Made by a program: the position numbers and the translations under genes. A stretch of 64,000 nt of DNA from Flaviaestuariibacter flavus (lineage in GTDB: Bacteria; Bacteroidota; Bacteroidia; Chitinophagales; Chitinophagaceae): positions 62,001-126,000 of the forward strand of contig NZ_SJZI01000046.1 in NCBI RefSeq assembly GCF_004337505.1. The letters are read 5' to 3'. This document shows positions 1-64,000 of the stretch, one piece after another. Positions within the stretch are counted from its first letter, which is position 1. Each line of letters begins with the position of its first letter. The notes under the pieces are model-generated. The model was given only the letters and a program-made list of their open reading frames with translations. It was not told where the DNA came from and ran no database searches.

Positions 1-1
1 C

Positions 2-79
2 GAATGGATGGGCACCATTCCCTACGAGATTATGACGGGTGTGAGCCAACGCGTGAAGCGGGTGTACTTCCAGGAATAA
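2..79 (+). CDS. alr: Alanine racemase, C-terminal end (partial)
   Basis: The window opens inside a reading frame that ends with a TAA at 77-79. The visible 25 residues include IPYEIMTGVSQRVKRVYF, which matches the C-terminal end of PLP-dependent alanine racemases, especially the Bacteroidota forms often fused to a MurF domain. The enzyme interconverts L- and D-alanine for peptidoglycan synthesis. The catalytic lysine and tyrosine lie upstream of the window, so activity and any MurF fusion cannot be judged. A separate murF lies at 51.2-52.5 kb. Confidence 0.8.
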   Translation, partial: EWMGTIPYEIMTGVSQRVKRVYFQE

Positions 80-100
80 GGATTCGCTAAATTGCCGCCG

Positions 101-700
101 ATGGAATTGCACCGGATCGTACAGGAGGCGCGCCGCCGAGAGGGACTTACGCAGGAAGAATTGGCGGAACGTACTGGCATTACTGTTCGTACCATCCAGC
201 GGATTGAGAGCGGCGAGACCACCCCGCGTGCTTTTACCCTTAAAACGATCGCTGAAGTTCTTGGACTTTCCTTGTCGGACCTGCAGCCTCCGGCGTCACC
301 CGCGCCCCCAGACGAGCCTTCGCCGCCGGCAGCCTCCGTACCCGCGGCACCAGGTGATGGAAACACCCATTTTCTCCGGTTTGTTTGCCTTTCCTGCTTT
401 AGCTGCCTGCTGCTGCCGATGGTGCATTTCCTGGTACCGCTTTTTATCTACCGCTCCCGAGCGTCCCTGCTGTCGGCCGAAGAGAAGCGCTTTGCCCGGC
501 GGGTGGTATTCGGGCAGATCTACTGGGTCATCGCGCTTGACCTGCTGCTCCTGCTGACCCTGGCCTGGAATCTCTGGCAGGGCCGCGAGGGGTGGCAGAT
601 CTCTTATATAACTACCACGCTCCTGCTCTATGCTGCCAACGCCATTCTGATTTTCTGGATGACGCGACAGGCGGGACGCTTGGAAGTGCCCCGCAAGTGA
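101..700 (+). CDS. XRE-family HTH protein with C-terminal membrane domain
   Basis: A 199-residue protein. Residues 1-62 form a Cro/C1-type helix-turn-helix (LTQEELAERTGITVRTIQRIESG). A Pro/Ala-rich linker follows, then three hydrophobic segments near residues 85-110, 130-155 and 165-190. The membrane part, with HFLVPLFIYRSR, recalls the small DUF4870/Tic20-like domain. I start at ATG 101 because it begins directly at the HTH; a TTG nine bases upstream is the alternative. The gene follows alr by 21 nt, so the two may be co-transcribed. A DNA-binding domain tethered to the membrane suggests a sensor-regulator, but no ligand or target can be inferred. Confidence 0.75.
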   Translation: MELHRIVQEARRREGLTQEELAERTGITVRTIQRIESGETTPRAFTLKTIAEVLGLSLSDLQPPASPAPPDEPSPPAASVPAAPGDGNTHFLRFVCLSCFSCLLLPMVHFLVPLFIYRSRASLLSAEEKRFARRVVFGQIYWVIALDLLLLLTLAWNLWQGREGWQISYITTTLLLYAANAILIFWMTRQAGRLEVPRK

Positions 701-712
701 TTGATAATCAGT

Positions 713-745
713 AAATGTCGGGTCAATGTCGGGTGAATGTCGATA
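713..745. repeat. 11-bp tandem repeat, about three copies
   Basis: Three successive 11-bp units share the core AATGTCGGGT, with divergence in the last copy. They lie just downstream of the HTH-membrane gene and upstream of the next promoter. Confidence 0.6.
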
Positions 746-766
746 CGAGGTGGCGCCGAGGCTCCC

Positions 767-774
767 TAGTTTCG
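767..774 (+). promoter_or_regulatory. -7 box TAGTTTCG for the aspartyl-protease-like gene
   Basis: An exact TAnnTTCG match to the Bacteroidota -7 element, 21 nt before ATG 796. No clear -33 TTTG is visible. Confidence 0.5.
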
Positions 775-795
775 TTGCATACAAAAAAAGTTGTC

Positions 796-1719
796 ATGCA
801 ACGAATGCTCCTGCTCCTGATCCTATCCTTCCTGCTGAACCGCCCGTCTTTTGCCCAAACCGGCAGGGCGCGTATCCTGCTCGCAGAGCGCGAAAGCGCG
901 GTTCCTTTCCGCTGGGTTTCAAGCCCGGCCCTGCCCAATTCGGCACTGTTGCTGCCCCTGCGCCTACCGGGCTGTCCCGAGACCTATTACCTCCAGTTCG
1001 ACCTCGGCGCGGCACAGTCGGTGCTGTACCGCGAGGCGTTCGATGACATTGCCGGCAAGTACCCGAAATCCTTTGAAAAGAAGGACGCTCTTATTTCGGT
1101 GCGCGACGCCCGCCTTGGTGCTGCCACACTCACGCTTGAAAATATGCCAACGCGCAGCTATGCCGGCAGCAACCCGCGTTGGAAAAAGGGCGCCATCAAC
1201 ATTATTGGCACCGCCGGCGCCGATCTGCTGGAAGGCCGGACCGTACTGATTGATTACCCCGGCGGGCGCCTCCTGCTGAATGCCGATACCACTACCCTTG
1301 GCAGCGTTGAGCGTTACAGTCTTGTATACGCGCAGGGACGGATCCTGCTGCCCGCCCAGGTGGAAGGCGAACGCAAGCTCCTCATCTTCGATAGCGGGTC
1401 GAGTGCTTTCTCCCTGCTCACCGATGCGGAAACAGCGGTACGCATTGCCACCCCGGGATCGGTGGCAACACAGGTAACCGTGCGGTCCTGGGACCACAAT
1501 ATGACCGCCAACAGCTTCCCCACCACGGCTACGGTACGCCTGGCCGGGCGGGAGCTGCCGCTTGGCATCGTTACGTACATGGAAGGAGCAACGGAGCAGC
1601 AGGTGCGCAGTATGAAGGCCCTCGGTATCGGCGGCATGACCGGCAACCGTCTTTTTCTGAAGCACCGCCTCCTGCTGGACCTGCAGCGCCGCCAGTTTGC
1701 GCTGCTCGATCCGCGATGA
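796..1719 (+). CDS. Secreted retropepsin-like aspartyl protease homologue
   Basis: A 307-residue protein with an N-terminal signal peptide ending near FAQ (residue ~21). Two lobes each carry an aspartyl-protease-like motif: FDLGAAQS in the N-terminal half and FDSGSSAFS in the C-terminal half. This is the two-lobed layout of pepsin/retropepsin-like proteins. The second motif is a good D-S/T-G match, while the first has Leu in place of Thr/Ser, so catalysis is uncertain. I start at ATG 796 because it gives a clean signal peptide and lies just after a promoter box; an upstream ATG at 715 would add 27 residues without support. The substrate is unknown and the protein is probably periplasmic. Confidence 0.65.
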   Translation: MQRMLLLLILSFLLNRPSFAQTGRARILLAERESAVPFRWVSSPALPNSALLLPLRLPGCPETYYLQFDLGAAQSVLYREAFDDIAGKYPKSFEKKDALISVRDARLGAATLTLENMPTRSYAGSNPRWKKGAINIIGTAGADLLEGRTVLIDYPGGRLLLNADTTTLGSVERYSLVYAQGRILLPAQVEGERKLLIFDSGSSAFSLLTDAETAVRIATPGSVATQVTVRSWDHNMTANSFPTTATVRLAGRELPLGIVTYMEGATEQQVRSMKALGIGGMTGNRLFLKHRLLLDLQRRQFALLDPR

Positions 1720-1741
1720 CTGGATTCCGTACCTTCCGGCC

Positions 1742-2248
1742 ATGAGCATCAGCAAGGAGCCGCGCGTCGTGCGGACTGAAGAAAAGAAGCTGGCGGGGCG
1801 CCGCCTGGAGATGTCTTTTTCGCACAACCGCACCTTTGAGTTGTGGACCACCTTCATGCCGAAGCGGCGGCACTTTACCAATGCCGTGAACGAGTATCTC
1901 TATAGTCTCCAGATATATCCCGACACGAACTTTTTCCGGCAGTTCGACCCGAAGCGAACCTTTGTGAAATGGGCGCTGCTGGAAGTTGCGGACTACATCA
2001 GCCTGCCCGACGGGATGGAGCCCTTCCTGCTGCCGGGCGGTGAATATGCCGTATTCGATTTCAAAGGTTCTTCGGCGCAGGCCCAAAACGCATTCCAGTA
2101 TATCTACGGGGAATGGCTGCCGGCATCGGGCTACGAGCTCGACGACCGCCCGCACTTCGAATTACTGGGAAGTAAGTACCGGCGCGAGGATCCGCAATCG
2201 GAAGAAGAGATCTGGATACCGGTGCGGCTGCCCGGCGTTTTTCAGTAG
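1742..2248 (+). CDS. GyrI-like / AraC effector-binding-domain protein
   Basis: A 168-residue soluble protein with no signal peptide. The pattern EYLYSLQIYP..., a central hydrophobic strand, then GGEYAVFDFKGSSAQAQNAFQYIYGEWLPASGYELDDRPHFELL (key residues 95-140) is typical of stand-alone GyrI-like small-molecule-binding domains. These occur as the effector domain of AraC/MerR regulators and bind cationic or hydrophobic ligands. No DNA-binding domain is attached. ATG 1742 is preferred over a TTG at 1697 that lies inside the upstream gene. A near-match promoter box TACCTTCC ends four bases before it. Confidence 0.65.
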   Translation: MSISKEPRVVRTEEKKLAGRRLEMSFSHNRTFELWTTFMPKRRHFTNAVNEYLYSLQIYPDTNFFRQFDPKRTFVKWALLEVADYISLPDGMEPFLLPGGEYAVFDFKGSSAQAQNAFQYIYGEWLPASGYELDDRPHFELLGSKYRREDPQSEEEIWIPVRLPGVFQ

Positions 2249-2282
2249 CTTTCCCGGAGCCTTCTATAGTCATTGCACTGTT

Positions 2283-2819
2283 ATGCAACTACAAGCCATC
2301 AACGAACCCGGTATCCTCGACGAGCTGCAATTGCCGGCCGACGGCAAACGCCGCGGCCCCTGGTGGGTCATCGCTATCCTCGTGTGCCTGGGTTTATGCT
2401 ACATGAGCATTATCTATAGGTCGGGTAATTTCCTTGTGCGCAACGATGCTTTCCGGCAAGGGAACCCCTGGCTGCTGCTGGTGATGTACAGCGGCGCACT
2501 TTTCCGGGTACTGATTATGGCGCTGGTGCTGCGGCGCAGCCGCTGGGCATGGCCCCTTCTTTTTGCCGAGCTCGTTTTCGGTACCCTGCTCTCGCTGGCG
2601 CAGCAGCTGCGTTTCGGAAGCACGGCCGAGCCCGTTATGCTGGTTATTATTGGTGTGGTGCTGCTCCTCCGCTTTTTGTGTATCGGCGGCCTCCTGCACC
2701 GGCGTGCACTTGCGCATTTCGGCACGCCATCCGGGTGGCGCCTTCCGGCAGCGGTGGCCGGTATTCTGCTGGCGACGGCTTATTGGGTCTATGTTTTCAA
2801 GCAGGTGCTGCACGGGTAA
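2283..2819 (+). CDS. Uncharacterised four-helix membrane protein
   Basis: A 178-residue protein with a short hydrophilic N-terminus (~25 residues) and four strongly hydrophobic segments near residues 27-45, 63-85, 115-135 and 155-172. I do not recognise a family. It follows the GyrI-like gene by 34 nt on the same strand and may share its transcript. Confidence 0.6.
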   Translation: MQLQAINEPGILDELQLPADGKRRGPWWVIAILVCLGLCYMSIIYRSGNFLVRNDAFRQGNPWLLLVMYSGALFRVLIMALVLRRSRWAWPLLFAELVFGTLLSLAQQLRFGSTAEPVMLVIIGVVLLLRFLCIGGLLHRRALAHFGTPSGWRLPAAVAGILLATAYWVYVFKQVLHG

Positions 2820-2874
2820 GCCCAATTTAACAAGACCCCGGCGCCAACACCCGCAGCAGTGGCGGCGGCTTCCT

Positions 2875-2882
2875 TATCTTTG
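2875..2882 (+). promoter_or_regulatory. -7 box TATCTTTG for lspA
   Basis: Exact match to TAnnTTTG, 41 nt before the GTG start of lspA. Confidence 0.55.
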
Positions 2883-2923
2883 GCGCCCCCGGCGACAGGC
2901 GCCGGGAAATCTAAATCGGCACC

Positions 2924-3595
2924 GTGAAACTCAGAACTCCCATATTAATCATCCTGCTGGTGATCTTCGTCGACCAGGCGCTTAAGATCTGGATCAAAAC
3001 GCATTACACCTTCGGGGAAGTCACCCGGCTCGGCGGCTTTTCGTGGGCCCGCCTTTATTTCATCGAAAACGAAGGCATGGCCTGGGGCTGGAAGTTCGGT
3101 GGCTCCTGGGGCAAGACAATCCTGACCCTCTTCCGCCTGATCGCCGTCGGCTTCGGCACCTGGTATATCGGGCGCGTAGTGAAGCAGGGTTATACGCGCG
3201 GCTTTATCGTCTGCGCGGCGCTGATCTATGCCGGCGCCCTCGGCAACCTCATCGACTCGATGGTTTACGGCGTGGTCTTCTCCGCATCCGATTATTCCAC
3301 CGTGGCCACGGCTTTCCCCCCGGGCGGCGGCTATTCGGGCTTCCTGCACGGACGGGTGGTAGACATGCTTTATTTTCCCTTTATCGAAAACGGTACCTGG
3401 CCCAAATGGATGCCTTTCGTTGGCGGCGAAACCTTTACGTTCTTCAGCCCCATCTTCAACGTGGCCGACGCGGCGATATCGGTGGGTGTCATCACGCTGC
3501 TGCTGTTTCAAAAACGCTTCCTGCATAAAGAAACGCCCAAGCCGGTAACCACCCCTGGTGTTACGCACGCGGAAAACGCGAAAGCCGCGGAATAA
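2924..3595 (+). CDS. lspA: Lipoprotein signal peptidase (signal peptidase II)
   Basis: A 223-residue inner-membrane aspartic protease that cleaves prolipoprotein signal peptides before the lipidated cysteine. Four membrane segments and the family motifs are visible: VDQALK near residue 17, GALGNLID (105-111), the catalytic Asp in GRVVDMLYF (D147) and the second catalytic Asp in FNVADAAI (D182). The stretch between GNLID and VVD is about 30 residues longer than in the E. coli enzyme. The start is GTG at 2924. At least six lipoproteins in this window are potential substrates. Confidence 0.93.
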   Translation: MKLRTPILIILLVIFVDQALKIWIKTHYTFGEVTRLGGFSWARLYFIENEGMAWGWKFGGSWGKTILTLFRLIAVGFGTWYIGRVVKQGYTRGFIVCAALIYAGALGNLIDSMVYGVVFSASDYSTVATAFPPGGGYSGFLHGRVVDMLYFPFIENGTWPKWMPFVGGETFTFFSPIFNVADAAISVGVITLLLFQKRFLHKETPKPVTTPGVTHAENAKAAE

Positions 3596-3609
3596 ATAAA
3601 TGACAAAGA

Positions 3610-3636
3610 GGCCCCGCAACGCGGGGCCTTCTTCGT
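3610..3636 (+). terminator. Terminator after lspA
   Basis: GGCCCCGC / GCGGGGCC stem (3610-3628) with an AAC loop and a following T-rich stretch. Confidence 0.8.
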
Positions 3637-3641
3637 TACAA

Positions 3642-3670
3642 CAACGCCCTTTGCAAAGCAAAGGGCGTTG
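3642..3670. terminator. Bidirectional terminator between lspA and fumC
   Basis: An 11-bp perfect inverted repeat (CAACGCCCTTT / AAAGGGCGTTG) with a 7-nt centre, placed between the convergent lspA and fumC genes. It most likely ends fumC. Confidence 0.65.
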
Positions 3671-3703
3671 TCTATTCTTACTTCTTTATTCCATGTTCTT
3701 TGT

Positions 3704-5113
3704 TCACTTGTTCTCCAGCTTTCCAACCATGTTGGCGGGAACCACCCATTGGTCGAATTCTTCGGGAGAAACATAACCCAGCTTCACGGCCATTTCCTTC
3801 AGCGTGGTGCCTTCCTTGTGCGCTTTCTGCGCGATCTCGGCGGCCTTGTAGTAGCCGATCTTGGTGTTGAGCGCGGTAACCAGCATCAGCGAGTTGCTCA
3901 CGTGCTTCTCGATGTTGGCTTCGATGGGCTCGATGCCGGCGGCGCACTTGTGGGTGAAGCTCACGCAGCCGTCGCCGATGAGGCGGGCGCTGTGCAGGAA
4001 GTTGTAGATCATCATCGGCTTGAACACGTTGAGCTCGAAGTGGCCCATGGAGCCGCCGACGTTGATGGCCACGTCGTTGCCGAGTACCTGCGCCGCGATC
4101 ATGGTGAGGGCTTCCACCTGGGTGGGGTTCACCTTGCCGGGCATGATGGAGGAGCCGGGCTCGTTGTCGGGGATCATGATCTCGCCGATGCCGGAGCGGG
4201 GGCCGGAAGAAAGCATACGGATGTCGTTGGCGATCTTCATCAGCGATACGGCTACGGTCTTCAGCGCGCCATGGCTTTCCACGATGGCATCGTGGGCGGC
4301 GAGGGCTTCAAATTTATTTTCGGCGGTAACAAAGGGCAGTCCCGTCAGCGCGGCGATGTGCTTCGCTACGTTCTCGGAGTAACCTTCGGGGGTGTTGATG
4401 CCGGTGCCCACCGCGGTGCCGCCGAGGGCGAGCTCCGAAAGGTGGGGGAGGGTGTTGCGCAAGGCGCGCAGGCCGTGATCGAGCTGCGACACGTAGCCCG
4501 AGAACTCCTGGCCCAGGGTCAGCGGTGTGGCATCCATGAAGTGCGTGCGGCCGATCTTCACCACGTTCATAAAGGCCTTGCTCTTTTCGGCGAGCGTGTT
4601 GCGCAGCAGCTCGATGCCGGGGATCGTCGTTTCCACGAGCATCTTGTAGGCGGCGATGTGCATGGCCGTGGGGAAGGTGTCGTTCGACGACTGCGACTTG
4701 TTGACGTCGTCGTTGGGATGCAGCACCTTGTCTTTGTCGGTCAGCTGGCCGCCCGACAGCACGTGGGCGCGGTAGGCCACCACCTCGTTTACGTTCATAT
4801 TGCTTTGGGTACCGGAGCCGGTCTGCCACACCACGAGCGGGAAGGCTTCGTCGCCCAGTTTGCCTTCAAGGATCTCGTCGCACACGCGGCTGATGAGCTC
4901 CATCTTTTCCTTGGGCAGCACGCCGGCCTCGAAGTTGGTGATGGCGGCGGCCTTCTTCAGGTAGGCAAAGGCGCGGATGATCTCGCGGGGCATGCGGTTG
5001 ATGTCCTGTGCAATGCGGAAGTTATCGATGCTGCGCTGCGTCTGCGCACCATAGATGGCGTCTGCAGGAACCTGCACCTCGCCCATCGTATCTTTTTCAA
5101 TGCGGTACTCCAT
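3704..5113 (-). CDS. fumC: Class II fumarate hydratase
   Basis: A 469-residue cytosolic TCA-cycle enzyme catalysing reversible hydration of fumarate to L-malate. The superfamily signature [10 protein letters not shown] is at residues 320-329, and the conserved [10 protein letters not shown] (catalytic-region His 191) and [10 protein letters not shown] (98-107) are present. The length matches the usual ~465 residues. The frame is open a further 52 codons upstream, but the start at 5113 ([11 protein letters not shown]) fits the family N-terminus and lies 20 nt after a good promoter box. Confidence 0.95.
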
Positions 5114-5133
5114 ATGGGGTTGTTTTTGCGCGC

Positions 5134-5141
5134 CAAAGATA
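5134..5141 (-). promoter_or_regulatory. -7 box TATCTTTG for fumC
   Basis: Exact TAnnTTTG match on the minus strand, 20 nt upstream of the fumC start. It supports 5113 as the true start. Confidence 0.6.
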
Positions 5142-5192
5142 GGGACCGGGCCCCAGCGCCTTAAGTGGTTTTGTTTTTGATAGGTTTCCGGC

Positions 5193-5819
5193 ATGAAAAC
5201 GCCGTATATCGCCCTTTTCCTGCTCGCGGCCTGTGGCGCCCCGAGGGGAACCGATCCCGGCTGGACCACCGTACCCGATACGCTGCAGGCATCTGATTCG
5301 GGACAGGCCTATGCCGACACCGTCCGTACAGAAATGGTCCGTGCTGACAGTCACCGCGTTAACCGCACCGGCCTTAACGACACCGCCATTGTAGCAAAGG
5401 CCCAGGGCATCGATACCCGCAACGTGCGCCCCGACGAGTTGCTCGCCTTTGCCAAAACCCTGATCGGGACGCCCTATGTTTACGGTTCTACAAATCCGAA
5501 AGTGGGCTTCGATTGCTCGGGCTTCATTACCTACGTATTCAATCATTTCAACATCAAAGTGCCACGTTCCTCGATCGACTTTACCGCCGTCGGTCCTACG
5601 ATCGACACCGCGGCCGCGCGGCCCGGAGACCTTATCTTATTTACCGGCACCAACCCGCAGGAGCGTGACGTCGGTCATATGGGTATCGTTGTAAGCCGCG
5701 ACCCATCGGGGCTGCAGTTCATTCATTCCACCTCGGGTAAGATACACGGGGTAACGATCACGCCATTCAACGATTATTACAAGACACGTTTTGTGCGGGT
5801 GGCGCGGGTGTTTCCGTAG
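5193..5819 (+). CDS. NlpC/P60-family cysteine peptidase lipoprotein
   Basis: A 208-residue protein that begins with a lipoprotein signal (LLAAC lipobox, Cys near residue 14). A ~75-residue Asp/Thr-rich linker follows, then an NlpC/P60 domain from residue ~85. The catalytic triad is visible as Cys in FDCSGF, His in VGHMGIV and a third polar residue in FIHSTS. Such enzymes cut D-Glu-gamma-diaminopimelate or related bonds in peptidoglycan stem peptides. It is probably anchored to an envelope membrane facing the periplasm. A box-like TAGGTTTC ends four bases before the ATG. Confidence 0.88.
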
Positions 5820-5823
5820 GCCA

Positions 5824-7227
5824 TCAGCGCTCTGCAACCGGCGGCTCTTTTTCTTCCAGCTTTTGAATGGTCCGGTGTGCGCGGGCGAGCCGGATCCGGT
5901 TATTTTTTGCTACCAGCCTGTGCGTGAGCCAGTGTTCGACCTTGTGGTGAAGCGGAACGAGGATCGCGGCGAGGCCCACCATAATCACCAACATCAGGAT
6001 GGGCGAATGGTGGGTCATCGAACCGATATATGGATGGAGCAACAGGTTCAGAAACTCGAACAGGATCAGCAGCGACACTACGCCCAGGAACCGGATCGCT
6101 TTTTCATTGGCAACTGCGGTGTGGCTGAAGGCCAGGAAGCCGGCGATGATGGTTACAAGGGCCAACGCGATTCCTGCGTATTGCAGGTTGTGCTTTCGTT
6201 CTTCTTCTGCTTCGGCATGTTTCCTCGCTTCTTCCTGCTCGCGGAGTGTTTCGTTGAACGACATATCCTTGATGGCGTTCAACTTGTCCTTGTTGTAAAT
6301 CGAATCCTGGTACGCAAGCTGCAACGTTGCGTAGTAATAGGCGCTATCATAGCGATGCAGATTGTTGTAGATCTTCTGCAGCTGTGCCACGTTCTCGAGC
6401 AGAGGCCTTTTTGCCTGGCTTGCCTTGGCACTCACTAATCCCTGCAATGCCATCCGGCGTGCCTGTGCAAGCATCCCTTTTTTCAGAAGATACTCGCTGT
6501 AGTATCTCGCGGTCATGGCATCAACGTAGGTGTAGCTGGTGCCCGTGCTGTCGATGCTGTTCCGGAAAAAGCTTTCCGCCAGCAGGTCGTTGCCTTTTTC
6601 TGCATACACCTGTCCGATCACAGACGACATGATTTTCGACCTTGAGTCATGATATTTAACCGTAAGCTCGAAGGCCGGTTGGGCATAGAATAGTGCTGAA
6701 TCCAGCTGATGCGTTTCCAGGAAGATCAGCGCCGCAAAGTACTGCACCATTAGGTAGTAAGGATTTTTCGATGTGGCACGCGCGCGAACCCTCCATAAAT
6801 AACGCTGGGCTTCGGCGTAATTCTGCAGGTCAAAATTCATCGATGCCAGCCCCGTCTCAATATAATTGATGGCCTTGGGATATTCCGCTTCCGCGATCCG
6901 CAGTGCTTTTAACAGGTATTCCATTTCCTGCCGGGAATCGGTGCGATAGTCAAAGTACGTCGCGGCAAAATTATAGGCGACCATTTTCAGACTGTCGTTG
7001 CCTGATTTTACTGCATCCAGAAGCAGTGTATCCACCTGTAAGCGCGCACGGTCCAATTGTCCATTTATCAGCAACTGGTTCAAAAGCAGACCGCGCAGCC
7101 GAAACTTTGGTTGCAATGCTTCAGTTCGGTTCAACACACGTTGAATGGAGTCGATTTTTGGTGTCCCTTGTGCCGATACTGCAAACGACAAAGCGAGAAG
7201 GGCCACCAGTAGCCGGATCTTTCTCAT
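5824..7227 (-). CDS. TPR-repeat membrane protein without an output domain
   Basis: A 467-residue protein with a signal peptide (ends near SAQ, residue 20). About 300 residues of helical tetratricopeptide-like repeats follow, with many Y/A/L pairs (e.g. LDSALFYAQPAF). A charged coiled-coil-like EEARKHAEAEEERKH segment precedes three hydrophobic segments near residues 345-365, 375-395 and 405-425. A basic cytoplasmic tail closes it. The layout copies the sensor half of Bacteroidota TPR histidine kinases, but no kinase or HTH domain follows. It is convergent with the NlpC/P60 gene, with 4 nt between the stops. Function unknown; sensing or scaffolding is an inference. Confidence 0.65.
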   Translation of the reverse strand: MRKIRLLVALLALSFAVSAQGTPKIDSIQRVLNRTEALQPKFRLRGLLLNQLLINGQLDRARLQVDTLLLDAVKSGNDSLKMVAYNFAATYFDYRTDSRQEMEYLLKALRIAEAEYPKAINYIETGLASMNFDLQNYAEAQRYLWRVRARATSKNPYYLMVQYFAALIFLETHQLDSALFYAQPAFELTVKYHDSRSKIMSSVIGQVYAEKGNDLLAESFFRNSIDSTGTSYTYVDAMTARYYSEYLLKKGMLAQARRMALQGLVSAKASQAKRPLLENVAQLQKIYNNLHRYDSAYYYATLQLAYQDSIYNKDKLNAIKDMSFNETLREQEEARKHAEAEEERKHNLQYAGIALALVTIIAGFLAFSHTAVANEKAIRFLGVVSLLILFEFLNLLLHPYIGSMTHHSPILMLVIMVGLAAILVPLHHKVEHWLTHRLVAKNNRIRLARAHRTIQKLEEKEPPVAER

Positions 7228-7249
7228 TGCACTGATTAGTTTTGGTCTA

Positions 7250-7257
7250 CGAAAGTA
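7250..7257 (-). promoter_or_regulatory. -7 box TACTTTCG for the TPR gene
   Basis: Exact TAnnTTCG match on the minus strand, 22 nt before the start at 7227. Confidence 0.5.
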
Positions 7258-7340
7258 GGCTTTCCGGCACAGGAGCCGGATTTTGAGGTGTAGAACTGAT
7301 CCGACAGCTCTCTTGGATCGCTGGCGAGGCGTAAATACAA

Positions 7341-7366
7341 AAGCGCCCGGAATGTCCGGGCGCTTT
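7341..7366 (-). terminator. Terminator after the crotonase gene
   Basis: AGCGCCCGGA / TCCGGGCGCT hairpin, read on the minus strand and followed by a T-rich run, 21 nt beyond the crotonase stop. Confidence 0.8.
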
Positions 7367-7386
7367 ATGTGTGCAATCTATCCGGA

Positions 7387-8163
7387 TTACTTGCCGGCAA
7401 ATTGAGCTTTCCGCTTTTCGAGGAATGCACTCGTTCCCTCGCGCATATCCTCGGTGCCGAAGCAGGCGGCAAAAGAGCTGACCTCGGTTTCAAAACCGTT
7501 TTGCGTTTCATCATATACCGCGTTGGCGGCCTTGATGCAGTGCCCGACGGCGAGCGGTGCCTTGGTGCCGATCAGCTCGAGCAGGGAACGTGTTTTAGCC
7601 AGCAGTTCGTCCTGCGGTACCACGTGGTTCACCAGGCCCCACTGCAGCGCGGTTTGCGCGTCGATCATATTGCCGGTGAGTATCAGCTCCAGCGCCCGCC
7701 CTTTGCCTACCAGTTGCACAAGTCGTTGCGTGCCGCCATAAGCCGGGATGATGCCCAGGTTTACTTCGGGCTGCCCGAAGCGGGCATTTTCCGCGGCAAG
7801 GCGGAAATGGCAACTCATGCTCAGTTCGCAGCCGCCGCCAAGGGCAAAGCCATTGACCGCCGCGACAATAGGTTTACTGCAGCGCTCAATGCGGCTGAAT
7901 ACGTTTTGGCCGCGGCGCGCCAGTTCGGCAGCTTCCTGTTGGGAGAGACCAACAAACTCGCTGATATCGGCGCCCGCGACAAAGCTTTTCGGACCTGCGC
8001 CGGTAATGTAGGCCGACTTGATTTCAGGGTTTGTTTCGATCTCAGTCACCACAGAGAAGAGATCATCCATCACCTCTTTATTGAGGGCATTCAGCTTTTC
8101 GGGGCGGTTGATGGTGACGGCCAGCACACCGGCCTCCAGTTGCGTCACAAGCGTTTGGTACAT
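7387..8163 (-). CDS. Enoyl-CoA hydratase/isomerase (crotonase) family protein
   Basis: A 258-residue soluble enzyme with the full crotonase fold. The oxyanion-hole region FVAGADISE and both catalytic-glutamate motifs, GGGCELSM and GQPEVNLGIIPAYGGTQRL, are present, so hydratase activity on 2-enoyl-CoA is likely. The next gene upstream on the strand encodes a methylmalonyl-CoA mutase-type B12-binding protein, hinting at acyl-CoA metabolism. Exact substrate cannot be told from sequence; short-chain enoyl-CoA (3-hydroxybutyryl-CoA dehydratase) is the best guess. Confidence 0.9.
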   Translation of the reverse strand: MYQTLVTQLEAGVLAVTINRPEKLNALNKEVMDDLFSVVTEIETNPEIKSAYITGAGPKSFVAGADISEFVGLSQQEAAELARRGQNVFSRIERCSKPIVAAVNGFALGGGCELSMSCHFRLAAENARFGQPEVNLGIIPAYGGTQRLVQLVGKGRALELILTGNMIDAQTALQWGLVNHVVPQDELLAKTRSLLELIGTKAPLAVGHCIKAANAVYDETQNGFETEVSSFAACFGTEDMREGTSAFLEKRKAQFAGK

Positions 8164-8179
8164 GGCAATTCAATTTGGG

Positions 8180-8187
8180 CAAAGGTA
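8180..8187 (-). promoter_or_regulatory. -7 box TACCTTTG for the crotonase gene
   Basis: Exact TAnnTTTG match on the minus strand, 16 nt before the start codon. It suggests the crotonase gene has its own promoter. Confidence 0.55.
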
Positions 8188-8213
8188 GGCGTTCGGTCAT
8201 CGGCCATCAGCCA

Positions 8214-8630
8214 TCAAAAACTCCGGTGCTCTTTCACCCACCCGGTGATATAGCCCGAGATCTCGGCGGTGGAAGTGCCGGGCGCGAAAAGTTTGCCTAC
8301 GCCCCGTTGCTGCAGTGCCTGCATGTCTTCGTCGGGGATGATACCGCCGCCGGTGAGCAGTACGTCCGTCATTCCTTTTTCGTCCATCAGCGCTTTCACT
8401 TTCGGGAACACCGTCATATGCGCGCCGGAGAGAATGGAAATACCGATTGCATCCACGTCTTCCTGCAGCGCTGCGGCCACCACCATCTCGGGTGTCTGGC
8501 GCAGGCCGGTGTAGATTACCTCCATGCCGGCATCACGCAGGGCCGTGGCTATCACCTTGGCACCGCGGTCGTGCCCGTCAAGCCCAACCTTGGCCACCAG
8601 AACGCGTATCGGACGATTGATTTCTTGCAT
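8214..8630 (-). CDS. Stand-alone cobalamin (B12)-binding domain protein
   Basis: A 138-residue Rossmann-like B12-binding domain of the methylmalonyl-CoA mutase type. The cobalamin-ligating motif DGHDRG (DxHxxG) lies near residue 18, with [15 protein letters not shown] before it, SGAHM in the middle and [12 protein letters not shown] near residue 100. In mutases this domain is fused or paired with a catalytic TIM-barrel subunit, and no such subunit is in the window. The start at 8630 is chosen because the upstream open frame is only translated octamer repeat. A promoter box ends six bases before it. Confidence 0.85.
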
Positions 8631-8636
8631 ACCCCG

Positions 8637-8644
8637 CAAAAATA
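8637..8644 (-). promoter_or_regulatory. -7 box TATTTTTG, near-leaderless
   Basis: Exact TAnnTTTG match on the minus strand, ending 6 nt before the ATG of the B12-binding protein. Confidence 0.5.
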
Positions 8645-8660
8645 ATGTGCTAATGGGAAA

Positions 8661-8724
8661 ATGCGGTAATGCGGTAATGCGGTAATGCGGTAATGCGGTA
8701 ATGCGGTAATGCGGTAATGCGGTA
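8661..8724. repeat. Octamer array, eight perfect copies of ATGCGGTA
   Basis: Eight exact head-to-tail copies of the 8-bp unit ATGCGGTA, followed by a decaying copy. It lies between the divergently unrelated ends of the B12-binding gene (its promoter side) and the glycosyltransferase gene (its stop side). Confidence 0.95.
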
Positions 8725-8750
8725 ATGCAATGTGGTAGCGTACAAGGTAC

Positions 8751-8782
8751 CAATAGACCAATTAACCAATAGACTAATTACC
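8751..8782. repeat. 8-bp-periodic array, CAATAGAC/CAATTAAC words
   Basis: Four consecutive octamers: CAATAGAC, CAATTAAC, CAATAGAC, TAATTACC. The last overlaps the stop codon of the glycosyltransferase gene. Similar words recur at 12076-12099 and 12869-12900. Confidence 0.75.
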
Positions 8783-10316
8783 GCTGCCTGCGGAACTTCG
8801 CTTTCATCTCCTGCAGGCCGCGCCCGGCGAGCGGGAAAGCCGTGGTGTCGGCATTTTCAAAAAAGAGGATCTGGGTGCCATATTGGCGCGACAGCGGGTT
8901 GGTGCAGGAGTCGACGACCGTGATGTTGCCGAAATGCTCGAACACCGAGTCGCTCTTCGGCGGGCGCTCTTCACCTACAAAAAGCAGGTGCCGGTAGGGG
9001 AGTCGCTCGGGGATCCACAGCAGGAAGGTGCCGTTGTCGCAGATAAGGGACCGGCGAAAACGTTTGTCTTTTACATAATAAAGCAGGCTCCCGGCATAGC
9101 CGTAGTTGCGGGCGTAAATGACCGTGCTGTCCTGCACCGAAGAGGGGAGCGCATCGTAAAAGTCATAGGTCTTCCTGGCAATTTCTTTCCAGCCCAGCAT
9201 GTCGGCGAAGTCCTGCTGCAGCTCGTGGTCGCGCAGGTCTTCCCAGCGAAGAATACCGATATCACGAAAGCCCCAGCGCTCGTTGAATGCGGCCATTTCC
9301 CGGGGTGCCTGCAGCGGCAGCATCAGGAAGATTATCGGGAAACCGATCACCAGGATCAGCAGTGCCGCCGCTACCCGTAGATTTACGGTACGCCCCAGGA
9401 GGGACTCCATCCAGGCGCCGCCAGCCGCCAGCATCATCGGGTAGATGCCGAGGGCATAATAGCCTTTGCCGCTTCCCAGCATCAGCAACACGAGCACACC
9501 CAGGTAGAGCAGGCCGAAGACCCGGAAGCGCGAGGAGCGGAGGAGCCACCACAGCCCGCCGATCCAGAGAAAGCAGGCCGGCAGAAACATCAGCAACTGT
9601 TCTTTCAGGAAGGTGGTCTTGCTTAGGTATTTCAGCTGCGTCTCGCGCAGTTCCTCCATATGGTGCACCAGCGGCCAGTTTTGCTGCCACTGCCAGTAGA
9701 TATTGGGCAGGATCAGCACGAGGCCCAGCGTAATGGCAAGCCAGAAATCACGCCGCGCCAGCCAGCGGCGTTGCGGTGAAAGCACAATCGCACCAAAGAG
9801 GGCAAGCACAAAAAAGAGCACCGAGTACTTTGCCCACCAGCCCAGGGCCAGCGTTACGGCAAGAGCAAAGAGGTCGCGCCGCTGCTGCCGCAACAGGTAT
9901 CGTTGCGTGAACCAGGCTGCCAGCGTCCAGAAAAAGATATCGAGGAAGTTGGGCTGGAAAAGAATGTGAATGCGCAGGAAGGCCGAGAGCAGGAAGCCGA
10001 TGCCTGTGAGCAGCTGCGCGTAGGGGCCGCCGCCAAAGCCGCGGCAGATCTTCAGTGCCAGCCAGAGCGTGGCTGCGCCGAACACCGCCGGCCACAGCCG
10101 GATGGCGAAGAAGCCGCCGCCCGCCAGTGATGACAGCCATCCCAGGAATCCGACCATCGGCGGGTTTTCCAGGAATCCCGGCGCCAGGTGCTGGCCCTGC
10201 GCATAATAGAGGTATTCGTCGCGGTGCAGCTCAAAGGCGCCCGCCGGCACCAGGAAGGGTACCAGCAGCTTGATCCCGATCAGTACGATCCAAAGCAGTT
10301 TCTCGTTCCGGCTCAT
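8778..10316 (-). CDS. GT-C family (ArnT/PMT-like) membrane glycosyltransferase
   Basis: A 512-residue protein with about ten to twelve membrane segments over residues 5-345 and a soluble C-terminal part. The first loop carries ELHRDEYLYY, the acidic motif found in the catalytic first loop of GT39/GT83 (PMT_2/ArnT-like) enzymes. Members use polyprenyl-phosphate-linked sugars as donors to glycosylate lipid A, proteins or other envelope acceptors. Donor and acceptor cannot be deduced. No glycan cluster surrounds it. Confidence 0.8.
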   Translation of the reverse strand: MSRNEKLLWIVLIGIKLLVPFLVPAGAFELHRDEYLYYAQGQHLAPGFLENPPMVGFLGWLSSLAGGGFFAIRLWPAVFGAATLWLALKICRGFGGGPYAQLLTGIGFLLSAFLRIHILFQPNFLDIFFWTLAAWFTQRYLLRQQRRDLFALAVTLALGWWAKYSVLFFVLALFGAIVLSPQRRWLARRDFWLAITLGLVLILPNIYWQWQQNWPLVHHMEELRETQLKYLSKTTFLKEQLLMFLPACFLWIGGLWWLLRSSRFRVFGLLYLGVLVLLMLGSGKGYYALGIYPMMLAAGGAWMESLLGRTVNLRVAAALLILVIGFPIIFLMLPLQAPREMAAFNERWGFRDIGILRWEDLRDHELQQDFADMLGWKEIARKTYDFYDALPSSVQDSTVIYARNYGYAGSLLYYVKDKRFRRSLICDNGTFLLWIPERLPYRHLLFVGEERPPKSDSVFEHFGNITVVDSCTNPLSRQYGTQILFFENADTTAFPLAGRGLQEMKAKFRRQR

Positions 10317-10354
10317 CGGGCATCAAAATACAGCTAACAGGACACACATAAAAA

Positions 10355-10376
10355 AACGGACGCCTGGGCGTCCGTT
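10355..10376 (-). terminator. Terminator downstream of gltX
   Basis: AACGGACGCC / GGCGTCCGTT perfect 10-bp stem with a 2-nt minimal loop (effectively larger). On the minus strand it is followed by TTTTTT, 66 nt beyond the gltX stop. Confidence 0.8.
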
Positions 10377-10386
10377 AAAAGATAGC

Positions 10387-10418
10387 GTCGTGTTGTAGTG
10401 CCGTCGTGTCGTAGTGCT
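10387..10418. repeat. 8-bp-periodic array (16-bp unit twice)
   Basis: Octamers GTCGTGTT, GTAGTGCC, GTCGTGTC, GTAGTGCT in series between the gltX terminator and the gltX stop codon. Confidence 0.75.
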
Positions 10419-10441
10419 ACAATTCCCGTCTGCGGGCATAC

Positions 10442-11959
10442 CTACCCGATCACTTCCAGCGCCTTCCGGATCCGCGCGGCGGTTTCTTCCGCACCGATGA
10501 CCTCGGCGATTGCAAACACCGGCGGGCCGAATTTTCCGCCCACCAGCATGATGCGCAGCGGCAGCTGCAGCTCACCGGGCTTGATGCCCGCGGCTTCGGC
10601 TCCGGCTTTGAAGGTCGACTCAAAAGAAGCGGCATCCGCCACGTTGCTGATCGCGCCGGCATATTGCTCAAAGAAGGCTTTTTTCTCCTGTGTCCACTTC
10701 GCGATGAAGGCAGTCGTATCCAGCTCCTGCGGCGCCTGGAAGAAAAAGCCGGCCTGCGCGGGGAAGTCGCTGAGCAACGTGCAGCGTTCTTTCACCAGGT
10801 CGATGATGCGAAGCGTCTGCGTATCGTCGGCAGCCGTGATGCCCTTCGCGGCCAGCACAGTCTTTACGTCGGGCAGCAGGCGCTGCGCCGTGCTGCGCTT
10901 GATCCATTCATGGTTGAACCACTGCGCTTTTTCGAAGTTGAATTGCGCGCCGCCTTTGTGCACTTTTTCCATTTGAAAACGCCGCACCAGTTCTTCCAGC
11001 GAAAAGAGTTCCTGCTCGGTGCCGTCGTTCCAGCCCAGCAGGGCCAGCAGGTTTACAAATGCCTCCGGAAGAAAACCGCGCTCGCGGAAGCCTTCGGTGA
11101 GTTCATTGGTCTTCGGGTCGGTCCAGTTCATGGCGAATACGGGGAAGCCGTATTTGGCGCCGTCGCGTTTCGACAGCTTGCCGCTGGGACCGAGGATCAG
11201 CGGGAGGTGCGCCCAATGCGGCATCGCTTCTTCGCCAAAAAGCCAGCGCCACAGCAGCACGTGCACGGGCGCGGAGGGCAGCCACTCTTCACCGCGGAAG
11301 GCATGCGTGATCTCCATCAGGTGATCGTCGACCACCACGGCAAGGTGATAGGTGGGCATGCCGTCGGCTTTGAGCAGCACTTTATCGTCTACCAGCGCTG
11401 TGTCGAACGACACTTCGCCGCGGATCATGTCGGTGAAGGTCACGGTTTCGCCGGGCTCGAGGCGGATACGCACCACGTGCGGGGTGCCGGCGTCGAGCAG
11501 GGTTTTCACTTCTTCGGCGGGCAGGGTGAGTGAGTTGCGCATCCCGGTGCGCACACGGTGATCGTATTGCGGCGTGGGGTTGGTGTCGTTCTTGAGCCGC
11601 GTGCGCATCGCATCAAGCTCCTCGGGCGTGTCGAAGGCATAGTAGGCGCGGCCGGCATCCACGAGGCGCTCGGCAAAGGCGCGGTAGAGCTCTTTGCGCT
11701 CGCTCTGGCGATAAGGGCCGAAGGCACCGCCTTTGCGCGGACTTTCGTCGGGCAGGAGGCCGCACCACTCGAGGGTGTCGTAGATATATTCTTCCGCCCC
11801 GGGCACATAGCGGCTCTGGTCGGTGTCTTCAATACGGAGAACGAACTCGCCGCCATGATGGCGGGCAAAGAGATAATTATACAAAACGGTGCGGACGCCG
11901 CCCAGGTGCAAACCGCCGGTGGGGCTGGGCGCAAAACGAACACGTACTTTCTTGGCCAT
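10442..11959 (-). CDS. gltX: Glutamyl-tRNA synthetase
   Basis: A 505-residue class I aminoacyl-tRNA synthetase that charges tRNA-Glu. The HIGH-type motif is in PSPTGGLHLGG near the N-terminus, and the KMSKS-type motif is KLSKRDG near residue 250. The C-terminal helical anticodon-binding region is present, so it is full length. The frame extends three codons upstream (to 11968), but that start would overlap the -7 box; ATG 11959 follows the box by six bases. The paralogue gluQ lies at 24.5-25.3 kb. Confidence 0.95.
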   Translation of the reverse strand: MAKKVRVRFAPSPTGGLHLGGVRTVLYNYLFARHHGGEFVLRIEDTDQSRYVPGAEEYIYDTLEWCGLLPDESPRKGGAFGPYRQSERKELYRAFAERLVDAGRAYYAFDTPEELDAMRTRLKNDTNPTPQYDHRVRTGMRNSLTLPAEEVKTLLDAGTPHVVRIRLEPGETVTFTDMIRGEVSFDTALVDDKVLLKADGMPTYHLAVVVDDHLMEITHAFRGEEWLPSAPVHVLLWRWLFGEEAMPHWAHLPLILGPSGKLSKRDGAKYGFPVFAMNWTDPKTNELTEGFRERGFLPEAFVNLLALLGWNDGTEQELFSLEELVRRFQMEKVHKGGAQFNFEKAQWFNHEWIKRSTAQRLLPDVKTVLAAKGITAADDTQTLRIIDLVKERCTLLSDFPAQAGFFFQAPQELDTTAFIAKWTQEKKAFFEQYAGAISNVADAASFESTFKAGAEAAGIKPGELQLPLRIMLVGGKFGPPVFAIAEVIGAEETAARIRKALEVIG

Positions 11960-11965
11960 AGATGG

Positions 11966-11973
11966 CAAAAGTA
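11966..11973 (-). promoter_or_regulatory. -7 box TACTTTTG for gltX, near-leaderless
   Basis: Exact TAnnTTTG match on the minus strand, ending 6 nt before the chosen gltX ATG. Confidence 0.55.
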
Positions 11974-12020
11974 ATGGGAGAATGTGCTAATCCCGCTTTG
12001 GCGGGGCAGGTGCTGCTATT

Positions 12021-12052
12021 GTGCTGGTGGGGTAGTGTGCTGGTGGGGTAGT
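12021..12052. repeat. 8-bp-periodic array (two 16-bp units)
   Basis: GTGCTGGT GGGGTAGT repeated exactly twice. The word TGCTGGTG is the reverse complement of CACCAGCA found in the array at 12138-12169, so the two arms can pair across ~90 nt. Confidence 0.85.
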
Positions 12053-12075
12053 GGAAGGTGTAATGTATAAGTTAC

Positions 12076-12099
12076 GAATAGACCAAGTAGCCATTAACC
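12076..12099. repeat. 8-bp-periodic words between the two arms
   Basis: GAATAGAC, CAAGTAGC, CATTAACC in series, related to the arrays at 8751 and 12869. Confidence 0.55.
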
Positions 12100-12137
12100 A
12101 ACATCCCGCTTGCTGACTTTCGGCCTTTTTACTTTTT

Positions 12138-12169
12138 AGCACATCAGCACACCAGCACATCAGCACACT
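12138..12169. repeat. Octamer array AGCACATC/AGCACACC
   Basis: Four head-to-tail octamers AGCACATC, AGCACACC, AGCACATC, AGCACACT. The array runs directly into the promoter box of the deacetylase gene. Confidence 0.9.
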
Positions 12170-12176
12170 ATCTTCG
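12169..12176 (+). promoter_or_regulatory. -7 box TATCTTCG, leaderless spacing
   Basis: Exact TAnnTTCG match ending 4 nt before the ATG of the deacetylase gene at 12181. Confidence 0.55.
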
Positions 12177-12180
12177 CTTC

Positions 12181-12813
12181 ATGCACCGCTACTTCCTCAA
12201 GACGCCCTGGCTGCTCAAGCGGCTCTTCCCGCGGTATACGTGGGATGCGCCTGCGGCCGGCAACGCGGTGTACCTCACCTTCGACGACGGCCCGCACCCG
12301 GAGATCACACCCTGGGTGCTCGACCAGCTCAAAGCCTGGGGAGCGAAGGCCACCTTTTTCTGCATTGGCAAGAATGTGGTCAATCACCCCGATGTCTTCG
12401 CCCGTATTTCTACGGAAGGACATGCCATCGGCAATCATACCCACAACCACCTCAACGGCTGGAAGACGGATGCCGCCACCTATCTCGCCAACGTGCGCAC
12501 TGCCGCGGAGCATATCCCGGCTAAACTGTTTCGCCCGCCCTATGGCCGCATCCGCGGCGCGCAGGCACGCGGCATCGCAAGCGCCATGGGTGTACCCGCT
12601 GCGCGGATCATTATGTGGGACGTTCTGAGCGCCGACTTCGACCGCGGCATCACTCCGGAAAAATGTACCCGCAACGTGCTGCGGCACACCGTTCCCGGCT
12701 CCATCATCGTTTTCCACGACAGCGAAAAGGCCTGGCCCAACCTGCAGCACACACTACCCGCCGTGCTCCGGGAGTTTGCGGCACGGGGATACCAGATGAA
12801 AACGTTAGTATGA
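12181..12813 (+). CDS. Polysaccharide deacetylase (NodB homology domain)
   Basis: A 210-residue protein made almost entirely of a NodB carbohydrate-esterase-4 domain. The motifs are complete: TFDDGPH (catalytic base Asp and metal Asp at 35-36), GNHTHNH (metal His 86 and 90), FRPPYGR, MWDVLS and IVFHDS. These metal-dependent enzymes remove N-acetyl groups from chitin-like or peptidoglycan GlcNAc/MurNAc residues. No signal peptide is obvious, although the N-terminus is basic-hydrophobic, so its location is unclear. Confidence 0.88.
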   Translation: MHRYFLKTPWLLKRLFPRYTWDAPAAGNAVYLTFDDGPHPEITPWVLDQLKAWGAKATFFCIGKNVVNHPDVFARISTEGHAIGNHTHNHLNGWKTDAATYLANVRTAAEHIPAKLFRPPYGRIRGAQARGIASAMGVPAARIIMWDVLSADFDRGITPEKCTRNVLRHTVPGSIIVFHDSEKAWPNLQHTLPAVLREFAARGYQMKTLV

Positions 12814-12868
12814 AGGTTTTAGGAGGTTCTGGAAGGTAAGGCTGGAATAGATGGGTAGGTTCGGATAC

Positions 12869-12900
12869 CAATTAACCAATAGACCATTTAACTAATAAAC
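12869..12900. repeat. 8-bp-periodic array CAATTAAC/CAATAGAC
   Basis: CAATTAAC, CAATAGAC, CATTTAAC, TAATAAAC in series upstream of the deacetylase terminator. It shares two words with 8751-8782, 4 kb away. Confidence 0.7.
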
Positions 12901-12905
12901 AATAA

Positions 12906-12935
12906 GGGCCGGGGTTGAAACCCTGGCCCGTTTTT
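12906..12935 (+). terminator. Terminator after the deacetylase gene
   Basis: GGGCC(G)GGGT / ACCC(T)GGCCC hairpin (12906-12929) followed by GTTTTT. Confidence 0.8.
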
Positions 12936-12981
12936 AATCCGTACCCTATGAAAACTGAATCAAAGGTATAGGTTTTTAGTA

Positions 12982-13875
12982 TTAAGGCAAACTAATTTGA
13001 TAAGTGGAATTATTTAGGGTTAAAGTGGCCGATTTGTCGCAGGTACCCGTGCCATAGTCGAGTAATCCGGCATAGGCAGAGCCGGCGCCGAGGTTGCCGC
13101 GCACCGTGCGGATGGTGCCCTGGCCAAACCAGGGGCAGGCAAAGCGCTTCCGGAGGGGCACTTCGATATTGGAGCTCCAGCTGCTGACCAGGTCGCCGGT
13201 GCGTACCGTGCCGCGGTAGCCGCCGGTAACGTGAAAAGCATCGTCAACGATGGTCTGTGTGGCCCGGCCTTCTATCTGTACAATGGTGCGCGATCCGTTC
13301 CAGTAAATGCTGCTGCCGTTGGGGCGTTCAATCCGGCCGTCGGTAGCCGTGATGGTCCAGGCGCGCTGCGCCGGCGTGCCTACGTTGCGGATCTCGTGAC
13401 TGCCGCTGATGCTGAAGGAGTCCACCTTGTAGTTTTCAAAGGTTACGAGGGCGCGGGCGCCCGAATCGGTAAGGCGGGCGCTGTATTCAACGACCAGCTT
13501 ACCCGAGCGGGTACGGCCATCACGGCCGGCGCAGCCGCCGCCGAAGTCGAGGGTGATGCGTACGGGGAACTGCTGGCCCGGTGCCAGGCGGTCGACGTGC
13601 ACCTGGAGACAGGGCGGCACCGAGTCGGCCTGGTTGAAGCGGCCGAAAAGGCCGGTGCCGCCAAGACCTACTTCCGTGGAGATGCCCATGGCATTGTCGA
13701 AGGCGTCGTCGGTATGAAAGGAGGCCTGCGCTTCGCCCCGCACCGCGGCCAGCGCGATCTGCAGCTCTTCCTGCGGCGACAGCTCCGAGGCGCTCTGCTC
13801 TTTCTTACAGCCCCAGAGGGCCGCTGCAAGCAGCGGGACCGAAGCAAACAGGGTCAGTTTATAAAGAAGGTTCAT
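12982..13875 (-). CDS. Hypothetical lipoprotein
   Basis: A 297-residue protein with a lipoprotein signal (LLAAALWGC, Cys near residue 23) and no recognised domain. The mature part is beta-rich, with repeated short strand-like stretches and Gly/Thr/Ser-rich turns. It has a pair of cysteines in CLQVHVD and GGGCAGRDG, and another in FACPWFG with a later CDKS. Bacteroidota surface lipoproteins of unknown role often look like this. The frame is open 12 codons further up; ATG 13875 gives the clean signal peptide. Confidence 0.7.
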   Translation of the reverse strand: MNLLYKLTLFASVPLLAAALWGCKKEQSASELSPQEELQIALAAVRGEAQASFHTDDAFDNAMGISTEVGLGGTGLFGRFNQADSVPPCLQVHVDRLAPGQQFPVRITLDFGGGCAGRDGRTRSGKLVVEYSARLTDSGARALVTFENYKVDSFSISGSHEIRNVGTPAQRAWTITATDGRIERPNGSSIYWNGSRTIVQIEGRATQTIVDDAFHVTGGYRGTVRTGDLVSSWSSNIEVPLRKRFACPWFGQGTIRTVRGNLGAGSAYAGLLDYGTGTCDKSATLTLNNSTYQISLP

Positions 13876-14040
13876 GTTTTGCTTGTTTTGTTTGCTGGCG
13901 ACAGCCGACACGTTTTAGCCTTTGGGGCGAAGCGACGGCCTTCGGCAAAGCGCGGCAGCGAGACACCGCTACCTAAGAGCGTTGTTTCTTCACTCAGGTT
14001 TAAAGGTATCTTAAAAAATATTTCGCCAGTTTTGCCCGCT

Positions 14041-14802
14041 ATGACGCCCCTCATCGACACACATGCCCACCTGTACCTGCCCGAATTCCGCGAGCGCTGG
14101 CCCGAGCTGCTGGAGCGCTGCGATGTGGCCGGGGTAGGGGACATACTGCTGCCGGCAATCGATTCGGAAACCCATGCCGCCGTGCTGGAGCTGGAGGCGG
14201 CCCACCCGCGCTGCCGCGCCATGATGGGGCTGCATCCCTGCTCGGTTCTGGCCAACTACGAGCAGGAGCTGGCACTGGTGCAGCAATACTTTTCCGAGCG
14301 GCCCTTTGTTGCGGTAGGGGAGATCGGCCTGGACTTTTACTGGGACAAGACCTTTTCCGAGCAGCAATACGCCGCTTTTCACAGCCAGATCGGGCTGGCC
14401 CTGAAGTACGACGTGCCCATCGCGGTGCACTCCCGCAATGCCACGGCCGAAGCCATCGAGGTAGTGCGGCAGTACCCCGGGCTCCGCGGCGTCTTTCACT
14501 GCTTCGGCGGCACCCTCCAGCAGGCGGAGGCGCTCATCGGTCTGGGCTTTTACCTCGGCATCGGCGGCGTGCTCACCTTTAAGAACAGCGGCCTCGATGC
14601 CATCATCAAGGCTGTGGGCCTCGACCGCGTGGTGCTGGAGACCGACGCGCCCTACCTGGCGCCGGTGCCCTATCGCGGCAAGCGCAACGAGCCGAGCTAC
14701 GTGCGGCACGTAGCGGAAAAGCTGGTGGATGTCACCGGCAGGCAACTGGCTGAGGTGGCCGACATCACCACCAAAAACGCCCGCGACCTGTTCCGCTTTT
14801 AG
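14041..14802 (+). CDS. TatD-family metal-dependent hydrolase
   Basis: A 253-residue amidohydrolase-fold protein. It shows DTHAHL (metal His pair) at residues 6-11, GLHPCS, the metal Glu in GEIGLDFYW, HSRNA, HCFGG and ETDAPYLAP with the catalytic Asp. The length matches TatD/YcfH enzymes, which act as metal-dependent 3'-5' DNases. ATG 14041 is preferred because an open frame further upstream overlaps the divergent lipoprotein gene. Confidence 0.92.
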   Translation: MTPLIDTHAHLYLPEFRERWPELLERCDVAGVGDILLPAIDSETHAAVLELEAAHPRCRAMMGLHPCSVLANYEQELALVQQYFSERPFVAVGEIGLDFYWDKTFSEQQYAAFHSQIGLALKYDVPIAVHSRNATAEAIEVVRQYPGLRGVFHCFGGTLQQAEALIGLGFYLGIGGVLTFKNSGLDAIIKAVGLDRVVLETDAPYLAPVPYRGKRNEPSYVRHVAEKLVDVTGRQLAEVADITTKNARDLFRF

Positions 14803-14891
14803 CCGTTGCCGGCAGGCGGCCCTCCCGCAGGGCCGGGAAAAAAACAGTCCCTGATGTTTTTCCCACCTTGGAATGTATCACCCGGAGGCGC

Positions 14892-14899
14892 TACTTTCG
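14892..14899 (+). promoter_or_regulatory. -7 box TACTTTCG for the DUF3127 gene
   Basis: Exact TAnnTTCG match, 18 nt before ATG 14918, with a TTG 21 nt upstream as a possible -33 element. It lies inside a longer open frame and therefore argues against the upstream ATG at 14873. Confidence 0.55.
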
Positions 14900-14917
14900 G
14901 GGCTTCAATTAACCGAT

Positions 14918-15274
14918 ATGCAATTAACCGCCAAACTCATACAGCTGCTGCCCCTGCAGACCGGCAACGGCAAGAACGGCCAGTGGAAAAAGCAGGATGT
15001 CATCGTTGAAACCGAGGGCACCTATCCCAAGAAGGTCTGCATCTCCATCTGGGGCGACAAGATCGACCCCTCCGTACTGCAGCCCGGCTCAATGCTCAAT
15101 TTCGATTTCGACGTGGAAAGCCGCGAATTCAACGGCCGCTGGTACACCGACGTAAAGGCCTGGCGCGTGCAGCCCGCAGCTGCCGCCGCACCCCAGGGCC
15201 CCGCACCCAGCACCGGCGACGCCTACCACGATTTCCCCCCGGGAGATATGGGCAACGAGGACCTGCCGTTTTAG
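14918..15274 (+). CDS. DUF3127 domain protein
   Basis: A 118-residue protein of the Bacteroidota DUF3127 family. The hallmarks are LQTGNGKNGQWKKQ, ETEGTYPKKV, WGDKID and the SREFNGRWYTDVKAWRV segment. An OB-fold-like, SSB-related beta barrel is the likely structure. The Ala/Pro-rich tail ends in an acidic GNEDLPF, closely resembling the acidic C-terminal tip of single-strand DNA-binding proteins (DDIPF type). A DNA-binding or DNA-repair docking role is an inference from that tail. Confidence 0.85.
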   Translation: MQLTAKLIQLLPLQTGNGKNGQWKKQDVIVETEGTYPKKVCISIWGDKIDPSVLQPGSMLNFDFDVESREFNGRWYTDVKAWRVQPAAAAAPQGPAPSTGDAYHDFPPGDMGNEDLPF

Positions 15275-15276
15275 TC

Positions 15277-15304
15277 GTGAATCGGCAATCGCGAATCGTG
15301 AATG
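15277..15304. repeat. Heptamer array GTGAATC/GGCAATC/GCGAATC/GTGAATG
   Basis: Four consecutive 7-bp words beginning 2 nt after the DUF3127 stop codon. Confidence 0.8.
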
Positions 15305-15320
15305 CCGGAGGCCGGTGTGC

Positions 15321-15375
15321 GAAGCTGACAGCGAAGCTGTCATTGCGGGCGTAGCGTAGCAGACTCCACGAACTG
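15321..15375. repeat. REP-like element (GTCATTGCGGGCGTAGCGTAGC type)
   Basis: GCTGACAGCGAAGCTGTCATTGCGGGCGTAGCG... contains a short palindrome (GACAGC/GCTGTC). It resembles the widespread GTCATTGCGAGCG(A/T)AGCGAAGCAA repeats seen in many bacterial genomes. Recognition is from memory of that motif only. Confidence 0.45.
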
Positions 15376-15460
15376 AAGACTGTCCAAACCGTCCAAAGGT
15401 TCCCAGGTGATTGTTCGTTTTACTTGAGCCCCGACCGATTCAGCAACTTTATCAATATCA

Positions 15461-15489
15461 AAAAGCCCCTGCTTCCTGCAGGGGCTTTT
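15461..15489. terminator. Strong bidirectional hairpin
   Basis: AAAAGCCCCTGC / GCAGGGGCTTTT perfect 12-bp stem with a 5-nt loop. It could end DUF3127 transcripts from the left and tRNA or DoxX read-through from the right. Confidence 0.75.
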
Positions 15490-15536
15490 TCAGGGAGAGC
15501 CCGTGGAAGCTCCGGTCGCTTTTGAGCCGCCGGCCA

Positions 15537-15573
15537 CAAAAAAGCCCCTTGCTTCTGGCAGGGGGCTTTTTCT
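15537..15573 (-). terminator. Terminator of tRNA-Ser
   Basis: AAAAGCCCC...GGGGCTTTT stem just 3' of the tRNA on the minus strand. Its sequence is very close to the hairpin at 15461-15489. Confidence 0.75.
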
Positions 15574-15576
15574 TGC

Positions 15577-15662
15577 GGAGACGGCGAGATTCGAACTCGC
15601 GATACAGTTTCCCGTATACACACTTTCCAGGCGTGCTCCTTCAACCACTCGGACACGTCTCC
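15577..15662 (-). tRNA. tRNA-Ser (anticodon GGA)
   Basis: An 86-nt type II tRNA. The acceptor stem GGAGACG pairs with CGTCTCC, the anticodon loop is CTGGAAA (GGA, reading UCC/UCU), a long variable arm is present as expected for Ser, and the T-loop is GTTCGAATC. CCA is not encoded. Confidence 0.95.
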
Positions 15663-15675
15663 TTCGAAAGGACGG

Positions 15676-15707
15676 CAAATATAGGCCGTTTTCCGAAAAC
15701 CGGCAAA
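15676..15707 (-). promoter_or_regulatory. Two-box promoter of tRNA-Ser (TTTG-N20-TATATTTG)
   Basis: On the minus strand TTTG (15704-15707) and TATATTTG (15676-15683) are 20 nt apart, the canonical Bacteroidota -33/-7 layout. The box ends 13 nt before the tRNA 5' end. Confidence 0.75.
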
Positions 15708-15745
15708 AGGGAATCGGGAATTGTTCCGAGTGCGGGCGCGTTTCC

Positions 15746-16183
15746 TCAGGACACGTGCTCCCGGTATGCGGCTCCTTCCGGGTGCTCCTGCCACAGCAGG
15801 TGCAGGCACCAGGCGCCGATGGCCATGACGGTATCGCGCACCGCGATGTCGAAGTATTTGCCGGTAAGCACGAGGTTCACCGCGATGCCCAGCAGCCAGA
15901 GCGCTACCACCACGCTGCCGATGCGCGGCTTCGCCAGCACCAGGATGCCGGCAATGATTTCGATGATGCCCACAATGCTCATGAAGGTACCGGCCGGGAT
16001 CCGGTCGGCGATAAAGGGCGCGAGGTACTGATTCCAGTCGGTGAGCAAGTGGAAGAACTTGTCGGCCCCCGCCACGATGGGCACGAGCCCGTAGGTGAAC
16101 CGTAAGATGTTCGCGGCCCGCTGGGCCGGGTCAGCGCTCGCGGCATGTGCCGGTGCGTTGTAAGGAGCGGTTACAGTAGCCAT
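15746..16183 (-). CDS. DoxX-like small membrane protein
   Basis: A 145-residue protein with a ~25-residue Ala-rich soluble N-terminus and four membrane segments. A conserved-looking FTYGLVPIVAGADKFFHLLTDW start and a GIIEIIAGILVL helix follow, as in DoxX/DUF4267-like families. A second DoxX-type gene is at 28.8 kb. DoxX proteins are linked to thiol or quinone redox homeostasis in some species; no specific role is visible here. Confidence 0.65.
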   Translation of the reverse strand: MATVTAPYNAPAHAASADPAQRAANILRFTYGLVPIVAGADKFFHLLTDWNQYLAPFIADRIPAGTFMSIVGIIEIIAGILVLAKPRIGSVVVALWLLGIAVNLVLTGKYFDIAVRDTVMAIGAWCLHLLWQEHPEGAAYREHVS

Positions 16184-16254
16184 AGTTTGAGGTTTTAGGT
16201 ATAGAGCCGCCCCACGCCCGAATGGTTACAAAAGCGCCGCAGCGACCCTCGTAT

Positions 16255-16332
16255 CACCCTTCGGCTACGCTATCCTTCGCTCAGGGTGACAAACGCCTGT
16301 CAGGCTGAGCGGAGTGCAGCGGAGTCGAAGCC
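16255..16332. repeat. Pair of REP-like palindromic elements
   Basis: 16255-16289 is a hairpin with arms CACCCT/AGGGTG around CTACGCTATCCTTCGCTC. 16298-16332 reads TGTCAGGCTGAGCGG...GAGTCGAAGCCC, the reverse complement of a CTTCGACTCCGCTCAGCCTGACA-type repeat dispersed in many bacterial genomes. They fill the gap between two minus-strand genes. Confidence 0.55.
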
Positions 16333-16355
16333 CGAACAGTGAGCAAAGCCGAAGC

Positions 16356-16877
16356 CTACCCTGCTCCCAGCCAGATCCCTACCCCGAAAACAACCCCGCC
16401 ACCTACAATCACCTGCCCCACCGTTTTTGCCAGGGGCGAGTCCATGAACTTGTAGCGGATCCAGGCGATGGCCAGCAGCTCGAGCACGACGATAATATAG
16501 GCGAGGTGCAGCGCGGCGGTGAGATCGGAGATCAGGAAGGGGATCGTATGCAACATTCCGCCAAGCAGCGTGGCCCCACCCGTGATGAGCCCGCGCATCA
16601 CCGGCGCCCCGCGCCCTGTTACGGCACCGTCGTCGGAGAGTGCCTCCGCCAGCCCCATCGAGATGCCCGCGCCCAGCGAGGCCGCCAGCCCCACGTAAAT
16701 GGCGCTCATGGGGTTGTGCGTGATGCCGGCCGTGGCAAAGAGCGGCGCCAGGGTGGATACTGACCCGTCCATCAGGCCCAGCAGTGCGGGCTGCACCTTC
16801 TGGATGACGAAAGTGTGGCGCGACTCCTTGGGCTCCGCTGTTTGTTCATTGGCCGGGCTGGGGTTGTAGGCTTCCAT
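16356..16877 (-). CDS. VIT1/CCC1-family membrane transporter
   Basis: A 173-residue protein with about five membrane segments. [20 protein letters not shown] matches the first helix of the vacuolar iron transporter (VIT1/CCC1) family, including the conserved Asp-Gly, and [14 protein letters not shown] matches the metal-binding region. Length and sequence are closest to the C-terminal half of bacterial MbfA/erythrin-VIT proteins. The expected role is Fe2+/Mn2+ export from the cytosol. Confidence 0.75.
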
Positions 16878-17305
16878 GTGGCGGTGTTTTGGGGAAAGGA
16901 GAAAAAAGCGGGCCAGCCGGAGGGCTGTTCATCGATGGCCCCACATGTTATTGCCTCTTTGAACAAGCAATCAACCCGCACAGCCGGCCCCCGCATTCAG
17001 GATGCCTATGGCCGGCATAAAACAAAGCCTTCCAACGTCAACAAAGACAAACTATCAGGCGGGTTGCCGTTACCGTATAAATACGGGTCTTCACTTTCGC
17101 GGATACACGCGTTCCGTTTGCTGCACAATGCAACGTTGTCAAGCGCCTGATCACCGGTCACCGCCCGGTCCTCCCGGTCCAAGTGACGCTTTCCGGTTCA
17201 CGCGGAATGAGTCGCGACGCTGCACCGGGCTTTCTGTTTTGCCGCCCGGTTCAAAAACAATCAGCCGGAAAACATTCGAAGACGTCAAATTGAAGGCAGG
17301 GAAAA

Positions 17306-17423
17306 GCAATAAAATGAAAGCTGTTTTGTAATTTAATTGCGCTTTCTGCTCATCTCTTCACAGTCATGGAAGATAATCAAGCAGTGGTTTAGTTTAAGGC
17401 CAGGTTTCGTCCCGGCCTTTTAG
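17306..17423 (+). ncRNA. Putative small transcript, unit A (SNKMKAVL box plus terminator)
   Basis: The unit starts with AGCAATAAAATGAAAGCTGT, in which ATG AAA GCT GTT TTG TAA (17314-17331) encodes MKAVL. It then has ~50 variable bases, GCAGTGGTTTAG, and a hairpin AAGGCC(A)GG/CC(C)GGCCTT (17396-17419) followed by T's. The same plan recurs at 17514. Whether the conserved part is RNA or peptide is unresolved. Confidence 0.4.
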
Positions 17424-17513
17424 TTTGTGGCTGGAATCATATGGCCAGCGGCGGTACCTCGCCGGGAGGCGCCATCGGTGACGCGTAAGAAAATATTTCC
17501 TTACCCGGTAATA

Positions 17514-17630
17514 GCAATAAAATGAAAGCTGTGCTGTAAATTAGATTTCTGCGCGAGGAGCCAGCACTGGCTTTGCTCAACATGCAGTTGGTTTAGGTGA
17601 CGAGGCCGGGGTTTGCCCCCGGCTTCTCAT
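17514..17630 (+). ncRNA. Putative small transcript, unit B (SNKMKAVL box plus terminator)
   Basis: Second copy of the unit. GCAATAAAATGAAAGCTGT is identical, and the mini-ORF ATG AAA GCT GTG CTG TAA (17522-17539) differs from unit A only at two synonymous positions. GCAGTTGGTTTAG (17584) and a GCCGGGG/CCCCGGC hairpin (17602-17626) follow in the same order. The middle ~45 bases are not conserved. Confidence 0.4.
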
Positions 17631-17693
17631 TTCAGGTAGCGCCACCATTCCTTCAACTGAGAATCCTTATCTTGACAGCAAACCCAAACCGGC

Positions 17694-18023
17694 ATGCACC
17701 TCCTCCTCCTCCTCCTCCTCGCCCTCTTCGTCCATCCCCAGCCCCGAAACGTGCTCGTATGCACCGGTCCGAAAGCCTATGCCTACCACCTCCGCGAAGC
17801 CTGTAGCGGCCTGCAGCGCTGCAGTGCCCGTATTATTACGGAAGCCGAAAGCGAGGCCACGAAGGCCGGCCGCACACCTTGCCATATTTGCGTCAGCAGC
17901 GCGGTGCCTCCTGCAAAAGTTGTAAGCTCCGGAGATGGCCAGTGCAGCGCCACCACGAAGAAAGGAAGCCGCTGCTCGCGGTCGGCGCGTAGCGGTGGGT
18001 ATTGCTGGCAGCATGGGGGCTAG
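17694..18023 (+). CDS. Secreted DUF5763-like cysteine-rich protein
   Basis: A 109-residue protein with a leucine-rich signal peptide. The N-terminal half carries VCTGPKAYAYHLREACSGLQRCS and CHIC, the C-terminal half QCSATTKKGSRCSRSA and YCWQH. Both halves are the signature of small Bacteroidota DUF5763-type proteins; the Cys/His spacing suggests metal binding or disulfides. Function unknown. A near-match box TATCTTGA lies 18 nt upstream of the start. Confidence 0.75.
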   Translation: MHLLLLLLLALFVHPQPRNVLVCTGPKAYAYHLREACSGLQRCSARIITEAESEATKAGRTPCHICVSSAVPPAKVVSSGDGQCSATTKKGSRCSRSARSGGYCWQHGG

Positions 18024-18032
18024 CTGCGCCTG

Positions 18033-18731
18033 CTATGCCAGCGAGTGCCTGCCCGTCTTTACCGGCCACAGCAACCGCCGCAGGCACACCACGTGCGCGA
18101 GCAGCACCGCCGGCACCACCAGCCCGGGCAGCAGCGTGAAGGGGAAGTAGCCGATGGCCACCAGGGGCTGGGCAAACGAATAGCGCTGTAACACTGTGGG
18201 CGCCGAAAGAAAGGCATGGCACACCACGTTGGCCAGCAGCAGCAGGCAGGCGATATTCCACGCGAGCAGCACCGCGCGCGGCAGCGCCTTTTTCACGTAC
18301 CCGAAATACCACACGAGCGGCGCCGTCATGCCGGAAAAGATGTCGAAGTTGATCCCCTCGAAAGTAATGAGCCGCGGCGCCACGCCCCAGGCCGCCAGTC
18401 CCCACAGCACCAGTTCCACCGGCAGGCGCAGTGTGTGCATCAGCGTCAGCGTTGCCGGGTTTAGGCTATCCAGAAAGGCGCGGCCGCGTGCCGTGGCCAG
18501 CGCCCCGATTAAGGTGAGCAGCGGCGGCAGCACAAGCGCCAGCATCCGCGGCGGCACACCCGCGAAATGGGTATAGAAGCCGGCCATGGAGAGCAGCGAT
18601 TGTACGATCGTGAGCCCCAGCAGGAAGGACCCGAATTTGCGGTCGTAACGCGCGGCGCTTGCCAGCGCAAAAAGCGTAAGTACAACGATGAGCCCGAAGC
18701 CGAGCGGCAGGTAGAACGGGAGCGATTTCAT
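18033..18731 (-). CDS. Uncharacterised seven-helix membrane protein
   Basis: A 232-residue protein with about seven evenly spaced hydrophobic segments and few charged loops. No family was recognised. It converges with the DUF5763 gene, with 9 nt between stops. Confidence 0.55.
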   Translation of the reverse strand: MKSLPFYLPLGFGLIVVLTLFALASAARYDRKFGSFLLGLTIVQSLLSMAGFYTHFAGVPPRMLALVLPPLLTLIGALATARGRAFLDSLNPATLTLMHTLRLPVELVLWGLAAWGVAPRLITFEGINFDIFSGMTAPLVWYFGYVKKALPRAVLLAWNIACLLLLANVVCHAFLSAPTVLQRYSFAQPLVAIGYFPFTLLPGLVVPAVLLAHVVCLRRLLWPVKTGRHSLA

Positions 18732-18945
18732 GGTTGCTGGTTTAATAAAACAAAGCCACCAAAGTGGTACCGGACTTCACTTGCCATTTGAGAAAAAAAC
18801 GGCCGGGGCGACGAATGCAGGTTGATCCGATCAATCATAGTTTGATAATACGCTTGTTGAGCTGACGGCACCTTTCATAAAGTCCTAAGCATGGCAGGAG
18901 GCGGCCTGCTTCAGCGGCGTTGCCGGCTTTGGCCGCTTGAAAAAG

Positions 18946-18973
18946 AAAAGCCCCGCCATCGGCGGGGGCTTTT
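18946..18973 (-). terminator. Terminator of the glycine-zipper lipoprotein gene
   Basis: AAAAGCCCCGCC / GGCGGGGGCTTTT hairpin 16 nt beyond the stop at 18989 on the minus strand. Confidence 0.8.
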
Positions 18974-18988
18974 GTGATGTGTAATCGC

Positions 18989-19507
18989 TTAATGTCGTCC
19001 ATCCTTCTTATCCTGCTCATTGCCGATGATCGCACCGGCGCCTGCACCTACAACGCCGCCGATCACAGCGCCGGCAGCGCGGTTCTTTTTATTGATGATG
19101 GCGCCCGCGGCCGCACCCGTTACACCGCCGATGACGGCGCCTTTGGCGGTCTTGCTCCAGCCTTTCTTGGCCGGCGCGGCAGCCGTGCCGGCACCGCTGC
19201 CGGTGCCGCTGTTGGAGCCCGAGCCGGAGTTGCTGCTGCTGCCCGCATTTGAGTTGCTGGTGCTGCTGCTGTGTCGCGCGCTCGTTTCGGTACGGTGCTT
19301 CGTTGCTGCGGCAGTAGCCGGGGTGGCGCCTGCAGCAGGTGCCTGCGTGGAGTCGATCTCGGAGGCTACGTATAAGGCTTTTTGCTTCTGGAATTCGGCC
19401 AGCCCGGCAGTGTCGAGCGGGTTGGCGGTTGTGGTGTTGGCGGCAGGCGTAGAGTTGCAGGCCGCAAGGAAAGCGATGGCGCATACGGCCAGTGTCATCT
19501 TTTTCAT
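18989..19507 (-). CDS. Lipoprotein with C-terminal glycine-zipper domain
   Basis: A 172-residue protein. It has a lipobox (FLAAC, Cys ~17), a disordered Ser/Asn/Gly-rich middle (residues 70-110), then a glycine-zipper region with GAVIGGVTGAAAGAIIN and GAVIGGVVGAGAGAIIG as two near-repeats. It ends in a charged NEQDKKDGRH tail. Glycine zippers (YMGG/OmpA-like) insert in or span membranes and are common in envelope lipoproteins. No partner is evident. Confidence 0.8.
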   Translation of the reverse strand: MKKMTLAVCAIAFLAACNSTPAANTTTANPLDTAGLAEFQKQKALYVASEIDSTQAPAAGATPATAAATKHRTETSARHSSSTSNSNAGSSSNSGSGSNSGTGSGAGTAAAPAKKGWSKTAKGAVIGGVTGAAAGAIINKKNRAAGAVIGGVVGAGAGAIIGNEQDKKDGRH

Positions 19508-19524
19508 GGGGGTTAAGGTTTTGG

Positions 19525-19532
19525 CAAAAATA
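19525..19532 (-). promoter_or_regulatory. -7 box TATTTTTG for the glycine-zipper gene
   Basis: Exact TAnnTTTG match on the minus strand, 17 nt before the start. Confidence 0.5.
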
Positions 19533-19704
19533 GGGGAACCGGCCCTTCGGATTGTGGATAAGCCGGTTTCACGCAGTTCCTGTGGATTACGTAGCTGAAA
19601 GCATCCTTGCTGTTTCGCTGCCAGTACTTTATGCCCTGTGTAGAAATAAAGGGTTCCGAACCTTCACTGGAAGCCTTTTGTTCCCGCTAAGTTTATCACA
19701 GATT

Positions 19705-20076
19705 ATGCCCGCACCGCCTTCCCTTCAGCAAGCCTACAAGTGGTGGCTCCTCGGTGGCTTCGGCCTCCTTGGTCTCCACCGCCGCTACCTGCGCAAGCCG
19801 CGTACCGCTATGCTCTGGCTCTGCACCGCCGGTTTCTTTGGCATTGGTGCCTTGCTTGATCTTTTCCTGCTTCACTGGCTCGTCAACCGTATGCATATGA
19901 TCCATCGCATCAAAGAACTTCAGTCCGAGATCGAAAAGACCGCCGCCCACCGCGAGCAGCTCGCCGCCGCGCATCAATACGAGGAGGCGGCGTATAACCG
20001 CGACAAGGAACTGCTGCTGCGCCGCCGGCTGGAGCAGCTGCGGCTGCAGCTGCGGCAGTACCGCAAAGACAACTAG
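19705..20076 (+). CDS. TM2-domain membrane protein
   Basis: A 123-residue protein. Residues 12-58 form a TM2 domain: a first helix WWLLGGFGLLGLHRRYL with the characteristic G-x-x-G-L-H-R-x-Y pattern, then GIGALLDLF. The C-terminal 60 residues are a charged, probably coiled-coil helix (RRRLEQLRLQLRQYRK). The frame is open further upstream, but ATG 19705 begins right before the domain. Function unknown. Confidence 0.75.
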   Translation: MPAPPSLQQAYKWWLLGGFGLLGLHRRYLRKPRTAMLWLCTAGFFGIGALLDLFLLHWLVNRMHMIHRIKELQSEIEKTAAHREQLAAAHQYEEAAYNRDKELLLRRRLEQLRLQLRQYRKDN

Positions 20077-20282
20077 GGGGGCCGGAGCATTAGTATTTGC
20101 GGCCGCTGCCTCCTCCCAAACCCTTACTTATGATTTCAGCAAGGGCAGCTTTCTTTCCCGCGGCCTGCAGGCCAATGGCCGCGTGAAGCCGCAGTTGCAC
20201 AGCAGCTTTACCTCATTGCGGGTCATGATCAACGACGGGCGGCAGATTCGGCGTATTTTGCGGCCACGCTTTAATTATCCGA

Positions 20283-21557
20283 ATGCATTCATCACAGTCG
20301 TCAGCCCGCCCCTTAGTCAATGCCTCCGTCGATGCCGACGAGCGCCTGCGCCCGCTGGTGCAGCAGCGCTTCCCGGGCGGGGTAGCAGTGCCGCGTGGCG
20401 ACGATCGTGCAGCCGTGGCTGAAACAAAGCGCCTCCTCGACGAGGGCGCCACCCTTTTGTACGACGCGGCATTTGTGCACGACGGCATCCTGGTGGTAGT
20501 GGATGTGCTGGCGGAGCGCCGCGGCAAGTGGACCGCCTACCTGCAGCGTCCCAACACACGCATCAAGGAAAAGCTGCTGGCCGATGCCGCCCTGCACGAG
20601 CAGGTGCTGCACGGTGCCGGCTTCCCGCTGGGCGAAGTGGTGCTGCTGCTGCTCAACCCGCAATACATCCGCCGCGGTCCGGTTGACCCGGTGGCGCTTT
20701 TCGCCGAGGAGCGCATACAGCGCCGCCTGCGCTTCGTGCAGGGGCTGGTGCACGGCCGCGTTCAGATGCTGCGCGGAATGGCGGCCAAGAAAGCGCGTGC
20801 CGCCGCCCGCAGGGAAGCTGCGGCAGATGCCGCAACTCCGGTAGTGCCGCCGCCTCCGCCACCCCCGCCCGCCCCACGCAAGCAGGTGCCGCCACCCGAG
20901 GTCATCGTAGACAAGGGCGCGCTCCGCGCCTTCCTGAAAAGGCTTCATTACCCGCTTTACTTCATGGATTTCGAGGCCTACCAGACGCCCATACCCGAAT
21001 GGGACGGGCACTGGTCGTTCCGGCAGATACCCTTCCAGTTTTCAGTGCACTGCCTCGACGCACCCGGTGGCGAGCTGCAGCACATCGGGTACATCGCGCC
21101 CGCCGCAGTGGAGCCTACCGCCGCCTTCGGCGAAGCGCTGCTGGCGGCCACCGGCGACGCCGGCTCGGTAATCGTATACAACCGGGATTCGGAAGGGCTT
21201 ATCCTGGAGCAGCTCAAAGGCACGCACCCGGAGCTGACACCGCGCGTGGACGCGCTGCTGGCCCGCCTCGTAGACCTCATGGACCCTTTCAGCGCGGGAC
21301 ATATCCGCATCCCCGATATCGGCAACAAGCTCTCGCTCAAGTTCATCCTGCCTTCGCTGCTGCCCCATATGAATTACGACGCGCTCGCCATCGGCAACGG
21401 CGTGGATGCCAACCGCGCGTACCTCGCCATCCGTAGTTCTACAGACGAAGCTTTCGTCAATACCACCCGCGAGGCGCTGCTTGAATACTGCCGCCTCGAT
21501 ACGCTCGCCATGGTGCGCATCCTGGAGCGGATGGAGGAACTGGCGGCGGACGCCTGA
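20283..21557 (+). CDS. DUF2779 protein with degraded N-terminal nuclease region
   Basis: A 424-residue protein. From residue ~218 it matches DUF2779: FMDFEAYQTPIPEWDGHWSFRQ, then VIVYNRDSEG, DPFSAGHI and EYCRLDTLAMV. These acidic residues fit a DEDD/RNase-H-like 3'-5' exonuclease fold. The region before it (residues ~20-165) resembles the RecB/Cas4-like part usual in this family (FPGG, LYDAAFVHDGILVVVDVL), but the E-x-K position reads LQRP and the N-terminal Cys motif is absent. A Pro-rich linker (186-205) separates the parts. The 200 bp upstream hold fragments in other frames resembling the missing N-terminus. Confidence 0.75.
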   Translation: MHSSQSSARPLVNASVDADERLRPLVQQRFPGGVAVPRGDDRAAVAETKRLLDEGATLLYDAAFVHDGILVVVDVLAERRGKWTAYLQRPNTRIKEKLLADAALHEQVLHGAGFPLGEVVLLLLNPQYIRRGPVDPVALFAEERIQRRLRFVQGLVHGRVQMLRGMAAKKARAAARREAAADAATPVVPPPPPPPPAPRKQVPPPEVIVDKGALRAFLKRLHYPLYFMDFEAYQTPIPEWDGHWSFRQIPFQFSVHCLDAPGGELQHIGYIAPAAVEPTAAFGEALLAATGDAGSVIVYNRDSEGLILEQLKGTHPELTPRVDALLARLVDLMDPFSAGHIRIPDIGNKLSLKFILPSLLPHMNYDALAIGNGVDANRAYLAIRSSTDEAFVNTTREALLEYCRLDTLAMVRILERMEELAADA

Positions 21558-22514
21558 TCAGCCTTCCCAGGCGCTCAGGATGAAATACGCATTCAGCAGC
21601 AGGTAGGAGATGCCCACCGCCAGGGCGGCGCGGAAGTCGAAGCTGCGCGCGGCCTGCAGTTTATCCTTTTTCGCTAATGTCAACGAGTGGATCGTGGCCG
21701 AAACGATGGCGAGGATCATGAACAGCGTAAGCCCGTGCAGGGCGTCTACCAGGGTAAATGAACTTGACTCAGGCAGCGCGGAATCGATGATGTATTTGTT
21801 ACCGATAACGGCAAAGAGGGCGCCCACGGAAAGGCCGAAGCGTGAGTCGATGCTGTCGGAATGAATGAAGAAACACACGAAGGCGATAAAGAAGGCAATG
21901 TACATCCCGAGGAACATTTTCCAGAAAAGGCCGCCCGCTTCGCGGCGCACCACCATCCGCACGCGGAAGGTGCTGTAGGTGCTCCGCGCATCGTGGATGC
22001 TGGTATCGCCGAACCCGGTTTCATACACCTTGTTGCCCGTGGCCAGCACGCAGCTGTCGATGTTCCAGCCGCGCAGCGCAAAGCGCGAATCATAGTGCGC
22101 GCCCACGGTATCGGCCGCGAACACCAGCTCGCTCGAATCAAACTGAGAGTTCTCGATCGACAACCGGAGCGTTTGCCGGTCGAAGGGGAAGTTGCCGATC
22201 TTCCACGAGTCCTTCATCAGGCATTGCAGCTTCATCAGCACGTACACGCCGCCGTTGGAAGTGTCGATGGTGGAAAAGGATTTTTCTACAGTCTTCGCCT
22301 GCGGGATCTCCAGGTTTTGCAGGAAGTCGAACTTCCGGTTTTTATAGCGCAGCCACAGCCAGAGGTTCATGGCGTATTCCTTTTGCTTGAAGTCGATGTC
22401 GTGGATGGAGGTGATGTAAACGCCCGTGCGCACGGTGTCGGGCGGAGCTGCCTGTGCGGAAGCTGTTCGTGCGAGGATGAATAGAAAGGCGGTCAGCAGG
22501 ATAGGGATTCTCAT
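21558..22514 (-). CDS. Pentameric ligand-gated ion-channel-like protein
   Basis: A 318-residue protein with a signal peptide (to ASAQ, residue ~21). An extracytoplasmic beta-rich domain spans residues 25-195, and four membrane segments lie at 197-217, 225-240, 257-275 and 296-314. Residues 109-114 read FPFDRQ, the Pro-loop hallmark of Cys-loop receptors and their prokaryotic relatives (GLIC/ELIC). DSRFGLSVGALFAVIGNKYI matches the pore-lining helix region of bacterial homologues. Cys-loop cysteines are not evident, as in other bacterial members. The ligand is unknown. The start at 22514 is set by the signal peptide. Confidence 0.72.
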   Translation of the reverse strand: MRIPILLTAFLFILARTASAQAAPPDTVRTGVYITSIHDIDFKQKEYAMNLWLWLRYKNRKFDFLQNLEIPQAKTVEKSFSTIDTSNGGVYVLMKLQCLMKDSWKIGNFPFDRQTLRLSIENSQFDSSELVFAADTVGAHYDSRFALRGWNIDSCVLATGNKVYETGFGDTSIHDARSTYSTFRVRMVVRREAGGLFWKMFLGMYIAFFIAFVCFFIHSDSIDSRFGLSVGALFAVIGNKYIIDSALPESSSFTLVDALHGLTLFMILAIVSATIHSLTLAKKDKLQAARSFDFRAALAVGISYLLLNAYFILSAWEG

Positions 22515-22638
22515 AAGGCTGTTGTGCGGTAATATTGACAGCGGAAAGATAGGAGTTCCCGCCGGCCATCGTTCCGCGCCCGAATGCCGGACCCTGCGGA
22601 CCGGATTTGTGACTTGTATATCTACGGTTTCTTTTCTT

Positions 22639-23841
22639 TCAACGGAACGGGTTGCTCCACTTCGCATCGGTATATACATTGGTGCCCGAAAGGGTTTGCA
22701 GGAAGGCCGTGACGGCAGCGATCTCCGCCCCGGTTAGGTTGAGCTGCTGCGGGTTGCCGCCAGGGCGCAGGCGCGGGTCGAGGTTGGTATTGCCCGGCGC
22801 GGCGCTGATGTTCCCGTAATGCCCCAGCACCTGCTGGATGCTGCGGAAGTTGGCGGTGTGCATCATGGGGCCGTTGAGCGTGCCGTCGGCGCGCATCAGG
22901 TTGCGGAGCGAAGGCGCGCGGGTGTTGTTGAGATCGAGGGCGCTGCTGCCGATGGTAGCGATGATGCCGTTGTTGCGGCTCTGCGGGTCGATGTCGAACT
23001 CGGGCGCCGCATGGCAGCCGGCGCAGCCAAGACCGCCGCCCGTGCGCTGGCCGCCGGCACCAAACCGGGGCGGCTGCAGGAAGAGCGCCTTGCCCTGGTT
23101 CTCCTGTGCGGTGAAGTTGGCGAAGGGCGCGCCGTCGTTCGGGGCCGTGGCGCGGCCGGCGTCGTATCTCGAATCAAAGCTTTGAATGCTCCGCACAAAT
23201 TGCGCGAGGCATTCCTGCAGGCGGCTTTCGCTGATGTGCTGATCGCCGTATGTAAACTGAAAGAGCTCCTTGTAATAACCAATGCCCTGCAGCTTCACCA
23301 GCAGTGCCTCCAGGTTGGGGCGCCCGCTCTGCCCGCTGAAGCCCATCTCCGCATGGTCCTGTATTGGTGCCGTGGTCTGCTGCTCCAAGGTGGCGGCGCG
23401 CTTGTTCCAGAAAAATCGGACCTCGTTGGCAAAGCGCGCGTTGACGAGCCGCATCGAGTGCCGGCCGGTGCTGCCGCCCGCTACACCGGCGCTGACAAAG
23501 GCGGTGTCGCTGAAAGCAAACTGCTGCTTGTGACAGGAGGCGCAGGCAACGGTGTTGTCGATACTCAGGTCCTTGTCGTAAAACAAGACGCGTCCCAGCG
23601 TCGCCTTTGCGTTGGAAATGGGATTGTTGACGCCGTTGTCTTTGGTGATGTAGGCCGGCTTGCCCTGCGCCGCGTAGTTGGCAAGCGCATTCAGGTTGAT
23701 ACTGTTCCCGAAAGCCGCTTCCACGGCAGGATAGCTGATCGTGGCCGTAGGGGCCGATGGATCCGTGTCTTTCCTGGAGCAGCTGAGGATGGCGCCGACG
23801 GTGGTGCCGAGCAGCAGGAGGACGGTTGTTGTTTTGCGCAT
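22639..23841 (-). CDS. Di-haem cytochrome-c peroxidase (MauG/CCP family) lipoprotein
   Basis: A 400-residue periplasmic protein with a lipoprotein signal (AILSC). Two haem c motifs are visible, CASCH and CAGCH, separated by ~160 residues, as in bacterial di-haem peroxidases. The segment RHSMRLVNARFANEVRFFW and the TRAPSLRNL motif are typical. The family reduces hydrogen peroxide with electrons from cytochromes, or oxidises other substrates. ATG 23841 gives the signal peptide; an upstream ATG at 23862 is less likely. Confidence 0.88.
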   Translation of the reverse strand: MRKTTTVLLLLGTTVGAILSCSRKDTDPSAPTATISYPAVEAAFGNSINLNALANYAAQGKPAYITKDNGVNNPISNAKATLGRVLFYDKDLSIDNTVACASCHKQQFAFSDTAFVSAGVAGGSTGRHSMRLVNARFANEVRFFWNKRAATLEQQTTAPIQDHAEMGFSGQSGRPNLEALLVKLQGIGYYKELFQFTYGDQHISESRLQECLAQFVRSIQSFDSRYDAGRATAPNDGAPFANFTAQENQGKALFLQPPRFGAGGQRTGGGLGCAGCHAAPEFDIDPQSRNNGIIATIGSSALDLNNTRAPSLRNLMRADGTLNGPMMHTANFRSIQQVLGHYGNISAAPGNTNLDPRLRPGGNPQQLNLTGAEIAAVTAFLQTLSGTNVYTDAKWSNPFR

Positions 23842-23955
23842 GCGGTGCAAGTTTGATAGCAAAGCGATTCCGTGGAGCGCCGGGTGAAAAGTGCCCGTGC
23901 CCCACGGTGTCGCTTATTGGACGCGCTTTGCCAACAATTCCTGCGGTAGCTGGAA

Positions 23956-24399
23956 TTATTTCCCGAAAAGTCCGCCCAGCTTTCCGCCCAGCCCGCCAAG
24001 GTTGCCCAGGTTCCCGAACAGGCCGCCAAGGCCTTCGGGGGTGATGCTGTGATCGTTGGGGTCTTTGGCTTTGTTGGCGAATTTTTCCAGCAGCCCGGGC
24101 AGGGCGCCGGCGATGGCACCCGTGGCAGCTGGAGGCAGCCCGAACTTGGAGCCGAGCGCGCTCACCAGCCCGCCCGAAATGGCGCCGGTGATGGGTGAGT
24201 TGTTGGCGAGGCCGCCCTGCAACTGGTCGAGCAGTCCGCCAACCCCGCCATGCTGCGGTGCCTGCGCGGCGAGGCCCTGGGTCATTTGTGTGGCCACCTC
24301 GTGGCTTACCGCGTCCTGCTGGTCGGGCGGGACGGCCTGCCGCACCTGTGGGTTGTTGTTGAGGTGCTCTTTCACCATGTTTACTACCTGTTCGAACAT
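23956..24399 (-). CDS. DUF937 domain protein
   Basis: A 147-residue protein. The helical N-terminal ~60 residues (MFEQVVNMVKEHLNNNPQV) and the middle GGLLDQLQGGL/GLVSALGSKFGLPP...GALPGLLEKFAN fit DUF937/YidB-like proteins. It ends in a glycine-leucine-rich GLGGLFGNLGNLGGLGGKLGG tail. No signal peptide. Function unknown. Confidence 0.75.
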   Translation of the reverse strand: MFEQVVNMVKEHLNNNPQVRQAVPPDQQDAVSHEVATQMTQGLAAQAPQHGGVGGLLDQLQGGLANNSPITGAISGGLVSALGSKFGLPPAATGAIAGALPGLLEKFANKAKDPNDHSITPEGLGGLFGNLGNLGGLGGKLGGLFGK

Positions 24400-24477
24400 A
24401 GATGTCGTTTTTAGAACGGCATTGCTGCGAATCCTGTGCCCACCCCGGCCGTGTGCTCATTAGGGTGCGCCCTGCAA

Positions 24478-25332
24478 TCAGCGAAGGGGCAATTCCCGCA
24501 GGCGCGCACGCAATTGTGCGCGGAAAGCAGCCGGCTCGGCTCCGGTAAGCAGCAGGTGACGGATGGAGGTGGCGCCGGCCGACTTGGAAAGTTTTTCGCC
24601 ACTGTCGTCGGCAATGAGGCCGTGATGCACAAAGGTGGTGCGGCAGAAGTCGTTCCAGCCGAGCCGGCGGGCCAGGTAAAGCTGTGCGAGTGTGGAATCC
24701 CAGAGGTCTTCGCCACGCACCACGAAGTCGATACCGAAATGGCGGTCGTCGGCAACGGAGCTCAGCTGGTAGGCGGGGAAGCCGTCTTTCTTGCGCACAA
24801 TAAAGTCGCGTTGTGCGGCTGGCAGTGCGGCACGCACGTTCTCTTTGTTCCGTAGAAATACAGTTAACGGTTCTTCGTCGTCCGTGCGCAGGCGCCAGGC
24901 GGCACCGGGTGTATCGAGGGGCAGCATCCGCGCGCGGCAGGTGCCGGGGTAGCTACAGTCTGGGCTCACCCGCAGGATGTCGGCACGCGAGCAGTTGCAG
25001 GCAAAGACAGCACCCTCGTTTGCCAGTTGCCGCAGCGCTTCATTGTAAAGTTCCAGTCGCCGGAGTTGCGACCAATGCTGTTCGAAGTCGCCGGCGCCGC
25101 GCGGGCCTTCGTCCCAGCCGATCCCGAGAAAGCGCAGCGTATCAAACACATCCTGCACATATTCGGGACGTACACGGGCGCGGTCCATATCGTCGATGCG
25201 CAGGAGAATGCGTGCGCCGTGCGCTTCGGCCAGCTGCTGCGTGAGCAGGAAGGAGAGGGCATTACCCAGGTGCAGAAAGCCGCTGGGCGTTGGAGCGATG
25301 CGGGTTTTCAGAAAGCGCGGCGCGTGCGTCAT
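24478..25332 (-). CDS. gluQ: Glutamyl-Q tRNA(Asp) synthetase
   Basis: A 284-residue truncated GluRS paralogue that lacks the anticodon-binding domain. It keeps the HIGH motif (PSGFLHLGN), a zinc site CNCSR...CSYPGTC and the KMSKS motif (KLSKSAG). GluQRS attaches glutamate to the queuosine in tRNA-Asp. ATG 25332 (MTHAPRFLKTRIAPTPSG) leaves a normal N-terminus; in-frame ATGs at 25350 and 25353 are alternatives. The cognate tRNA-Asp gene is 3 kb away. Confidence 0.88.
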   Translation of the reverse strand: MTHAPRFLKTRIAPTPSGFLHLGNALSFLLTQQLAEAHGARILLRIDDMDRARVRPEYVQDVFDTLRFLGIGWDEGPRGAGDFEQHWSQLRRLELYNEALRQLANEGAVFACNCSRADILRVSPDCSYPGTCRARMLPLDTPGAAWRLRTDDEEPLTVFLRNKENVRAALPAAQRDFIVRKKDGFPAYQLSSVADDRHFGIDFVVRGEDLWDSTLAQLYLARRLGWNDFCRTTFVHHGLIADDSGEKLSKSAGATSIRHLLLTGAEPAAFRAQLRARLRELPLR

Positions 25333-25423
25333 CACCGATGTAAAATGCATCATTTCGCGTAGATGCCCTGCAAAGAAAACCCCAACGGCGACGTCGGGGC
25401 TCTCTTTGTTCGGATGGTGTTGT

Positions 25424-28165
25424 CTATTGAAGCAGCACCGGCATACCGGCACGCGTATCCTTGCCTTCGATGCGCAGCTGGTAAACACCGGCGGGCAATC
25501 CGCCGGGGAGTGTGAAGCGGCTGCTGCTGCCACCGGCATCCTGCGCGAGGCGCTGGCGGTATACGGGGCGGCCGATGGGATCCAGGAGCACGAGGTCATA
25601 GGTGCCGGCGGCAAATCCGGTTGTTTGCACGTTCAGTTCGCGGCCGCTGAGCGGGTTGGGGGTCACCAGCAGCTCGGGCGCTGCGTCTCTACCGGCGAGG
25701 CGCACCGTGCTGCTGTAGGTGAGGCGTCCGTCGATGTCGACGGACTTCACGCGGTAGTACACGTTGCCGGAGGGCGCTCCCGCGTCGCGTCCCTCGTAGC
25801 TGGCACCGCTGCCGTTATTGCCGCGGGGTGCCGCCTGCGCTACGGGCTCGAAGCTGCGGCCGTTTGCGGAGCGTTCGATCTCGTAGCGGGCTACGTTCAC
25901 CTCGGTGGCCGTTGTCCAGCGAACCGAAACGGCACCTTGCAGGCGGCTGGCCTTTACGGTGATAAAGCGAACCGGCAGCGGATTGAGCAGGCCTTCGGTT
26001 GCGAGGGTGATAAAGTCGAAGGCAGGCTCCGCGTCGGTGGTGATGGTGCCGGCACCGGCACCGGTACTGCTGGCGCTGCCCGCGAGCGGCACCGTCTGCC
26101 ATCCGCCGGCGGAGAGACGGGCCACCCGCAGGTTCGCCAGGTCGTTAACGTATTGGTTGCCGCCGCAGCCGCTTTGGGGGCTCCAGGTAAGCGCTGCCTG
26201 GATATCGGGCCCCGACACTTTGTTGACGCTCCAGTATTCGCAGGCGCTGATACGGCTGAGCGGTGCCACCACGGTACCGTTGAGTGTGTAGGCGGAGCCG
26301 CGGAAATATTGGGCAATAACGTCGCCGATAGCTGAAGAAGCCGTGATCGTTACCGGCGCATACGTGCCGGATGCACCAAGCGGGAAGGTGAACGAGGTAG
26401 CGCCGCCGGGCCACTCCATCGGGCTCGATACGTAGCTCGTGCTGTTGCCGGCGGTAGTGGTGGCGCCGGGCAGAAGCACAAGTGTTCCGCTGCCGGCCAG
26501 GGCGCCGTTAGTAAGCGTGAGGGTGCCTGCGAGACGTATGGTTGTCAGCAGGTTTTTGGTGCCACTGCCGTTTATCGCCAGGTTGTTGAAAACGAAATTG
26601 CCGGCCGGCGCGCTGGTTTGCGTCGCTGTTACCGAAATGGTTTGCGTGCCGGTGCCGTTTAGTTCGATGGTGTTGCCGGCATTGCTGTAAACCGCACCGT
26701 TTTCAGTGGTGAAAGTCAGGCTGAGGTTGCCGCTCACCTGGATGGTAGCGGCCGGAAAAGTAAGGTTGCCCGTGGCGGGAGGTGTTACACCCGGATTGCG
26801 GAACGTGCTTACAGTTAAGTTGTGGTATTGGTTGGCAACTACCGTTTGTGTCCGGTTGCCATTGTATTCCACGGTGCCGCCAAAGGTTTTCCCGGTAGGG
26901 AAAGGTGTTTCTCCCTGCACCAGCAGCTTGCCCGCATGACCGGAGGCATCGTAGGTGCCCGTCAGCGTTTCCGAAGCCAGATCAATGATGGTAGTGGCGG
27001 AAGTGACAAAGTTTCCGTTGACCACGATATCGGACGATCCCAAGTCAGTGCCATTGGTCAGTACCGAAAGATTCTGATACGTGCCCGAGATGATCTTTTG
27101 TCCGCCTGAGGGTGCGTCGTACACGATGGTGCCGCCCCAGGTGCGGCCGGAGGGAAGCGCCGGGTTGGCATTGCTTCCGCCGATGTATTGCGTGCGGATG
27201 GTACCCACGTTTGTTTGCGCGCCGATGCCGCCCGAGCTCGAGTTGGTAAGCTGATTGTTTCCCATATTGAGCGTGGTGCCGGTGGTGAGGGTCGCGATCT
27301 GCCCGCCAACCACCAGCGCGCCACCCGCGGCGCTTTCCAGTGCGCCTGCGCCGGCATGCTGTAGGTAGAGGTTGTTATACGTACCCGCCACGACGGTCTG
27401 TCCGCCGCCACTGGCGTTATACAGCACCGAGCCGCCCGTGGTGCCGCGCCAGTCGATGTTTGGGGGCAGGGGTGTGGCCGACGTGCTTTGCGTTGCGACG
27501 GTGCCGTTGTTGACGATGCTGCCCCCGGAAAGAGAAAGCGCCGATGTGCCCATATTCAGGATCGAAAAGGCGTTGGTGGTGAGGGTGCCGGAGATCGAGA
27601 GCGGCGCACTGACGTTGGTGGTCTTGCTGTTGCCGCTGCTGCCGGCCGCCAGTGTCAGGTTGTTGAAGGTGCCGAAGCCGATCGCGGGGATGGTGTTGTT
27701 GGCGGTAAGAGTGACCGTGCCATCGCCGGGCGTAAACAGCGAGCCGGTAGCGTTGCTGTTGACGCTGAAGCCGCCGGTGCTGAGCGTATTGCCGGTGGTC
27801 ATGGTCAGAAAGCCCGGGGCAAGCGGGTTATTGGTACCCAATGATGTGATGCCCGTCACGGTGAGTGAGGCGGCGTTGCCGAAGGTCAGCGTGGCGCCTG
27901 TGTTGGCGGTGCCGTCGTTCACCTGTACGGAAGCGGCCGTGGCGGCAAAGGAAGGATCGATGGTAACGGTGATGCCTGCGGGGATGACCACAAAGTCGGA
28001 GGCGCCGGGCACCACGTTGGGGCTCCAGGTGGCGGCGCTGTTCCAGAAGCCGCTGGCCAGGGCGGTTTTTTGTGCGTCAGCGGTTGAAGGCAGGAGTGAT
28101 GCGGACAGGAGCAGCATTGCACACAGGGCTGGGCAGAGCCCTTCCAGGCGGATTAATCGTTTCAT
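25424..28165 (-). CDS. Secreted beta-rich protein with T9SS type A sorting domain
   Basis: A 913-residue protein with a signal peptide (to ADAQ, ~32). The N-terminus GFWNSAATWSPNVVPGASD and VVIPAGITVTID is typical of Bacteroidota surface proteins with a beta-helix start. A long Thr/Gly/Asn-rich beta-helix-like region follows, with recurring YNNLYLQ/FNNLTL/YHNLTV strands. A fibronectin-like segment (~735-825) carries VRWTTATEVNVARYEIERS. A C-terminal sorting domain begins at ELLVTPNPLSG and ends GVYQLRIEG. It is exported by the T9SS; adhesin or matrix role is inferred. Confidence 0.82.
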   Translation of the reverse strand: MKRLIRLEGLCPALCAMLLLSASLLPSTADAQKTALASGFWNSAATWSPNVVPGASDFVVIPAGITVTIDPSFAATAASVQVNDGTANTGATLTFGNAASLTVTGITSLGTNNPLAPGFLTMTTGNTLSTGGFSVNSNATGSLFTPGDGTVTLTANNTIPAIGFGTFNNLTLAAGSSGNSKTTNVSAPLSISGTLTTNAFSILNMGTSALSLSGGSIVNNGTVATQSTSATPLPPNIDWRGTTGGSVLYNASGGGQTVVAGTYNNLYLQHAGAGALESAAGGALVVGGQIATLTTGTTLNMGNNQLTNSSSGGIGAQTNVGTIRTQYIGGSNANPALPSGRTWGGTIVYDAPSGGQKIISGTYQNLSVLTNGTDLGSSDIVVNGNFVTSATTIIDLASETLTGTYDASGHAGKLLVQGETPFPTGKTFGGTVEYNGNRTQTVVANQYHNLTVSTFRNPGVTPPATGNLTFPAATIQVSGNLSLTFTTENGAVYSNAGNTIELNGTGTQTISVTATQTSAPAGNFVFNNLAINGSGTKNLLTTIRLAGTLTLTNGALAGSGTLVLLPGATTTAGNSTSYVSSPMEWPGGATSFTFPLGASGTYAPVTITASSAIGDVIAQYFRGSAYTLNGTVVAPLSRISACEYWSVNKVSGPDIQAALTWSPQSGCGGNQYVNDLANLRVARLSAGGWQTVPLAGSASSTGAGAGTITTDAEPAFDFITLATEGLLNPLPVRFITVKASRLQGAVSVRWTTATEVNVARYEIERSANGRSFEPVAQAAPRGNNGSGASYEGRDAGAPSGNVYYRVKSVDIDGRLTYSSTVRLAGRDAAPELLVTPNPLSGRELNVQTTGFAAGTYDLVLLDPIGRPVYRQRLAQDAGGSSSRFTLPGGLPAGVYQLRIEGKDTRAGMPVLLQ

Positions 28166-28503
28166 GTCGATGTTTTGACGGGTTAAGGTTGGATCCCATC
28201 TAGCGATTTGCCTGGAGAGAGATTTACAAGATGCAATTTGTACGCCAGCCGGTGTTAGGAACGAAGCCTTCGCGAAAGCCAGATTCGTGGTCGGTTTCCT
28301 CGAGTTGGGTCGGGTGTTGAATTCCCCATGTGCAATGGCGTTTTTTGCAGGCCGGCAAAATTGGTTGGTGGAGGGCGAAAATTTTCTCCGGAGCTTTTCG
28401 TGTAACCGGTAATATGCCGGGGCGAATCGGGCTGTGTTGTTTCATCCTTGAAAAAGATGACGTCCACCAGATTTTCAATGATATTAGCGAATTGGCATAA
28501 CGA
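28166..28503. other. Intergenic region with no recognised feature
   Basis: About 340 bp between the T9SS cargo gene and the tRNA-Asp terminator. I see no supported ORF, repeat or promoter box in it. Confidence 0.5.
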
Positions 28504-28531
28504 AAAAGCCCCTGCTGTTGCAAGGGCTTTT
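28504..28531 (-). terminator. Terminator of tRNA-Asp
   Basis: AAAAGCCC...GGGCTTTT hairpin directly 3' of the tRNA on the minus strand. Confidence 0.75.
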
Positions 28532-28532
28532 G

Positions 28533-28606
28533 CGGACTGGACGGGACTCGAACCCGCGACCTCCGCCGTGACAGGGCGGCATTCTAACCAACTGAACTAC
28601 CAATCC
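28533..28606 (-). tRNA. tRNA-Asp (anticodon GTC)
   Basis: A 74-nt tRNA. Acceptor GGATTGG pairs with CCAGTCC (one G-T wobble), the anticodon stem-loop is CCGCC-CTGTCAC-GGCGG giving GTC, and the T-arm contains GGTTCGAGTCC. CCA is not encoded. Confidence 0.95.
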
Positions 28607-28656
28607 AAAATCTAAAGAACAGGCGCTGGAGAGCAGGTAGCTGTTCCGGCGGGGTG

Positions 28657-28687
28657 CAAATATAAGAGCGGCTTTTTATTCTCCAAA
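28657..28687 (-). promoter_or_regulatory. Two-box promoter of tRNA-Asp (TTTG-N19-TATATTTG)
   Basis: Minus-strand TTTG (28684-28687) and TATATTTG (28657-28664) are 19 nt apart. The -7 box is identical to that of tRNA-Ser and ends 50 nt before the tRNA, so a 5' leader is predicted. Confidence 0.7.
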
Positions 28688-28780
28688 CAATTGAAAAAAA
28701 TGGATGTGTTTTTTTAGACAAAAAGATTCACTGACCCCGGTAATTGGCGGAGTTAGCGATATCGGCACGACGCTGCCTAT

Positions 28781-29239
28781 TTAATGGCCCGACACGTCGG
28801 TCTTTACCTGCCCGTTGTACCGGAAAAGCACCCGGTCGAGCGAGAAGGGGCCGCTGCCGACGATCAGGAAGTAAATCAGCAGCAGGAGCGTGAGAATCGA
28901 CACCGGGAGCAGGGTCATATAATGCATCGCCTGCCAGTTGACGAACACCAGCGCGCCCAGCAGGATCGGGATGTTCACCGCGCAGGAGGCGCGGGTGAGC
29001 AGGCCCGTGGCGATGAAGAAGCCGCCCACGATATGTGCGAAAATGATGAAATGCGCGAGCAGCACCACCGGGAAGGAATCGAAGTTTTCGCGTGCGATGA
29101 GGCTGCTGAGGGCTTCGGTGTCGCGGGCGAAGGCAATGCCCTTGACGAAGAGAAAGATCCCGAGTGCGATCCGCAGAATGTCGACCCACCCCGGGTGGTG
29201 CCGTTCGCCCCAGTGCTCGATGCGTTTTGCGTAAGTCAT
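28781..29239 (-). CDS. DoxX-family membrane protein
   Basis: A 152-residue protein with four membrane segments. HHPGWVDILRIALGIFLFVKGIAFARD is the DoxX N-terminal helix with its conserved Gly-x-x-x-x-Gly. The second and third helices contain HIVGGFFIATGLLTR. DoxX proteins are associated with redox or sulfur chemistry in some bacteria; context gives no further hint. Confidence 0.75.
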   Translation of the reverse strand: MTYAKRIEHWGERHHPGWVDILRIALGIFLFVKGIAFARDTEALSSLIARENFDSFPVVLLAHFIIFAHIVGGFFIATGLLTRASCAVNIPILLGALVFVNWQAMHYMTLLPVSILTLLLLIYFLIVGSGPFSLDRVLFRYNGQVKTDVSGH

Positions 29240-29330
29240 GATACGGCGTTTTATGGTTAAAGAAGTGCTCTTTTAAAGTTACACTTCTTCCTCCGCATTA
29301 CCCATGGCCGGGCTTCACGCCGATCGCTGT

Positions 29331-30257
29331 TTAGCTATGGGTGCGGATCCACTCGTACAGGCGCTCCGCGTCTTCTTTTTTAAACAGCTGGCTTCCGGGA
29401 TTCATGGTGGCGGCGGTGCCGCAGGCCACGCCAAAGCGGGCGGCGTCGGGGAGCGGCCTGCCCTGCAGGAGGGCGTGGCAGATACCGGCGATCATGCTGT
29501 CGCCGGCGCCCACGGTGCTTTGCTTGCGTACCACCGGCGCGGGGATCCGCCATTCGCCTTCCGACGTTACGGCAAGCGCGCCCGAAGGACCCATGGATAC
29601 GATGAGGGCGCTGCAGCCGCCGCGGCCGAGCACCTCGCGGGCGGCATCGTCTACTTCGTGCAGCTCCAGGTGGGTGCGCCCGGTAAGCGCACAGAGCTCC
29701 GACAGGTTGGGTTTGATGAGGAAGACGCCGGTATCCACGGCCCGTTGCAGCGGAACTCCCGAGGTGTCCACCACCAGGCGGGCGCCGATGCGGCGGCAGT
29801 GCGCCGCCAGCTGCGCGTAGAGGTCGTCGGGGGCGCCGGGCGGAAGGCTCCCGCTGGCCACAACGAACTCCGGTCGCGGCGCCGCCTCCAGGGCCCGGAA
29901 CAGGGCCGCGCCGTCAGCTTCGTCGTAGGGGTCGCCGGGGAGCACAAAGCGGTATTGGGCATTGGTGCCCCTTTCGAGCACGGTGAAGCTCTCGCGCGTT
30001 TCGCCCTTTGCGGGTACCGCCTCGAAGGGAAGCCCGCGCTCGTTCAGAAGACGTTCCAGCACCGCGCCGTTGACACCGCCCGACAGGAAGAGCGCCTTTG
30101 CCGGCGCGCCGAGCTCCTGGAGGGCCTTGCTCACGTTGATACCGCCGCCGCCGGGTTCCGACACGAGGCGGTCGCCACGGAGCTTCTTGTCCGGCACCAG
30201 CCGGTCGATGGACGTGCTCTTGTCGATGGCCGGGTTGAAAGTGACGGTCAGGATCAT
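29331..30257 (-). CDS. PfkB-family hexose kinase (1-phosphofructokinase type)
   Basis: A 308-residue cytosolic ribokinase-fold enzyme. It has LTVTFNPAID at the start, the GGGGINVSKAL substrate motif and the C-terminal TVGAGDSMIAG motif with the catalytic Asp. These match the 1-phosphofructokinase/6-phosphofructokinase II/tagatose-6-phosphate kinase group. The exact sugar phosphate is not certain: no fructose PTS genes are adjacent, so a PfkB-type phosphofructokinase 2 role is as likely as FruK. Confidence 0.87.
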   Translation of the reverse strand: MILTVTFNPAIDKSTSIDRLVPDKKLRGDRLVSEPGGGGINVSKALQELGAPAKALFLSGGVNGAVLERLLNERGLPFEAVPAKGETRESFTVLERGTNAQYRFVLPGDPYDEADGAALFRALEAAPRPEFVVASGSLPPGAPDDLYAQLAAHCRRIGARLVVDTSGVPLQRAVDTGVFLIKPNLSELCALTGRTHLELHEVDDAAREVLGRGGCSALIVSMGPSGALAVTSEGEWRIPAPVVRKQSTVGAGDSMIAGICHALLQGRPLPDAARFGVACGTAATMNPGSQLFKKEDAERLYEWIRTHS

Positions 30258-30347
30258 GGGGAGCGTTTTCGGGTTACCGCTAAATTAACGGGTTGCCGCG
30301 CACCGGGAAGGATCGTTAAAAACACGCGGAATGGAGTAAAAAAAAGG

Positions 30348-30480
30348 GGCCCTTGTGGAAACAAGGGCCGAGCGCATATTAGTATGCACATGAGATGCCG
30401 CAAAGCTATCCGCTTTGTTTAGAGTTCAAGGTTAAAAGAAGTTAATTCGCTGAAACTGAGGACAAGATGTGCATATCCTG
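30348..30480 (-). ncRNA. Candidate small structured RNA with its own terminator
   Basis: Between two divergent genes lies a terminator that works only on the minus strand: GGCCCTTGT/ACAAGGGCC (30348-30369) followed by CCCTTTTTTTT. Upstream on that strand, TATGCACAT (near 30473) can pair with ATGTGCATA (near 30384), closing an ~80-nt interior that includes a perfect CAAAGC-GGATA-GCTTTG hairpin (near 30405-30420). The terminator precedes the pfkB-like start, so it must end another transcript. No good promoter box is visible. A 6S-like RNA is one possibility. Confidence 0.35.
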
Positions 30481-30612
30481 CTATGAACGGTAATTGTCCG
30501 GACCGTGCCTGACGCGACGGCGCATTAACATTCCCTTAGCCGACAGGGCGGCAGAAATACTGCCGATAAAGTACCGGCGCAACGGTAGCATATTCTTTGT
30601 GGTATCAGGTGT

Positions 30613-30987
30613 ATGAATGCGAAAAGAATCCTGATCATCACAGCCAGCGACCCGGCCTGTATGGGCGCCTGGCCTTCCGGTTACGAAACGGTTTGCGCCA
30701 GCGGCGACGAGGCCGCCATCGAGCTGGCCCAGCAGCAGGCCTTTGCCGCCATCGTCATCGACACTTCGGACGCGGCCCTGCACCAGCGCAAGCTGGATGC
30801 CATCCTGCCGATCCTCCAGCCCGATACGCCCCTGTTCCGCTACCGCACCGGCGCCCGCACCCCTGTGCCCGCGGCCGTGCAGGAGCACTTCCGCCAGGAG
30901 CGCAACGCGCGCATCCGCCGCTACCTCGTGCTCGACGACCTGGAGCCCTACAACGGGCCGGAGCTGCCTGCTTTTTCGGCCAACTAA
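30613..30987 (+). CDS. Hypothetical small soluble protein
   Basis: A 124-residue protein beginning KRILIITASDP, with a central AFAAIVIDTSDAAL strand followed by LDAILPILQPDTPLFRYRT. The alternation suggests a Rossmann or receiver-like alpha/beta fold, with an Asp at the strand end, but conserved response-regulator residues (the acidic pair and Lys) are not clear. It is 12 nt upstream of the DsbA-fold gene, so the two are likely one operon. Confidence 0.6.
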   Translation: MNAKRILIITASDPACMGAWPSGYETVCASGDEAAIELAQQQAFAAIVIDTSDAALHQRKLDAILPILQPDTPLFRYRTGARTPVPAAVQEHFRQERNARIRRYLVLDDLEPYNGPELPAFSAN

Positions 30988-30999
30988 AAACAAGCGACC

Positions 31000-31563
31000 A
31001 TGAAACAAAAAGAGATCGTACCGGTAAAGCCCACCAGCGAGCTTTTTCTCGGCACCGCCAAGGCGCCGGTGAAGCTGCTGCTCTTTGGTGACTACGAGAG
31101 CGCGCCCACCGGCGCCGCCCACCATGTCATCAAGGCACTGCTGGATGAATACCCGGGACAGCTCCGCTACAGCTTCCGGCACTTCCCGCTCACCCGCCTG
31201 CACCAGAAGGCGCACAAGGCGGCAGAGGCCGCTATCGGCGCGGCGCAGGAAGGGCTTTTCTGGGAGATGCACGAGCTGCTGTTCGCGGCGCGTCCGGCCC
31301 TGGGCACCATCAGCCTGAAGTCCTATGCCCGCGAAGCCGGCGTAAAAGGCAAGCATTTCCTCGACCAGCTGCTCAACGGCGACTGGGGTTGGTATGTGCA
31401 GGATGACCTGCGCGAAGGCATCCGCCTGGGCGTACACACGATCCCGGCGCTTTTTGTGAATGGTGTGCTGGTGACCGGCGAGCTCACGACCCGCAACGTG
31501 CGCGCGGCGATCGAAGAGGCACTCGGCGCCCCGGTGGCGAAGAGCACGAAAAAAAGAGCCTGA
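31000..31563 (+). CDS. DsbA-fold (thioredoxin-like) protein lacking the CxxC motif
   Basis: A 187-residue protein of the DsbA/NhaA-C-terminal thioredoxin type. The family landmarks are present: APVKLLLFGDYES, YSFRHFPLTRLHQKAHKAAEAA, FWEMHELLF and the cis-proline region HTIPALFVNG. Where homologues read DFECPYC, this one reads DYESAPTG, so both catalytic cysteines are missing. There is no signal peptide, so it is probably cytosolic. A non-redox role (binding or chaperone) is likely. Confidence 0.78.
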   Translation: MKQKEIVPVKPTSELFLGTAKAPVKLLLFGDYESAPTGAAHHVIKALLDEYPGQLRYSFRHFPLTRLHQKAHKAAEAAIGAAQEGLFWEMHELLFAARPALGTISLKSYAREAGVKGKHFLDQLLNGDWGWYVQDDLREGIRLGVHTIPALFVNGVLVTGELTTRNVRAAIEEALGAPVAKSTKKRA

Positions 31564-31615
31564 AAAAAGGAATAAGGAATAACGAAGGATGAAGCAAATG
31601 ACAATAGACAGCTAG

Positions 31616-31648
31616 GCGAGCCCTCTGAATGGAGGGCTCGCTTTTTTA
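31616..31648 (+). terminator. Terminator after the DsbA-fold gene
   Basis: GCGAGCCCTC / GAGGGCTCGC perfect 10-bp stem (31616-31641) with a 6-nt loop, then TTTTTT. Confidence 0.9.
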
Positions 31649-31718
31649 TTGCATTAGGTAGTGTATTCTTTTCCCGGTTCGGTGGCCCGGCCGGAACCGC
31701 CGGTGCCGGTTTCTTCCG

Positions 31719-31964
31719 CTACGAATGATTGCCTTCATTGTGCTCGATGGCCGCGCGCAGATCCGCCTCGGCGGCGCGCACATAATGCGGCAGCGCCATG
31801 GGCACGATCACCCAGTGGCCCTGCCCGTTGCGGCGCATCCGGAAAACGGTGTGCTGGTGCCAGTCGGTAAAATGTACATGATAAGTCAACGGGAGCTCCG
31901 GGTGCTCCATCCGCTTGAAATGAAAATCCACCTGTTCAATGGTGATCGTAAATTCCTCCTGCAT
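31719..31964 (-). CDS. Small hypothetical protein
   Basis: An 81-residue soluble protein starting MQEEFTITIEQVDFHF, rich in His and aromatic residues (YHVHFTDWHQHTVF), with a C-terminal amphipathic helix (AAEADLRAAIEH). No family recognised. The frame remains open upstream only as antisense of the oxidoreductase gene, so the start at 31964 is chosen. It is 95 nt downstream of the oxidoreductase stop on the same strand. Confidence 0.55.
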   Translation of the reverse strand: MQEEFTITIEQVDFHFKRMEHPELPLTYHVHFTDWHQHTVFRMRRNGQGHWVIVPMALPHYVRAAEADLRAAIEHNEGNHS

Positions 31965-32059
31965 AATTATCGGTCGCCCCTGCAAAGCTAGCCCTCCTGA
32001 AGGTGCGGAACTATAGTAGAAATACGCCGTATAATTACCCGTATTTGTGACTATCAGGT

Positions 32060-33085
32060 TCAATAAGTCAGGATGCGCACCCCGTCGTCGAGCGGGAAGG
32101 CGGTGCAGGTAAGGACGAGGCCCTTCTCCAGGTCGGCGTCGGTGAGCACCTCGTTGCGAGCCATCCACACATGTCCCGACGCGCAACGGGCTGTGCAGGC
32201 GCCGCAGCGGCCGGCGGCGCAGCTCCAGGGCAGGCTGAGCCCTGCCCGCAGGGCCGCCTTCAGGATGGTTTCGGGCGGCACTACCGTAACGACGGCGCTG
32301 CCTTCGCGCGTTTCCACCGTAACGGCCCGCGGCTGCAGCCCGGGATGCGCCGGCGGCGGTGGGGCCGGCGCGGGCAGGAAGTCTTCGCGGCGCAGCCGGT
32401 TTGCCGGAACCCCCTCGGTGCGCAGCACAAAGGTGCAGAGCCGCATGTAGTTTTCGGGTCCGCAGGTATAGAACCAGTCGGCGGCGGTGCGGGCGCCCGC
32501 GGCCTGCAGCAGCTCCAGCAGCAGGGGGCGGTTGAGGCGCGCCCGGCGCAGGTTGGGGTCGGTGCTGAAAAGCAGGTGCAGGGTGAAGGCGCGGGGATGG
32601 TCTGCTGCCAGTTGCTGCAGCAGCGGCAGGAAGAGCGCGTCGGAGCGGTCGTGGCTGCTGTACACCAGCAGAGCGCGCCACCGCGGGCGCGTGGCCAGCG
32701 CGGTGCGGAGCAGGGAAAGCACTGGGGTGATGCCGGTGCCCGCAGCGAAAAAGAAAAGCGTTGCCGGTGGCGCATCGTCGGGCGGCAGCTGGAAGCGGCC
32801 CGTGGCACCGGCCGTCCAGAGCTGGTCGCCGGGATGGATATTTTCAAAGAGATGGCGGGAGAAGATGCCGTTGGCGATGCGGCGCACCCCGATGGTCAGC
32901 GGCTCGTCGAAGGCGGGGCTTGAGAGCAGCGAGTAGGAGCGGCGCACCGTCTGGCCGCCGAGGCGGGCCTCGAAGGTGAGAAACTGCCCGGCCGCGTAGG
33001 GCAGCCGCTCCGCGAAGGTGATGGTGCGAAAGCCGGGCGCTTCTTCGCGGATGTCGGTTATGGTCAGCGGCAGGAGGGCGGGCAT
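32060..33085 (-). CDS. PaaE-like ferredoxin:NAD(P)H oxidoreductase
   Basis: A 341-residue electron-transfer protein. The order is an FAD-binding beta barrel (RRSYSLLSSP), an NAD(P)-binding domain (FFFAAGTGITPVLSLL and YTCGPENYM), a Pro-rich linker (~245-255) and a C-terminal plant-type 2Fe-2S domain with C-x4-C-x2-C (SCAAGRCGAC) and a final Cys in LTC. Such reductases feed electrons to oxygenases, desaturases or cytochromes P450; the partner is not in the window. Confidence 0.87.
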   Translation of the reverse strand: MPALLPLTITDIREEAPGFRTITFAERLPYAAGQFLTFEARLGGQTVRRSYSLLSSPAFDEPLTIGVRRIANGIFSRHLFENIHPGDQLWTAGATGRFQLPPDDAPPATLFFFAAGTGITPVLSLLRTALATRPRWRALLVYSSHDRSDALFLPLLQQLAADHPRAFTLHLLFSTDPNLRRARLNRPLLLELLQAAGARTAADWFYTCGPENYMRLCTFVLRTEGVPANRLRREDFLPAPAPPPPAHPGLQPRAVTVETREGSAVVTVVPPETILKAALRAGLSLPWSCAAGRCGACTARCASGHVWMARNEVLTDADLEKGLVLTCTAFPLDDGVRILTY

Positions 33086-33154
33086 GGATTAAAAGTACGC
33101 CGTGGGCCTGCCTCCGCCCATCCACATTTGCACAATCTTCACATGCGGCGCGTG

Positions 33155-33162
33155 TATTTTCG
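33155..33162 (+). promoter_or_regulatory. -7 box TATTTTCG for the CAP gene
   Basis: Exact TAnnTTCG match, 33 nt before ATG 33196. A TTTG lies 24 nt upstream, slightly farther than usual. Confidence 0.5.
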
Positions 33163-33195
33163 GAACGATTGGCCGTTACTGATCAAACCGCCCGG

Positions 33196-33720
33196 ATGAA
33201 GCCGCTCCTCTTACTTTCCACTCTCCTGATTACAGCAGCCGCAGGTGCGCAGTCGCCCAAAACGGGCTCGGCCGTGCCCGTCGCCGAGGCACGCGCGGCC
33301 CTCGAAGCCCATAACCGCATCCGCGCCGAGGTGGGCACGCCGCCCCTGCAGTGGTCGCCGTCGCTGGCCACCTACGCCCAGGCCTGGGCCGATCACCTCG
33401 CCGCCGACGGTAGCTGCCGCATGCAGCACCGCCCCATGGGCGGGCAATGGGCGCAGCAATACGGCGAAAATCTCTTCTGGGGCAATGGCCGCTACTTCGA
33501 CGCCGCCGACGCCACCAACGCCTGGTACGGCGAGCGCAAGGACTTCCGCTACGGGCCCGTCACTGAAAGCAACTATGCCCGCATCGGGCACTATACGCAA
33601 CTCGTATGGAGCAACACCACCCAGGTAGGCATGGGCGCCGCCCGCTGCCGCAACGGCGCCTGGATCATTGTGGCCAACTACAACCCGAGGGGGAACTTCG
33701 TGGGGGTGAAACCCTATTAA
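33196..33720 (+). CDS. Secreted CAP-superfamily (SCP/PR-1) protein
   Basis: A 174-residue protein with a signal peptide (to AGAQ, ~19) and one CAP domain. The four CAP signatures are visible: HNRIRAEVGTPPL, the His in CRMQHRP, YGENLFWG and GHYTQLVWSNTTQVGMG, plus a final VANYNPRGNF. This is the plant-PR-1/allergen-5-like layout, with Cys residues able to form a disulfide. The molecular function of bacterial members is unclear. A TTG nine codons upstream is the alternative start. Confidence 0.88.
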   Translation: MKPLLLLSTLLITAAAGAQSPKTGSAVPVAEARAALEAHNRIRAEVGTPPLQWSPSLATYAQAWADHLAADGSCRMQHRPMGGQWAQQYGENLFWGNGRYFDAADATNAWYGERKDFRYGPVTESNYARIGHYTQLVWSNTTQVGMGAARCRNGAWIIVANYNPRGNFVGVKPY

Positions 33721-33730
33721 AGAATCTATT

Positions 33731-33751
33731 TATCTCGGATCTCGGATCTTG
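33731..33751. repeat. Heptamer array TATCTCG/GATCTCG/GATCTTG
   Basis: Three 7-bp words 10 nt after the CAP stop codon. They are mirrored as reverse complements in the arm at 33852-33886. Confidence 0.75.
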
Positions 33752-33851
33752 GTTACTATGTAGGCGCCCCCAGTGATTGCGAATGGCCGGAAGCATGAAA
33801 AAGAAAAGCGCCGGGCCTTCCTTTTTCATTGGTACCCGGAGGCAGATCAGA

Positions 33852-33886
33852 CATCTGCGATCTGAGATCCGAGATCTTGGATTTAT
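33852..33886. repeat. Heptamer array, inverted partner of 33731
   Basis: CATCTGC, GATCTGA, GATCCGA, GATCTTG, GATTTAT in series. GATCCGAGATC pairs with GATCTCGGATC of the arm 110 nt upstream. Confidence 0.75.
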
Positions 33887-33907
33887 CTTCCGGCCCAAAA
33901 CCGGCTT

Positions 33908-34495
33908 ATGGGAAAAGGTCGCCTGGAGGCATTCAGTGATGGCGTGCTGGCCATCATCATCACCATCATGGTGCTGGAGTTGCGCGTGCCGCACGGAAGT
34001 ACCATCGCCGACCTCCGGCCCCTGCTGCCGGTGGGCCTGGGCTATGTGCTCAGTTTTATCTACATCGGTATTTACTGGAACAACCACCACCACCTGCTGC
34101 AGGCGGCGCACCACATCCGGGGCGGCGTGCTGTGGGCCAATATGCACTTGCTGTTCTGGCTGTCGCTGGTGCCTTTCGTCACGGGATGGATGGGTGCGCA
34201 CCCCGGCGCCCGCGGGCCCGTGGTATGCTATGGTATCGTGCTGCTCTGCGCCGGCATCGCTTACTACATCCTCGCGCATGCCCTCGTGGCCATCCACGAA
34301 AAAGGATCCGCCATCGCGCTTGCCATCGGCCGCGACCGGAAAGGAATGCTTTCGGTGGCGCTTTATGCTTCGGCCATCGGCCTTGCCTTTGTAAACACCT
34401 GGATCAGCATCGGCATCTATACGGCGGTAGCCCTGATCTGGGTCGTACCCGAAACGCGGATTGAGCGGCGGCTGGACGAGGAACACCCGCTGTGA
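33908..34495 (+). CDS. TMEM175-like (DUF1211) membrane channel protein
   Basis: A 195-residue protein with six hydrophobic segments. The first helix begins RLEAFSDGVLAIIITIMVLEL, containing the FSDGVxAI signature of TMEM175 potassium channels, and WNNHHHLLQAA is also typical. Bacterial members form tetrameric cation (K+-permeable) channels. A near-match box TATCTTCC lies 15 nt upstream of the start. Confidence 0.87.
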   Translation: MGKGRLEAFSDGVLAIIITIMVLELRVPHGSTIADLRPLLPVGLGYVLSFIYIGIYWNNHHHLLQAAHHIRGGVLWANMHLLFWLSLVPFVTGWMGAHPGARGPVVCYGIVLLCAGIAYYILAHALVAIHEKGSAIALAIGRDRKGMLSVALYASAIGLAFVNTWISIGIYTAVALIWVVPETRIERRLDEEHPL

Positions 34496-34821
34496 AAACC
34501 TGCTTTGCGTCCCGTTTTTACAATACCCGCTAACAGGTATTTTTGTCCTTGCCCCTCCCGGTTCATCCGGCTTTTGTGTCATTTCAACGCCCCGGAGCTG
34601 GGCTTTGCCGCCAGATTTCAGTTTCTTTGTATACGTTTTCCTGTGTAAGAACCAACTGCCTTTCGTTTACTGTATTTATACCCAACCTGTAACTGCTTAT
34701 GAAGTTGAGAATCCTACCCCGTGCCCGGGCGCCGTTGCCCGCCGCATTTTTTTAGGTGCCCGCCGGGCGGCCGCCGATTTTCTACGACCAAATTTTCCGT
34801 TCGAACTAATACTGCTGAATC
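34496..34821. other. 326-bp leader of the giant surface-protein gene
   Basis: No gene or exact -7 box is seen. A GC-rich inverted-repeat-rich stretch (34725-34780, with GCCCGGGC and GCCCGCCGGGCGGC) precedes an A/T-rich 40 bp before the ATG. A long regulated 5' leader is possible. Confidence 0.4.
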
Positions 34822-37800
34822 ATGAGATTGTTTCGTTTCCTGTTGTCTTTCGTTTTCGTAGGTTTTTCATTTACCGCTATTGCGCAACCCGTTATCACGA
34901 TGGATACAATTGAAACCGGGCCCTATGGCCAGGGGTCTTCAATTGCGGTACTCTTTCGCGTAAAAGGAGTGGTTAAATCCACAGCAACCTATGAACTCTA
35001 TCTTTCGAATTCTTCGGGCGCATTTTCAGGTGGGGGCACGCAGATAGGACAATACGCCGGACATTATACAACTTTCATTAATGGTGTAATCCCCAATGGG
35101 ACACTTGCGTCCGGGAGTTACAAGGTGATGGTTCGTTTGAAAGACGGAGCATCAACATTAGCTACTGCAATATCGTTTTACAACATCAACATAGTTTCTG
35201 CGGCTGGGCGGAGTGGCAATTTTATTACCGTAGAAGGACATGGATCTGCAATCGCAAGCAAGTGGCTATGGGTTGCTTGCTCCGGTGATCAATCAAGCGT
35301 TGATGTGTCAAATAATCTGCCAGTACCTGTATCAACAACAATCAAAAATGAATTCGATTCTATCGCATTCTTTGCGACCGATGTGCCGCGAACTTTTTCG
35401 ATCCCTGGCAACGGATTGATTACGATTGATCCGATAAAATCAGTTCATTACCGGTTGCTTAATAAAGTGGTCGAGTCTGGAAGCGGTGTTATTTCGACTC
35501 AAGGATGGTTTTTCGTCAACAACAAGACAGTTGGACCATTTTCTGCTGTTTTATCAGTAGTATGTTACAGCCCCGGAAGCCCGGGAAATTTCAGGTTCAA
35601 GGTTGATATTGATAGGGTAATAACAAGTTCTTCTCAGAGTGCATTCTATAACTTTCCCGGCTATACATATGAGGCAGATTGGGACGACCCAACGGCAAAT
35701 ACCGTATATACAATAATGGAGTTGGACTCTACAGCTGGAATTATGAGCCACGGTTATTCTATTACCTCATGTAATAGCACTGTTACCAATAATGGAACTG
35801 TATTTCAGAACTCGATCGGACCAGCTTTAAAAGTTCAAAACTTCAATCCTCCTTGTGATAACTCCGTCAGTTCAATCTCGCCAATTCGGGTCTTTGAAAA
35901 ACCAGAGACAAAGCTGGAAGGTCCAAACATTAAATGCTTCGGTCAACCTGTAACATTTGAAAATAATTCAACAGTAGGCGTCCAAGGAAACGCTACAACT
36001 CCTGGTTGTGTTGCGCCTACCATACTTTATGATTGGTATGTTGATGGAAGCAGAGTAGAACAGGACAAGCCGATTTCATTTGACTATATCACAAGTTCAC
36101 TTTCAATTGGACAGCATACTATTGTCCTTCGCCCGAAATATAATTCCAATAATATCAGCTGTGCACCTTCGAATGATACACTTATTATTTGTATCCAGCC
36201 GAAGCCCAATCCGGCCTTCCTGATGAACGGACAAAATGTGAACTCCATTTCCGGCTGTTCCCCGGTAGTGATAAATCTCACTAATCAAACAACCAACGTA
36301 ATCTGCGGTGGCGCGATAAGCTATATGTGGACGGTGGAGCTATTAGACGGGAGCCCGGCCCCATCAAGTGCATATCAGTTTACCAATAGCACCACAAACA
36401 GCTCGCAGCACCCGCAGATCACTTTCACGCAGCAAGGCACGTACTACATTAAACTTACTTCAGACAACGGTACCTGCGCCGCCGAAAGCATCCGGAAAGA
36501 AGTCATTGTGCTCGCAGCTACAGGCCTCACCATCCCCGGCCAGCAGCGCTACTGCGGCGTGCCGACGATCATTGACTTCGGTTCCAACAACAACCACAAG
36601 CCCAATTACAACAACGGCCTCGCCGCGGTTGGCGAAAGCTACCTGTGGACCGTCACCGGCGGCACCTACAACTTCGTGGGCACCACCAGCTCGGGCAGCC
36701 GCTATCCCAAGATCGAATTCACACAATATGGTACCTACACGGTGAGCCTGCAGTACATCAACTCCTGCGGTACTAAAAACGTTTCGCAGACCATCATCTT
36801 CGACCAGCCTGTTACCTCCAATGCCGGCGCCGACACAACCGTGTGCTATAATGTTACTTCCATTACGCTCTCTGCCAGCAGCACCGGCCCGGCCGGCATC
36901 ACCAGCGCCTGGACCAGCTCAGGCAGCGGATCGTTCTCACCAAACAATGCTCCCGGTACTACTTATACTTTCAGCAGCTCCGACCGCAACGTCAACGGCA
37001 ACAACATCACGCTTACCTATACGGTGACGCCGCCGGCAGGGTCGGCTTGTTTGCCGGCAAGCGATAGCCGCGTGGTAACGATCCGTCCGGAAAACCATAT
37101 CTCGAGCGCAAACAACAAAACGATTTGCGGCGGCAACTCCGTAGCGTATACCCCCACCGCCAGCCAGACCGGCAGCACGTTTACCTGGACCTCGGTAGTT
37201 TCGGGAACCGTAACCGGTAACAATGCTTCCGGCAGCGGCCCGATCAACGACGTTCTTAACAACAGCGGCCCCAACAGCGGCACGGTCACTTATACCATCA
37301 TCCCCGTAAAAGACGGTTGCGACGGTACCGCCTTTTCGTTTACGGTTACCGTGAAGCCGACACCGGTGATCGCCACGGCTGTCAAGACCGATCCCACCAC
37401 CTGCGGCGGCAGCGATGGTAAGATCACGCTCACCGGCCTCATTGCCGGGCAGTACACGGTTACATTTACGAAGAGCGGCTCGGGCAACCAGGGCCCGCTG
37501 ACCATTTCGGCTAACACATTGGGCGAGCTCGTTATCCCCAACCTGACGCAGGGCACTTACAGCAACTTTGTAGTAACGTTCAATAGTTGCGCATCGCCCG
37601 CTTTCGCCGGCCCTGTAACGCTTTCCGATCCGCCACTCCCGGCGGCGCCCGCCGTAGGCAGCAACAGTCCCATCTGCAGCGGCGCCACACTCAACCTCAC
37701 TGCCAGCTCGGTAACACCGGGTGTTGACTATACCTGGACCGGTCCTGGGATCAGCGGTAACAGCACACAGCAAAATCCCAGCATCGCCAACGCGCCAACA

Positions 37801-40800
37801 AGCGCTACCGGCACCTATACCGTTGTGGTAAATAAAGCCAACTGTAAGGTGCAGGCCACGGTCACTGTCACCGTTGACCCGACTCCGGTCGCCAACAGCG
37901 TGCCGGACGCGACCTTCTGCAACGGCACCGCTACCTCCGCCATCGCTCTTGCCGGCACGCCCGCTACGGGCACTGTTTACAGCTGGACCAACAGCAATAC
38001 CGCCATCGGCCTCGGCGCCACCGGCAACGGAAACATTCCATCCTTCAATGCCGTCAATGCCGGCAACACCGCGGCAACGGCTACCGTTACCATTACGCCG
38101 AAGTTCACCAACGGCGCAAACTCCTGCACCGGCACCGACAAGACCTTCACCATCACCATCAACCCAACGCCCGCCGCCGATGCGGTGACAGGACAGGTGC
38201 TCTGCGCCGGATCTCCTGTGGCAGCCATCAACTTCAGCGGCACCGCCACCAGCTACAGCTGGACCAACAGCAATACGAGCATCGGCCTTGGCGCCAGCGG
38301 CAACGGCAATATCCCTTCCTTTAACGCGGTGAACGGCGGTACGTCGGTGCAGACGGCCACGATCACCGTAACGCCGCGCTACACCGGTGGATCTGTGGGC
38401 TGCGATGGTCCCACCAAAACCTTTACGATCGTAGTGGTGCCCAATCCCACCGTTAATAATGTAAGCGCACAAACGGTCTGCGATGGGGCCAGCACGAGCG
38501 CGGTCAACTTCAGCGGATCGGTCAGCGGCACGGTATACAACTGGACGAACAACAACCCCGCCATCGGTCTTGCGGCCAGCGGCACGGGCAATATCCCTGC
38601 CTTTACCGCCACCAACGGCGGCACTACAGCAGTGACCGCCACCATTACGGTAACGCCTTCTTTCACGAGCAACGGAATTACGTGTACCGGCGCACCCAAA
38701 ACATTTACGATCACGGTCAACCCGACGCCTTCAGTGAATAACAGCACTGCGCAGACCCTCTGCGCCGGCACCGCCACTACGGCCGTCGGCTTCAGCGGCA
38801 CTGCGGGCGCTACCTTCGACTGGACAAACAGCAATACCGCCATCGGCCTTGCCGCTTCGGGCTCCGGAAACATCGCGACCTTCACCGCCGCCAACGCTAC
38901 CAATGTGCCGCTTGCGGCAACCATCACGGTAATCCCGCGGATCGGCAACTGTGCCGGCCCGGTTAAGACCTTCACCATCACGGTGAACCCACGCCCGGTG
39001 ATCACCAACCTGGCGCAGGCGATGTGCTCGAACAATACCTTTAACGGCACACCTGTACACGGCGTACCCGCCAGCACCGTGGTGCCTGCCGGTACCACTT
39101 ACACCTGGGGCACGCCGGTGAGCAGTCCCGGTGGCGCCATCACAGGTGGCAGCGCCCAGTCGACGCCGGTGACCACCATTGGCCAGACCCTGATCAACAC
39201 CACCACCGCCAGCGCCACGCTGACCTATACGATCACGCCGGTGTCGGGCGCCGACGGCAACTGCCCCGGTGATCCGTTTACGGTTACCGTTACCGTGAAC
39301 CCGCAGCCCGGCATCTCCGACCGCAACGTCACAGCCTGCAGTGGCACGGCCAACAACCTGACGCCCACGGGCGTTCCGGCAAGCACTTCGTATTCGTGGG
39401 GGCTTCCCGTTATTACGCCTTCGGGCGCACTGGCCGGTGCTACTGCCGGGTCGGGTGCTTCGGCCATCAACCAAACGCTTACCAACAGCACCAACGCGCC
39501 TGCTACGGCGGTGTATACGGTAACGCCCACCGCGGGCACCTGCGGCAACGGCACCTTCACCATCACCCTTACGGTAAATCCGAAGCCGGCGATCGCCAGC
39601 TATACTCCCGCAGATATCTGCTCGGGTGATGCCTTTACAGTAACACCGACGCAAGGCACGCCGGCCGGTAACGTGGTTCCCGCGGGCACCACCTATTCCT
39701 GGACCGTAAGTGCGCCTTCCGGCGTCGGTGGAGCAGTTGCGGGCAACTCCGCCACTGGTGCTATCAGCCAGACGCTAACCAACAGCACAACGACGCTGCA
39801 GACCGTAGTTTATACTGTTACGCCCACGTCGGGTACCTGCGCCGGCGGTACGTTTACCATCACGGTGCGTGTGGCCCCGCGCCCCGTGGTTGCCAATGCA
39901 AGCGCCACCATCTGCAGCGGTGCTGCCTTTGATGCAACGCCTTCGGGTGTTCCGACAGGCACCACCTACACCTGGTCGGCGCCGGTGATCGCTCCTTCGG
40001 GCGCCATCACGGGTGCCGCGGCACAGGCTTCGGCGGTAAGCACCGTGGGACAAACACTGACGAATACCACCAATAGTGCTGCTACAGCTACCTACACGGT
40101 AACGCCGAAGTCGGGCGCCTGCGAGGGCCAGCCCTTCACGGTTACGGTGACGGTGCAGCCCAAGGCAGTCATCGCCAACTATACCGATGCGATCTGCAGC
40201 GGTGCTTCCTTCACTATTACTCCTGCCGACGGACAGCCTACGGCGGCCACGGTGATCCCGGCCGGCACCACCTATACCTGGGGAGTACCGGCAAGCAACC
40301 CGGCGGGCGCTATCAGCGGCGGGGCAGCACAGGCGAGCGGTGTCAGCACGATCGGCGCTGCACTTACCAACGGCACCAATACTCCCGCTGCGCTCACCTA
40401 TACGGTTACCCCGAAGAGCGGCAGTTGCAACGGCGCAATGTTCACCGTTGCAGTCACCGTAAATCCGAAGCCCGTAATCCCCGCGCAGAGCGCCATTACC
40501 TGTAGCGATGCCACGTTCACGGTAAGCCCGGTGAACGGTGCTGCGGGTACCATCGTTCCCGGGGGAACCACCTATAGCTGGAGCGTGCCTACGGTTACCG
40601 GCGGTATGACCGGCGGCACTGCCGGCAATGGACAGACGAGCATTTCGGGTACGCTCAACAATCCCACCAACGTAGCGCAGACAGCCACTTATACCGTAAC
40701 GCCGGTTTCGGGTGCGGCCGGCAGTTGCCCGGGTGCGCCGTTCACCGTAACGGTAACTGTAAATCCGCAGCCGGGCATCTCGAGCCAAACGGCCTCCATC

Positions 40801-43800
40801 TGCAGCGGCGGCACCTTTACGGTTAATCCCGCCGGCGCCCCCGCCAACACCCAGTATACCTGGGGCGCGCCTGTGAGCACACCTGCCGGTGCGGTTACCG
40901 GCGGCTCGGCGCAAAGCAGCCAGGGTTCAATCAGCCAAACGCTGACCAATACGACCAACACGCCGGCAACGCTTACTTACAGTGTGACACCGACTGCAGG
41001 CTCCTGCGGTAATAGCGCTTTCTCCGTGACTGTTTCCGTAAACCCGAAACCTAAGATGCCGGCACTCGCAGCGGATATATGCGGCGGCGATGCCTTCAGT
41101 ATTTCACCTGTCGATAACCCGCCCGGAACGATCGTTCCGGCTAATACGAAATACAGCTGGACCGCTCCGGCCATCGTGCCTGCATCAGCAATTACCGGCG
41201 GCTCCGCGCAAAACAATATGGCGAGCATCGGTCAGACCCTGAGCAATACGACTAATGCCAGCGCCACCGCCACCTACACGGTAACGCCAACTTCGGGTGA
41301 TGCCGGCTCCTGCGTCGGCAATGCTTTCCAGGTGACGGTTACCGTGCGCCCACGCCCGGCAGTTGCCAACAAAACTGCGGCCATCTGCAGCGGCGGCACT
41401 TTCTCGGAAACGCCCGCCAATAGCGGTGCCGACATCGTACCCGCGGGCACTACCTACAGCTGGAGCACGCCGGTCGTTACCGGCGGCATCACCGGCGGTG
41501 CCGCGGGCACGGCACAGACCAGCATTACGGGCACGCTCATCAACCCGACGTCGGCCGTGCAAACAGCGACCTACACGGTGACGCCTAAATCGGGCACCTG
41601 CGAAGGCTCGCCCTTTACGGTAACCGTAACGGTCAAGCCCACCCCCGTGGTGACGGCACAAACCGCCACGATCTGCAGTGGTGCCGCCTTCGGCATCACG
41701 CTTGCCGACAACCCACCCGCAACGGTGCTGCCTTCGGGTACCACCTTCAGCTGGACGGCCCCGGCGATCAACCCGGCTTTGGCCATCACCGGCGCTTCGG
41801 CACAAACCGCGCAGACGGCCATCGGCCAGGCGCTGACCAACGTCACGAATGCACCGGCTACGGCCACCTATACAGTTACACCTTCGTACGATGGCTGTAC
41901 GGGCAGCCCCTTCACGGTGACCGTGACGGTGAACCCGAAGCCGGTGATCGGCAACCAGACGATGATCACCTGTAGTAATACGGGCTTCAGCTTTACACCG
42001 GCGAATGCCCAGCCCACGACGATCGTTCCCGGCGGCACCACCTACAGCTGGAGCGCGCCGGTGGTAACCGGCGTTATGACCGGCGGCGCGGCCGGCACGG
42101 CACAGGCCAGCATCACGGGCACGCTCATCAACCCCACAAATGTGGCCCAGACCGCTACGTATACGGTCAGCCCGGTATCGGGTGCGGCCGGCAACTGCCC
42201 GGGTGCCGACTTCCAGCTTGTTGTTACCGTGAACCCCCAGCCCGGTATCAGCGCACAGGCGGCAACCATCTGCTCGGGTGCTCCGTTTGCCGTGAGCCCC
42301 GCGGGCGCACCGGCAAACACCACCTATACATGGGGTACACCGGTAAGCAACCCGGTTGGCGCCATCACAGGTGGTTCGGCACAGAGCAATCAGAACACGA
42401 TCGGCCAGACGCTGACCAACAATACCAACACACCGGCAACACTTACCTATAGTGTAACGCCTACGGCCGGCTCTTGCGGGAACAACGCATTTGCTGTAAC
42501 GGTTACGGTTAATCCGAAACCGGTAGTGACCGGCACCGTGGCCGACATCTGCAGCGGCGAAACCTTTGCCGCCACGCCCGCCAATGGAGCGCCTGCCGGA
42601 ACCATCATCCCGGCAAACACCACTTATATGTGGGGCGTTCCGGTAAGCAACCCTTCGGGTGCGATCACCGGCGGCACAGCGCAGATGGCGCAGGCCACCA
42701 TCAGCGGAACATTGGTCAATACAACGAATGCGGTGGCGACGCTCACCTATACCGTCACGCCTACTTCGGGTGATGCCGGCAACTGCGTGGGCGCTTCTTT
42801 TACAACAGTGGTCAGCGTGCGCCCGCGCCCGGCTATTGCCAACAAAACCGATAATATCTGCAGCGGCGGCACATTTACCGTAAGCCCCGCGAACGCCGGT
42901 GCCGATATTGTTCCTGCAGGTACTACCTACAGCTGGAGTGTCCCGGTGGTTACCGGCGGCATCACCGGCGGCGCGGCCGGCAGTGGACAAACGAATATTT
43001 CGGGTACGCTCAACAACCCAACCAGCGGGCCGCAGACGGCAACCTATACGGTGACGCCGAAGTCGGGCGCCTGCGAGGGTGCACCCTTTACGATCACGGT
43101 TACCGTCAACCCGACGCCGGTGCTGCCGGCGCAGGTGGCGGAGATCTGCAGCGGCGCTACGTTCAACGTGGCACCTGCCGACAACCCGCCGGCCGCAATC
43201 GTGCCGACAGGTACAACCTATAGCTGGCCTGTTCCCGCCAGCAACCCGGCAGGTGCGGTCACCGGCGGCTCGGCGCAGAGCGGGCAGGCAGCCGTCAGCC
43301 AGGCGCTGACCAACACAACGAACGCGGTGGCGACACTCACCTATACGGTGACGCCTGCCGTGTCGGGCTGCGCCGGCCAGGCCTTTGCAGTGACGGTGAC
43401 GGTCAACCCCAAACCCGTCATCGGTCCGAAAGACCTTGAGATATGCAGCGGCCAGAACTTCAGCTATACCCCGGCCAACAACGCCCCGGCTACCATCGTG
43501 CCCACCGGCACTACGTATAGCTGGAGCGCGCCTGTAATTACCGGTGGTCTTACAGGTGGCGCTCCCGGTACGGCGCAAACCACGATCGGCGGCAACCTGG
43601 TCAACCCGACCAACGTTCCGCAGACCGCTACCTATACGGTGATCCCTACCTCGGGCGCCGCGGGCAATTGCGTGGGTGCTGCCTTCACCGTCACGGTCAC
43701 CGTCAACCCGCAGCCGGGCATTACCGACCAGGTAGCCACGATCTGCTCGGGTACGGCCTTCACCGTGAGTCCGGCGGGCGCGCCTGCCAATACCGTGTAC

Positions 43801-46800
43801 ACCTGGACCGTCCCTGTCAGCAACCCCGCCGGTGTTGTTACCGGCGGCTCCGCACAGGCCACCCCGCAGCCGAACATCAGCCAGCCGCTGACCAATACAA
43901 GCAATGTGCCCGCGAGCATCGTCTATACGGTAACGCCAACCGCGGGCTCCTGCGGAAACATTGCCTTCAATGTAACATTGACCGTGAACCCGACACCCGT
44001 GGTGAGCGGAACCGTTGCCGAGATCTGCAGCGGCGACGCCTTTGCCGCAACGCCGGTGAACGGAACGCCGGCAGGAACGATCATTCCCGCGAATACAAGC
44101 TATAGCTGGAGCACCCCGGTAAGCAACCCCGCCGGTGCCATCACCGGCGGCGCGGCCGCAAGCAGCCAGGCCGCCATCGCCGGAACGCTGACCAACACCA
44201 CGAATGCGTCGGCTACGCTCACCTATACGGTAACACCCGTTTCGGGTGACGCGGGCAGCTGCGCCGGCGCTTCCTTCCCGGCTGTGATTACGGTGCGTCC
44301 GCGCCCGCGTCTTGCCGACAAGACACTGACCGTGTGCAGCGGAGCCCCCTTTACGGTGACGCCGGCTAACGCACCGCCGGGGGATATCGTGCCTGCGAAC
44401 ATTACCTATAGCTGGAGTGCGCCTGCCGTCACCGGTGGCATCACCGGCGGCACTTCGGGCACTGCCCAGGCCTCCATCAGCGGCACCCTGCTGAACCCAA
44501 CCTCCACGGTGCAAACCGCCACGTATACCATCACGCCGAAGGCCGGCGACTGCGAGGGACCTGCCTTTACGCTGACGGTAACCGTGAACCCGACACCGCT
44601 GGTGCCGGCACAGGTGGCCGAGATCTGTAGCGGTTCTACGTTTGCCGTAAACCCTGCCGACAACCCACCGGGTGTTGTTGTGCCGGCGGGGACGACCTAC
44701 AGCTGGCCCGCGCCGGTAAGCAACCCGGCAGGAGCCATCGCAGGCGGTTCTGCCCAAAGCGGCCAGGGTGGCATCAGCCAGGTGCTGACCAACACCACAA
44801 ATGCAGTGGCTACGCTTATCTATACAGTGACGCCTTCGATCGGCAACTGTTCGGGCACTCCGTTTACAGTAACTGTAACGGTCAACCCGCGCCCGCTGAT
44901 CGGGCCGATGAGTGATATTGTTTGCTCGGGTGCTTCCTTTAATGCAGCGCCGGTGAACGCCGCCCCGGGCACGATCGTTCCGGCCAACACGACCTTTAGC
45001 TGGGGCGCGCCGACCAGCAACCCGGCCGGTGCGCTTACCGGCGGCTCGGCACAAAGCGGTCAGCCTTTCATCAGCCAGACACTGATCAACAACACCATCG
45101 CCGTGGCCACCGCAACTTACACGGTAACGCCCACTTCGGGTGCCGCAGGCGGCTGCGTCGGTGCGCCGTTCACGGTTACCGTTACGGTGAAGCCGCAGCC
45201 CAGTATCCCCGACCAGCAGGCGACGATCTGCAGCGGCGGTAACTTCAGCATCACACCTGCCAACGCACCGGTGGGCACTGTGTATACCTGGGCGCTGCCC
45301 ACGAGCAACCCTGCGGGCGCCGTCACCGGCGGTGCGGCCGGCAACAGCCAGCCGGGCATCAGCGGCACACTTACCAACGTGACCAATGCGCCGGCTGTGT
45401 TGCTGTACACCGTAACACCGGTTGCTTCTGATTGCTCCAACAGCACCTTCACCGTAGCGGTGACGGTGAATCCGAAACCTGTGATCGGCAACATGGCGGC
45501 TGTGACCTGCTCGGATGTTGCCTTTGATATCGCGCCTGCAAACAACCAGCCCACCACCATCGTGCCGGTGAATACTACCTACACGTGGACGGCACCGGTG
45601 AGCAGCCCGGCGGGCGCCCTTACGGGTGGCTTGGCACAGGTGGCGCCGCAGCCTTCCATCAGCCAGCTGCTGGCCAATACTACGGCAGCGCCGGCTACCA
45701 TGACCTATACGGTAACCCCCGTTTCGGGTGACGCTGGTAACTGCCCGGGCGCTCCGTTCACGGCTGTGGTAACCGTCAACCCCGATGCCCGCGCGGTGTT
45801 CGTGCCGACGGACACGATCGAGTGCCCGCCCTTCGTAATCACACCCGCAGTGGTAGGCCTGCAAACCTTCCCGCAGGCCAACAGCACCTATAGCTGGTAT
45901 GCCAACGGGGTGCTCATCGGAAACGGCACTACCTTTCCGGGCTATACGATCGCGAACGAGAACGACTCCATCGACATCAAGCTGGTGGCCGGCTCGCAGT
46001 ATGGCTGTAAAGCCGACAGCATGGTGTTCCGCTTCTTCTCGCACAAGCTTCCGCACCCCGACTTCACCCTGGCGCCCCCGAACGGTTGCGGCCCGCTGTC
46101 GGTGAACATCACCAACACAACGCCGTACACCGACTTCTTCCAATACCAGTGGAACTTCGGCCAGGGCCAGTCGTCCACGAACGTGCAGCCCGGCGTCGTT
46201 GTCTTCCCCCCGAACCCGACCTATGGCGATACGACCTATATCGTGACGCTCAAGGCCTGGAACGAGTGCGACACGGTTACGATCACGAAAAATGTGCAGG
46301 TGGCTTCACGGCCCAAGGCACTCTTTACTCCCGATCGCACCGTGGGATGCTCGCCGATGCGGGTAAACTTCTCGAATACCTCGCTTGGTATTGGTGTTAC
46401 CTACACGTGGATCTGGGATGACGGCACCAGCCAGAACAGCCCCACCCGCGATATGGTGACGCATACCTTCAACACATCGGTGCAGGATACCTTCTATGTA
46501 AAGCTGGTGGCGCATAACCAGTGTGGCGATGATACAGCCACCTATGCCATCGTTGTTTCGCCGAACCCGATCCAGCTCTTTATGGCGGTTAACGGAACAG
46601 AGGCAAACGGCTGCGCACCGCACACCGTTAACTTCATCAACAACACCATCGGCGCCACCGGCTTCCAGTGGGACTTTGGTGACGGCAATACACTGAGCAC
46701 AACGCGGGGTATCGATACGGTAACGCATACCTATCTTGCCGCCGGCACGTATACGGTGCAGCTGAAAGCCTTCAACGGTTGTACGGATACGACTATGTTC

Positions 46801-49065
46801 CTTACGATCAACGTATTCCCGAAGCCCGACGCATCCTTTGTAGCCAGTCGCTACACGGCCTGCCTCGGCGATACGATCCAGTTCACCAACACCTCGCAGG
46901 GCGCGACCTCCTATCTCTGGAAGTTCGGCGACGGCGATGTGACAACGCTTGTAATCCCGGCGCATGCCTGGAGCACACCGGGCGTTTACAATGTGACGCT
47001 GGTGGCCTACCGCATCAACGGTCCGGGCAATGTGTGTCCCGATTCCGTTAAAGTACCGGTGCAGATCGTAGCCAGCGTACCGGGCGGCATTACGGTAAGC
47101 GACTCGCTGACCAACTGCGTGCCCTTCACGGTTACGTTCAGCAATCCCAACCAGCCGGCTTCGGTGGTGACCTGGGATTTCGGCGACGGCTTCACCGGCA
47201 CCGGCAACGTGGTGACGCACACCTACCAGCGTGCGGGCACCTTCCTGGCGCAGCTCACGAGCCTCGCGCCGGGCGGCTGTACCTACACGGCGCAGCGTAC
47301 CATCCGCGTCAATGCGCCCGCCGGTACCTTGCAGTATACAGGAGGCTACGTGTGCGGCCCCCGCGCCGTGCGCTTCGATGCCACCGTAAGCGGCACCGAT
47401 ACGCTTATCTGGAACTTCGGTAACGGTGTAACCCAATCGACGCTTTCGCCGTTTGTTTATTACCAGTATCCCAACCCGGGGCTATACGTGCCTTCGGTTA
47501 CCCTGGCTTCCGCTTCGGGCTGCCGCGTGCCGGTAACAGGTGTAGACACGATCAAGGTCGATCGCCTTGTGACCGGCTTCACCGCGGCGCAAAACCGCCT
47601 GTGCGGATCCACGCCCGTTACCTTCAGCGATACTTCGCATGTGTTCTTCGGAGTACGTGAAGTGCGCTGGGATTTTGGCGACAACACGAGCGGTGTCGGC
47701 TCCGTGGTGCAGCATACCTACACCAGCCCCGGTCAGTACAACATCCGCCAGGTGGTGATCAGCAACAGCGGCTGCTCCGACACGGTTTACAAAGTGGTAG
47801 ACGTGGTAGTGTTTGGTATCCCCACAGCCGCGATCAGCGCCGACCCGCTCGGGTGTACCCGTATTGCCACGACACTCACCGCCAACGTGCAATCGGCCGA
47901 TCCCATTAGCATTTATGAGTGGACGGTGAACGGTACGATCCAGTCGCGTGTGAACCCGTTTGTAACCACGTTTACGGCAGGCGGCACTTACAACATCCGC
48001 CTCATCGTGGGTACGGTGAACGGTTGCTTTGATACAGCCTTCCATACCATCACGGTACGGCCTTCGCCGATCGTAACGGCAACCAACAGCAACGACCTCT
48101 GCCTCGGCCAGTCGCAGCAGCTCAATGCCTCCGGCATCGGCGTGGTGGATTGGCAATGGTCGCCGGTAGATGGCCTGAGCTGCACCACCTGCCCGAACCC
48201 GCTGGCAACACCCAGGGCCACTACCACGTATGTCGTGACCGGCACGAACGGCTTCGGCTGCCCCGGCTACGACACGGTGCTGCTCTCGGTGCATGGCCCG
48301 ATCAGCATGGTGGTATCGCCGAGCGACAGCATTTGCATCGGCGACACCCTGCTCCTGCTGGCCAGCGGTGCTACCAGCTACCAGTGGACGCCCAACCAGG
48401 ACATCAGCAACACTTCGGTGCCCAACCCGTCGGTATGGCCGCGGGTAAGCACTACCTACCGCGTGGTGGGCTTCGACGGATTCAATTGCTTTACCGACAC
48501 AGCCTTCGTGACTGTGGGTGTGGGGCAATACCCGACCGTTAACCTGGGCCCCGACCTGGTGCTGGCCACCGGCACCCGCCAGTTGCTGACGCCTGTGGTG
48601 ACCAACGGCCCCATTCGCACCTGGAGCTGGTCGCCTGCCGCCAATCTCTCGTGCGCCAACTGTCCGCAGCCGGTGGCGGAGATCCGGAACGACGTGTTGT
48701 ATACGGTTACCGTAACCACCGCTTACGGATGCTCCGACACCGACACAATGCAGATCAAAGCCTTCTGCCGCGATGTGCAGGTGTTCCTGCCCAACGCCTT
48801 CAGCCCCGACGGCGATGGCGTCAACGATGTATTCATGGTGCAGGCTTCGGGCATTGCTACGGTAAAGACGTTCCGCATCTTCAACCGCTGGGGCGAGCTG
48901 GTGTTCGAGAAGAACGCGGTGCAGCCCAACGATCCGCGCTTCGGTTGGGACGGCCGCGTGGGTGGCGTAGCGGCTGCGCCGGATGTATTCGTGTATACCG
49001 TAGAAGTACTGTGCGAGAACGGAACTCCCTATACATATAAAGGAAACGTAACCATTCTAAAATGA
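34822..49065 (+). CDS. Giant repetitive T9SS surface protein with gliding-motility-type C-terminal domain
   Basis: A 4747-residue protein. Order: signal peptide (to AIAQ, ~22); a unique, AT-rich-encoded region (~23-510); Ig/SprB-like modules (~510-1020); four ~92-residue repeats of one subtype (1021-1390); 23 PKD-like ~98-residue repeats of a second subtype (1391-3654); about eight PKD domains with WDFGDG-type motifs (3655-~4360); three short Cys-containing modules; and a type B T9SS sorting domain from VFLPNAFSPDGDGVND (4654) to the end, with FNRWGELVF. It is exported by the T9SS and probably works as a long fibrous adhesin. Its stop overlaps the next start as ATGA. Confidence 0.92.
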   Translation: MRLFRFLLSFVFVGFSFTAIAQPVITMDTIETGPYGQGSSIAVLFRVKGVVKSTATYELYLSNSSGAFSGGGTQIGQYAGHYTTFINGVIPNGTLASGSYKVMVRLKDGASTLATAISFYNINIVSAAGRSGNFITVEGHGSAIASKWLWVACSGDQSSVDVSNNLPVPVSTTIKNEFDSIAFFATDVPRTFSIPGNGLITIDPIKSVHYRLLNKVVESGSGVISTQGWFFVNNKTVGPFSAVLSVVCYSPGSPGNFRFKVDIDRVITSSSQSAFYNFPGYTYEADWDDPTANTVYTIMELDSTAGIMSHGYSITSCNSTVTNNGTVFQNSIGPALKVQNFNPPCDNSVSSISPIRVFEKPETKLEGPNIKCFGQPVTFENNSTVGVQGNATTPGCVAPTILYDWYVDGSRVEQDKPISFDYITSSLSIGQHTIVLRPKYNSNNISCAPSNDTLIICIQPKPNPAFLMNGQNVNSISGCSPVVINLTNQTTNVICGGAISYMWTVELLDGSPAPSSAYQFTNSTTNSSQHPQITFTQQGTYYIKLTSDNGTCAAESIRKEVIVLAATGLTIPGQQRYCGVPTIIDFGSNNNHKPNYNNGLAAVGESYLWTVTGGTYNFVGTTSSGSRYPKIEFTQYGTYTVSLQYINSCGTKNVSQTIIFDQPVTSNAGADTTVCYNVTSITLSASSTGPAGITSAWTSSGSGSFSPNNAPGTTYTFSSSDRNVNGNNITLTYTVTPPAGSACLPASDSRVVTIRPENHISSANNKTICGGNSVAYTPTASQTGSTFTWTSVVSGTVTGNNASGSGPINDVLNNSGPNSGTVTYTIIPVKDGCDGTAFSFTVTVKPTPVIATAVKTDPTTCGGSDGKITLTGLIAGQYTVTFTKSGSGNQGPLTISANTLGELVIPNLTQGTYSNFVVTFNSCASPAFAGPVTLSDPPLPAAPAVGSNSPICSGATLNLTASSVTPGVDYTWTGPGISGNSTQQNPSIANAPTSATGTYTVVVNKANCKVQATVTVTVDPTPVANSVPDATFCNGTATSAIALAGTPATGTVYSWTNSNTAIGLGATGNGNIPSFNAVNAGNTAATATVTITPKFTNGANSCTGTDKTFTITINPTPAADAVTGQVLCAGSPVAAINFSGTATSYSWTNSNTSIGLGASGNGNIPSFNAVNGGTSVQTATITVTPRYTGGSVGCDGPTKTFTIVVVPNPTVNNVSAQTVCDGASTSAVNFSGSVSGTVYNWTNNNPAIGLAASGTGNIPAFTATNGGTTAVTATITVTPSFTSNGITCTGAPKTFTITVNPTPSVNNSTAQTLCAGTATTAVGFSGTAGATFDWTNSNTAIGLAASGSGNIATFTAANATNVPLAATITVIPRIGNCAGPVKTFTITVNPRPVITNLAQAMCSNNTFNGTPVHGVPASTVVPAGTTYTWGTPVSSPGGAITGGSAQSTPVTTIGQTLINTTTASATLTYTITPVSGADGNCPGDPFTVTVTVNPQPGISDRNVTACSGTANNLTPTGVPASTSYSWGLPVITPSGALAGATAGSGASAINQTLTNSTNAPATAVYTVTPTAGTCGNGTFTITLTVNPKPAIASYTPADICSGDAFTVTPTQGTPAGNVVPAGTTYSWTVSAPSGVGGAVAGNSATGAISQTLTNSTTTLQTVVYTVTPTSGTCAGGTFTITVRVAPRPVVANASATICSGAAFDATPSGVPTGTTYTWSAPVIAPSGAITGAAAQASAVSTVGQTLTNTTNSAATATYTVTPKSGACEGQPFTVTVTVQPKAVIANYTDAICSGASFTITPADGQPTAATVIPAGTTYTWGVPASNPAGAISGGAAQASGVSTIGAALTNGTNTPAALTYTVTPKSGSCNGAMFTVAVTVNPKPVIPAQSAITCSDATFTVSPVNGAAGTIVPGGTTYSWSVPTVTGGMTGGTAGNGQTSISGTLNNPTNVAQTATYTVTPVSGAAGSCPGAPFTVTVTVNPQPGISSQTASICSGGTFTVNPAGAPANTQYTWGAPVSTPAGAVTGGSAQSSQGSISQTLTNTTNTPATLTYSVTPTAGSCGNSAFSVTVSVNPKPKMPALAADICGGDAFSISPVDNPPGTIVPANTKYSWTAPAIVPASAITGGSAQNNMASIGQTLSNTTNASATATYTVTPTSGDAGSCVGNAFQVTVTVRPRPAVANKTAAICSGGTFSETPANSGADIVPAGTTYSWSTPVVTGGITGGAAGTAQTSITGTLINPTSAVQTATYTVTPKSGTCEGSPFTVTVTVKPTPVVTAQTATICSGAAFGITLADNPPATVLPSGTTFSWTAPAINPALAITGASAQTAQTAIGQALTNVTNAPATATYTVTPSYDGCTGSPFTVTVTVNPKPVIGNQTMITCSNTGFSFTPANAQPTTIVPGGTTYSWSAPVVTGVMTGGAAGTAQASITGTLINPTNVAQTATYTVSPVSGAAGNCPGADFQLVVTVNPQPGISAQAATICSGAPFAVSPAGAPANTTYTWGTPVSNPVGAITGGSAQSNQNTIGQTLTNNTNTPATLTYSVTPTAGSCGNNAFAVTVTVNPKPVVTGTVADICSGETFAATPANGAPAGTIIPANTTYMWGVPVSNPSGAITGGTAQMAQATISGTLVNTTNAVATLTYTVTPTSGDAGNCVGASFTTVVSVRPRPAIANKTDNICSGGTFTVSPANAGADIVPAGTTYSWSVPVVTGGITGGAAGSGQTNISGTLNNPTSGPQTATYTVTPKSGACEGAPFTITVTVNPTPVLPAQVAEICSGATFNVAPADNPPAAIVPTGTTYSWPVPASNPAGAVTGGSAQSGQAAVSQALTNTTNAVATLTYTVTPAVSGCAGQAFAVTVTVNPKPVIGPKDLEICSGQNFSYTPANNAPATIVPTGTTYSWSAPVITGGLTGGAPGTAQTTIGGNLVNPTNVPQTATYTVIPTSGAAGNCVGAAFTVTVTVNPQPGITDQVATICSGTAFTVSPAGAPANTVYTWTVPVSNPAGVVTGGSAQATPQPNISQPLTNTSNVPASIVYTVTPTAGSCGNIAFNVTLTVNPTPVVSGTVAEICSGDAFAATPVNGTPAGTIIPANTSYSWSTPVSNPAGAITGGAAASSQAAIAGTLTNTTNASATLTYTVTPVSGDAGSCAGASFPAVITVRPRPRLADKTLTVCSGAPFTVTPANAPPGDIVPANITYSWSAPAVTGGITGGTSGTAQASISGTLLNPTSTVQTATYTITPKAGDCEGPAFTLTVTVNPTPLVPAQVAEICSGSTFAVNPADNPPGVVVPAGTTYSWPAPVSNPAGAIAGGSAQSGQGGISQVLTNTTNAVATLIYTVTPSIGNCSGTPFTVTVTVNPRPLIGPMSDIVCSGASFNAAPVNAAPGTIVPANTTFSWGAPTSNPAGALTGGSAQSGQPFISQTLINNTIAVATATYTVTPTSGAAGGCVGAPFTVTVTVKPQPSIPDQQATICSGGNFSITPANAPVGTVYTWALPTSNPAGAVTGGAAGNSQPGISGTLTNVTNAPAVLLYTVTPVASDCSNSTFTVAVTVNPKPVIGNMAAVTCSDVAFDIAPANNQPTTIVPVNTTYTWTAPVSSPAGALTGGLAQVAPQPSISQLLANTTAAPATMTYTVTPVSGDAGNCPGAPFTAVVTVNPDARAVFVPTDTIECPPFVITPAVVGLQTFPQANSTYSWYANGVLIGNGTTFPGYTIANENDSIDIKLVAGSQYGCKADSMVFRFFSHKLPHPDFTLAPPNGCGPLSVNITNTTPYTDFFQYQWNFGQGQSSTNVQPGVVVFPPNPTYGDTTYIVTLKAWNECDTVTITKNVQVASRPKALFTPDRTVGCSPMRVNFSNTSLGIGVTYTWIWDDGTSQNSPTRDMVTHTFNTSVQDTFYVKLVAHNQCGDDTATYAIVVSPNPIQLFMAVNGTEANGCAPHTVNFINNTIGATGFQWDFGDGNTLSTTRGIDTVTHTYLAAGTYTVQLKAFNGCTDTTMFLTINVFPKPDASFVASRYTACLGDTIQFTNTSQGATSYLWKFGDGDVTTLVIPAHAWSTPGVYNVTLVAYRINGPGNVCPDSVKVPVQIVASVPGGITVSDSLTNCVPFTVTFSNPNQPASVVTWDFGDGFTGTGNVVTHTYQRAGTFLAQLTSLAPGGCTYTAQRTIRVNAPAGTLQYTGGYVCGPRAVRFDATVSGTDTLIWNFGNGVTQSTLSPFVYYQYPNPGLYVPSVTLASASGCRVPVTGVDTIKVDRLVTGFTAAQNRLCGSTPVTFSDTSHVFFGVREVRWDFGDNTSGVGSVVQHTYTSPGQYNIRQVVISNSGCSDTVYKVVDVVVFGIPTAAISADPLGCTRIATTLTANVQSADPISIYEWTVNGTIQSRVNPFVTTFTAGGTYNIRLIVGTVNGCFDTAFHTITVRPSPIVTATNSNDLCLGQSQQLNASGIGVVDWQWSPVDGLSCTTCPNPLATPRATTTYVVTGTNGFGCPGYDTVLLSVHGPISMVVSPSDSICIGDTLLLLASGATSYQWTPNQDISNTSVPNPSVWPRVSTTYRVVGFDGFNCFTDTAFVTVGVGQYPTVNLGPDLVLATGTRQLLTPVVTNGPIRTWSWSPAANLSCANCPQPVAEIRNDVLYTVTVTTAYGCSDTDTMQIKAFCRDVQVFLPNAFSPDGDGVNDVFMVQASGIATVKTFRIFNRWGELVFEKNAVQPNDPRFGWDGRVGGVAAAPDVFVYTVEVLCENGTPYTYKGNVTILK
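37882..38991 (+). repeat. Four in-frame ~92-residue repeats, subtype 1
   Basis: Each encodes a domain with a Cys near the start, then (Y/F)(S/D/N)WTN(S/N)N and AIGL(G/A)A(S/T)G(S/N)GNI, ending TFTI(T/V)V(N/V)P. They are distinct from the longer array that follows. Confidence 0.85.
38992..45783 (+). repeat. Higher-order repeat: five-domain blocks, four full copies and a 3-domain partial
   Basis: Twenty-three PKD-like repeats fall into blocks starting at 38992, 40468, 41938, 43411 and 44890. The four complete blocks are 1476, 1470, 1473 and 1479 bp; the last is 894 bp (three units). Within each block the five unit types keep their order and their diagnostic ends: type 1 SGAxGxC, type 2 starting QPGI and ending AGxCGN, type 3 GDAGxC, type 4 KSGxCEG, type 5 a variable one (the first block's type 3 lacks GDAG). 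The unit-level pattern is clear from the translation. Confidence 0.85.
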
Positions 49066-50090
49066 GGTGTATGAAAAAGTTATTGACGGGATTGACGATT
49101 TTTTGCGGTGCCTTCGCGGCCCGCGCCCAGGATGTGAACTTTTCGCAGTTTTACGAGCTGCCGATGCTGCGCAACCCGGCACTGGCGGGCAACTTCCGCG
49201 GCGACATCAAAGCGGTGGGTGCCTTCCGCAGCCAGTGGGGAAGCGTTACCACCCCTTATAAAACGATGGCCCTGGGCACCGAAATGCGCTTTGGTGTGGG
49301 CGGCTCCGATAACTATCTCTCGATAGGTGCGCAGGTCACCAACGATGTGGCGGGCGATTCGAAGCTGAGTCGCACGCAGGTGCTGCCGGTGCTTGCTTTT
49401 CACAAGTCGCTCAACGCGGAGCAGGACGCTTATCTTTCGGCGGGCTTTATCGGCGGCTTTGTGCAGCAACGCTACGATGCCTCGGGCCTCACCTTTGCCG
49501 ATCAGTTTGTGAACGGTGCTTACAGTCCGATGAACCCGACGCGGCAGCGCCTGCCCGGTTCCAACGTAACCTATATGGATGCGGGCGCGGGCATCACCTA
49601 CAGCAATGTGATGGGCTACGATACGCGTTATTATATAGGCGCCGCGCTGTTTCATTTCAACCAGCCGCGTGTGGCCTTCGATAATGCCAACGATGTGCGG
49701 CTCAACCAAAAAGTGATGATCAATGCCGGTCTGTCCACGCCAACGAGCGATAAGGACCGCGTCATTCTTTATGGTGACTATTTCTCACAAGGAGGCCATC
49801 ACCAGGCGCAGGGCGGGGTGTTGTACCGGCATGCACTCGTAGAGGAAGACGCCGACTACGGCGTGGCGCTTTCGCTCGGCGGCTTTTACCGCTGGAACGA
49901 CGCCGTGGTGCCCGTGGTGAAGCTGGATTATTACAACTTCGCCTTCGGGCTTACTTACGACGTCAACATGAGTAAGCTGACAAAGGCTTCGAGCGCGCGC
50001 GGCGGCTTTGAACTGACCGTGTCGTACAGCAACTTTCTGAATATCCGTAACTCGTCGTCGATGAAGGTGCGGTGCCCGGTAAGTTTCTAG
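49062..50090 (+). CDS. PorP/SprF-family type IX outer-membrane protein
   Basis: A 342-residue protein with a signal peptide (to AARAQ, ~23) and the PorP/SprF landmarks: QDVNFSQFYELPMLRNPALAG, FRSQWGSVTTPYKTMALG, GAGITYSN and a C-terminal GGFELTVSY. These proteins form outer-membrane barrels needed to export and attach type B-CTD cargo. The ATG overlaps the stop of the giant gene (ATGA), so the pair is translationally coupled and this is its probable cognate anchor. A second in-frame ATG at 49071 is possible. Confidence 0.92.
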   Translation: MRCMKKLLTGLTIFCGAFAARAQDVNFSQFYELPMLRNPALAGNFRGDIKAVGAFRSQWGSVTTPYKTMALGTEMRFGVGGSDNYLSIGAQVTNDVAGDSKLSRTQVLPVLAFHKSLNAEQDAYLSAGFIGGFVQQRYDASGLTFADQFVNGAYSPMNPTRQRLPGSNVTYMDAGAGITYSNVMGYDTRYYIGAALFHFNQPRVAFDNANDVRLNQKVMINAGLSTPTSDKDRVILYGDYFSQGGHHQAQGGVLYRHALVEEDADYGVALSLGGFYRWNDAVVPVVKLDYYNFAFGLTYDVNMSKLTKASSARGGFELTVSYSNFLNIRNSSSMKVRCPVSF

Positions 50091-50111
50091 CATGGGAAAT
50101 ACGCGGAAAAA

Positions 50112-50142
50112 GTCAAAAGCCTCGCACTGCGGGGCTTTTGAC
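50112..50142 (+). terminator. Terminator after the porP/sprF-like gene
   Basis: GTCAAAAGCC(T)CGC / GCGGGGCTTTTGAC long hairpin 21 nt beyond the stop. It can also serve the convergent PPC-domain gene. Confidence 0.75.
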
Positions 50143-50165
50143 GTTATAAGGCGTGCATTTCGTGT

Positions 50166-50621
50166 CTATTTCCTTTTCACCTGCAGTTCCTCCCACGGAG
50201 TTGTGCCATCTTTTTCGCGCGTGAACTGAAGTTCCGTGTCTTCCTGCAGCACGATCTCGGCGGTGGTATAGATGATATTATTTTCAAGCAGATGCCCGCC
50301 GATGGTGCGCCCGGTGGAGTCGCTGACGGCGATGTGAAGGTGGGAGCCGTTTTTCGAAAGGGTGCCGCTGAGGCTAACAATCTCGAAATGTCCTTCCCCG
50401 GTGCTGCCTTCGGGCTGGTTGGCAAAGCGGATGTTGTAACGGGTGAGGCTGCCGGCGCAGGTAGCGATCCAGCCCGCTTCGATGTTGTGCTGATTGGCAA
50501 AGGCCTGGAGCTCCTTTCGGAGATCGGCGCCGGGCCTGAGGCGCAGGGCATGGGTCTTGTTCATAGCTTGCCGGCAGGAGAGGAGCGGCAGCAGGGCCGC
50601 AATGAATAAAAAGCATTTCAC
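50166..50621 (-). CDS. PPC (DUF296)-domain lipoprotein
   Basis: A 151-residue protein. Residues 23-147 are a complete PPC/DUF296 domain: HALRLRPGADL, AGWIATCAGSLT, FEIVSLSGTLS, SHLHIAVSD and IGGHLLENNIIYTTAEIVL. The N-terminus is a lipoprotein signal (LLPLLSC, Cys 16), which is unusual because bacterial PPC proteins are generally cytosolic. In plants the domain accompanies AT-hooks; stand-alone bacterial forms have no settled role. It converges with the PorP/SprF-like gene. Confidence 0.82.
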   Translation of the reverse strand: MKCFLFIAALLPLLSCRQAMNKTHALRLRPGADLRKELQAFANQHNIEAGWIATCAGSLTRYNIRFANQPEGSTGEGHFEIVSLSGTLSKNGSHLHIAVSDSTGRTIGGHLLENNIIYTTAEIVLQEDTELQFTREKDGTTPWEELQVKRK

Positions 50622-50719
50622 GGGGTGAAGCTACACGATCGTCGTTAAGATCGTGATAGGAAGGATCAGGCCTGAGTCGGGTCCGGGATTCAGAGAATCA
50701 GGATCGAAGGATTTCGATG

Positions 50720-51175
50720 CTACCAGTTGCCCATCTGGTCTTTGTTGATGCGTTCGTGGTATTCTACCGGGTGCTTGCGCCACTCGGGGTCATACGACAC
50801 GAACCACGAAAGCCACAAGCTGCGCGAGAAGCGCATCAGGAAGGGCTGTAGCACCAGCAGCAGCAGGCTGTTGAATCCGATCCACCAGGCAAATCGCCGG
50901 TCGCTGAACGAAAAGCCGATGAAGAGCCACCACAGCAGGAGCGTGGCTACGGTGATGAAGATGCAGATGAAATAACTCACATAGCCGGTGCCGTAATAAA
51001 ATCCTACTTCGATATCGGTAGGCTGCCCGCACACCGGGCACTGGTCGTACATCTCCATGGTGCCGCGCAGGCGCAGGGTGAGCGACTTCCGGAAAAGCCG
51101 GCCCTCGCGGCAGCGCGGGCAGTAACACCCGAAGATGGTGGCCAGGTAGCCGCGGTGCGGCTTAGCATCGTTCAT
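50720..51175 (-). CDS. DUF983 membrane protein
   Basis: A 151-residue protein with two CxxC pairs near the N-terminus (CPRC and CPVCG), likely a zinc knuckle. Two or three membrane segments follow (SYFICIFITVATLLLWWLF and FNSLLLLVLQPFLM). This is the DUF983 layout. It starts 9 nt after murF on the same strand and is almost certainly co-transcribed with it. Confidence 0.83.
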   Translation of the reverse strand: MNDAKPHRGYLATIFGCYCPRCREGRLFRKSLTLRLRGTMEMYDQCPVCGQPTDIEVGFYYGTGYVSYFICIFITVATLLLWWLFIGFSFSDRRFAWWIGFNSLLLLVLQPFLMRFSRSLWLSWFVSYDPEWRKHPVEYHERINKDQMGNW

Positions 51176-51184
51176 GATGCAGGT

Positions 51185-52468
51185 TTATAGATAATCCAAT
51201 ACTTTTTCCATTCCGGTGCTGCGCGAGCCTTTTACCAGCAGGCTGGTACCCTGCAGCGACTGGGCGCGCAGCCATTCACCCGCTTCCGTGGCGCTGTTGA
51301 AGCGCCGGTAAGGGTGATCGATCTTCTGGAAGTCGCCGCCCACCAGCAGCACTTCTTTCCAGGAATAATTTCCGATGAGGCCCGCCAGCGCGGCGTGTTC
51401 TTTCTGGCTTTCCGTGCCGAGTTCGGCCATCGCGCCCAGCACCAGCACTTTGTCGTCGCCGGCGGTGCGCGCAAAATTCTCCACGGCCAGCTTCATGCTG
51501 CTTGGGTTGGCGTTATACGCATCGAGGATAATGCGGTTACTGCCCTTCTGCACCAGCTGTGAGCGGCTGTTGGAGGGATGGTAGGCTTCGAGCGCGGCCC
51601 GGATCTTTTCGGGCGGAACGCCGAAGTGCGTGCCGACGGCAACGGCCGCCAAAACATTGGGCAGGTTATAGCTGCCTACCAGTTGTGTGCGCACCGTTCC
51701 TTCGAAACCTTTGTGAAAGGCCACTTCCAGGAAGGGGTCTGACTGTACGGCAACGCCTTCAATACCGGCATCCGCAGTGCCATAGGTGACGAGCTCCACG
51801 ATGCCCTTGCTCATGTCGCGGAGGTAGCCGTAGTCCCACATCACGAAGGCCGTGCCGCCGGTTGCGCGCAGGTGATCAAACAGCTCACCCTTGCCTTTGC
51901 GTACGCCCTCTTCGCCGCCAAAGCCCTCCAGGTGCGCCTTGCCACAGTTGGTGATGAGGCCATGGGTGGGCAGGGCCACGCGGCAGTAGGAGGCAATCTC
52001 CTTCTGGTGGTTGGCCCCCATTTCAATGACTGCGTATTCCGCATCGTCGCGGATCTTCAGCAGGGTGAGCGGCACGCCGATGTGGTTATTGAGGTTGCCC
52101 TCGGTTGTATAAGTACGGTAGTGCGCCGAAAGCACGGCGTGAATGAGCTCCTTGGTCGTAGTCTTACCGTTGGAGCCGGTAATGGCCAGGAAAGGAATCT
52201 CGAATCGGCTCCGGTGGTGGCGCGCCAGCTCCTGCAAGGCTTCGAGCGCGTCGTCGACGAGGAAGGTCTTGCCTTCCACCACGTATTCCTTTTCATCGAT
52301 CACGCAAGCGCCGGCACCGGCTTCCAGCGCCTTTTGCACAAAGGTGTTGCCGTTGAAGTTCGGACCCTTTAGTGCGAAAAAAAGGTCGCCCGGCTGCAGC
52401 TTGCGGGTGTCGGTCTGCACATTGGGAAAGCGCCGGTAGAGTTCGTAAAGCCGTTCGATGGAAGCCAT
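51185..52468 (-). CDS. murF: UDP-N-acetylmuramoyl-tripeptide--D-alanyl-D-alanine ligase
   Basis: A 427-residue Mur ligase that adds D-Ala-D-Ala to the UDP-MurNAc-tripeptide in the cytosol. It shows the N-terminal substrate domain (QTDTRKLQPGDLFFALKG), the ATP loop ITGSNGKTTTKEL near residue 105, EMGANHQKEI, NCGKAHLEGF, and DAYNANPSSMK in the C-terminal domain. ATG 52468 follows its -7 box by only three bases; the longer upstream frame is translated heptamer repeat. Confidence 0.93.
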   Translation of the reverse strand: MASIERLYELYRRFPNVQTDTRKLQPGDLFFALKGPNFNGNTFVQKALEAGAGACVIDEKEYVVEGKTFLVDDALEALQELARHHRSRFEIPFLAITGSNGKTTTKELIHAVLSAHYRTYTTEGNLNNHIGVPLTLLKIRDDAEYAVIEMGANHQKEIASYCRVALPTHGLITNCGKAHLEGFGGEEGVRKGKGELFDHLRATGGTAFVMWDYGYLRDMSKGIVELVTYGTADAGIEGVAVQSDPFLEVAFHKGFEGTVRTQLVGSYNLPNVLAAVAVGTHFGVPPEKIRAALEAYHPSNSRSQLVQKGSNRIILDAYNANPSSMKLAVENFARTAGDDKVLVLGAMAELGTESQKEHAALAGLIGNYSWKEVLLVGGDFQKIDHPYRRFNSATEAGEWLRAQSLQGTSLLVKGSRSTGMEKVLDYL

Positions 52469-52471
52469 ACA

Positions 52472-52479
52472 CAAATGTA
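52472..52479 (-). promoter_or_regulatory. -7 box TACATTTG for murF, leaderless spacing
   Basis: Exact TAnnTTTG match on the minus strand ending 3 nt before the murF ATG. Confidence 0.6.
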
Positions 52480-52480
52480 A

Positions 52481-52515
52481 GATGTCAGATCTCAGATCTG
52501 AGATCTGACATCTGA
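52481..52515. repeat. 32-bp perfect palindrome made of heptamers, in a divergent promoter
   Basis: 52481-52512 is a perfect palindrome (half-site GATGTCAGATCTCAGA). It also reads as heptamers GATGTCA, GATCTCA, GATCTGA, GATCTGA, CATCTGA. It lies between the -7 boxes of murF and the divergent MFS gene. Confidence 0.9.
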
Positions 52516-52525
52516 GATCAAACAT

Positions 52526-52533
52526 TACTTTCG
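52526..52533 (+). promoter_or_regulatory. -7 box TACTTTCG for the MFS gene, leaderless spacing
   Basis: Exact TAnnTTCG match ending 3 nt before ATG 52537. Confidence 0.6.
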
Positions 52534-52536
52534 TCT

Positions 52537-53682
52537 ATGGCCCCTTCCCGTCCGCTTGTGATTATCGTGCTGGCGCAGGCGCTGTGCACCTCGCTCTGGT
52601 TTGGCGGCAATGCCGTGCTTCCCACGCTGGCACAGCGGCTTGGCCTTCCGCCGGGTGCCGCCGGCTCGATGTCGGCGGCGGTGCAGGCCGGTTTTATCGG
52701 CGGCACGCTGCTCTTCGCGGTGCTGGCCATCGCCGACCGCTACCGCAGCACGCGGGTTTTCTTTTGCTGTGCCCTGGCCGGCGCAGCCCTCAATGCCGGG
52801 ATCCCGTTTTGTACTTCCTACCCGGCAATGCTCGGTCTTCGTTTCGGCACGGGCTTCCTGCTGGCGGGCATTTACCCGGTTGGGATGAAGATCGCAGCAG
52901 AAGCATCGCCGGCTGGCCTTGGTAAAGCCCTGGGCTACCTGGTGGGCGCCCTGGTGGTTGGCACGGCCCTGCCGCACGGACTTCGGGGTTTGTCCGTTCA
53001 GCTTCCTGCCGATGTCGTGCTGTTTACTCTTTCGGGACTGGCGGTGCTTGGCGGCACGCTGCTGCTGCTCCTTGTGCCGGTGCCCCGGCCGGCCGGCGGG
53101 ACCGCGGTACAGTTGGGCGCTGCCTTCGGCATTTTTGGTAATGCGCCGCTCCGCCGGGCCGCCTTTGGTTATTTCGGGCATATGTGGGAGCTCTATGCTT
53201 TCTGGACCTTTCTCCCCCTTTATATCATGGCCTACCGGCACGCGGATGTCAATGTCGCTGCGCTCTCCTTTGCCGGTATCCTGGCCGGTGCGGCGGGCTG
53301 CGTCTGGGCCGGTTACCGGGCTTTGCGCAGCGGGGCCGCGGCGGTGGCGCGTACCGCACTGCTCGGCTCGCTTGCCTGCTGCCTTGCCGCTCCGCTGGCG
53401 CTCCGCCTGCCCCTGCCGCTTTTTACCGCTTTCCTGTTGTTCTGGGGCTTTATGGTAGTGGCCGACTCGCCGATGTTTTCTACCCTCGTAGCCCGGAGGG
53501 CACCGGCAGCTCAAAAAGGCACGGCGCTCACCCTGGTGACCTCGCTTGGATTTGCCATTACCGTTGTTTCTATTGCGTTGCTGGGGCGGCTCCAGGGCGT
53601 ATGGCCGGAGGGGATGCTTTTCCTGCTGCTGGCGCCCGGGCCGCTCTTCGGACTGCTGGCTCTTGGAAAGGAGCAGCAATAA
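52537..53682 (+). CDS. Major facilitator superfamily transporter
   Basis: A 381-residue protein with about twelve membrane segments. The first helix LCTSLWFGGNAVLPTLAQRLGLPP and the short loop ADRYRSTRV after helix 2, matching the MFS A-loop, are visible. FWTFLPLYIMAYR begins the second half. It resembles drug/sugar efflux MFS proteins; no substrate can be assigned. It is divergent from murF and convergent with gldJ. Confidence 0.82.
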   Translation: MAPSRPLVIIVLAQALCTSLWFGGNAVLPTLAQRLGLPPGAAGSMSAAVQAGFIGGTLLFAVLAIADRYRSTRVFFCCALAGAALNAGIPFCTSYPAMLGLRFGTGFLLAGIYPVGMKIAAEASPAGLGKALGYLVGALVVGTALPHGLRGLSVQLPADVVLFTLSGLAVLGGTLLLLLVPVPRPAGGTAVQLGAAFGIFGNAPLRRAAFGYFGHMWELYAFWTFLPLYIMAYRHADVNVAALSFAGILAGAAGCVWAGYRALRSGAAAVARTALLGSLACCLAAPLALRLPLPLFTAFLLFWGFMVVADSPMFSTLVARRAPAAQKGTALTLVTSLGFAITVVSIALLGRLQGVWPEGMLFLLLAPGPLFGLLALGKEQQ

Positions 53683-53683
53683 A

Positions 53684-53707
53684 AAAGCCTCCCGTGGTGG
53701 AGGCTTT
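53684..53707. terminator. Shared terminator of the MFS gene and gldJ
   Basis: AAAGCCTCC / GGAGGCTTT hairpin with A- and T-runs on both sides, between convergent genes. Confidence 0.75.
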
Positions 53708-53725
53708 GATAGAGCGTTTATTTGC

Positions 53726-55255
53726 TTAGCGCTTTTGCTTGCGCTCTTTCCAGTAGTTACCGGTTTTGCGGCCTTTGCCTTCGGGCGAACCCATCCGGTC
53801 CATGGCGCAGCGGAAGCCTACCATGCTCGAAGCCTGGTCTTCTTCCATATAGCGGCGGGCACCGGGGCTCAGCCAGTAAGCGCGGTCGTTCCAGCTACCG
53901 CCTTTGTAAACGCGGCTCTTGTCGGAAACGAGGGTGGTCTTGCCATAACCGTAGGAGGCGTCGGACAGGGAGTCACCATCGAGGAAGTTGATCACGTTAC
54001 CACGCTGGTAGTTGCGGCGGCTGCGGCTTTCGGCATCGGTCACGGCTTCCATCTTCACGCGGCCGGTGGAGTCGATCTCAGCCTCACCGTTGGCGTTCTT
54101 ATAGAGCTTCATGAACTTGTTGCCACGGAAGGGCGCTACGTCGTCGGCGTCAAGCGAGGTGAGGGGACGGAAAACGTCGGCAGTCCACTCGCTTACGTTG
54201 CCGGCCATATTGTAGAGGCCAAAGCCGTTGGGGTAGAAGGATTGTACGGGCGCCGTGTAGATGGCGCGGTCGTTCAGGCCACCGGCCACACCGGCGTTGT
54301 CACCCGAGCCCCGCTTGAAGTTGGCCAGGAACTGACCATGCCAGGAGCCGTGCTTTGTTTCGCGCAGGCCGCTGTAGTTCATGTTAGCCGTCCAGGGGTA
54401 AACCTGCTTGTTGGTCACCAGCTCTTCGCCACGCTTGCCTTCTTTGGTGCTCTTGCGCGGGTTGTTGGCAATGTGACCATAGGCGGCGTATTCCCATTCT
54501 GCCTCGAAGGGGAGGCGGTAGTCGGGGAGGAGCAGACCGTCTTCCATCGTTACGTTGGTACGCGGTGTGCCCTGGGGGGTCTTGAGGGTGTTCTTCTTCG
54601 GCTTACCGGGCTGGGCCTGGTAAAGACCGAGGAGGTAAGACTTCGTAGTGAAGTTCTGCTCCTGCTGCTGGGAGGCGATGCCTTTGTTGTTGACATAACC
54701 TTTCTGCATCAGGATGCCTTCGTTAACACGGTCGGAGCGCCACAGGCAGAAGTCGTAGGCCTGCTTCCAGCTCACACCCACTACCGGGTAGTCGTTGAAG
54801 CCGGGGTGACGGAAATAATATTCAACGAGGGGTTCGTTGTAGCTCAGCTCGGAGCGCCATACCAGGGTATCGGGCAGGGCGGCGTCGAGGATCTTTTTGT
54901 TGGCGGGGTCGTCGGCGGGGAAGATGCGGTTCAGCCAAAACAGGTACTCGCGGTAGTGTACGTTGGCTACTTCCGTACGGTCCATGTAAAACGAAGGAAC
55001 CGTTACGCGACGGGGGATATTGTTCCAGTCGCCCATGACGTCTTCTTCAGTCTGACCCATGGTGAAGGTACCACCCGGAACGAACACGAGACCGGGGCCG
55101 GTGCCCTGCTCTTTGGACTTGGCTACCTGGTAGCCGCCCATGTTCTTGTCGTTGTAATTCCAGCCGGTTACATCGGATTTTGCCTTCTTGCCTTTGCCGC
55201 AGGAGGCCAGCATGGCCGCGGAGGTGAGGAGGATTGCAAGGTTTTTCAGTTGCAT
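53726..55255 (-). CDS. gldJ: Gliding motility / T9SS lipoprotein GldJ
   Basis: A 509-residue lipoprotein (lipobox MLASC, Cys 19) with an FGE/SUMF1-like fold. Landmarks are LVFVPGGTFTMG, FYMDRTEVANVHYREYLFWL, YPVVGVSWKQAYDFCLWRS, RLPFEAEWEYAA, GNVSEWTADVF and KGGSWNDRAYWLSPGARRYM. No formylglycine chemistry is expected. GldJ is an outer-membrane lipoprotein required for gliding and T9SS stability, and its position beside porU and porV is the arrangement known from Flavobacterium. GldK shares the fold, so naming rests on context and length. Confidence 0.87.
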   Translation of the reverse strand: MQLKNLAILLTSAAMLASCGKGKKAKSDVTGWNYNDKNMGGYQVAKSKEQGTGPGLVFVPGGTFTMGQTEEDVMGDWNNIPRRVTVPSFYMDRTEVANVHYREYLFWLNRIFPADDPANKKILDAALPDTLVWRSELSYNEPLVEYYFRHPGFNDYPVVGVSWKQAYDFCLWRSDRVNEGILMQKGYVNNKGIASQQQEQNFTTKSYLLGLYQAQPGKPKKNTLKTPQGTPRTNVTMEDGLLLPDYRLPFEAEWEYAAYGHIANNPRKSTKEGKRGEELVTNKQVYPWTANMNYSGLRETKHGSWHGQFLANFKRGSGDNAGVAGGLNDRAIYTAPVQSFYPNGFGLYNMAGNVSEWTADVFRPLTSLDADDVAPFRGNKFMKLYKNANGEAEIDSTGRVKMEAVTDAESRSRRNYQRGNVINFLDGDSLSDASYGYGKTTLVSDKSRVYKGGSWNDRAYWLSPGARRYMEEDQASSMVGFRCAMDRMGSPEGKGRKTGNYWKERKQKR

Positions 55256-55465
55256 AAAGCGTTTGATTTGTCTTTCAAGGACTACTGGTAAAGATTTTTC
55301 TTTGAAACCCAGCGGGGCCGGATACTTTAAACGACGGTTTTTCGTAATTATTGTATCGCAGTTCGTTGAGGTATCAAGGTTTGCGAATATAGAAAGTTTA
55401 GTTTAAACCCGGAAGGGATTTCGTTTTTTTGCCATATTTACCGTATCACTTGTTATTTTACACCG

Positions 55466-58400
55466 ATGACTGCTTTGTGTCGTGCCGGCTTGCTGCTTCT
55501 GGGGTGCGTGGGATGGATCTGCGCCGGCGCCCAGCGAACCTATAAGGCGCATTCCGTGCTCGCCGCCGGAACCTGGTACCGCGTGGCGGTATCCACCGAA
55601 GGGGTGTACCGGATGGACGGTGCCTTCCTGGCCGCCCTCGGCCTCGGCGCCAACCTGCCCGCCGGCGCCCTGCGGGTGTATGGCGCCACCCCCGGCATGC
55701 TGCCCGAAAGCAACAGCGCTCCCCGCATCGACGACCTCGAAGAGCTCGCCATCACGGTTGCCGACGGCGGCGACGGCGTTATCAACTCCACCGACGTCGT
55801 TTATTTCTATAGCCCCGGTCCGCACCCCTGGAAAAAAGATTCCGTCAACCGCAGCTTCCAGCACACGAAAAACCTGTACAGCGACGTCGCTTATTATTAC
55901 CTCACCGTCGGCGGAACGGGCAAGCGGGTGGCCACCGGCCCGGTGCTGGGCGGCGGCCAGAGCGTCACCAGCTTCGACGAGCGGGTGTTTTACGAAAAAG
56001 ACTCGGTCAATTTCCTTTCCAGCGGCCGCGAATGGTTTGGCGAGGAGTTCAGCGCCCTGCCCGGCCGCGCGCTGAACCGCACCTTTACCTTTAATGTACC
56101 CGGCGCCCTTGCCGGAACCCAGGCGGCGCTCCGCACCCGCGTGGCGGCCCGCTCCATCGGCGTTACCACCCGCTTCGATATCAGCCTCAACGGCCAGCCG
56201 GCGCTCCAGGTGGGCGTTTTCCCGGTTACCGGCGTTTTCAACGATCTTTTTGCACAGCAGACCACCCAAACCGGCTTTACGATCCTTTCGGGCGGCAGCG
56301 GTATCAGCCTCGCCTATAATTATGTCACCAACGGTTCGTTCAATGCCCAGGGCTGGCTCGACTGGCTGGAAGTCGTTTTCCGCCGCTCCCTGGCGATGGC
56401 GCCGGGTCAGCAGCTCCAGTTCCGCGACTGGAGCACCGTGGGCACCGGCAATGCCACCTTCCGCATCGGCGGCGCGGCTGCCAGCACCACCGTATGGGAC
56501 GTCACCGACCCCTTCAATGCGGTGCGCATGCCGGCAACCCTGTCGGCGGCTGAGCTCAGCTTTACCGCCCCCACGGAACGCCTGCGTGAATACGTTGCTT
56601 TTGGAACTGATTTCGGGGTGCCGGTGGCGGCCGGAGCCGTTCCCAACCAGGACCTCCACGGCAGTCCCGCGGCCGATTTCCTGGTGGTGACCCATCCCGA
56701 CTTCCTGCCCCAGGCCAATGCTATTGCCGCCTTCCACCGCCAGCGCGACGGGCTGCAGGTGTTGGTGGTTACCACCGACCAGGTATTCCGTGAGTTCGGC
56801 GGCTCCACCGGCGACCCCACGGCGATCCGCGACTTTGCCAAGATGTTCTACGACCGGCAGCGCGCCACCTGGGGAGCTTCCGGTAAATACCTGCTGCTGC
56901 TGGGCCGCGGCTCCTTCGATTACCGCGACCGCGTGCGGAACAATACCAATTTCGTCCCGGTATGGGAGAGCCCTTCCTCCCTCGACCCGCTTTCGACCTA
57001 TGCCTCTGACGACTTTTTCGGTTTCCTCGACGACAATGAAGACATCCATTCGCTGCTCGTTCCCAACACGCTCGACATCGGCATCGGTCGTATCCCGGTG
57101 CGTAATGCCACCGAAGCGGGCAACTTCGTGGCGAAACTGCTGGCGTATCACAGTCCCGCCGGCTTCGGGCCCTGGCGCAACAATGCGACCTTTGTTGCCG
57201 ACGACGGCGACCAGAACCTGCACCTCGAAGACGCCGAGGTGATGGCTTCCACAACAAAGACACAGGCTCCCTTCCTCAACCAGCAAAAGATCTACCTCGA
57301 TGCCTACCGCCGCGAGGGCGGAACGGCGGGTGGCGCCTACCCGCAGGCCAACGCCGCCATCAACAACAATATTCTCGCCGGCGCCCTTATCTGGAACTAC
57401 AGCGGTCACGGCGGCTACGCCCGCCTGGCGGAGGAGACGATCGCCGACCAGGATATTGTCAACAACTGGAAAAACCAGAACCGCCTCCCGCTGTTCATTA
57501 CGGCTACCTGCGACTTTGCTCCCTACGACCTGCCGGGTATCAATTCGCTGGGTGAGAACCTGCTGGTGCGCCCCCAAACCGGCGCCATCGCGCTGATGAC
57601 CACCAGCCGCGTGGTGTTTGCGTACAGCAACCGCGTACTCAATAACAACTACCTGCAGACGGCACTGCAGCCCGATGCCTCGGGCCGTTACAAGACCCTC
57701 GGCGAGGCCGTGCAGGCGTCGAAGAACCTGACTTATCTCACAAACGGAGACGTGAACAATAACCGCAAGTTCGCCCTCCTCGGCGACCCGGCGATGACGC
57801 TTGGCTTCCCGAAGGGCCGGGTGCGGCCCCTGCTGGTGAACGGTCATCCCATCGCTACGGCAGATACGCTGAACGCTACCGAGTTTGCCGAGATCGAGGG
57901 GGAGGTGACCAACGCGCAGGGGACACGCCTCACCGACTTCAACGGCAACGTATGGCTGACGCTATTTGACAAGCCGCAGGTGGTGCGGACCCTGGGCAAC
58001 ACCCCGGCTTCGCCGCCGACTTCCTTTCAGCAGCAGACGGCCTCGCTGTTCCGCGGGCGGGTAACGGCGTCGGGCGGCCGGTTTAAGTTCAGTTTTCGCG
58101 TTCCGCGCGACATCAATTTCCAGCACGGCGCCGGCCGGATGAGCTTTTATGCACAGGACAGCACCCGCGATGCCGGCGGGGTCAGCAACAGCGTCATTAT
58201 CGGGGGCATCGTACCGGGAGCTTCAGATGACAAAGAAGGGCCGCAGATCCGGGCCTTCCTCAACGACGAGCGCTTCGTGAGCGGATCGGTGACCGACCAG
58301 AATCCGGTGCTGCTGCTCCGCCTTGCCGACAGCTCGGGCATCAACACCGGCAACGCGGGCATCGACCACGACATCGTGGTGACCGTGGATGGCAATAACC

Positions 58401-58888
58401 GTAATTATTATGTGCTGAATGACTTTTACGAAACGGAGCCCGACACCTACCAGCGCGGGCGGGTGCGCTTCCAGCTGCCGGCCTTTACACCCGGGAAGCA
58501 TACGCTGACCATCAAGGCCTGGGATGTGCTTAATAATTCCAGCACCTATACATTGGATTTCACCGTGGCGAAGGACAAGGAGCTCGTGCTCGACCACGTG
58601 CTGAATTACCCGAATCCGTTTACCACGAAAACCCAGTTTTGGTTCGAGCACAACAAGCCGGGTATCGACCTGAATACCCGGGTGGAGATTTTTACCGTCA
58701 CGGGCCGCTTAATAAAAACGCTTCGCCGCACAATAAATAATGACGGCAACCGTTCGAGTGAAGTTGAATGGGATGGAGCCGACGACTTCGGTGCCCGTGT
58801 CGGGAGAGGTGTGTACATCTACCGTTTGGTAGTGGAGAGCGGCGACGGAAAAAAGGCCACCCAACTGCAAAAGCTTGTGATTCTATGA
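55466..58888 (+). CDS. porU: Type IX secretion system sortase PorU
   Basis: A 1140-residue secreted cysteine protease of the gingipain-like C25 family. After a signal peptide (to AGAQ, ~22), the C25 domain runs about residues 395-770. The catalytic His is in NYSGHGGY (H648) and the catalytic Cys in ITATCDFAP (C682). The C-terminal domain has LNYPNPFTTKTQFWF and a DDFGARVGRGVYIYRL ending. PorU removes CTDs of cargo and attaches anionic lipopolysaccharide. It sits divergent to gldJ and is followed by porV, consistent with one T9SS locus. Confidence 0.95.
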   Translation: MTALCRAGLLLLGCVGWICAGAQRTYKAHSVLAAGTWYRVAVSTEGVYRMDGAFLAALGLGANLPAGALRVYGATPGMLPESNSAPRIDDLEELAITVADGGDGVINSTDVVYFYSPGPHPWKKDSVNRSFQHTKNLYSDVAYYYLTVGGTGKRVATGPVLGGGQSVTSFDERVFYEKDSVNFLSSGREWFGEEFSALPGRALNRTFTFNVPGALAGTQAALRTRVAARSIGVTTRFDISLNGQPALQVGVFPVTGVFNDLFAQQTTQTGFTILSGGSGISLAYNYVTNGSFNAQGWLDWLEVVFRRSLAMAPGQQLQFRDWSTVGTGNATFRIGGAAASTTVWDVTDPFNAVRMPATLSAAELSFTAPTERLREYVAFGTDFGVPVAAGAVPNQDLHGSPAADFLVVTHPDFLPQANAIAAFHRQRDGLQVLVVTTDQVFREFGGSTGDPTAIRDFAKMFYDRQRATWGASGKYLLLLGRGSFDYRDRVRNNTNFVPVWESPSSLDPLSTYASDDFFGFLDDNEDIHSLLVPNTLDIGIGRIPVRNATEAGNFVAKLLAYHSPAGFGPWRNNATFVADDGDQNLHLEDAEVMASTTKTQAPFLNQQKIYLDAYRREGGTAGGAYPQANAAINNNILAGALIWNYSGHGGYARLAEETIADQDIVNNWKNQNRLPLFITATCDFAPYDLPGINSLGENLLVRPQTGAIALMTTSRVVFAYSNRVLNNNYLQTALQPDASGRYKTLGEAVQASKNLTYLTNGDVNNNRKFALLGDPAMTLGFPKGRVRPLLVNGHPIATADTLNATEFAEIEGEVTNAQGTRLTDFNGNVWLTLFDKPQVVRTLGNTPASPPTSFQQQTASLFRGRVTASGGRFKFSFRVPRDINFQHGAGRMSFYAQDSTRDAGGVSNSVIIGGIVPGASDDKEGPQIRAFLNDERFVSGSVTDQNPVLLLRLADSSGINTGNAGIDHDIVVTVDGNNRNYYVLNDFYETEPDTYQRGRVRFQLPAFTPGKHTLTIKAWDVLNNSSTYTLDFTVAKDKELVLDHVLNYPNPFTTKTQFWFEHNKPGIDLNTRVEIFTVTGRLIKTLRRTINNDGNRSSEVEWDGADDFGARVGRGVYIYRLVVESGDGKKATQLQKLVIL

Positions 58889-58964
58889 CGGGAACGTTGC
58901 CGAAGAAAAAATTGCGTATAAACCAAAACTGTATATTTTCACACCTCTATTTCAAAAAATCTTT

Positions 58965-60179
58965 ATGAGAGCGACTGCTTTGAAACTCACGGTCGGTGCG
59001 ATCTTTCTAGGTTCGACAGCTGTTCAGGCGCAAGAACCTTTGAAAGTCGTTACGACTGCCGTTCCCTTCCTCCGTATTTCTCCCGATGCCCGTGCCGGCG
59101 GTATGGGTGACCTCTCGGTCGCCACCAATCCCGATGCCGCTTCTTCTTATTTCAACCTCGGAAAAGTTCCCTTCAATGAAGCCAAAGGCGGTGTCAGCCT
59201 CACCTATACCCCCTGGCTCAAAAAATTTGTAAACGACGTATACCTGGCATCCGCCGCCGGTTACTATAAGCTTGATGAGAACTCCGCGATCTCCGGCTCG
59301 CTGCGTTATTTCAGCCTTGGCGACATTCCCTTCACCGACGAGAACGGCAATGAACTCCAGACCGGCCGTCCCCGCGAGTTCGGCATCGATGTCGGCTACA
59401 GCCGCAAGCTGTCGCCCCGCACCGGTATCGGTGTTGGCCTGAAATACATCCACTCCAACCTGGCCGGCAACTTTTCGAGCGCCGGAACGAGCTACAAGCC
59501 CGGTTCTTCGGTAGCCGGCGACATCGGCCTGTACCACAACCGCCAGAACGATCTCGGACAGGGCTGGGCTTTCGGTCTTGCGCTGACCAACCTGGGTGCC
59601 AAGATCGCGTACACCAACAACGCCAATCAGAAAGACTTTATCCCGGCCAACCTCGCGCTGGGTACGGCTTATACCCGTGTGTTCAACGAAAGCAACAAGC
59701 TGATGATCGGCCTCGATCTGAACAAGCTGCTGGTGCCGACGCCTCCCGATTTTGAGGAGGTAAACCCCAATTCGCCCGACGCACAGGCGGTAATGGACCG
59801 CAATACGGCGAAGGCCAACGCCTATCGCCAGAAGAGCGTGGTGGGTAGCTGGTTCTCTTCCTTCGGCGACGCCTCCGGCGGCTTCAGCGAGGAGCTCCGC
59901 GAATGGCAGCTGTCGGTAGGTGCCGAGTACACCTACAACAACCAGTTCATGCTCCGCGCCGGTTATTTCTACGAAGACAAGACAAAGGGCGGCCGCAGCC
60001 ATTTCTCTGCCGGTGTCGGCCTGAAGTACAGCGCCTTCAACCTGAACTTCTCCTACCTCGTTCCTGCCGGTGGCAACACCATCAACCAAAACCCCCTGTC
60101 GAACACCCTGCGCTTCTCGCTGGCCTTCGACCTCGGTGGTGGCGGCAATGGCAGCACAACGAGCACGTCGGCCCAATAA
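58965..60179 (+). CDS. porV: Type IX secretion outer-membrane protein PorV
   Basis: A 404-residue outer-membrane beta-barrel (FadL-like) with a signal peptide (to AVQAQ, ~23). Family landmarks: FLRISPDARAGGMGDLSVATNPDAASSYFN, ALTNLGAKIAYT, GLDLNKLLVPTPP and a C-terminal FSLAFDLG strand. PorV (LptO) carries secreted proteins from the translocon to PorU. The gap to porU is 76 nt and both probably share a transcript. Confidence 0.95.
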   Translation: MRATALKLTVGAIFLGSTAVQAQEPLKVVTTAVPFLRISPDARAGGMGDLSVATNPDAASSYFNLGKVPFNEAKGGVSLTYTPWLKKFVNDVYLASAAGYYKLDENSAISGSLRYFSLGDIPFTDENGNELQTGRPREFGIDVGYSRKLSPRTGIGVGLKYIHSNLAGNFSSAGTSYKPGSSVAGDIGLYHNRQNDLGQGWAFGLALTNLGAKIAYTNNANQKDFIPANLALGTAYTRVFNESNKLMIGLDLNKLLVPTPPDFEEVNPNSPDAQAVMDRNTAKANAYRQKSVVGSWFSSFGDASGGFSEELREWQLSVGAEYTYNNQFMLRAGYFYEDKTKGGRSHFSAGVGLKYSAFNLNFSYLVPAGGNTINQNPLSNTLRFSLAFDLGGGGNGSTTSTSAQ

Positions 60180-60183
60180 TTTC

Positions 60184-60211
60184 GTGAACCGTCAACCGTG
60201 AGCCGTGAGCT
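60184..60211. repeat. Heptamer array GTGAACC/GTCAACC/GTGAGCC/GTGAGCT
   Basis: Four 7-bp words starting 4 nt after the porV stop. The same words occur as reverse complements at 60281-60301, flanking the terminator. Confidence 0.9.
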
Positions 60212-60230
60212 CGCGATGCACGGTAAGAAA

Positions 60231-60259
60231 AAACGTCCCGCTTTTGGCGGGACGTTTTT
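60231..60259 (+). terminator. Terminator after porV
   Basis: AAACGTCCCGC / GCGGGACGTTT hairpin followed by T's. Confidence 0.85.
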
Positions 60260-60280
60260 GTTTTTGGCGAAAGCATTCCC

Positions 60281-60301
60281 GGTTGACGGCTCACGGTTCA
60301 C
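60281..60301. repeat. Heptamer array, inverted partner of 60184
   Basis: GGTTGAC, GGCTCAC, GGTTCAC: the reverse complements of GTCAACC, GTGAGCC and GTGAACC in permuted order. Confidence 0.9.
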
Positions 60302-60307
60302 GCACCC

Positions 60308-60315
60308 TATCTTCG
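60308..60315 (+). promoter_or_regulatory. -7 box TATCTTCG for ispF
   Basis: Exact TAnnTTCG match, 16 nt before ATG 60332. Confidence 0.55.
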
Positions 60316-60331
60316 CCGCAAATTTTTCATC

Positions 60332-60811
60332 ATGTCCTTCCGTGTCGGTTCGGGTGTTGATTTTCATCAATTGGGCGAAGGCCGTAAGCTGATGCTGGGC
60401 GGCGTGCACGTGCCGTATGAGCGCGGCTGCGTTGGGCACAGTGATGCCGATGTGCTGCTCCATGCGATCTGCGATGCCCTCCTCGGGGCGCTGGCGCTTG
60501 GTGATATCGGCGTGCATTTCCCGGATACGGATAACCGCTACAAGAATATCGACAGCACCATCCTGCTGCGCGAAACGGCAGCACTGATCGCGGCCGAAGG
60601 ATGGCGCGTGGTGAACGTGGATTCCACGCTGTGCCTGCAGGAGCCGAAGATCAAGCCCTATGTGCCGAAGATGCAGGAAGTGATTGCGGGTGTGCTGGGC
60701 GTGACCGTACGCGAGGTGTCGATAAAAGCCACCACCACCGAGCAACTGGGCTTCGTGGGCCGCAAGGAAGGCGTAGTGGCTTATGCCACGGCATTATTGC
60801 AAGGGCTTTAA
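60332..60811 (+). CDS. ispF: 2-C-methyl-D-erythritol 2,4-cyclodiphosphate synthase
   Basis: A 159-residue enzyme of the MEP isoprenoid pathway. It shows RVGSGVDFH (zinc Asp/His), LMLGGVHVPYERGCVGHSDADVLLHAICDALLGAL, GDIGVHFPDTDNRYKN, and the C-terminal IKATTTEQLGFVGRKEG. The length is normal for the trimeric enzyme. Confidence 0.96.
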   Translation: MSFRVGSGVDFHQLGEGRKLMLGGVHVPYERGCVGHSDADVLLHAICDALLGALALGDIGVHFPDTDNRYKNIDSTILLRETAALIAAEGWRVVNVDSTLCLQEPKIKPYVPKMQEVIAGVLGVTVREVSIKATTTEQLGFVGRKEGVVAYATALLQGL

Positions 60812-60833
60812 CATCTTTCGCAGCATGGCCCCT

Positions 60834-60841
60834 TATCTTTG
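60834..60841 (+). promoter_or_regulatory. -7 box TATCTTTG for dut, leaderless spacing
   Basis: Exact TAnnTTTG match ending 4 nt before ATG 60846. Confidence 0.6.
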
Positions 60842-60845
60842 AAGC

Positions 60846-61289
60846 ATGACCCCCGTCGCGGTACCCGTTCGCAATGAGTCGCCCTGGCCGTTGCCGGCCT
60901 ATGCCACCGAAGGCAGTGCCGGGCTTGACCTGCGCGCGCACCTGGGGGAGGCGGTATCGTTAGCGCCCCTGCAGCGCATCCTGGTACCTACCGGCCTTTT
61001 TATCGAACTCCCCCATGGTTATGAAGCACAGGTGCGGCCCCGCAGCGGGCTCGCCGCCCGGCAGGGAATCACCTGCCTCAACAGCCCCGGCACCATCGAC
61101 TCCGACTACCGTGGAGAAATTAAGGTATTATTGATCAATCTCGACAGCGGCCCGCAGGTCATAGCACCCGGTGAGCGCATCGCCCAGCTGGTATTGCAGC
61201 GGGTGGAGCGACTCGACTGGATACCCGCGGAAAGCCTTGGCAGCACGGCCCGGCAGGGCGGCGGTTTTGGCTCTACCGGAAAAGAATAG
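60846..61289 (+). CDS. dut: dUTP diphosphatase
   Basis: A 147-residue trimeric dUTPase, which hydrolyses dUTP to dUMP and diphosphate. The five family motifs are present: [35 protein letters not shown] and the C-terminal [14 protein letters not shown] arm. It is followed after 8 nt by the DUF4292 lipoprotein gene, an arrangement seen in other Bacteroidota. Confidence 0.96.
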
Positions 61290-61297
61290 AAAGAAAC

Positions 61298-62110
61298 ATG
61301 AACAGACTCCTGACGCTCATTTGCATTGTGATCCTGGCGAGCTCCTGCCGCTCCACGCGGAAGATCGGCGTGGCCATCAACAACCGGAAGGACAGCAGCC
61401 AGGTAGCTTCCGCGTCGGGGCGCGCCGACAGCCTCGCCTTCATCCATGGCGCGCTGCAGCAACTCGGCGGGCACCACATCACGTACAAGACCTTTTCTGC
61501 AAAGGTCAACATCGATTATAAAGACGCTACTAACAAGAATTACAACGTCAACGCCACGATCCGCATGCAGAAGGATAGTGCCATCTGGATTTCTGCCAAT
61601 GCGCTGCTTGGTATTGAGGCGATCCGCGCCTACATCACGCGCGACTCGGTAAAGATCCTCGACAAGCTGAATAAGGTATATACCGCGCGCAGCATGCGCT
61701 TTCTGCAGGAGCAGACCGATATGCCGCTGACTCTTTCCATTATGGAAGATCTTATCGTCGGCAACCCGGTGTTTCTCGACACCGTCGGCTCCTACACCCG
61801 CAACCCGTCATCCGGAACGGTTACCATGCTGAGTGTCGGCACCCTGTTCAAGCACCTGCTGACGCTCAACGAGTCGAACATGACCCTGGCCCACAGCAAG
61901 ATCGACGACGTGGACCCGGCCCAGAGCCGCACGGCCGATATCACCTACGATGACTACGCTGCCAGCAACGGCGTGCTCTTTTCCACAAAGCGCCAGCTGT
62001 TGCTGTCGGAAGTGAAGAAACTGAATATCAAGCTCGATTTTCGCGCGTATGATTTCGGAGTGCCGGTAAGTTTCCCGTTTGGCATTCCCAAAAATTACAA
62101 GCGCAACTAA
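61298..62110 (+). CDS. DUF4292 lipoprotein
   Basis: A 270-residue lipoprotein (VILASSC, Cys 17). Landmarks: FSAKVNIDY, IWISANALLGIEAIRAYITRDSVKILDKLNKVYTARS, YDDYAASNGVLFSTKRQL and FGVPVSFPFGIPKNY. The DUF4292 family is thought to have a LolA/LolB-like fold, which suggests lipid or lipoprotein handling in the periplasm. It lies in a dut-DUF4292-envC operon-like run. Confidence 0.87.
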   Translation: MNRLLTLICIVILASSCRSTRKIGVAINNRKDSSQVASASGRADSLAFIHGALQQLGGHHITYKTFSAKVNIDYKDATNKNYNVNATIRMQKDSAIWISANALLGIEAIRAYITRDSVKILDKLNKVYTARSMRFLQEQTDMPLTLSIMEDLIVGNPVFLDTVGSYTRNPSSGTVTMLSVGTLFKHLLTLNESNMTLAHSKIDDVDPAQSRTADITYDDYAASNGVLFSTKRQLLLSEVKKLNIKLDFRAYDFGVPVSFPFGIPKNYKRN

Positions 62111-62161
62111 AAATATATCCAGCGCCGGGGGCGTTATAGCCATCCGGCCAAAACAAAAAGG

Positions 62162-63460
62162 ATGAAACGACATTTGCTACTTTTCCTCTGCCTCGCGCTC
62201 TTTGGCGGGGTAGTGCTGGCACAGCAGCCTTCCAGCGACCGTACGCGGATGGAGAACGAGCGCCGCGCGATCCAGAAAGAGCTGCGCGACCTCCAGGAGC
62301 AATACAGCAAGATCAAGGGGCGCACCAAGGCGACCCTGGGGCAGCTGGCGGCGATCCAGAACCGGATGGAAGTGCAGCAGCGCCTCCTCCACAGCATCGA
62401 CAAGGAAGTACATATCCTTTCCGACGATATTTACCTCAGCACCCTCGAGTTGAACCGCCTGCAGCGGCAGCTCGACTCGCTCAAGCAGCAATACGCCCGC
62501 AGCGTGGTGTATGCTTATAAAAGCCGGAGCTCCTACGATTACCTCAGTTTTATTTTTTCGGCCAATTCCTTCAACGACGCCCTGAAGCGGGTACGCTACC
62601 TGCGCAGCTACCGCCTCTACCGGCAGTCGCAACTGACCACCATCCGCGAAACGCAGAAGGCGATCGAAGACCGGAAGGTATCGCTGATGGTCAAGCGCAA
62701 CGACAAGAACAACGCGCTGAAGAACCAGACGCTCCAGTACAACGAGCTGGAAGACCAGAAGAAAGAAAAGGACCGCGTGGCTGCGCAGCTTAAATCGCAG
62801 GAAAAGGAACTGTCGCAGCAGCTGGCGGCGAAGCGCAAGCGCGATAACCAGCTGAAAACCCAGATCGCCGCCATGATCCGCCGCGAGATCGAGGCTGCGA
62901 AGCGCGAAGCAGAGCGCCGCGAAGCCGAGCGCCGGGCTGCGGAAGCCGCCGCTGCCCGCAACAACCCGGCAGCCACTCCGAAGGCAAGCACCCCGAAGGC
63001 AACACCGAAGCCGAAAACCGAAAGCGTGCTGATCTTCAACGAAGGCGAGCGCGCCCTGGCCGCCACCTTCGAACGCAACAAGGGCAACCTTCCCTGGCCG
63101 GTGGACCAAGGCAGCGTAAAGATTCCCTATGGTGTGAGCAGGGTGGAAGGACTCGAGTTCGACAACGCGTTCCTTACCCTCAGCACCGGCCTCGGATCAT
63201 CGGTGAAGGCCATCTTCGACGGAGAGGTGACCATGGTTACCGGCACCGGCGACGTGATGACGGTAATGATCCGCCACGGTAAATACTTCACCATCTATAG
63301 CAACCTCGCCAGCGCCAGCGTGAGCAAGGGCCAGCAGGTGAAGCGCGGTCAGTCGATCGGCTCTGCCGGCCGCGACGATGACGGCTCCGGCGGCATGATC
63401 GACTTCGGCATGCAGCAGGAGTACAAGCGGCTGAACCCGAGCCAGTGGCTGCACCGGTAG
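62162..63460 (+). CDS. EnvC-like murein hydrolase activator
   Basis: A 432-residue secreted protein. It has a signal peptide (to VLAQ, ~20), a long coiled coil (residues 25-290, with a charged Ala/Arg/Glu-rich end), a Lys/Pro/Thr linker, then a C-terminal LytM/M23 domain (~310-432). The LytM zinc ligands are missing: HxxxD reads VEGLEFD and the final HxH reads MIDFGM. This is the pattern of EnvC, which activates amidases at the division site instead of cutting peptidoglycan itself. Confidence 0.88.
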   Translation: MKRHLLLFLCLALFGGVVLAQQPSSDRTRMENERRAIQKELRDLQEQYSKIKGRTKATLGQLAAIQNRMEVQQRLLHSIDKEVHILSDDIYLSTLELNRLQRQLDSLKQQYARSVVYAYKSRSSYDYLSFIFSANSFNDALKRVRYLRSYRLYRQSQLTTIRETQKAIEDRKVSLMVKRNDKNNALKNQTLQYNELEDQKKEKDRVAAQLKSQEKELSQQLAAKRKRDNQLKTQIAAMIRREIEAAKREAERREAERRAAEAAAARNNPAATPKASTPKATPKPKTESVLIFNEGERALAATFERNKGNLPWPVDQGSVKIPYGVSRVEGLEFDNAFLTLSTGLGSSVKAIFDGEVTMVTGTGDVMTVMIRHGKYFTIYSNLASASVSKGQQVKRGQSIGSAGRDDDGSGGMIDFGMQQEYKRLNPSQWLHR

Positions 63461-63501
63461 AATATTGAATAACGATCAAGGAATATCGAATAATGAAATA
63501 G
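63460..63501. repeat. Heptamer array GAATATT/GAATAAC/GATCAAG/GAATATC/GAATAAT
   Basis: Six 7-bp words beginning at the last base of the EnvC-like stop codon and running into the terminator. Confidence 0.9.
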
Positions 63502-63531
63502 CGAAGCCCCCGCCGATGGCGGGGGCTTCGC
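63501..63531. terminator. Strong hairpin between convergent genes
   Basis: GCGAAGCCCCCGCC / GGCGGGGGCTTCGC perfect 14-bp stem with a GAT loop. Confidence 0.85.
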
Positions 63532-63540
63532 GTAAACAAT

Positions 63541-63568
63541 AATCAATATTCAATGATCAATATTCAAG
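63541..63568. repeat. Heptamer array (reverse-complement words)
   Basis: AATCAAT, ATTCAAT, GATCAAT, ATTCAAG; as reverse complements GATTATT-like/GAATATT-like heptads. Confidence 0.8.
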
Positions 63569-63627
63569 TGGGATAGCTCATAACCTTTAGCACTGATAAT
63601 GAACGTTGAATATTCCCTTCAACTTTC

Positions 63628-63655
63628 ATTATTCCTTGATCGATATTCGATATTC
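63628..63655. repeat. Heptamer array, inverted partner of 63460
   Basis: ATTATTC, CTTGATC, GATATTC, GATATTC: the reverse complements of GAATAAT, GATCAAG and GAATATC. It abuts the stop codon of the bshA-like gene. Confidence 0.9.
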
Positions 63656-64000
63656 TACACCGCCAGCTCCTTGCTCATCACATCATCATACAACTGCTCA
63701 TAGGTAGGAATGATGTTGTGAATGTCGAAGTGGTTGGCGTGCTCGGCGGCATCTTTCTTGAATTGCTGGAGGCGCTCGTCGTCTTGCAGTATTTCTACGG
63801 CACGGCGGCTCATGGTGTCGATGTCGCCGATAGCGCCCATATACCCGGTCTTGCCGTCGATCATGATCTCACCGAGGCCGCCGGCATTGGTGGAGATCAC
63901 GGGTACACCGGCTGCCATGGCTTCGAGCGCGGCGAGTCCGAAGGACTCATATTCCGAGGTGAGGAGGAAAAGGTCGGCAATGGCGAGGATATCTTCCATC
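63655..64000 (-). CDS. bshA: BshA-type glycosyltransferase, C-terminal end (partial)
   Basis: The last 114 residues of a GT4 glycosyltransferase whose 5' end lies beyond the window. DLFLLTSEYESFGLAALEAMAAGVPVISTNAGGLGE is the nucleotide-sugar-binding E-x7-E region, and the sequence is close to N-acetyl-alpha-D-glucosaminyl L-malate synthase, the first enzyme of bacillithiol synthesis. The assignment to BshA rests on the C-terminal third only. Confidence 0.75.
   Translation of the reverse strand, partial: MEDILAIADLFLLTSEYESFGLAALEAMAAGVPVISTNAGGLGEIMIDGKTGYMGAIGDIDTMSRRAVEILQDDERLQQFKKDAAEHANHFDIHNIIPTYEQLYDDVMSKELAV

Follow-up and report, generated by a model that had tools for sequence, protein, structure and literature searches.

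The window, that is, the whole 64,000-nucleotide stretch of DNA analysed here, encodes a 4747-residue surface protein with a long array of PKD-like repeats, and the question raised by this locus is how such an array acquired a regular order of domain types and what has preserved it. We consider it probable that the array is a replaceable stalk segment between conserved ends, which grew by old duplication of a five-domain block and in which the five types have been kept by selection. The features concerned are the following.

34822-49065, + strand: 4747-aa PKD/PKD_5 protein with a T9SS CHU_C C-terminus (open reading frame and domain profiles)
34822..37071, + strand: N-terminal region (aa 1-750), with full or partial matches in relatives
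38161..38985, + strand: three PKD_5-like units immediately 5' of the array, not in the five-domain register
38986..45777, + strand: array of 23 PKD_5 units, U1-U23 (residues 1389-3652), with period-five higher-order structure
38986..40461, + strand: block U1-U5, 1476 bp, weak register
40462..41931, + strand: block U6-U10, 1470 bp, core
41932..43404, + strand: block U11-U15, 1473 bp, core
43405..44883, + strand: block U16-U20, 1479 bp, core
44884..45777, + strand: partial block U21-U23, 894 bp, weak register; types p4, p0, p1, in the same order as in the protein L102
45778..49062, + strand: 1095-aa tail with PKD and other domains and CHU_C at its end, conserved over almost its whole length in 20 related proteins
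48787..49056, + strand: CHU_C type IX secretion signal domain, aa 4656-4745 (profile match)
49062..50090, + strand: type IX secretion membrane protein of the PorP/SprF family; its gene overlaps the giant gene's stop codon

The giant protein matches PKD_5 (PF19406) over 24 stretches with 888.6 bits, against a Pfam gathering score of 25. Its C-terminal CHU_C match (PF13585, 48 bits, cut-off 27) identifies it as a substrate of the type IX secretion system, and with the type B sorting domain TIGR04131 it falls just short (33.3 bits, NCBIfam cut-off 35). The adjoining gene belongs to the PorP/SprF family (TIGR03519, 163.1 bits, cut-off 90.55). To judge from the accessible text of PMC9143113, type B proteins bind PorP-like partners; a similar anchoring may operate here, and this architecture suggests that the protein is an adhesin.

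A preliminary description of the sequence had counted 23 PKD-like repeats, and as many PKD_5 units were found. The block spacings that it gave, 1476, 1470, 1473 and 1479 bp with a final 894 bp, agree exactly with the starts of U1, U6, U11, U16 and U21; the array that it described stands, with its start moved by 6 bp, from 38992 to the unit start at 38986. The diagnostic residues said to recur in every fifth unit do so: QPGI..AG[ST]CGN in U2, U7, U12 and U17 (degraded in U22), GDAGxC..VRP in U8, U13 and U18 (U23 lacks VRP) and RPxxANK..KSGxCEG in U9 and U14 (altered in U4 and U19). The higher-order repeat is evident from all-against-all comparison of the 23 units, in which mean identity is 64.4% at lag 5 against 51.7, 55.2, 53.9 and 50.8% at lags 1-4. 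The modulo-five contrast has a z of 7.6 and was equalled in none of 2000 shuffles of unit order, while the same comparison gave no excess at periods 2-4 or 6-8. Leave-one-out assignment recovered the class of 19 of the 23 units, the errors being U1, U3, U4 and U23 (1000 shuffles: mean 4.8, maximum 13). In the unit tree, adjacent units did not come together at the expense of equal positions modulo five; several same-position groups appeared instead, namely U9/U14/U19, U13/U18, U15/U20 with U10, U6/U11 with U16 and, joined weakly, U2/U7/U12/U17/U22. U1, U3, U4, U5, U8, U21 and U23 fell outside the group of their class, 2 of the 20 inner branches were starred, and the class label required 8 changes, the minimum for five classes being 4.

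Class-specific indels follow the same register: an 8-residue deletion is common to U2/7/12/17/22, and a 3-residue insertion is common to U1/6/11/16/21 and also to U8/13/18/23. Two exceptions count against it: U4, of class p2, has the deletion typical of p0, and the insertion expected in p1 is missing from U3. A poor fit of U1-U5 and U21-U23 over all columns, with just 4 of these 8 units correctly assigned from the core, likewise speaks against the block reading. The block structure is thus real, clear in about three blocks only (U6-U20) and weak at both ends of the array. Unit and block boundaries, lag-5 identity and indels show that the duplicated segment comprised several whole domains, and growth by duplication of five-domain blocks, as the preliminary description proposed, is supported by the period together with the indels at every fifth unit.

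The further claim, that the copies are recent or homogenised, fails at the nucleotide level. According to this explanation, blocks were copied lately or, in the manner of alpha satellites, are equalized by gene conversion, and their number should vary among strains. The near-constant block length fits it, and such processes are visible in related arrays: L143 contains recently copied five-unit blocks, with an exact repeat of 230 bp offset by 1392 bp and lag-5 units up to 98% alike, and recent block copies have left exact repeats of 62 bp in L083 and 574 bp in L078. In the window array, however, fourfold-site identity at lag 5 (0.423) lies within the range of lags 1-4 (0.377-0.426), and exact repeats reach 26 bp at most; U7 and U12 are 78% identical in amino acids, yet they share just 13 of 48 fourfold sites. 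Within the core, fourfold identity for same and different positions is 0.48 and 0.447 in the column clusters described below and 0.418 and 0.403 elsewhere. Recent duplication or conversion is therefore rejected for this array on its synonymous sites and exact repeats, mosaic conversion by an indirect check only, and the homogenisation account, largely refuted here, is in our estimate extremely unlikely. Because the fourfold sites are saturated and the longest repeat is so short, little exact homology is left for easy gain or loss of blocks at present.

What remains of the register lies mostly in three column clusters, at columns 1-13, 26-35 and 88-97 (Moran test, 0/2000), situated in the linker and first strand, in columns 26-35 and in the segment with the second conserved cysteine. 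The figure of 21/23 for these clusters is descriptive, as they were picked from the same data, and the Moran test is independent of that choice. This concentration suggests an old block duplication whose register was later held by selection. Against strict confinement, the non-cluster columns of U6-U20 still differ (69.2% identity at the same position, 57.6% at different ones), and there is signal at some of them, such as 44, 50, 70 and 72. Carrying the PKD strand topology over to the PKD_5 unit was tried and rejected: hhalign gave 3.4% probability with an E value of 0.013, and the best solved chain an E value of 0.58. With matches as weak as these, the clusters were not placed at either end of the domain.

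The relatives of the gene place the array in a wider frame. The tail and an N-terminal match are common to 20 related proteins, and the segment between them ranges from ~470 to 2900 aa. Of 22 proteins compared, 15, which come from other genera, have a near-full-length tail (34-51% identity) along with the N-terminal match (26-38%). The same 1095-aa tail occurs in 5 of the 17 other genomes of the genus searched (G002, G003, G010, G012 and G014), in five proteins with 53-56% identity in the tail and 26-28% in an N-terminal match that begins at residue 252-292; none of these five proteins contains a run of at least nine PKD_5-like units. One of them, L102 from G002, has just three PKD_5 units immediately preceding the tail; their types run as in the terminal partial block of the window, and their best matches follow block order: U6 (p4, 64%), U7 (p0, 65%) and U18 (p1, 62%), although by class mean p0 and p1 tie for the third at 56% each. 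L102 could be a contracted array; unit number in any case differs between species of the genus, 23 here and 3 there, and we infer expansion in this lineage rather than loss in its kin. Among other PKD_5 proteins, L132, with 28 units, and L170, with 23, pair up unit by unit apart from one gap of exactly five. Self-BLAST of protein chunks located blocks of their own, of ~366 aa in L076, L078, L083 and L088 and of ~258 aa in L085, L087 and L090, and no strong long period in L079, L084, L091 and L093-L096. Given these short or other-sized segments, the likely role of the middle part is to set stalk length and to display a fixed series of loop surfaces repeatedly.

Is five, then, dictated by the geometry of the domain? 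Such a rule would have every fifth PKD_5 domain face the same way, with selection on the facing residues creating or maintaining the period. We surveyed 35 distinct PKD_5 arrays, defined as nine or more PKD_5-like units in a row (mixed-domain blocks, such as the ~258/366-aa ones above, escape this definition). A clear period (z of at least 3) was seen in 12, and five was the best period in 9 of these, spanning about five lineages that do not share a register, as the rule would lead one to expect. As controls, 11 arrays of other Ig-like families (8 Ig_7 and 3 HYR, drawn from 18 loci) within the same bacterial family showed no period (Fisher test against 12/35, p 0.02; for period five alone, 9/35, p 0.06). 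Several arrays go against the rule: L169 has period three, although it is kin to the L132/L170 lineage of period five, L203 also has three and L108 two, and relatives of the same gene use the other block sizes. Between the window array and 11 others the signal column profiles show no correlation, and the correlations found in the 66 comparisons overall lie mainly within lineages. A universal five-domain rule, framed as a prediction after this survey, found no support in further genomes of the phylum: the eight arrays there lay outside the order, in other orders or families of the class, and none showed a period at a z of 3 or above. A geometric rule is, in our view, very improbable. As the survey requires nine-unit PKD_5 runs, five is favoured only within PKD_5 arrays of Chitinophagales.

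Inheritance of one five-domain module by all period-five arrays, its five classes having arisen once in a common ancestor, would also account for the recurrence. Class p0 is closely matched in Sediminibacterium (L126 unit 12 to U12, 71% identity), and p4, p0 and p1 stand in order in L102. Registers agree within {L143, L132, L170} and {L098, L100}, where the best cyclic shift ranks 1 of 120, and within {L182, L183, L199} (ranks 3, 2 and 10). Yet the best shift of the window array is 2 against L132 and 4 against L170, which conflicts with the shift of 0 between those two, and a joint tree groups units largely by array (16 label changes, shuffled mean 52). We give a single origin as little credence as the geometric rule. 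A somewhat better, though still slim, chance belongs to five domains being a structural or functional cycle favoured in Chitinophagales PKD_5 stalks, with selection keeping five loop sets in order after the neutral trace has mostly gone, and the framed segment being swappable for three- or four-domain cycles of other types.

The replaceable-segment reading that we prefer runs as follows. A conserved N-terminal part and the conserved tail frame a middle segment, apparently exchangeable and probably a stalk, which in this lineage was lengthened by tandem duplication of a five-domain PKD_5 block of ~1.47 kb, leaving at least three clear blocks and eroded ends. These duplications are old enough for the register to have been lost at synonymous sites and at many variable residues, and most of it is now carried by a limited set of residues that holds the five types in order, for which purifying selection may be the simplest cause. 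In relatives the same place is taken by a short segment or by blocks that differ in size.

Giant bacterial surface proteins are usually seen as strings of interchangeable domains, and here the order of domain types has outlived the synonymous sites; in other species and genera, the ends of the same gene are conserved, and what lies between them is short or built of different blocks. Old (the window array and L182) and recent stages (L143, L083 and L078) occur together, offering a testable system for the evolution of stalk length and surface pattern. In the super-repeats of the muscle proteins titin and nebulin, a fixed series of domain types recurs in order and matches a filament lattice, and the window array likewise repeats its domain types in a set order. 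That domain repeats can be duplicated in blocks is already known: to judge from the accessible part of Bjorklund, Ekman and Elofsson 2006 (PMC1553488), several domains are copied together, frequently in mid-array, and some families prefer a block size, such as seven in nebulin. The likeness lies in the copying of several domains at a time; here the blocks are of five bacterial PKD_5 domains, and the term 'PKD' is absent from the accessible main text of that paper. The giant adhesin that Mobiluncus mulieris builds from Ig domains (PMC10619420) has a very long Ig-like array whose growth is attributed to duplication of domains, and one member of a pair of related species has 21 domains more; it differs from the present case in that the accessible text describes no higher-order period ('pattern' and 'periodic' do not occur). 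In architecture, the protein described here resembles the SprB-like gliding adhesins of the type IX system (PMC9143113, as far as its accessible text goes), which likewise have a T9SS domain at the C-terminus and a partner resembling PorP/SprF.

The array in the window is a real and old five-domain higher-order repeat set within a replaceable, probably stalk-forming segment. The sequence features concerned, together with others noted in the same stretch, are:

34822-49065, + strand: giant open reading frame of 4747 aa
38986-45777, + strand: array of 23 PKD_5 units (U1-U23), in blocks of five starting at U1, U6, U11, U16 and U21
38161-38985: PKD_5-like units of another subtype, abutting the array start, outside the five-domain register, spacing near 280 bp
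41185-46143, - strand: 1652-aa open reading frame running opposite to the array
8660-8728: 8.6 perfect tandem copies of the 8-mer AATGCGGT
12020-12053 and 12138-12168: two mismatch-free 16-bp tandem pairs, ~85 bp between them

The Pfam PKD_5 match in the 4747-aa protein amounts to 888.6 bits in 24 stretches. Pfam also places PKD_4/PKD domains in this protein and, at its C-terminus, the type IX secretion domain CHU_C. A PorP/SprF-family gene comes next and overlaps the stop codon of the giant frame; type B proteins have been described as binding PorP-like partners (PMC9143113; PMC10994853). The antisense frame most probably reflects recurrent codon usage in the GC-rich repeats (63.5% GC there) rather than a gene.

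The preliminary description had proposed a five-domain period, and its block spacings were recovered with the same values for the 23 units. In an all-against-all comparison, same-position units were more alike than neighbours, with a mean identity of 64.4% for units five apart (lag 5) versus 50.8-55.2% at lags 1-4, and 59.7% at lag 10. The mod-5 contrast was equalled in 0 of 2000 order shuffles for each of U1-U23, U2-U23 and U7-U23, and the same test found no excess at periods 2-4 and 6-8 in the window array. Pair by pair, units five apart share 49-63% identity where the first is one of U1-U5, 58-81% inside the core (U6-U20) and 58-59% where the second is one of U21-U23. Indels largely track the five positional classes (p0-p4), the two exceptions, U3 and U4, both lying in the weak first block. 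A unit tree agrees with period five, but its branches are weakly resolved. It unites U6, U11 and U16 with U9, U14 and U19 (support 92/88), and two of the five classes are therefore of older common origin.

The further proposal of recent or homogenised copies did not survive: fourfold-site identity at lag 5 (0.423) is like that at lags 1-4 (0.377-0.426; saturated expectation from composition, 0.297), and the longest exact repeat within the giant gene is 26 bp. Because exact repeats are never longer than this, misassembly of the array is unlikely in this assembly of 52 contigs and 85.78% completeness. Most of the register signal resides in columns 1-13, 26-35 and 88-97 of the 106 alignment columns, and the order of the columns counts (Moran statistic reached in 0 of 2000 permutations, likewise after variability correction). 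Some signal lies outside the clusters at columns 44, 50, 51, 70 and 72, and variable columns such as 21-23, 62-66, 98-99 and 101-103 hold little or none. Core identity within the clusters is 67.8% for same-position versus 32.0% for different-position units, and 69.2% versus 57.6% in the remaining columns. Leave-one-out class assignment from non-cluster columns alone was right for 9 of 23 units, which 71 of 1000 shuffles matched. We infer an old five-domain duplication, probably followed by purifying selection at the cluster sites. All 23 units carry a cysteine at column 15 and another at column 95, one cluster stopping just short of the first and another including the second; the pair suggests one disulfide per domain or between adjacent domains.

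Matches to residues 1-660 at E <=1e-15 occur in 27 of the 394 family genomes searched, the window's own counted. Fifteen of 22 proteins compared, all from other genera (14 genomes), combine an N-terminal match (26-38% identity) with a nearly full-length tail (34-51%), the tail being the 1095-aa part after the array. Five further proteins, these from the same genus and among 68 open frames from genus loci, carry the full tail (53-56%).

Other-genus tail-bearing proteins: L076, L078, L079, L083, L084, L085, L087, L088, L090, L091, L093, L094, L095, L096, L126
Same-genus tail proteins: L101 (genome G010), L102 (G002), L103 (G012), L104 (G003), L105 (G014)

The best N-terminal match piece begins at residue 277 in L083, L087, L088 and L126; L077 and L097 have an N-terminal match and a tail matched in pieces only, and the rest of the 22 are other proteins (L098 twice, L132, L143, L182). 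In L101-L105 the N-terminal matches are weaker, from residue 252-292 onward. At least 5 of 17 other genus genomes thus have the full tail, the other 12 being represented by partial or other loci. Between N-terminal match positions and tail lie ~2900 aa in the window protein, ~735-920 aa in the five genus relatives and from ~470 aa (L096) to 2670 aa (L078) in other genera. Chunk-against-whole comparison gave dominant internal offsets of 492 aa in the window protein, ~360-366 aa in L076, L078, L083 and L088, 258 aa in L085, L087 and L090, and 462 aa in L126, with 90 aa in L077 and mixed 84/258 aa in L097; a strong long period was absent from L079, L084, L091 and L093-L096. Exact repeats reach 62 bp at a one-block offset in L083 and 574 bp at a two-block offset in L078. 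The middle segment of the giant gene is thus refilled through lineage-specific block amplification, partly recent.

In the same genus, L102 has exactly three PKD_5 units (aa 1293-1589 of a 2684-aa frame), abutting the conserved tail. Their best matches (62-65%) are, in order, U6 (p4), U7 (p0) and U18 (p1), the order that starts a block and ends the window array (U21-U23), the third being a tie between p0 and p1 by class mean. The trio is either an unexpanded ancestor or a contracted array. L101 has one close PKD_5 unit; its other matches are distant, as are those in L103-L105.

In other PKD_5 proteins, the arrays of L132 and L170 are separated by exactly one block of five units. L169, which belongs to their lineage, repeats three of its five classes and retains the other two near the array end only. 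L143 contains a stretch with lag-5 units 80-98% alike, elevated synonymous identity and a 230-bp exact repeat; L182 resembles the window (mean lag-5 identity 68%, synonymous identity at background). With the block step, the recent copies and L182, both whole-block copying and subsequent freezing are visible in the PKD_5 family.

The survey comprised 146 loci (L076-L221), picked among the matches listed by PKD_5 score plus match number or by N-terminal match, and not by periodicity, though some 1377-bp spacings were noticed during picking. They yielded 37 runs of at least nine units including the window, or 35 arrays after removal of two duplicate records (three, L174, L175 and L177, with taxonomy to phylum only). 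A period with z >=3 was found in 12 and none in the other 23: five in nine arrays (window, L182, L183, L143, L132, L170, L199, L126 and L100, the last just at 3.0), three in L169 and L203, and two in L108. L098 (2.8) and L186 (2.7) were borderline, and L099 gave 0.4, or 2.9 under different run borders. By register comparison the nine fall into about five lineages; the lineage-collapsed 5/8 at period five has a probability of ~0.002 if periods 2-8 are equally likely and 0.01 for 2-6, both crude nulls. No period was found in any of the eight arrays outside the order (seven genomes). Five is recurrently preferred within PKD_5 arrays of one order.

The window's own genome has two more PKD_5 proteins (1856- and 2796-aa frames, ~9 kb apart; L098, contig C42); such a pair also occurs in two genus relatives (L099, L100). 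The 14-unit arrays of these proteins have a weak period of five. In a relative, an open frame of 11307 aa matches PKD_5 (G389:C1 near 2391000).

In the open-access literature, titles and abstract openings among the matches listed contained no higher-order period in Bacteroidota PKD arrays, and no paper on tandem PKD-like domains in Bacteroidetes was listed. In L222 (G975), the mean identity between PKD_5 units is close to 79-85% depending on the lag and reaches 100% for the most similar units, with no higher-order period; this array would represent single-unit homogenisation, the opposite mode to the block repeat. Domain repeats are described as often expanding by several domains at once, certain families favouring one block size (PMC1553488); the window array is a bacterial case of this known evolutionary mode, and its position-specific conservation is unusually high.
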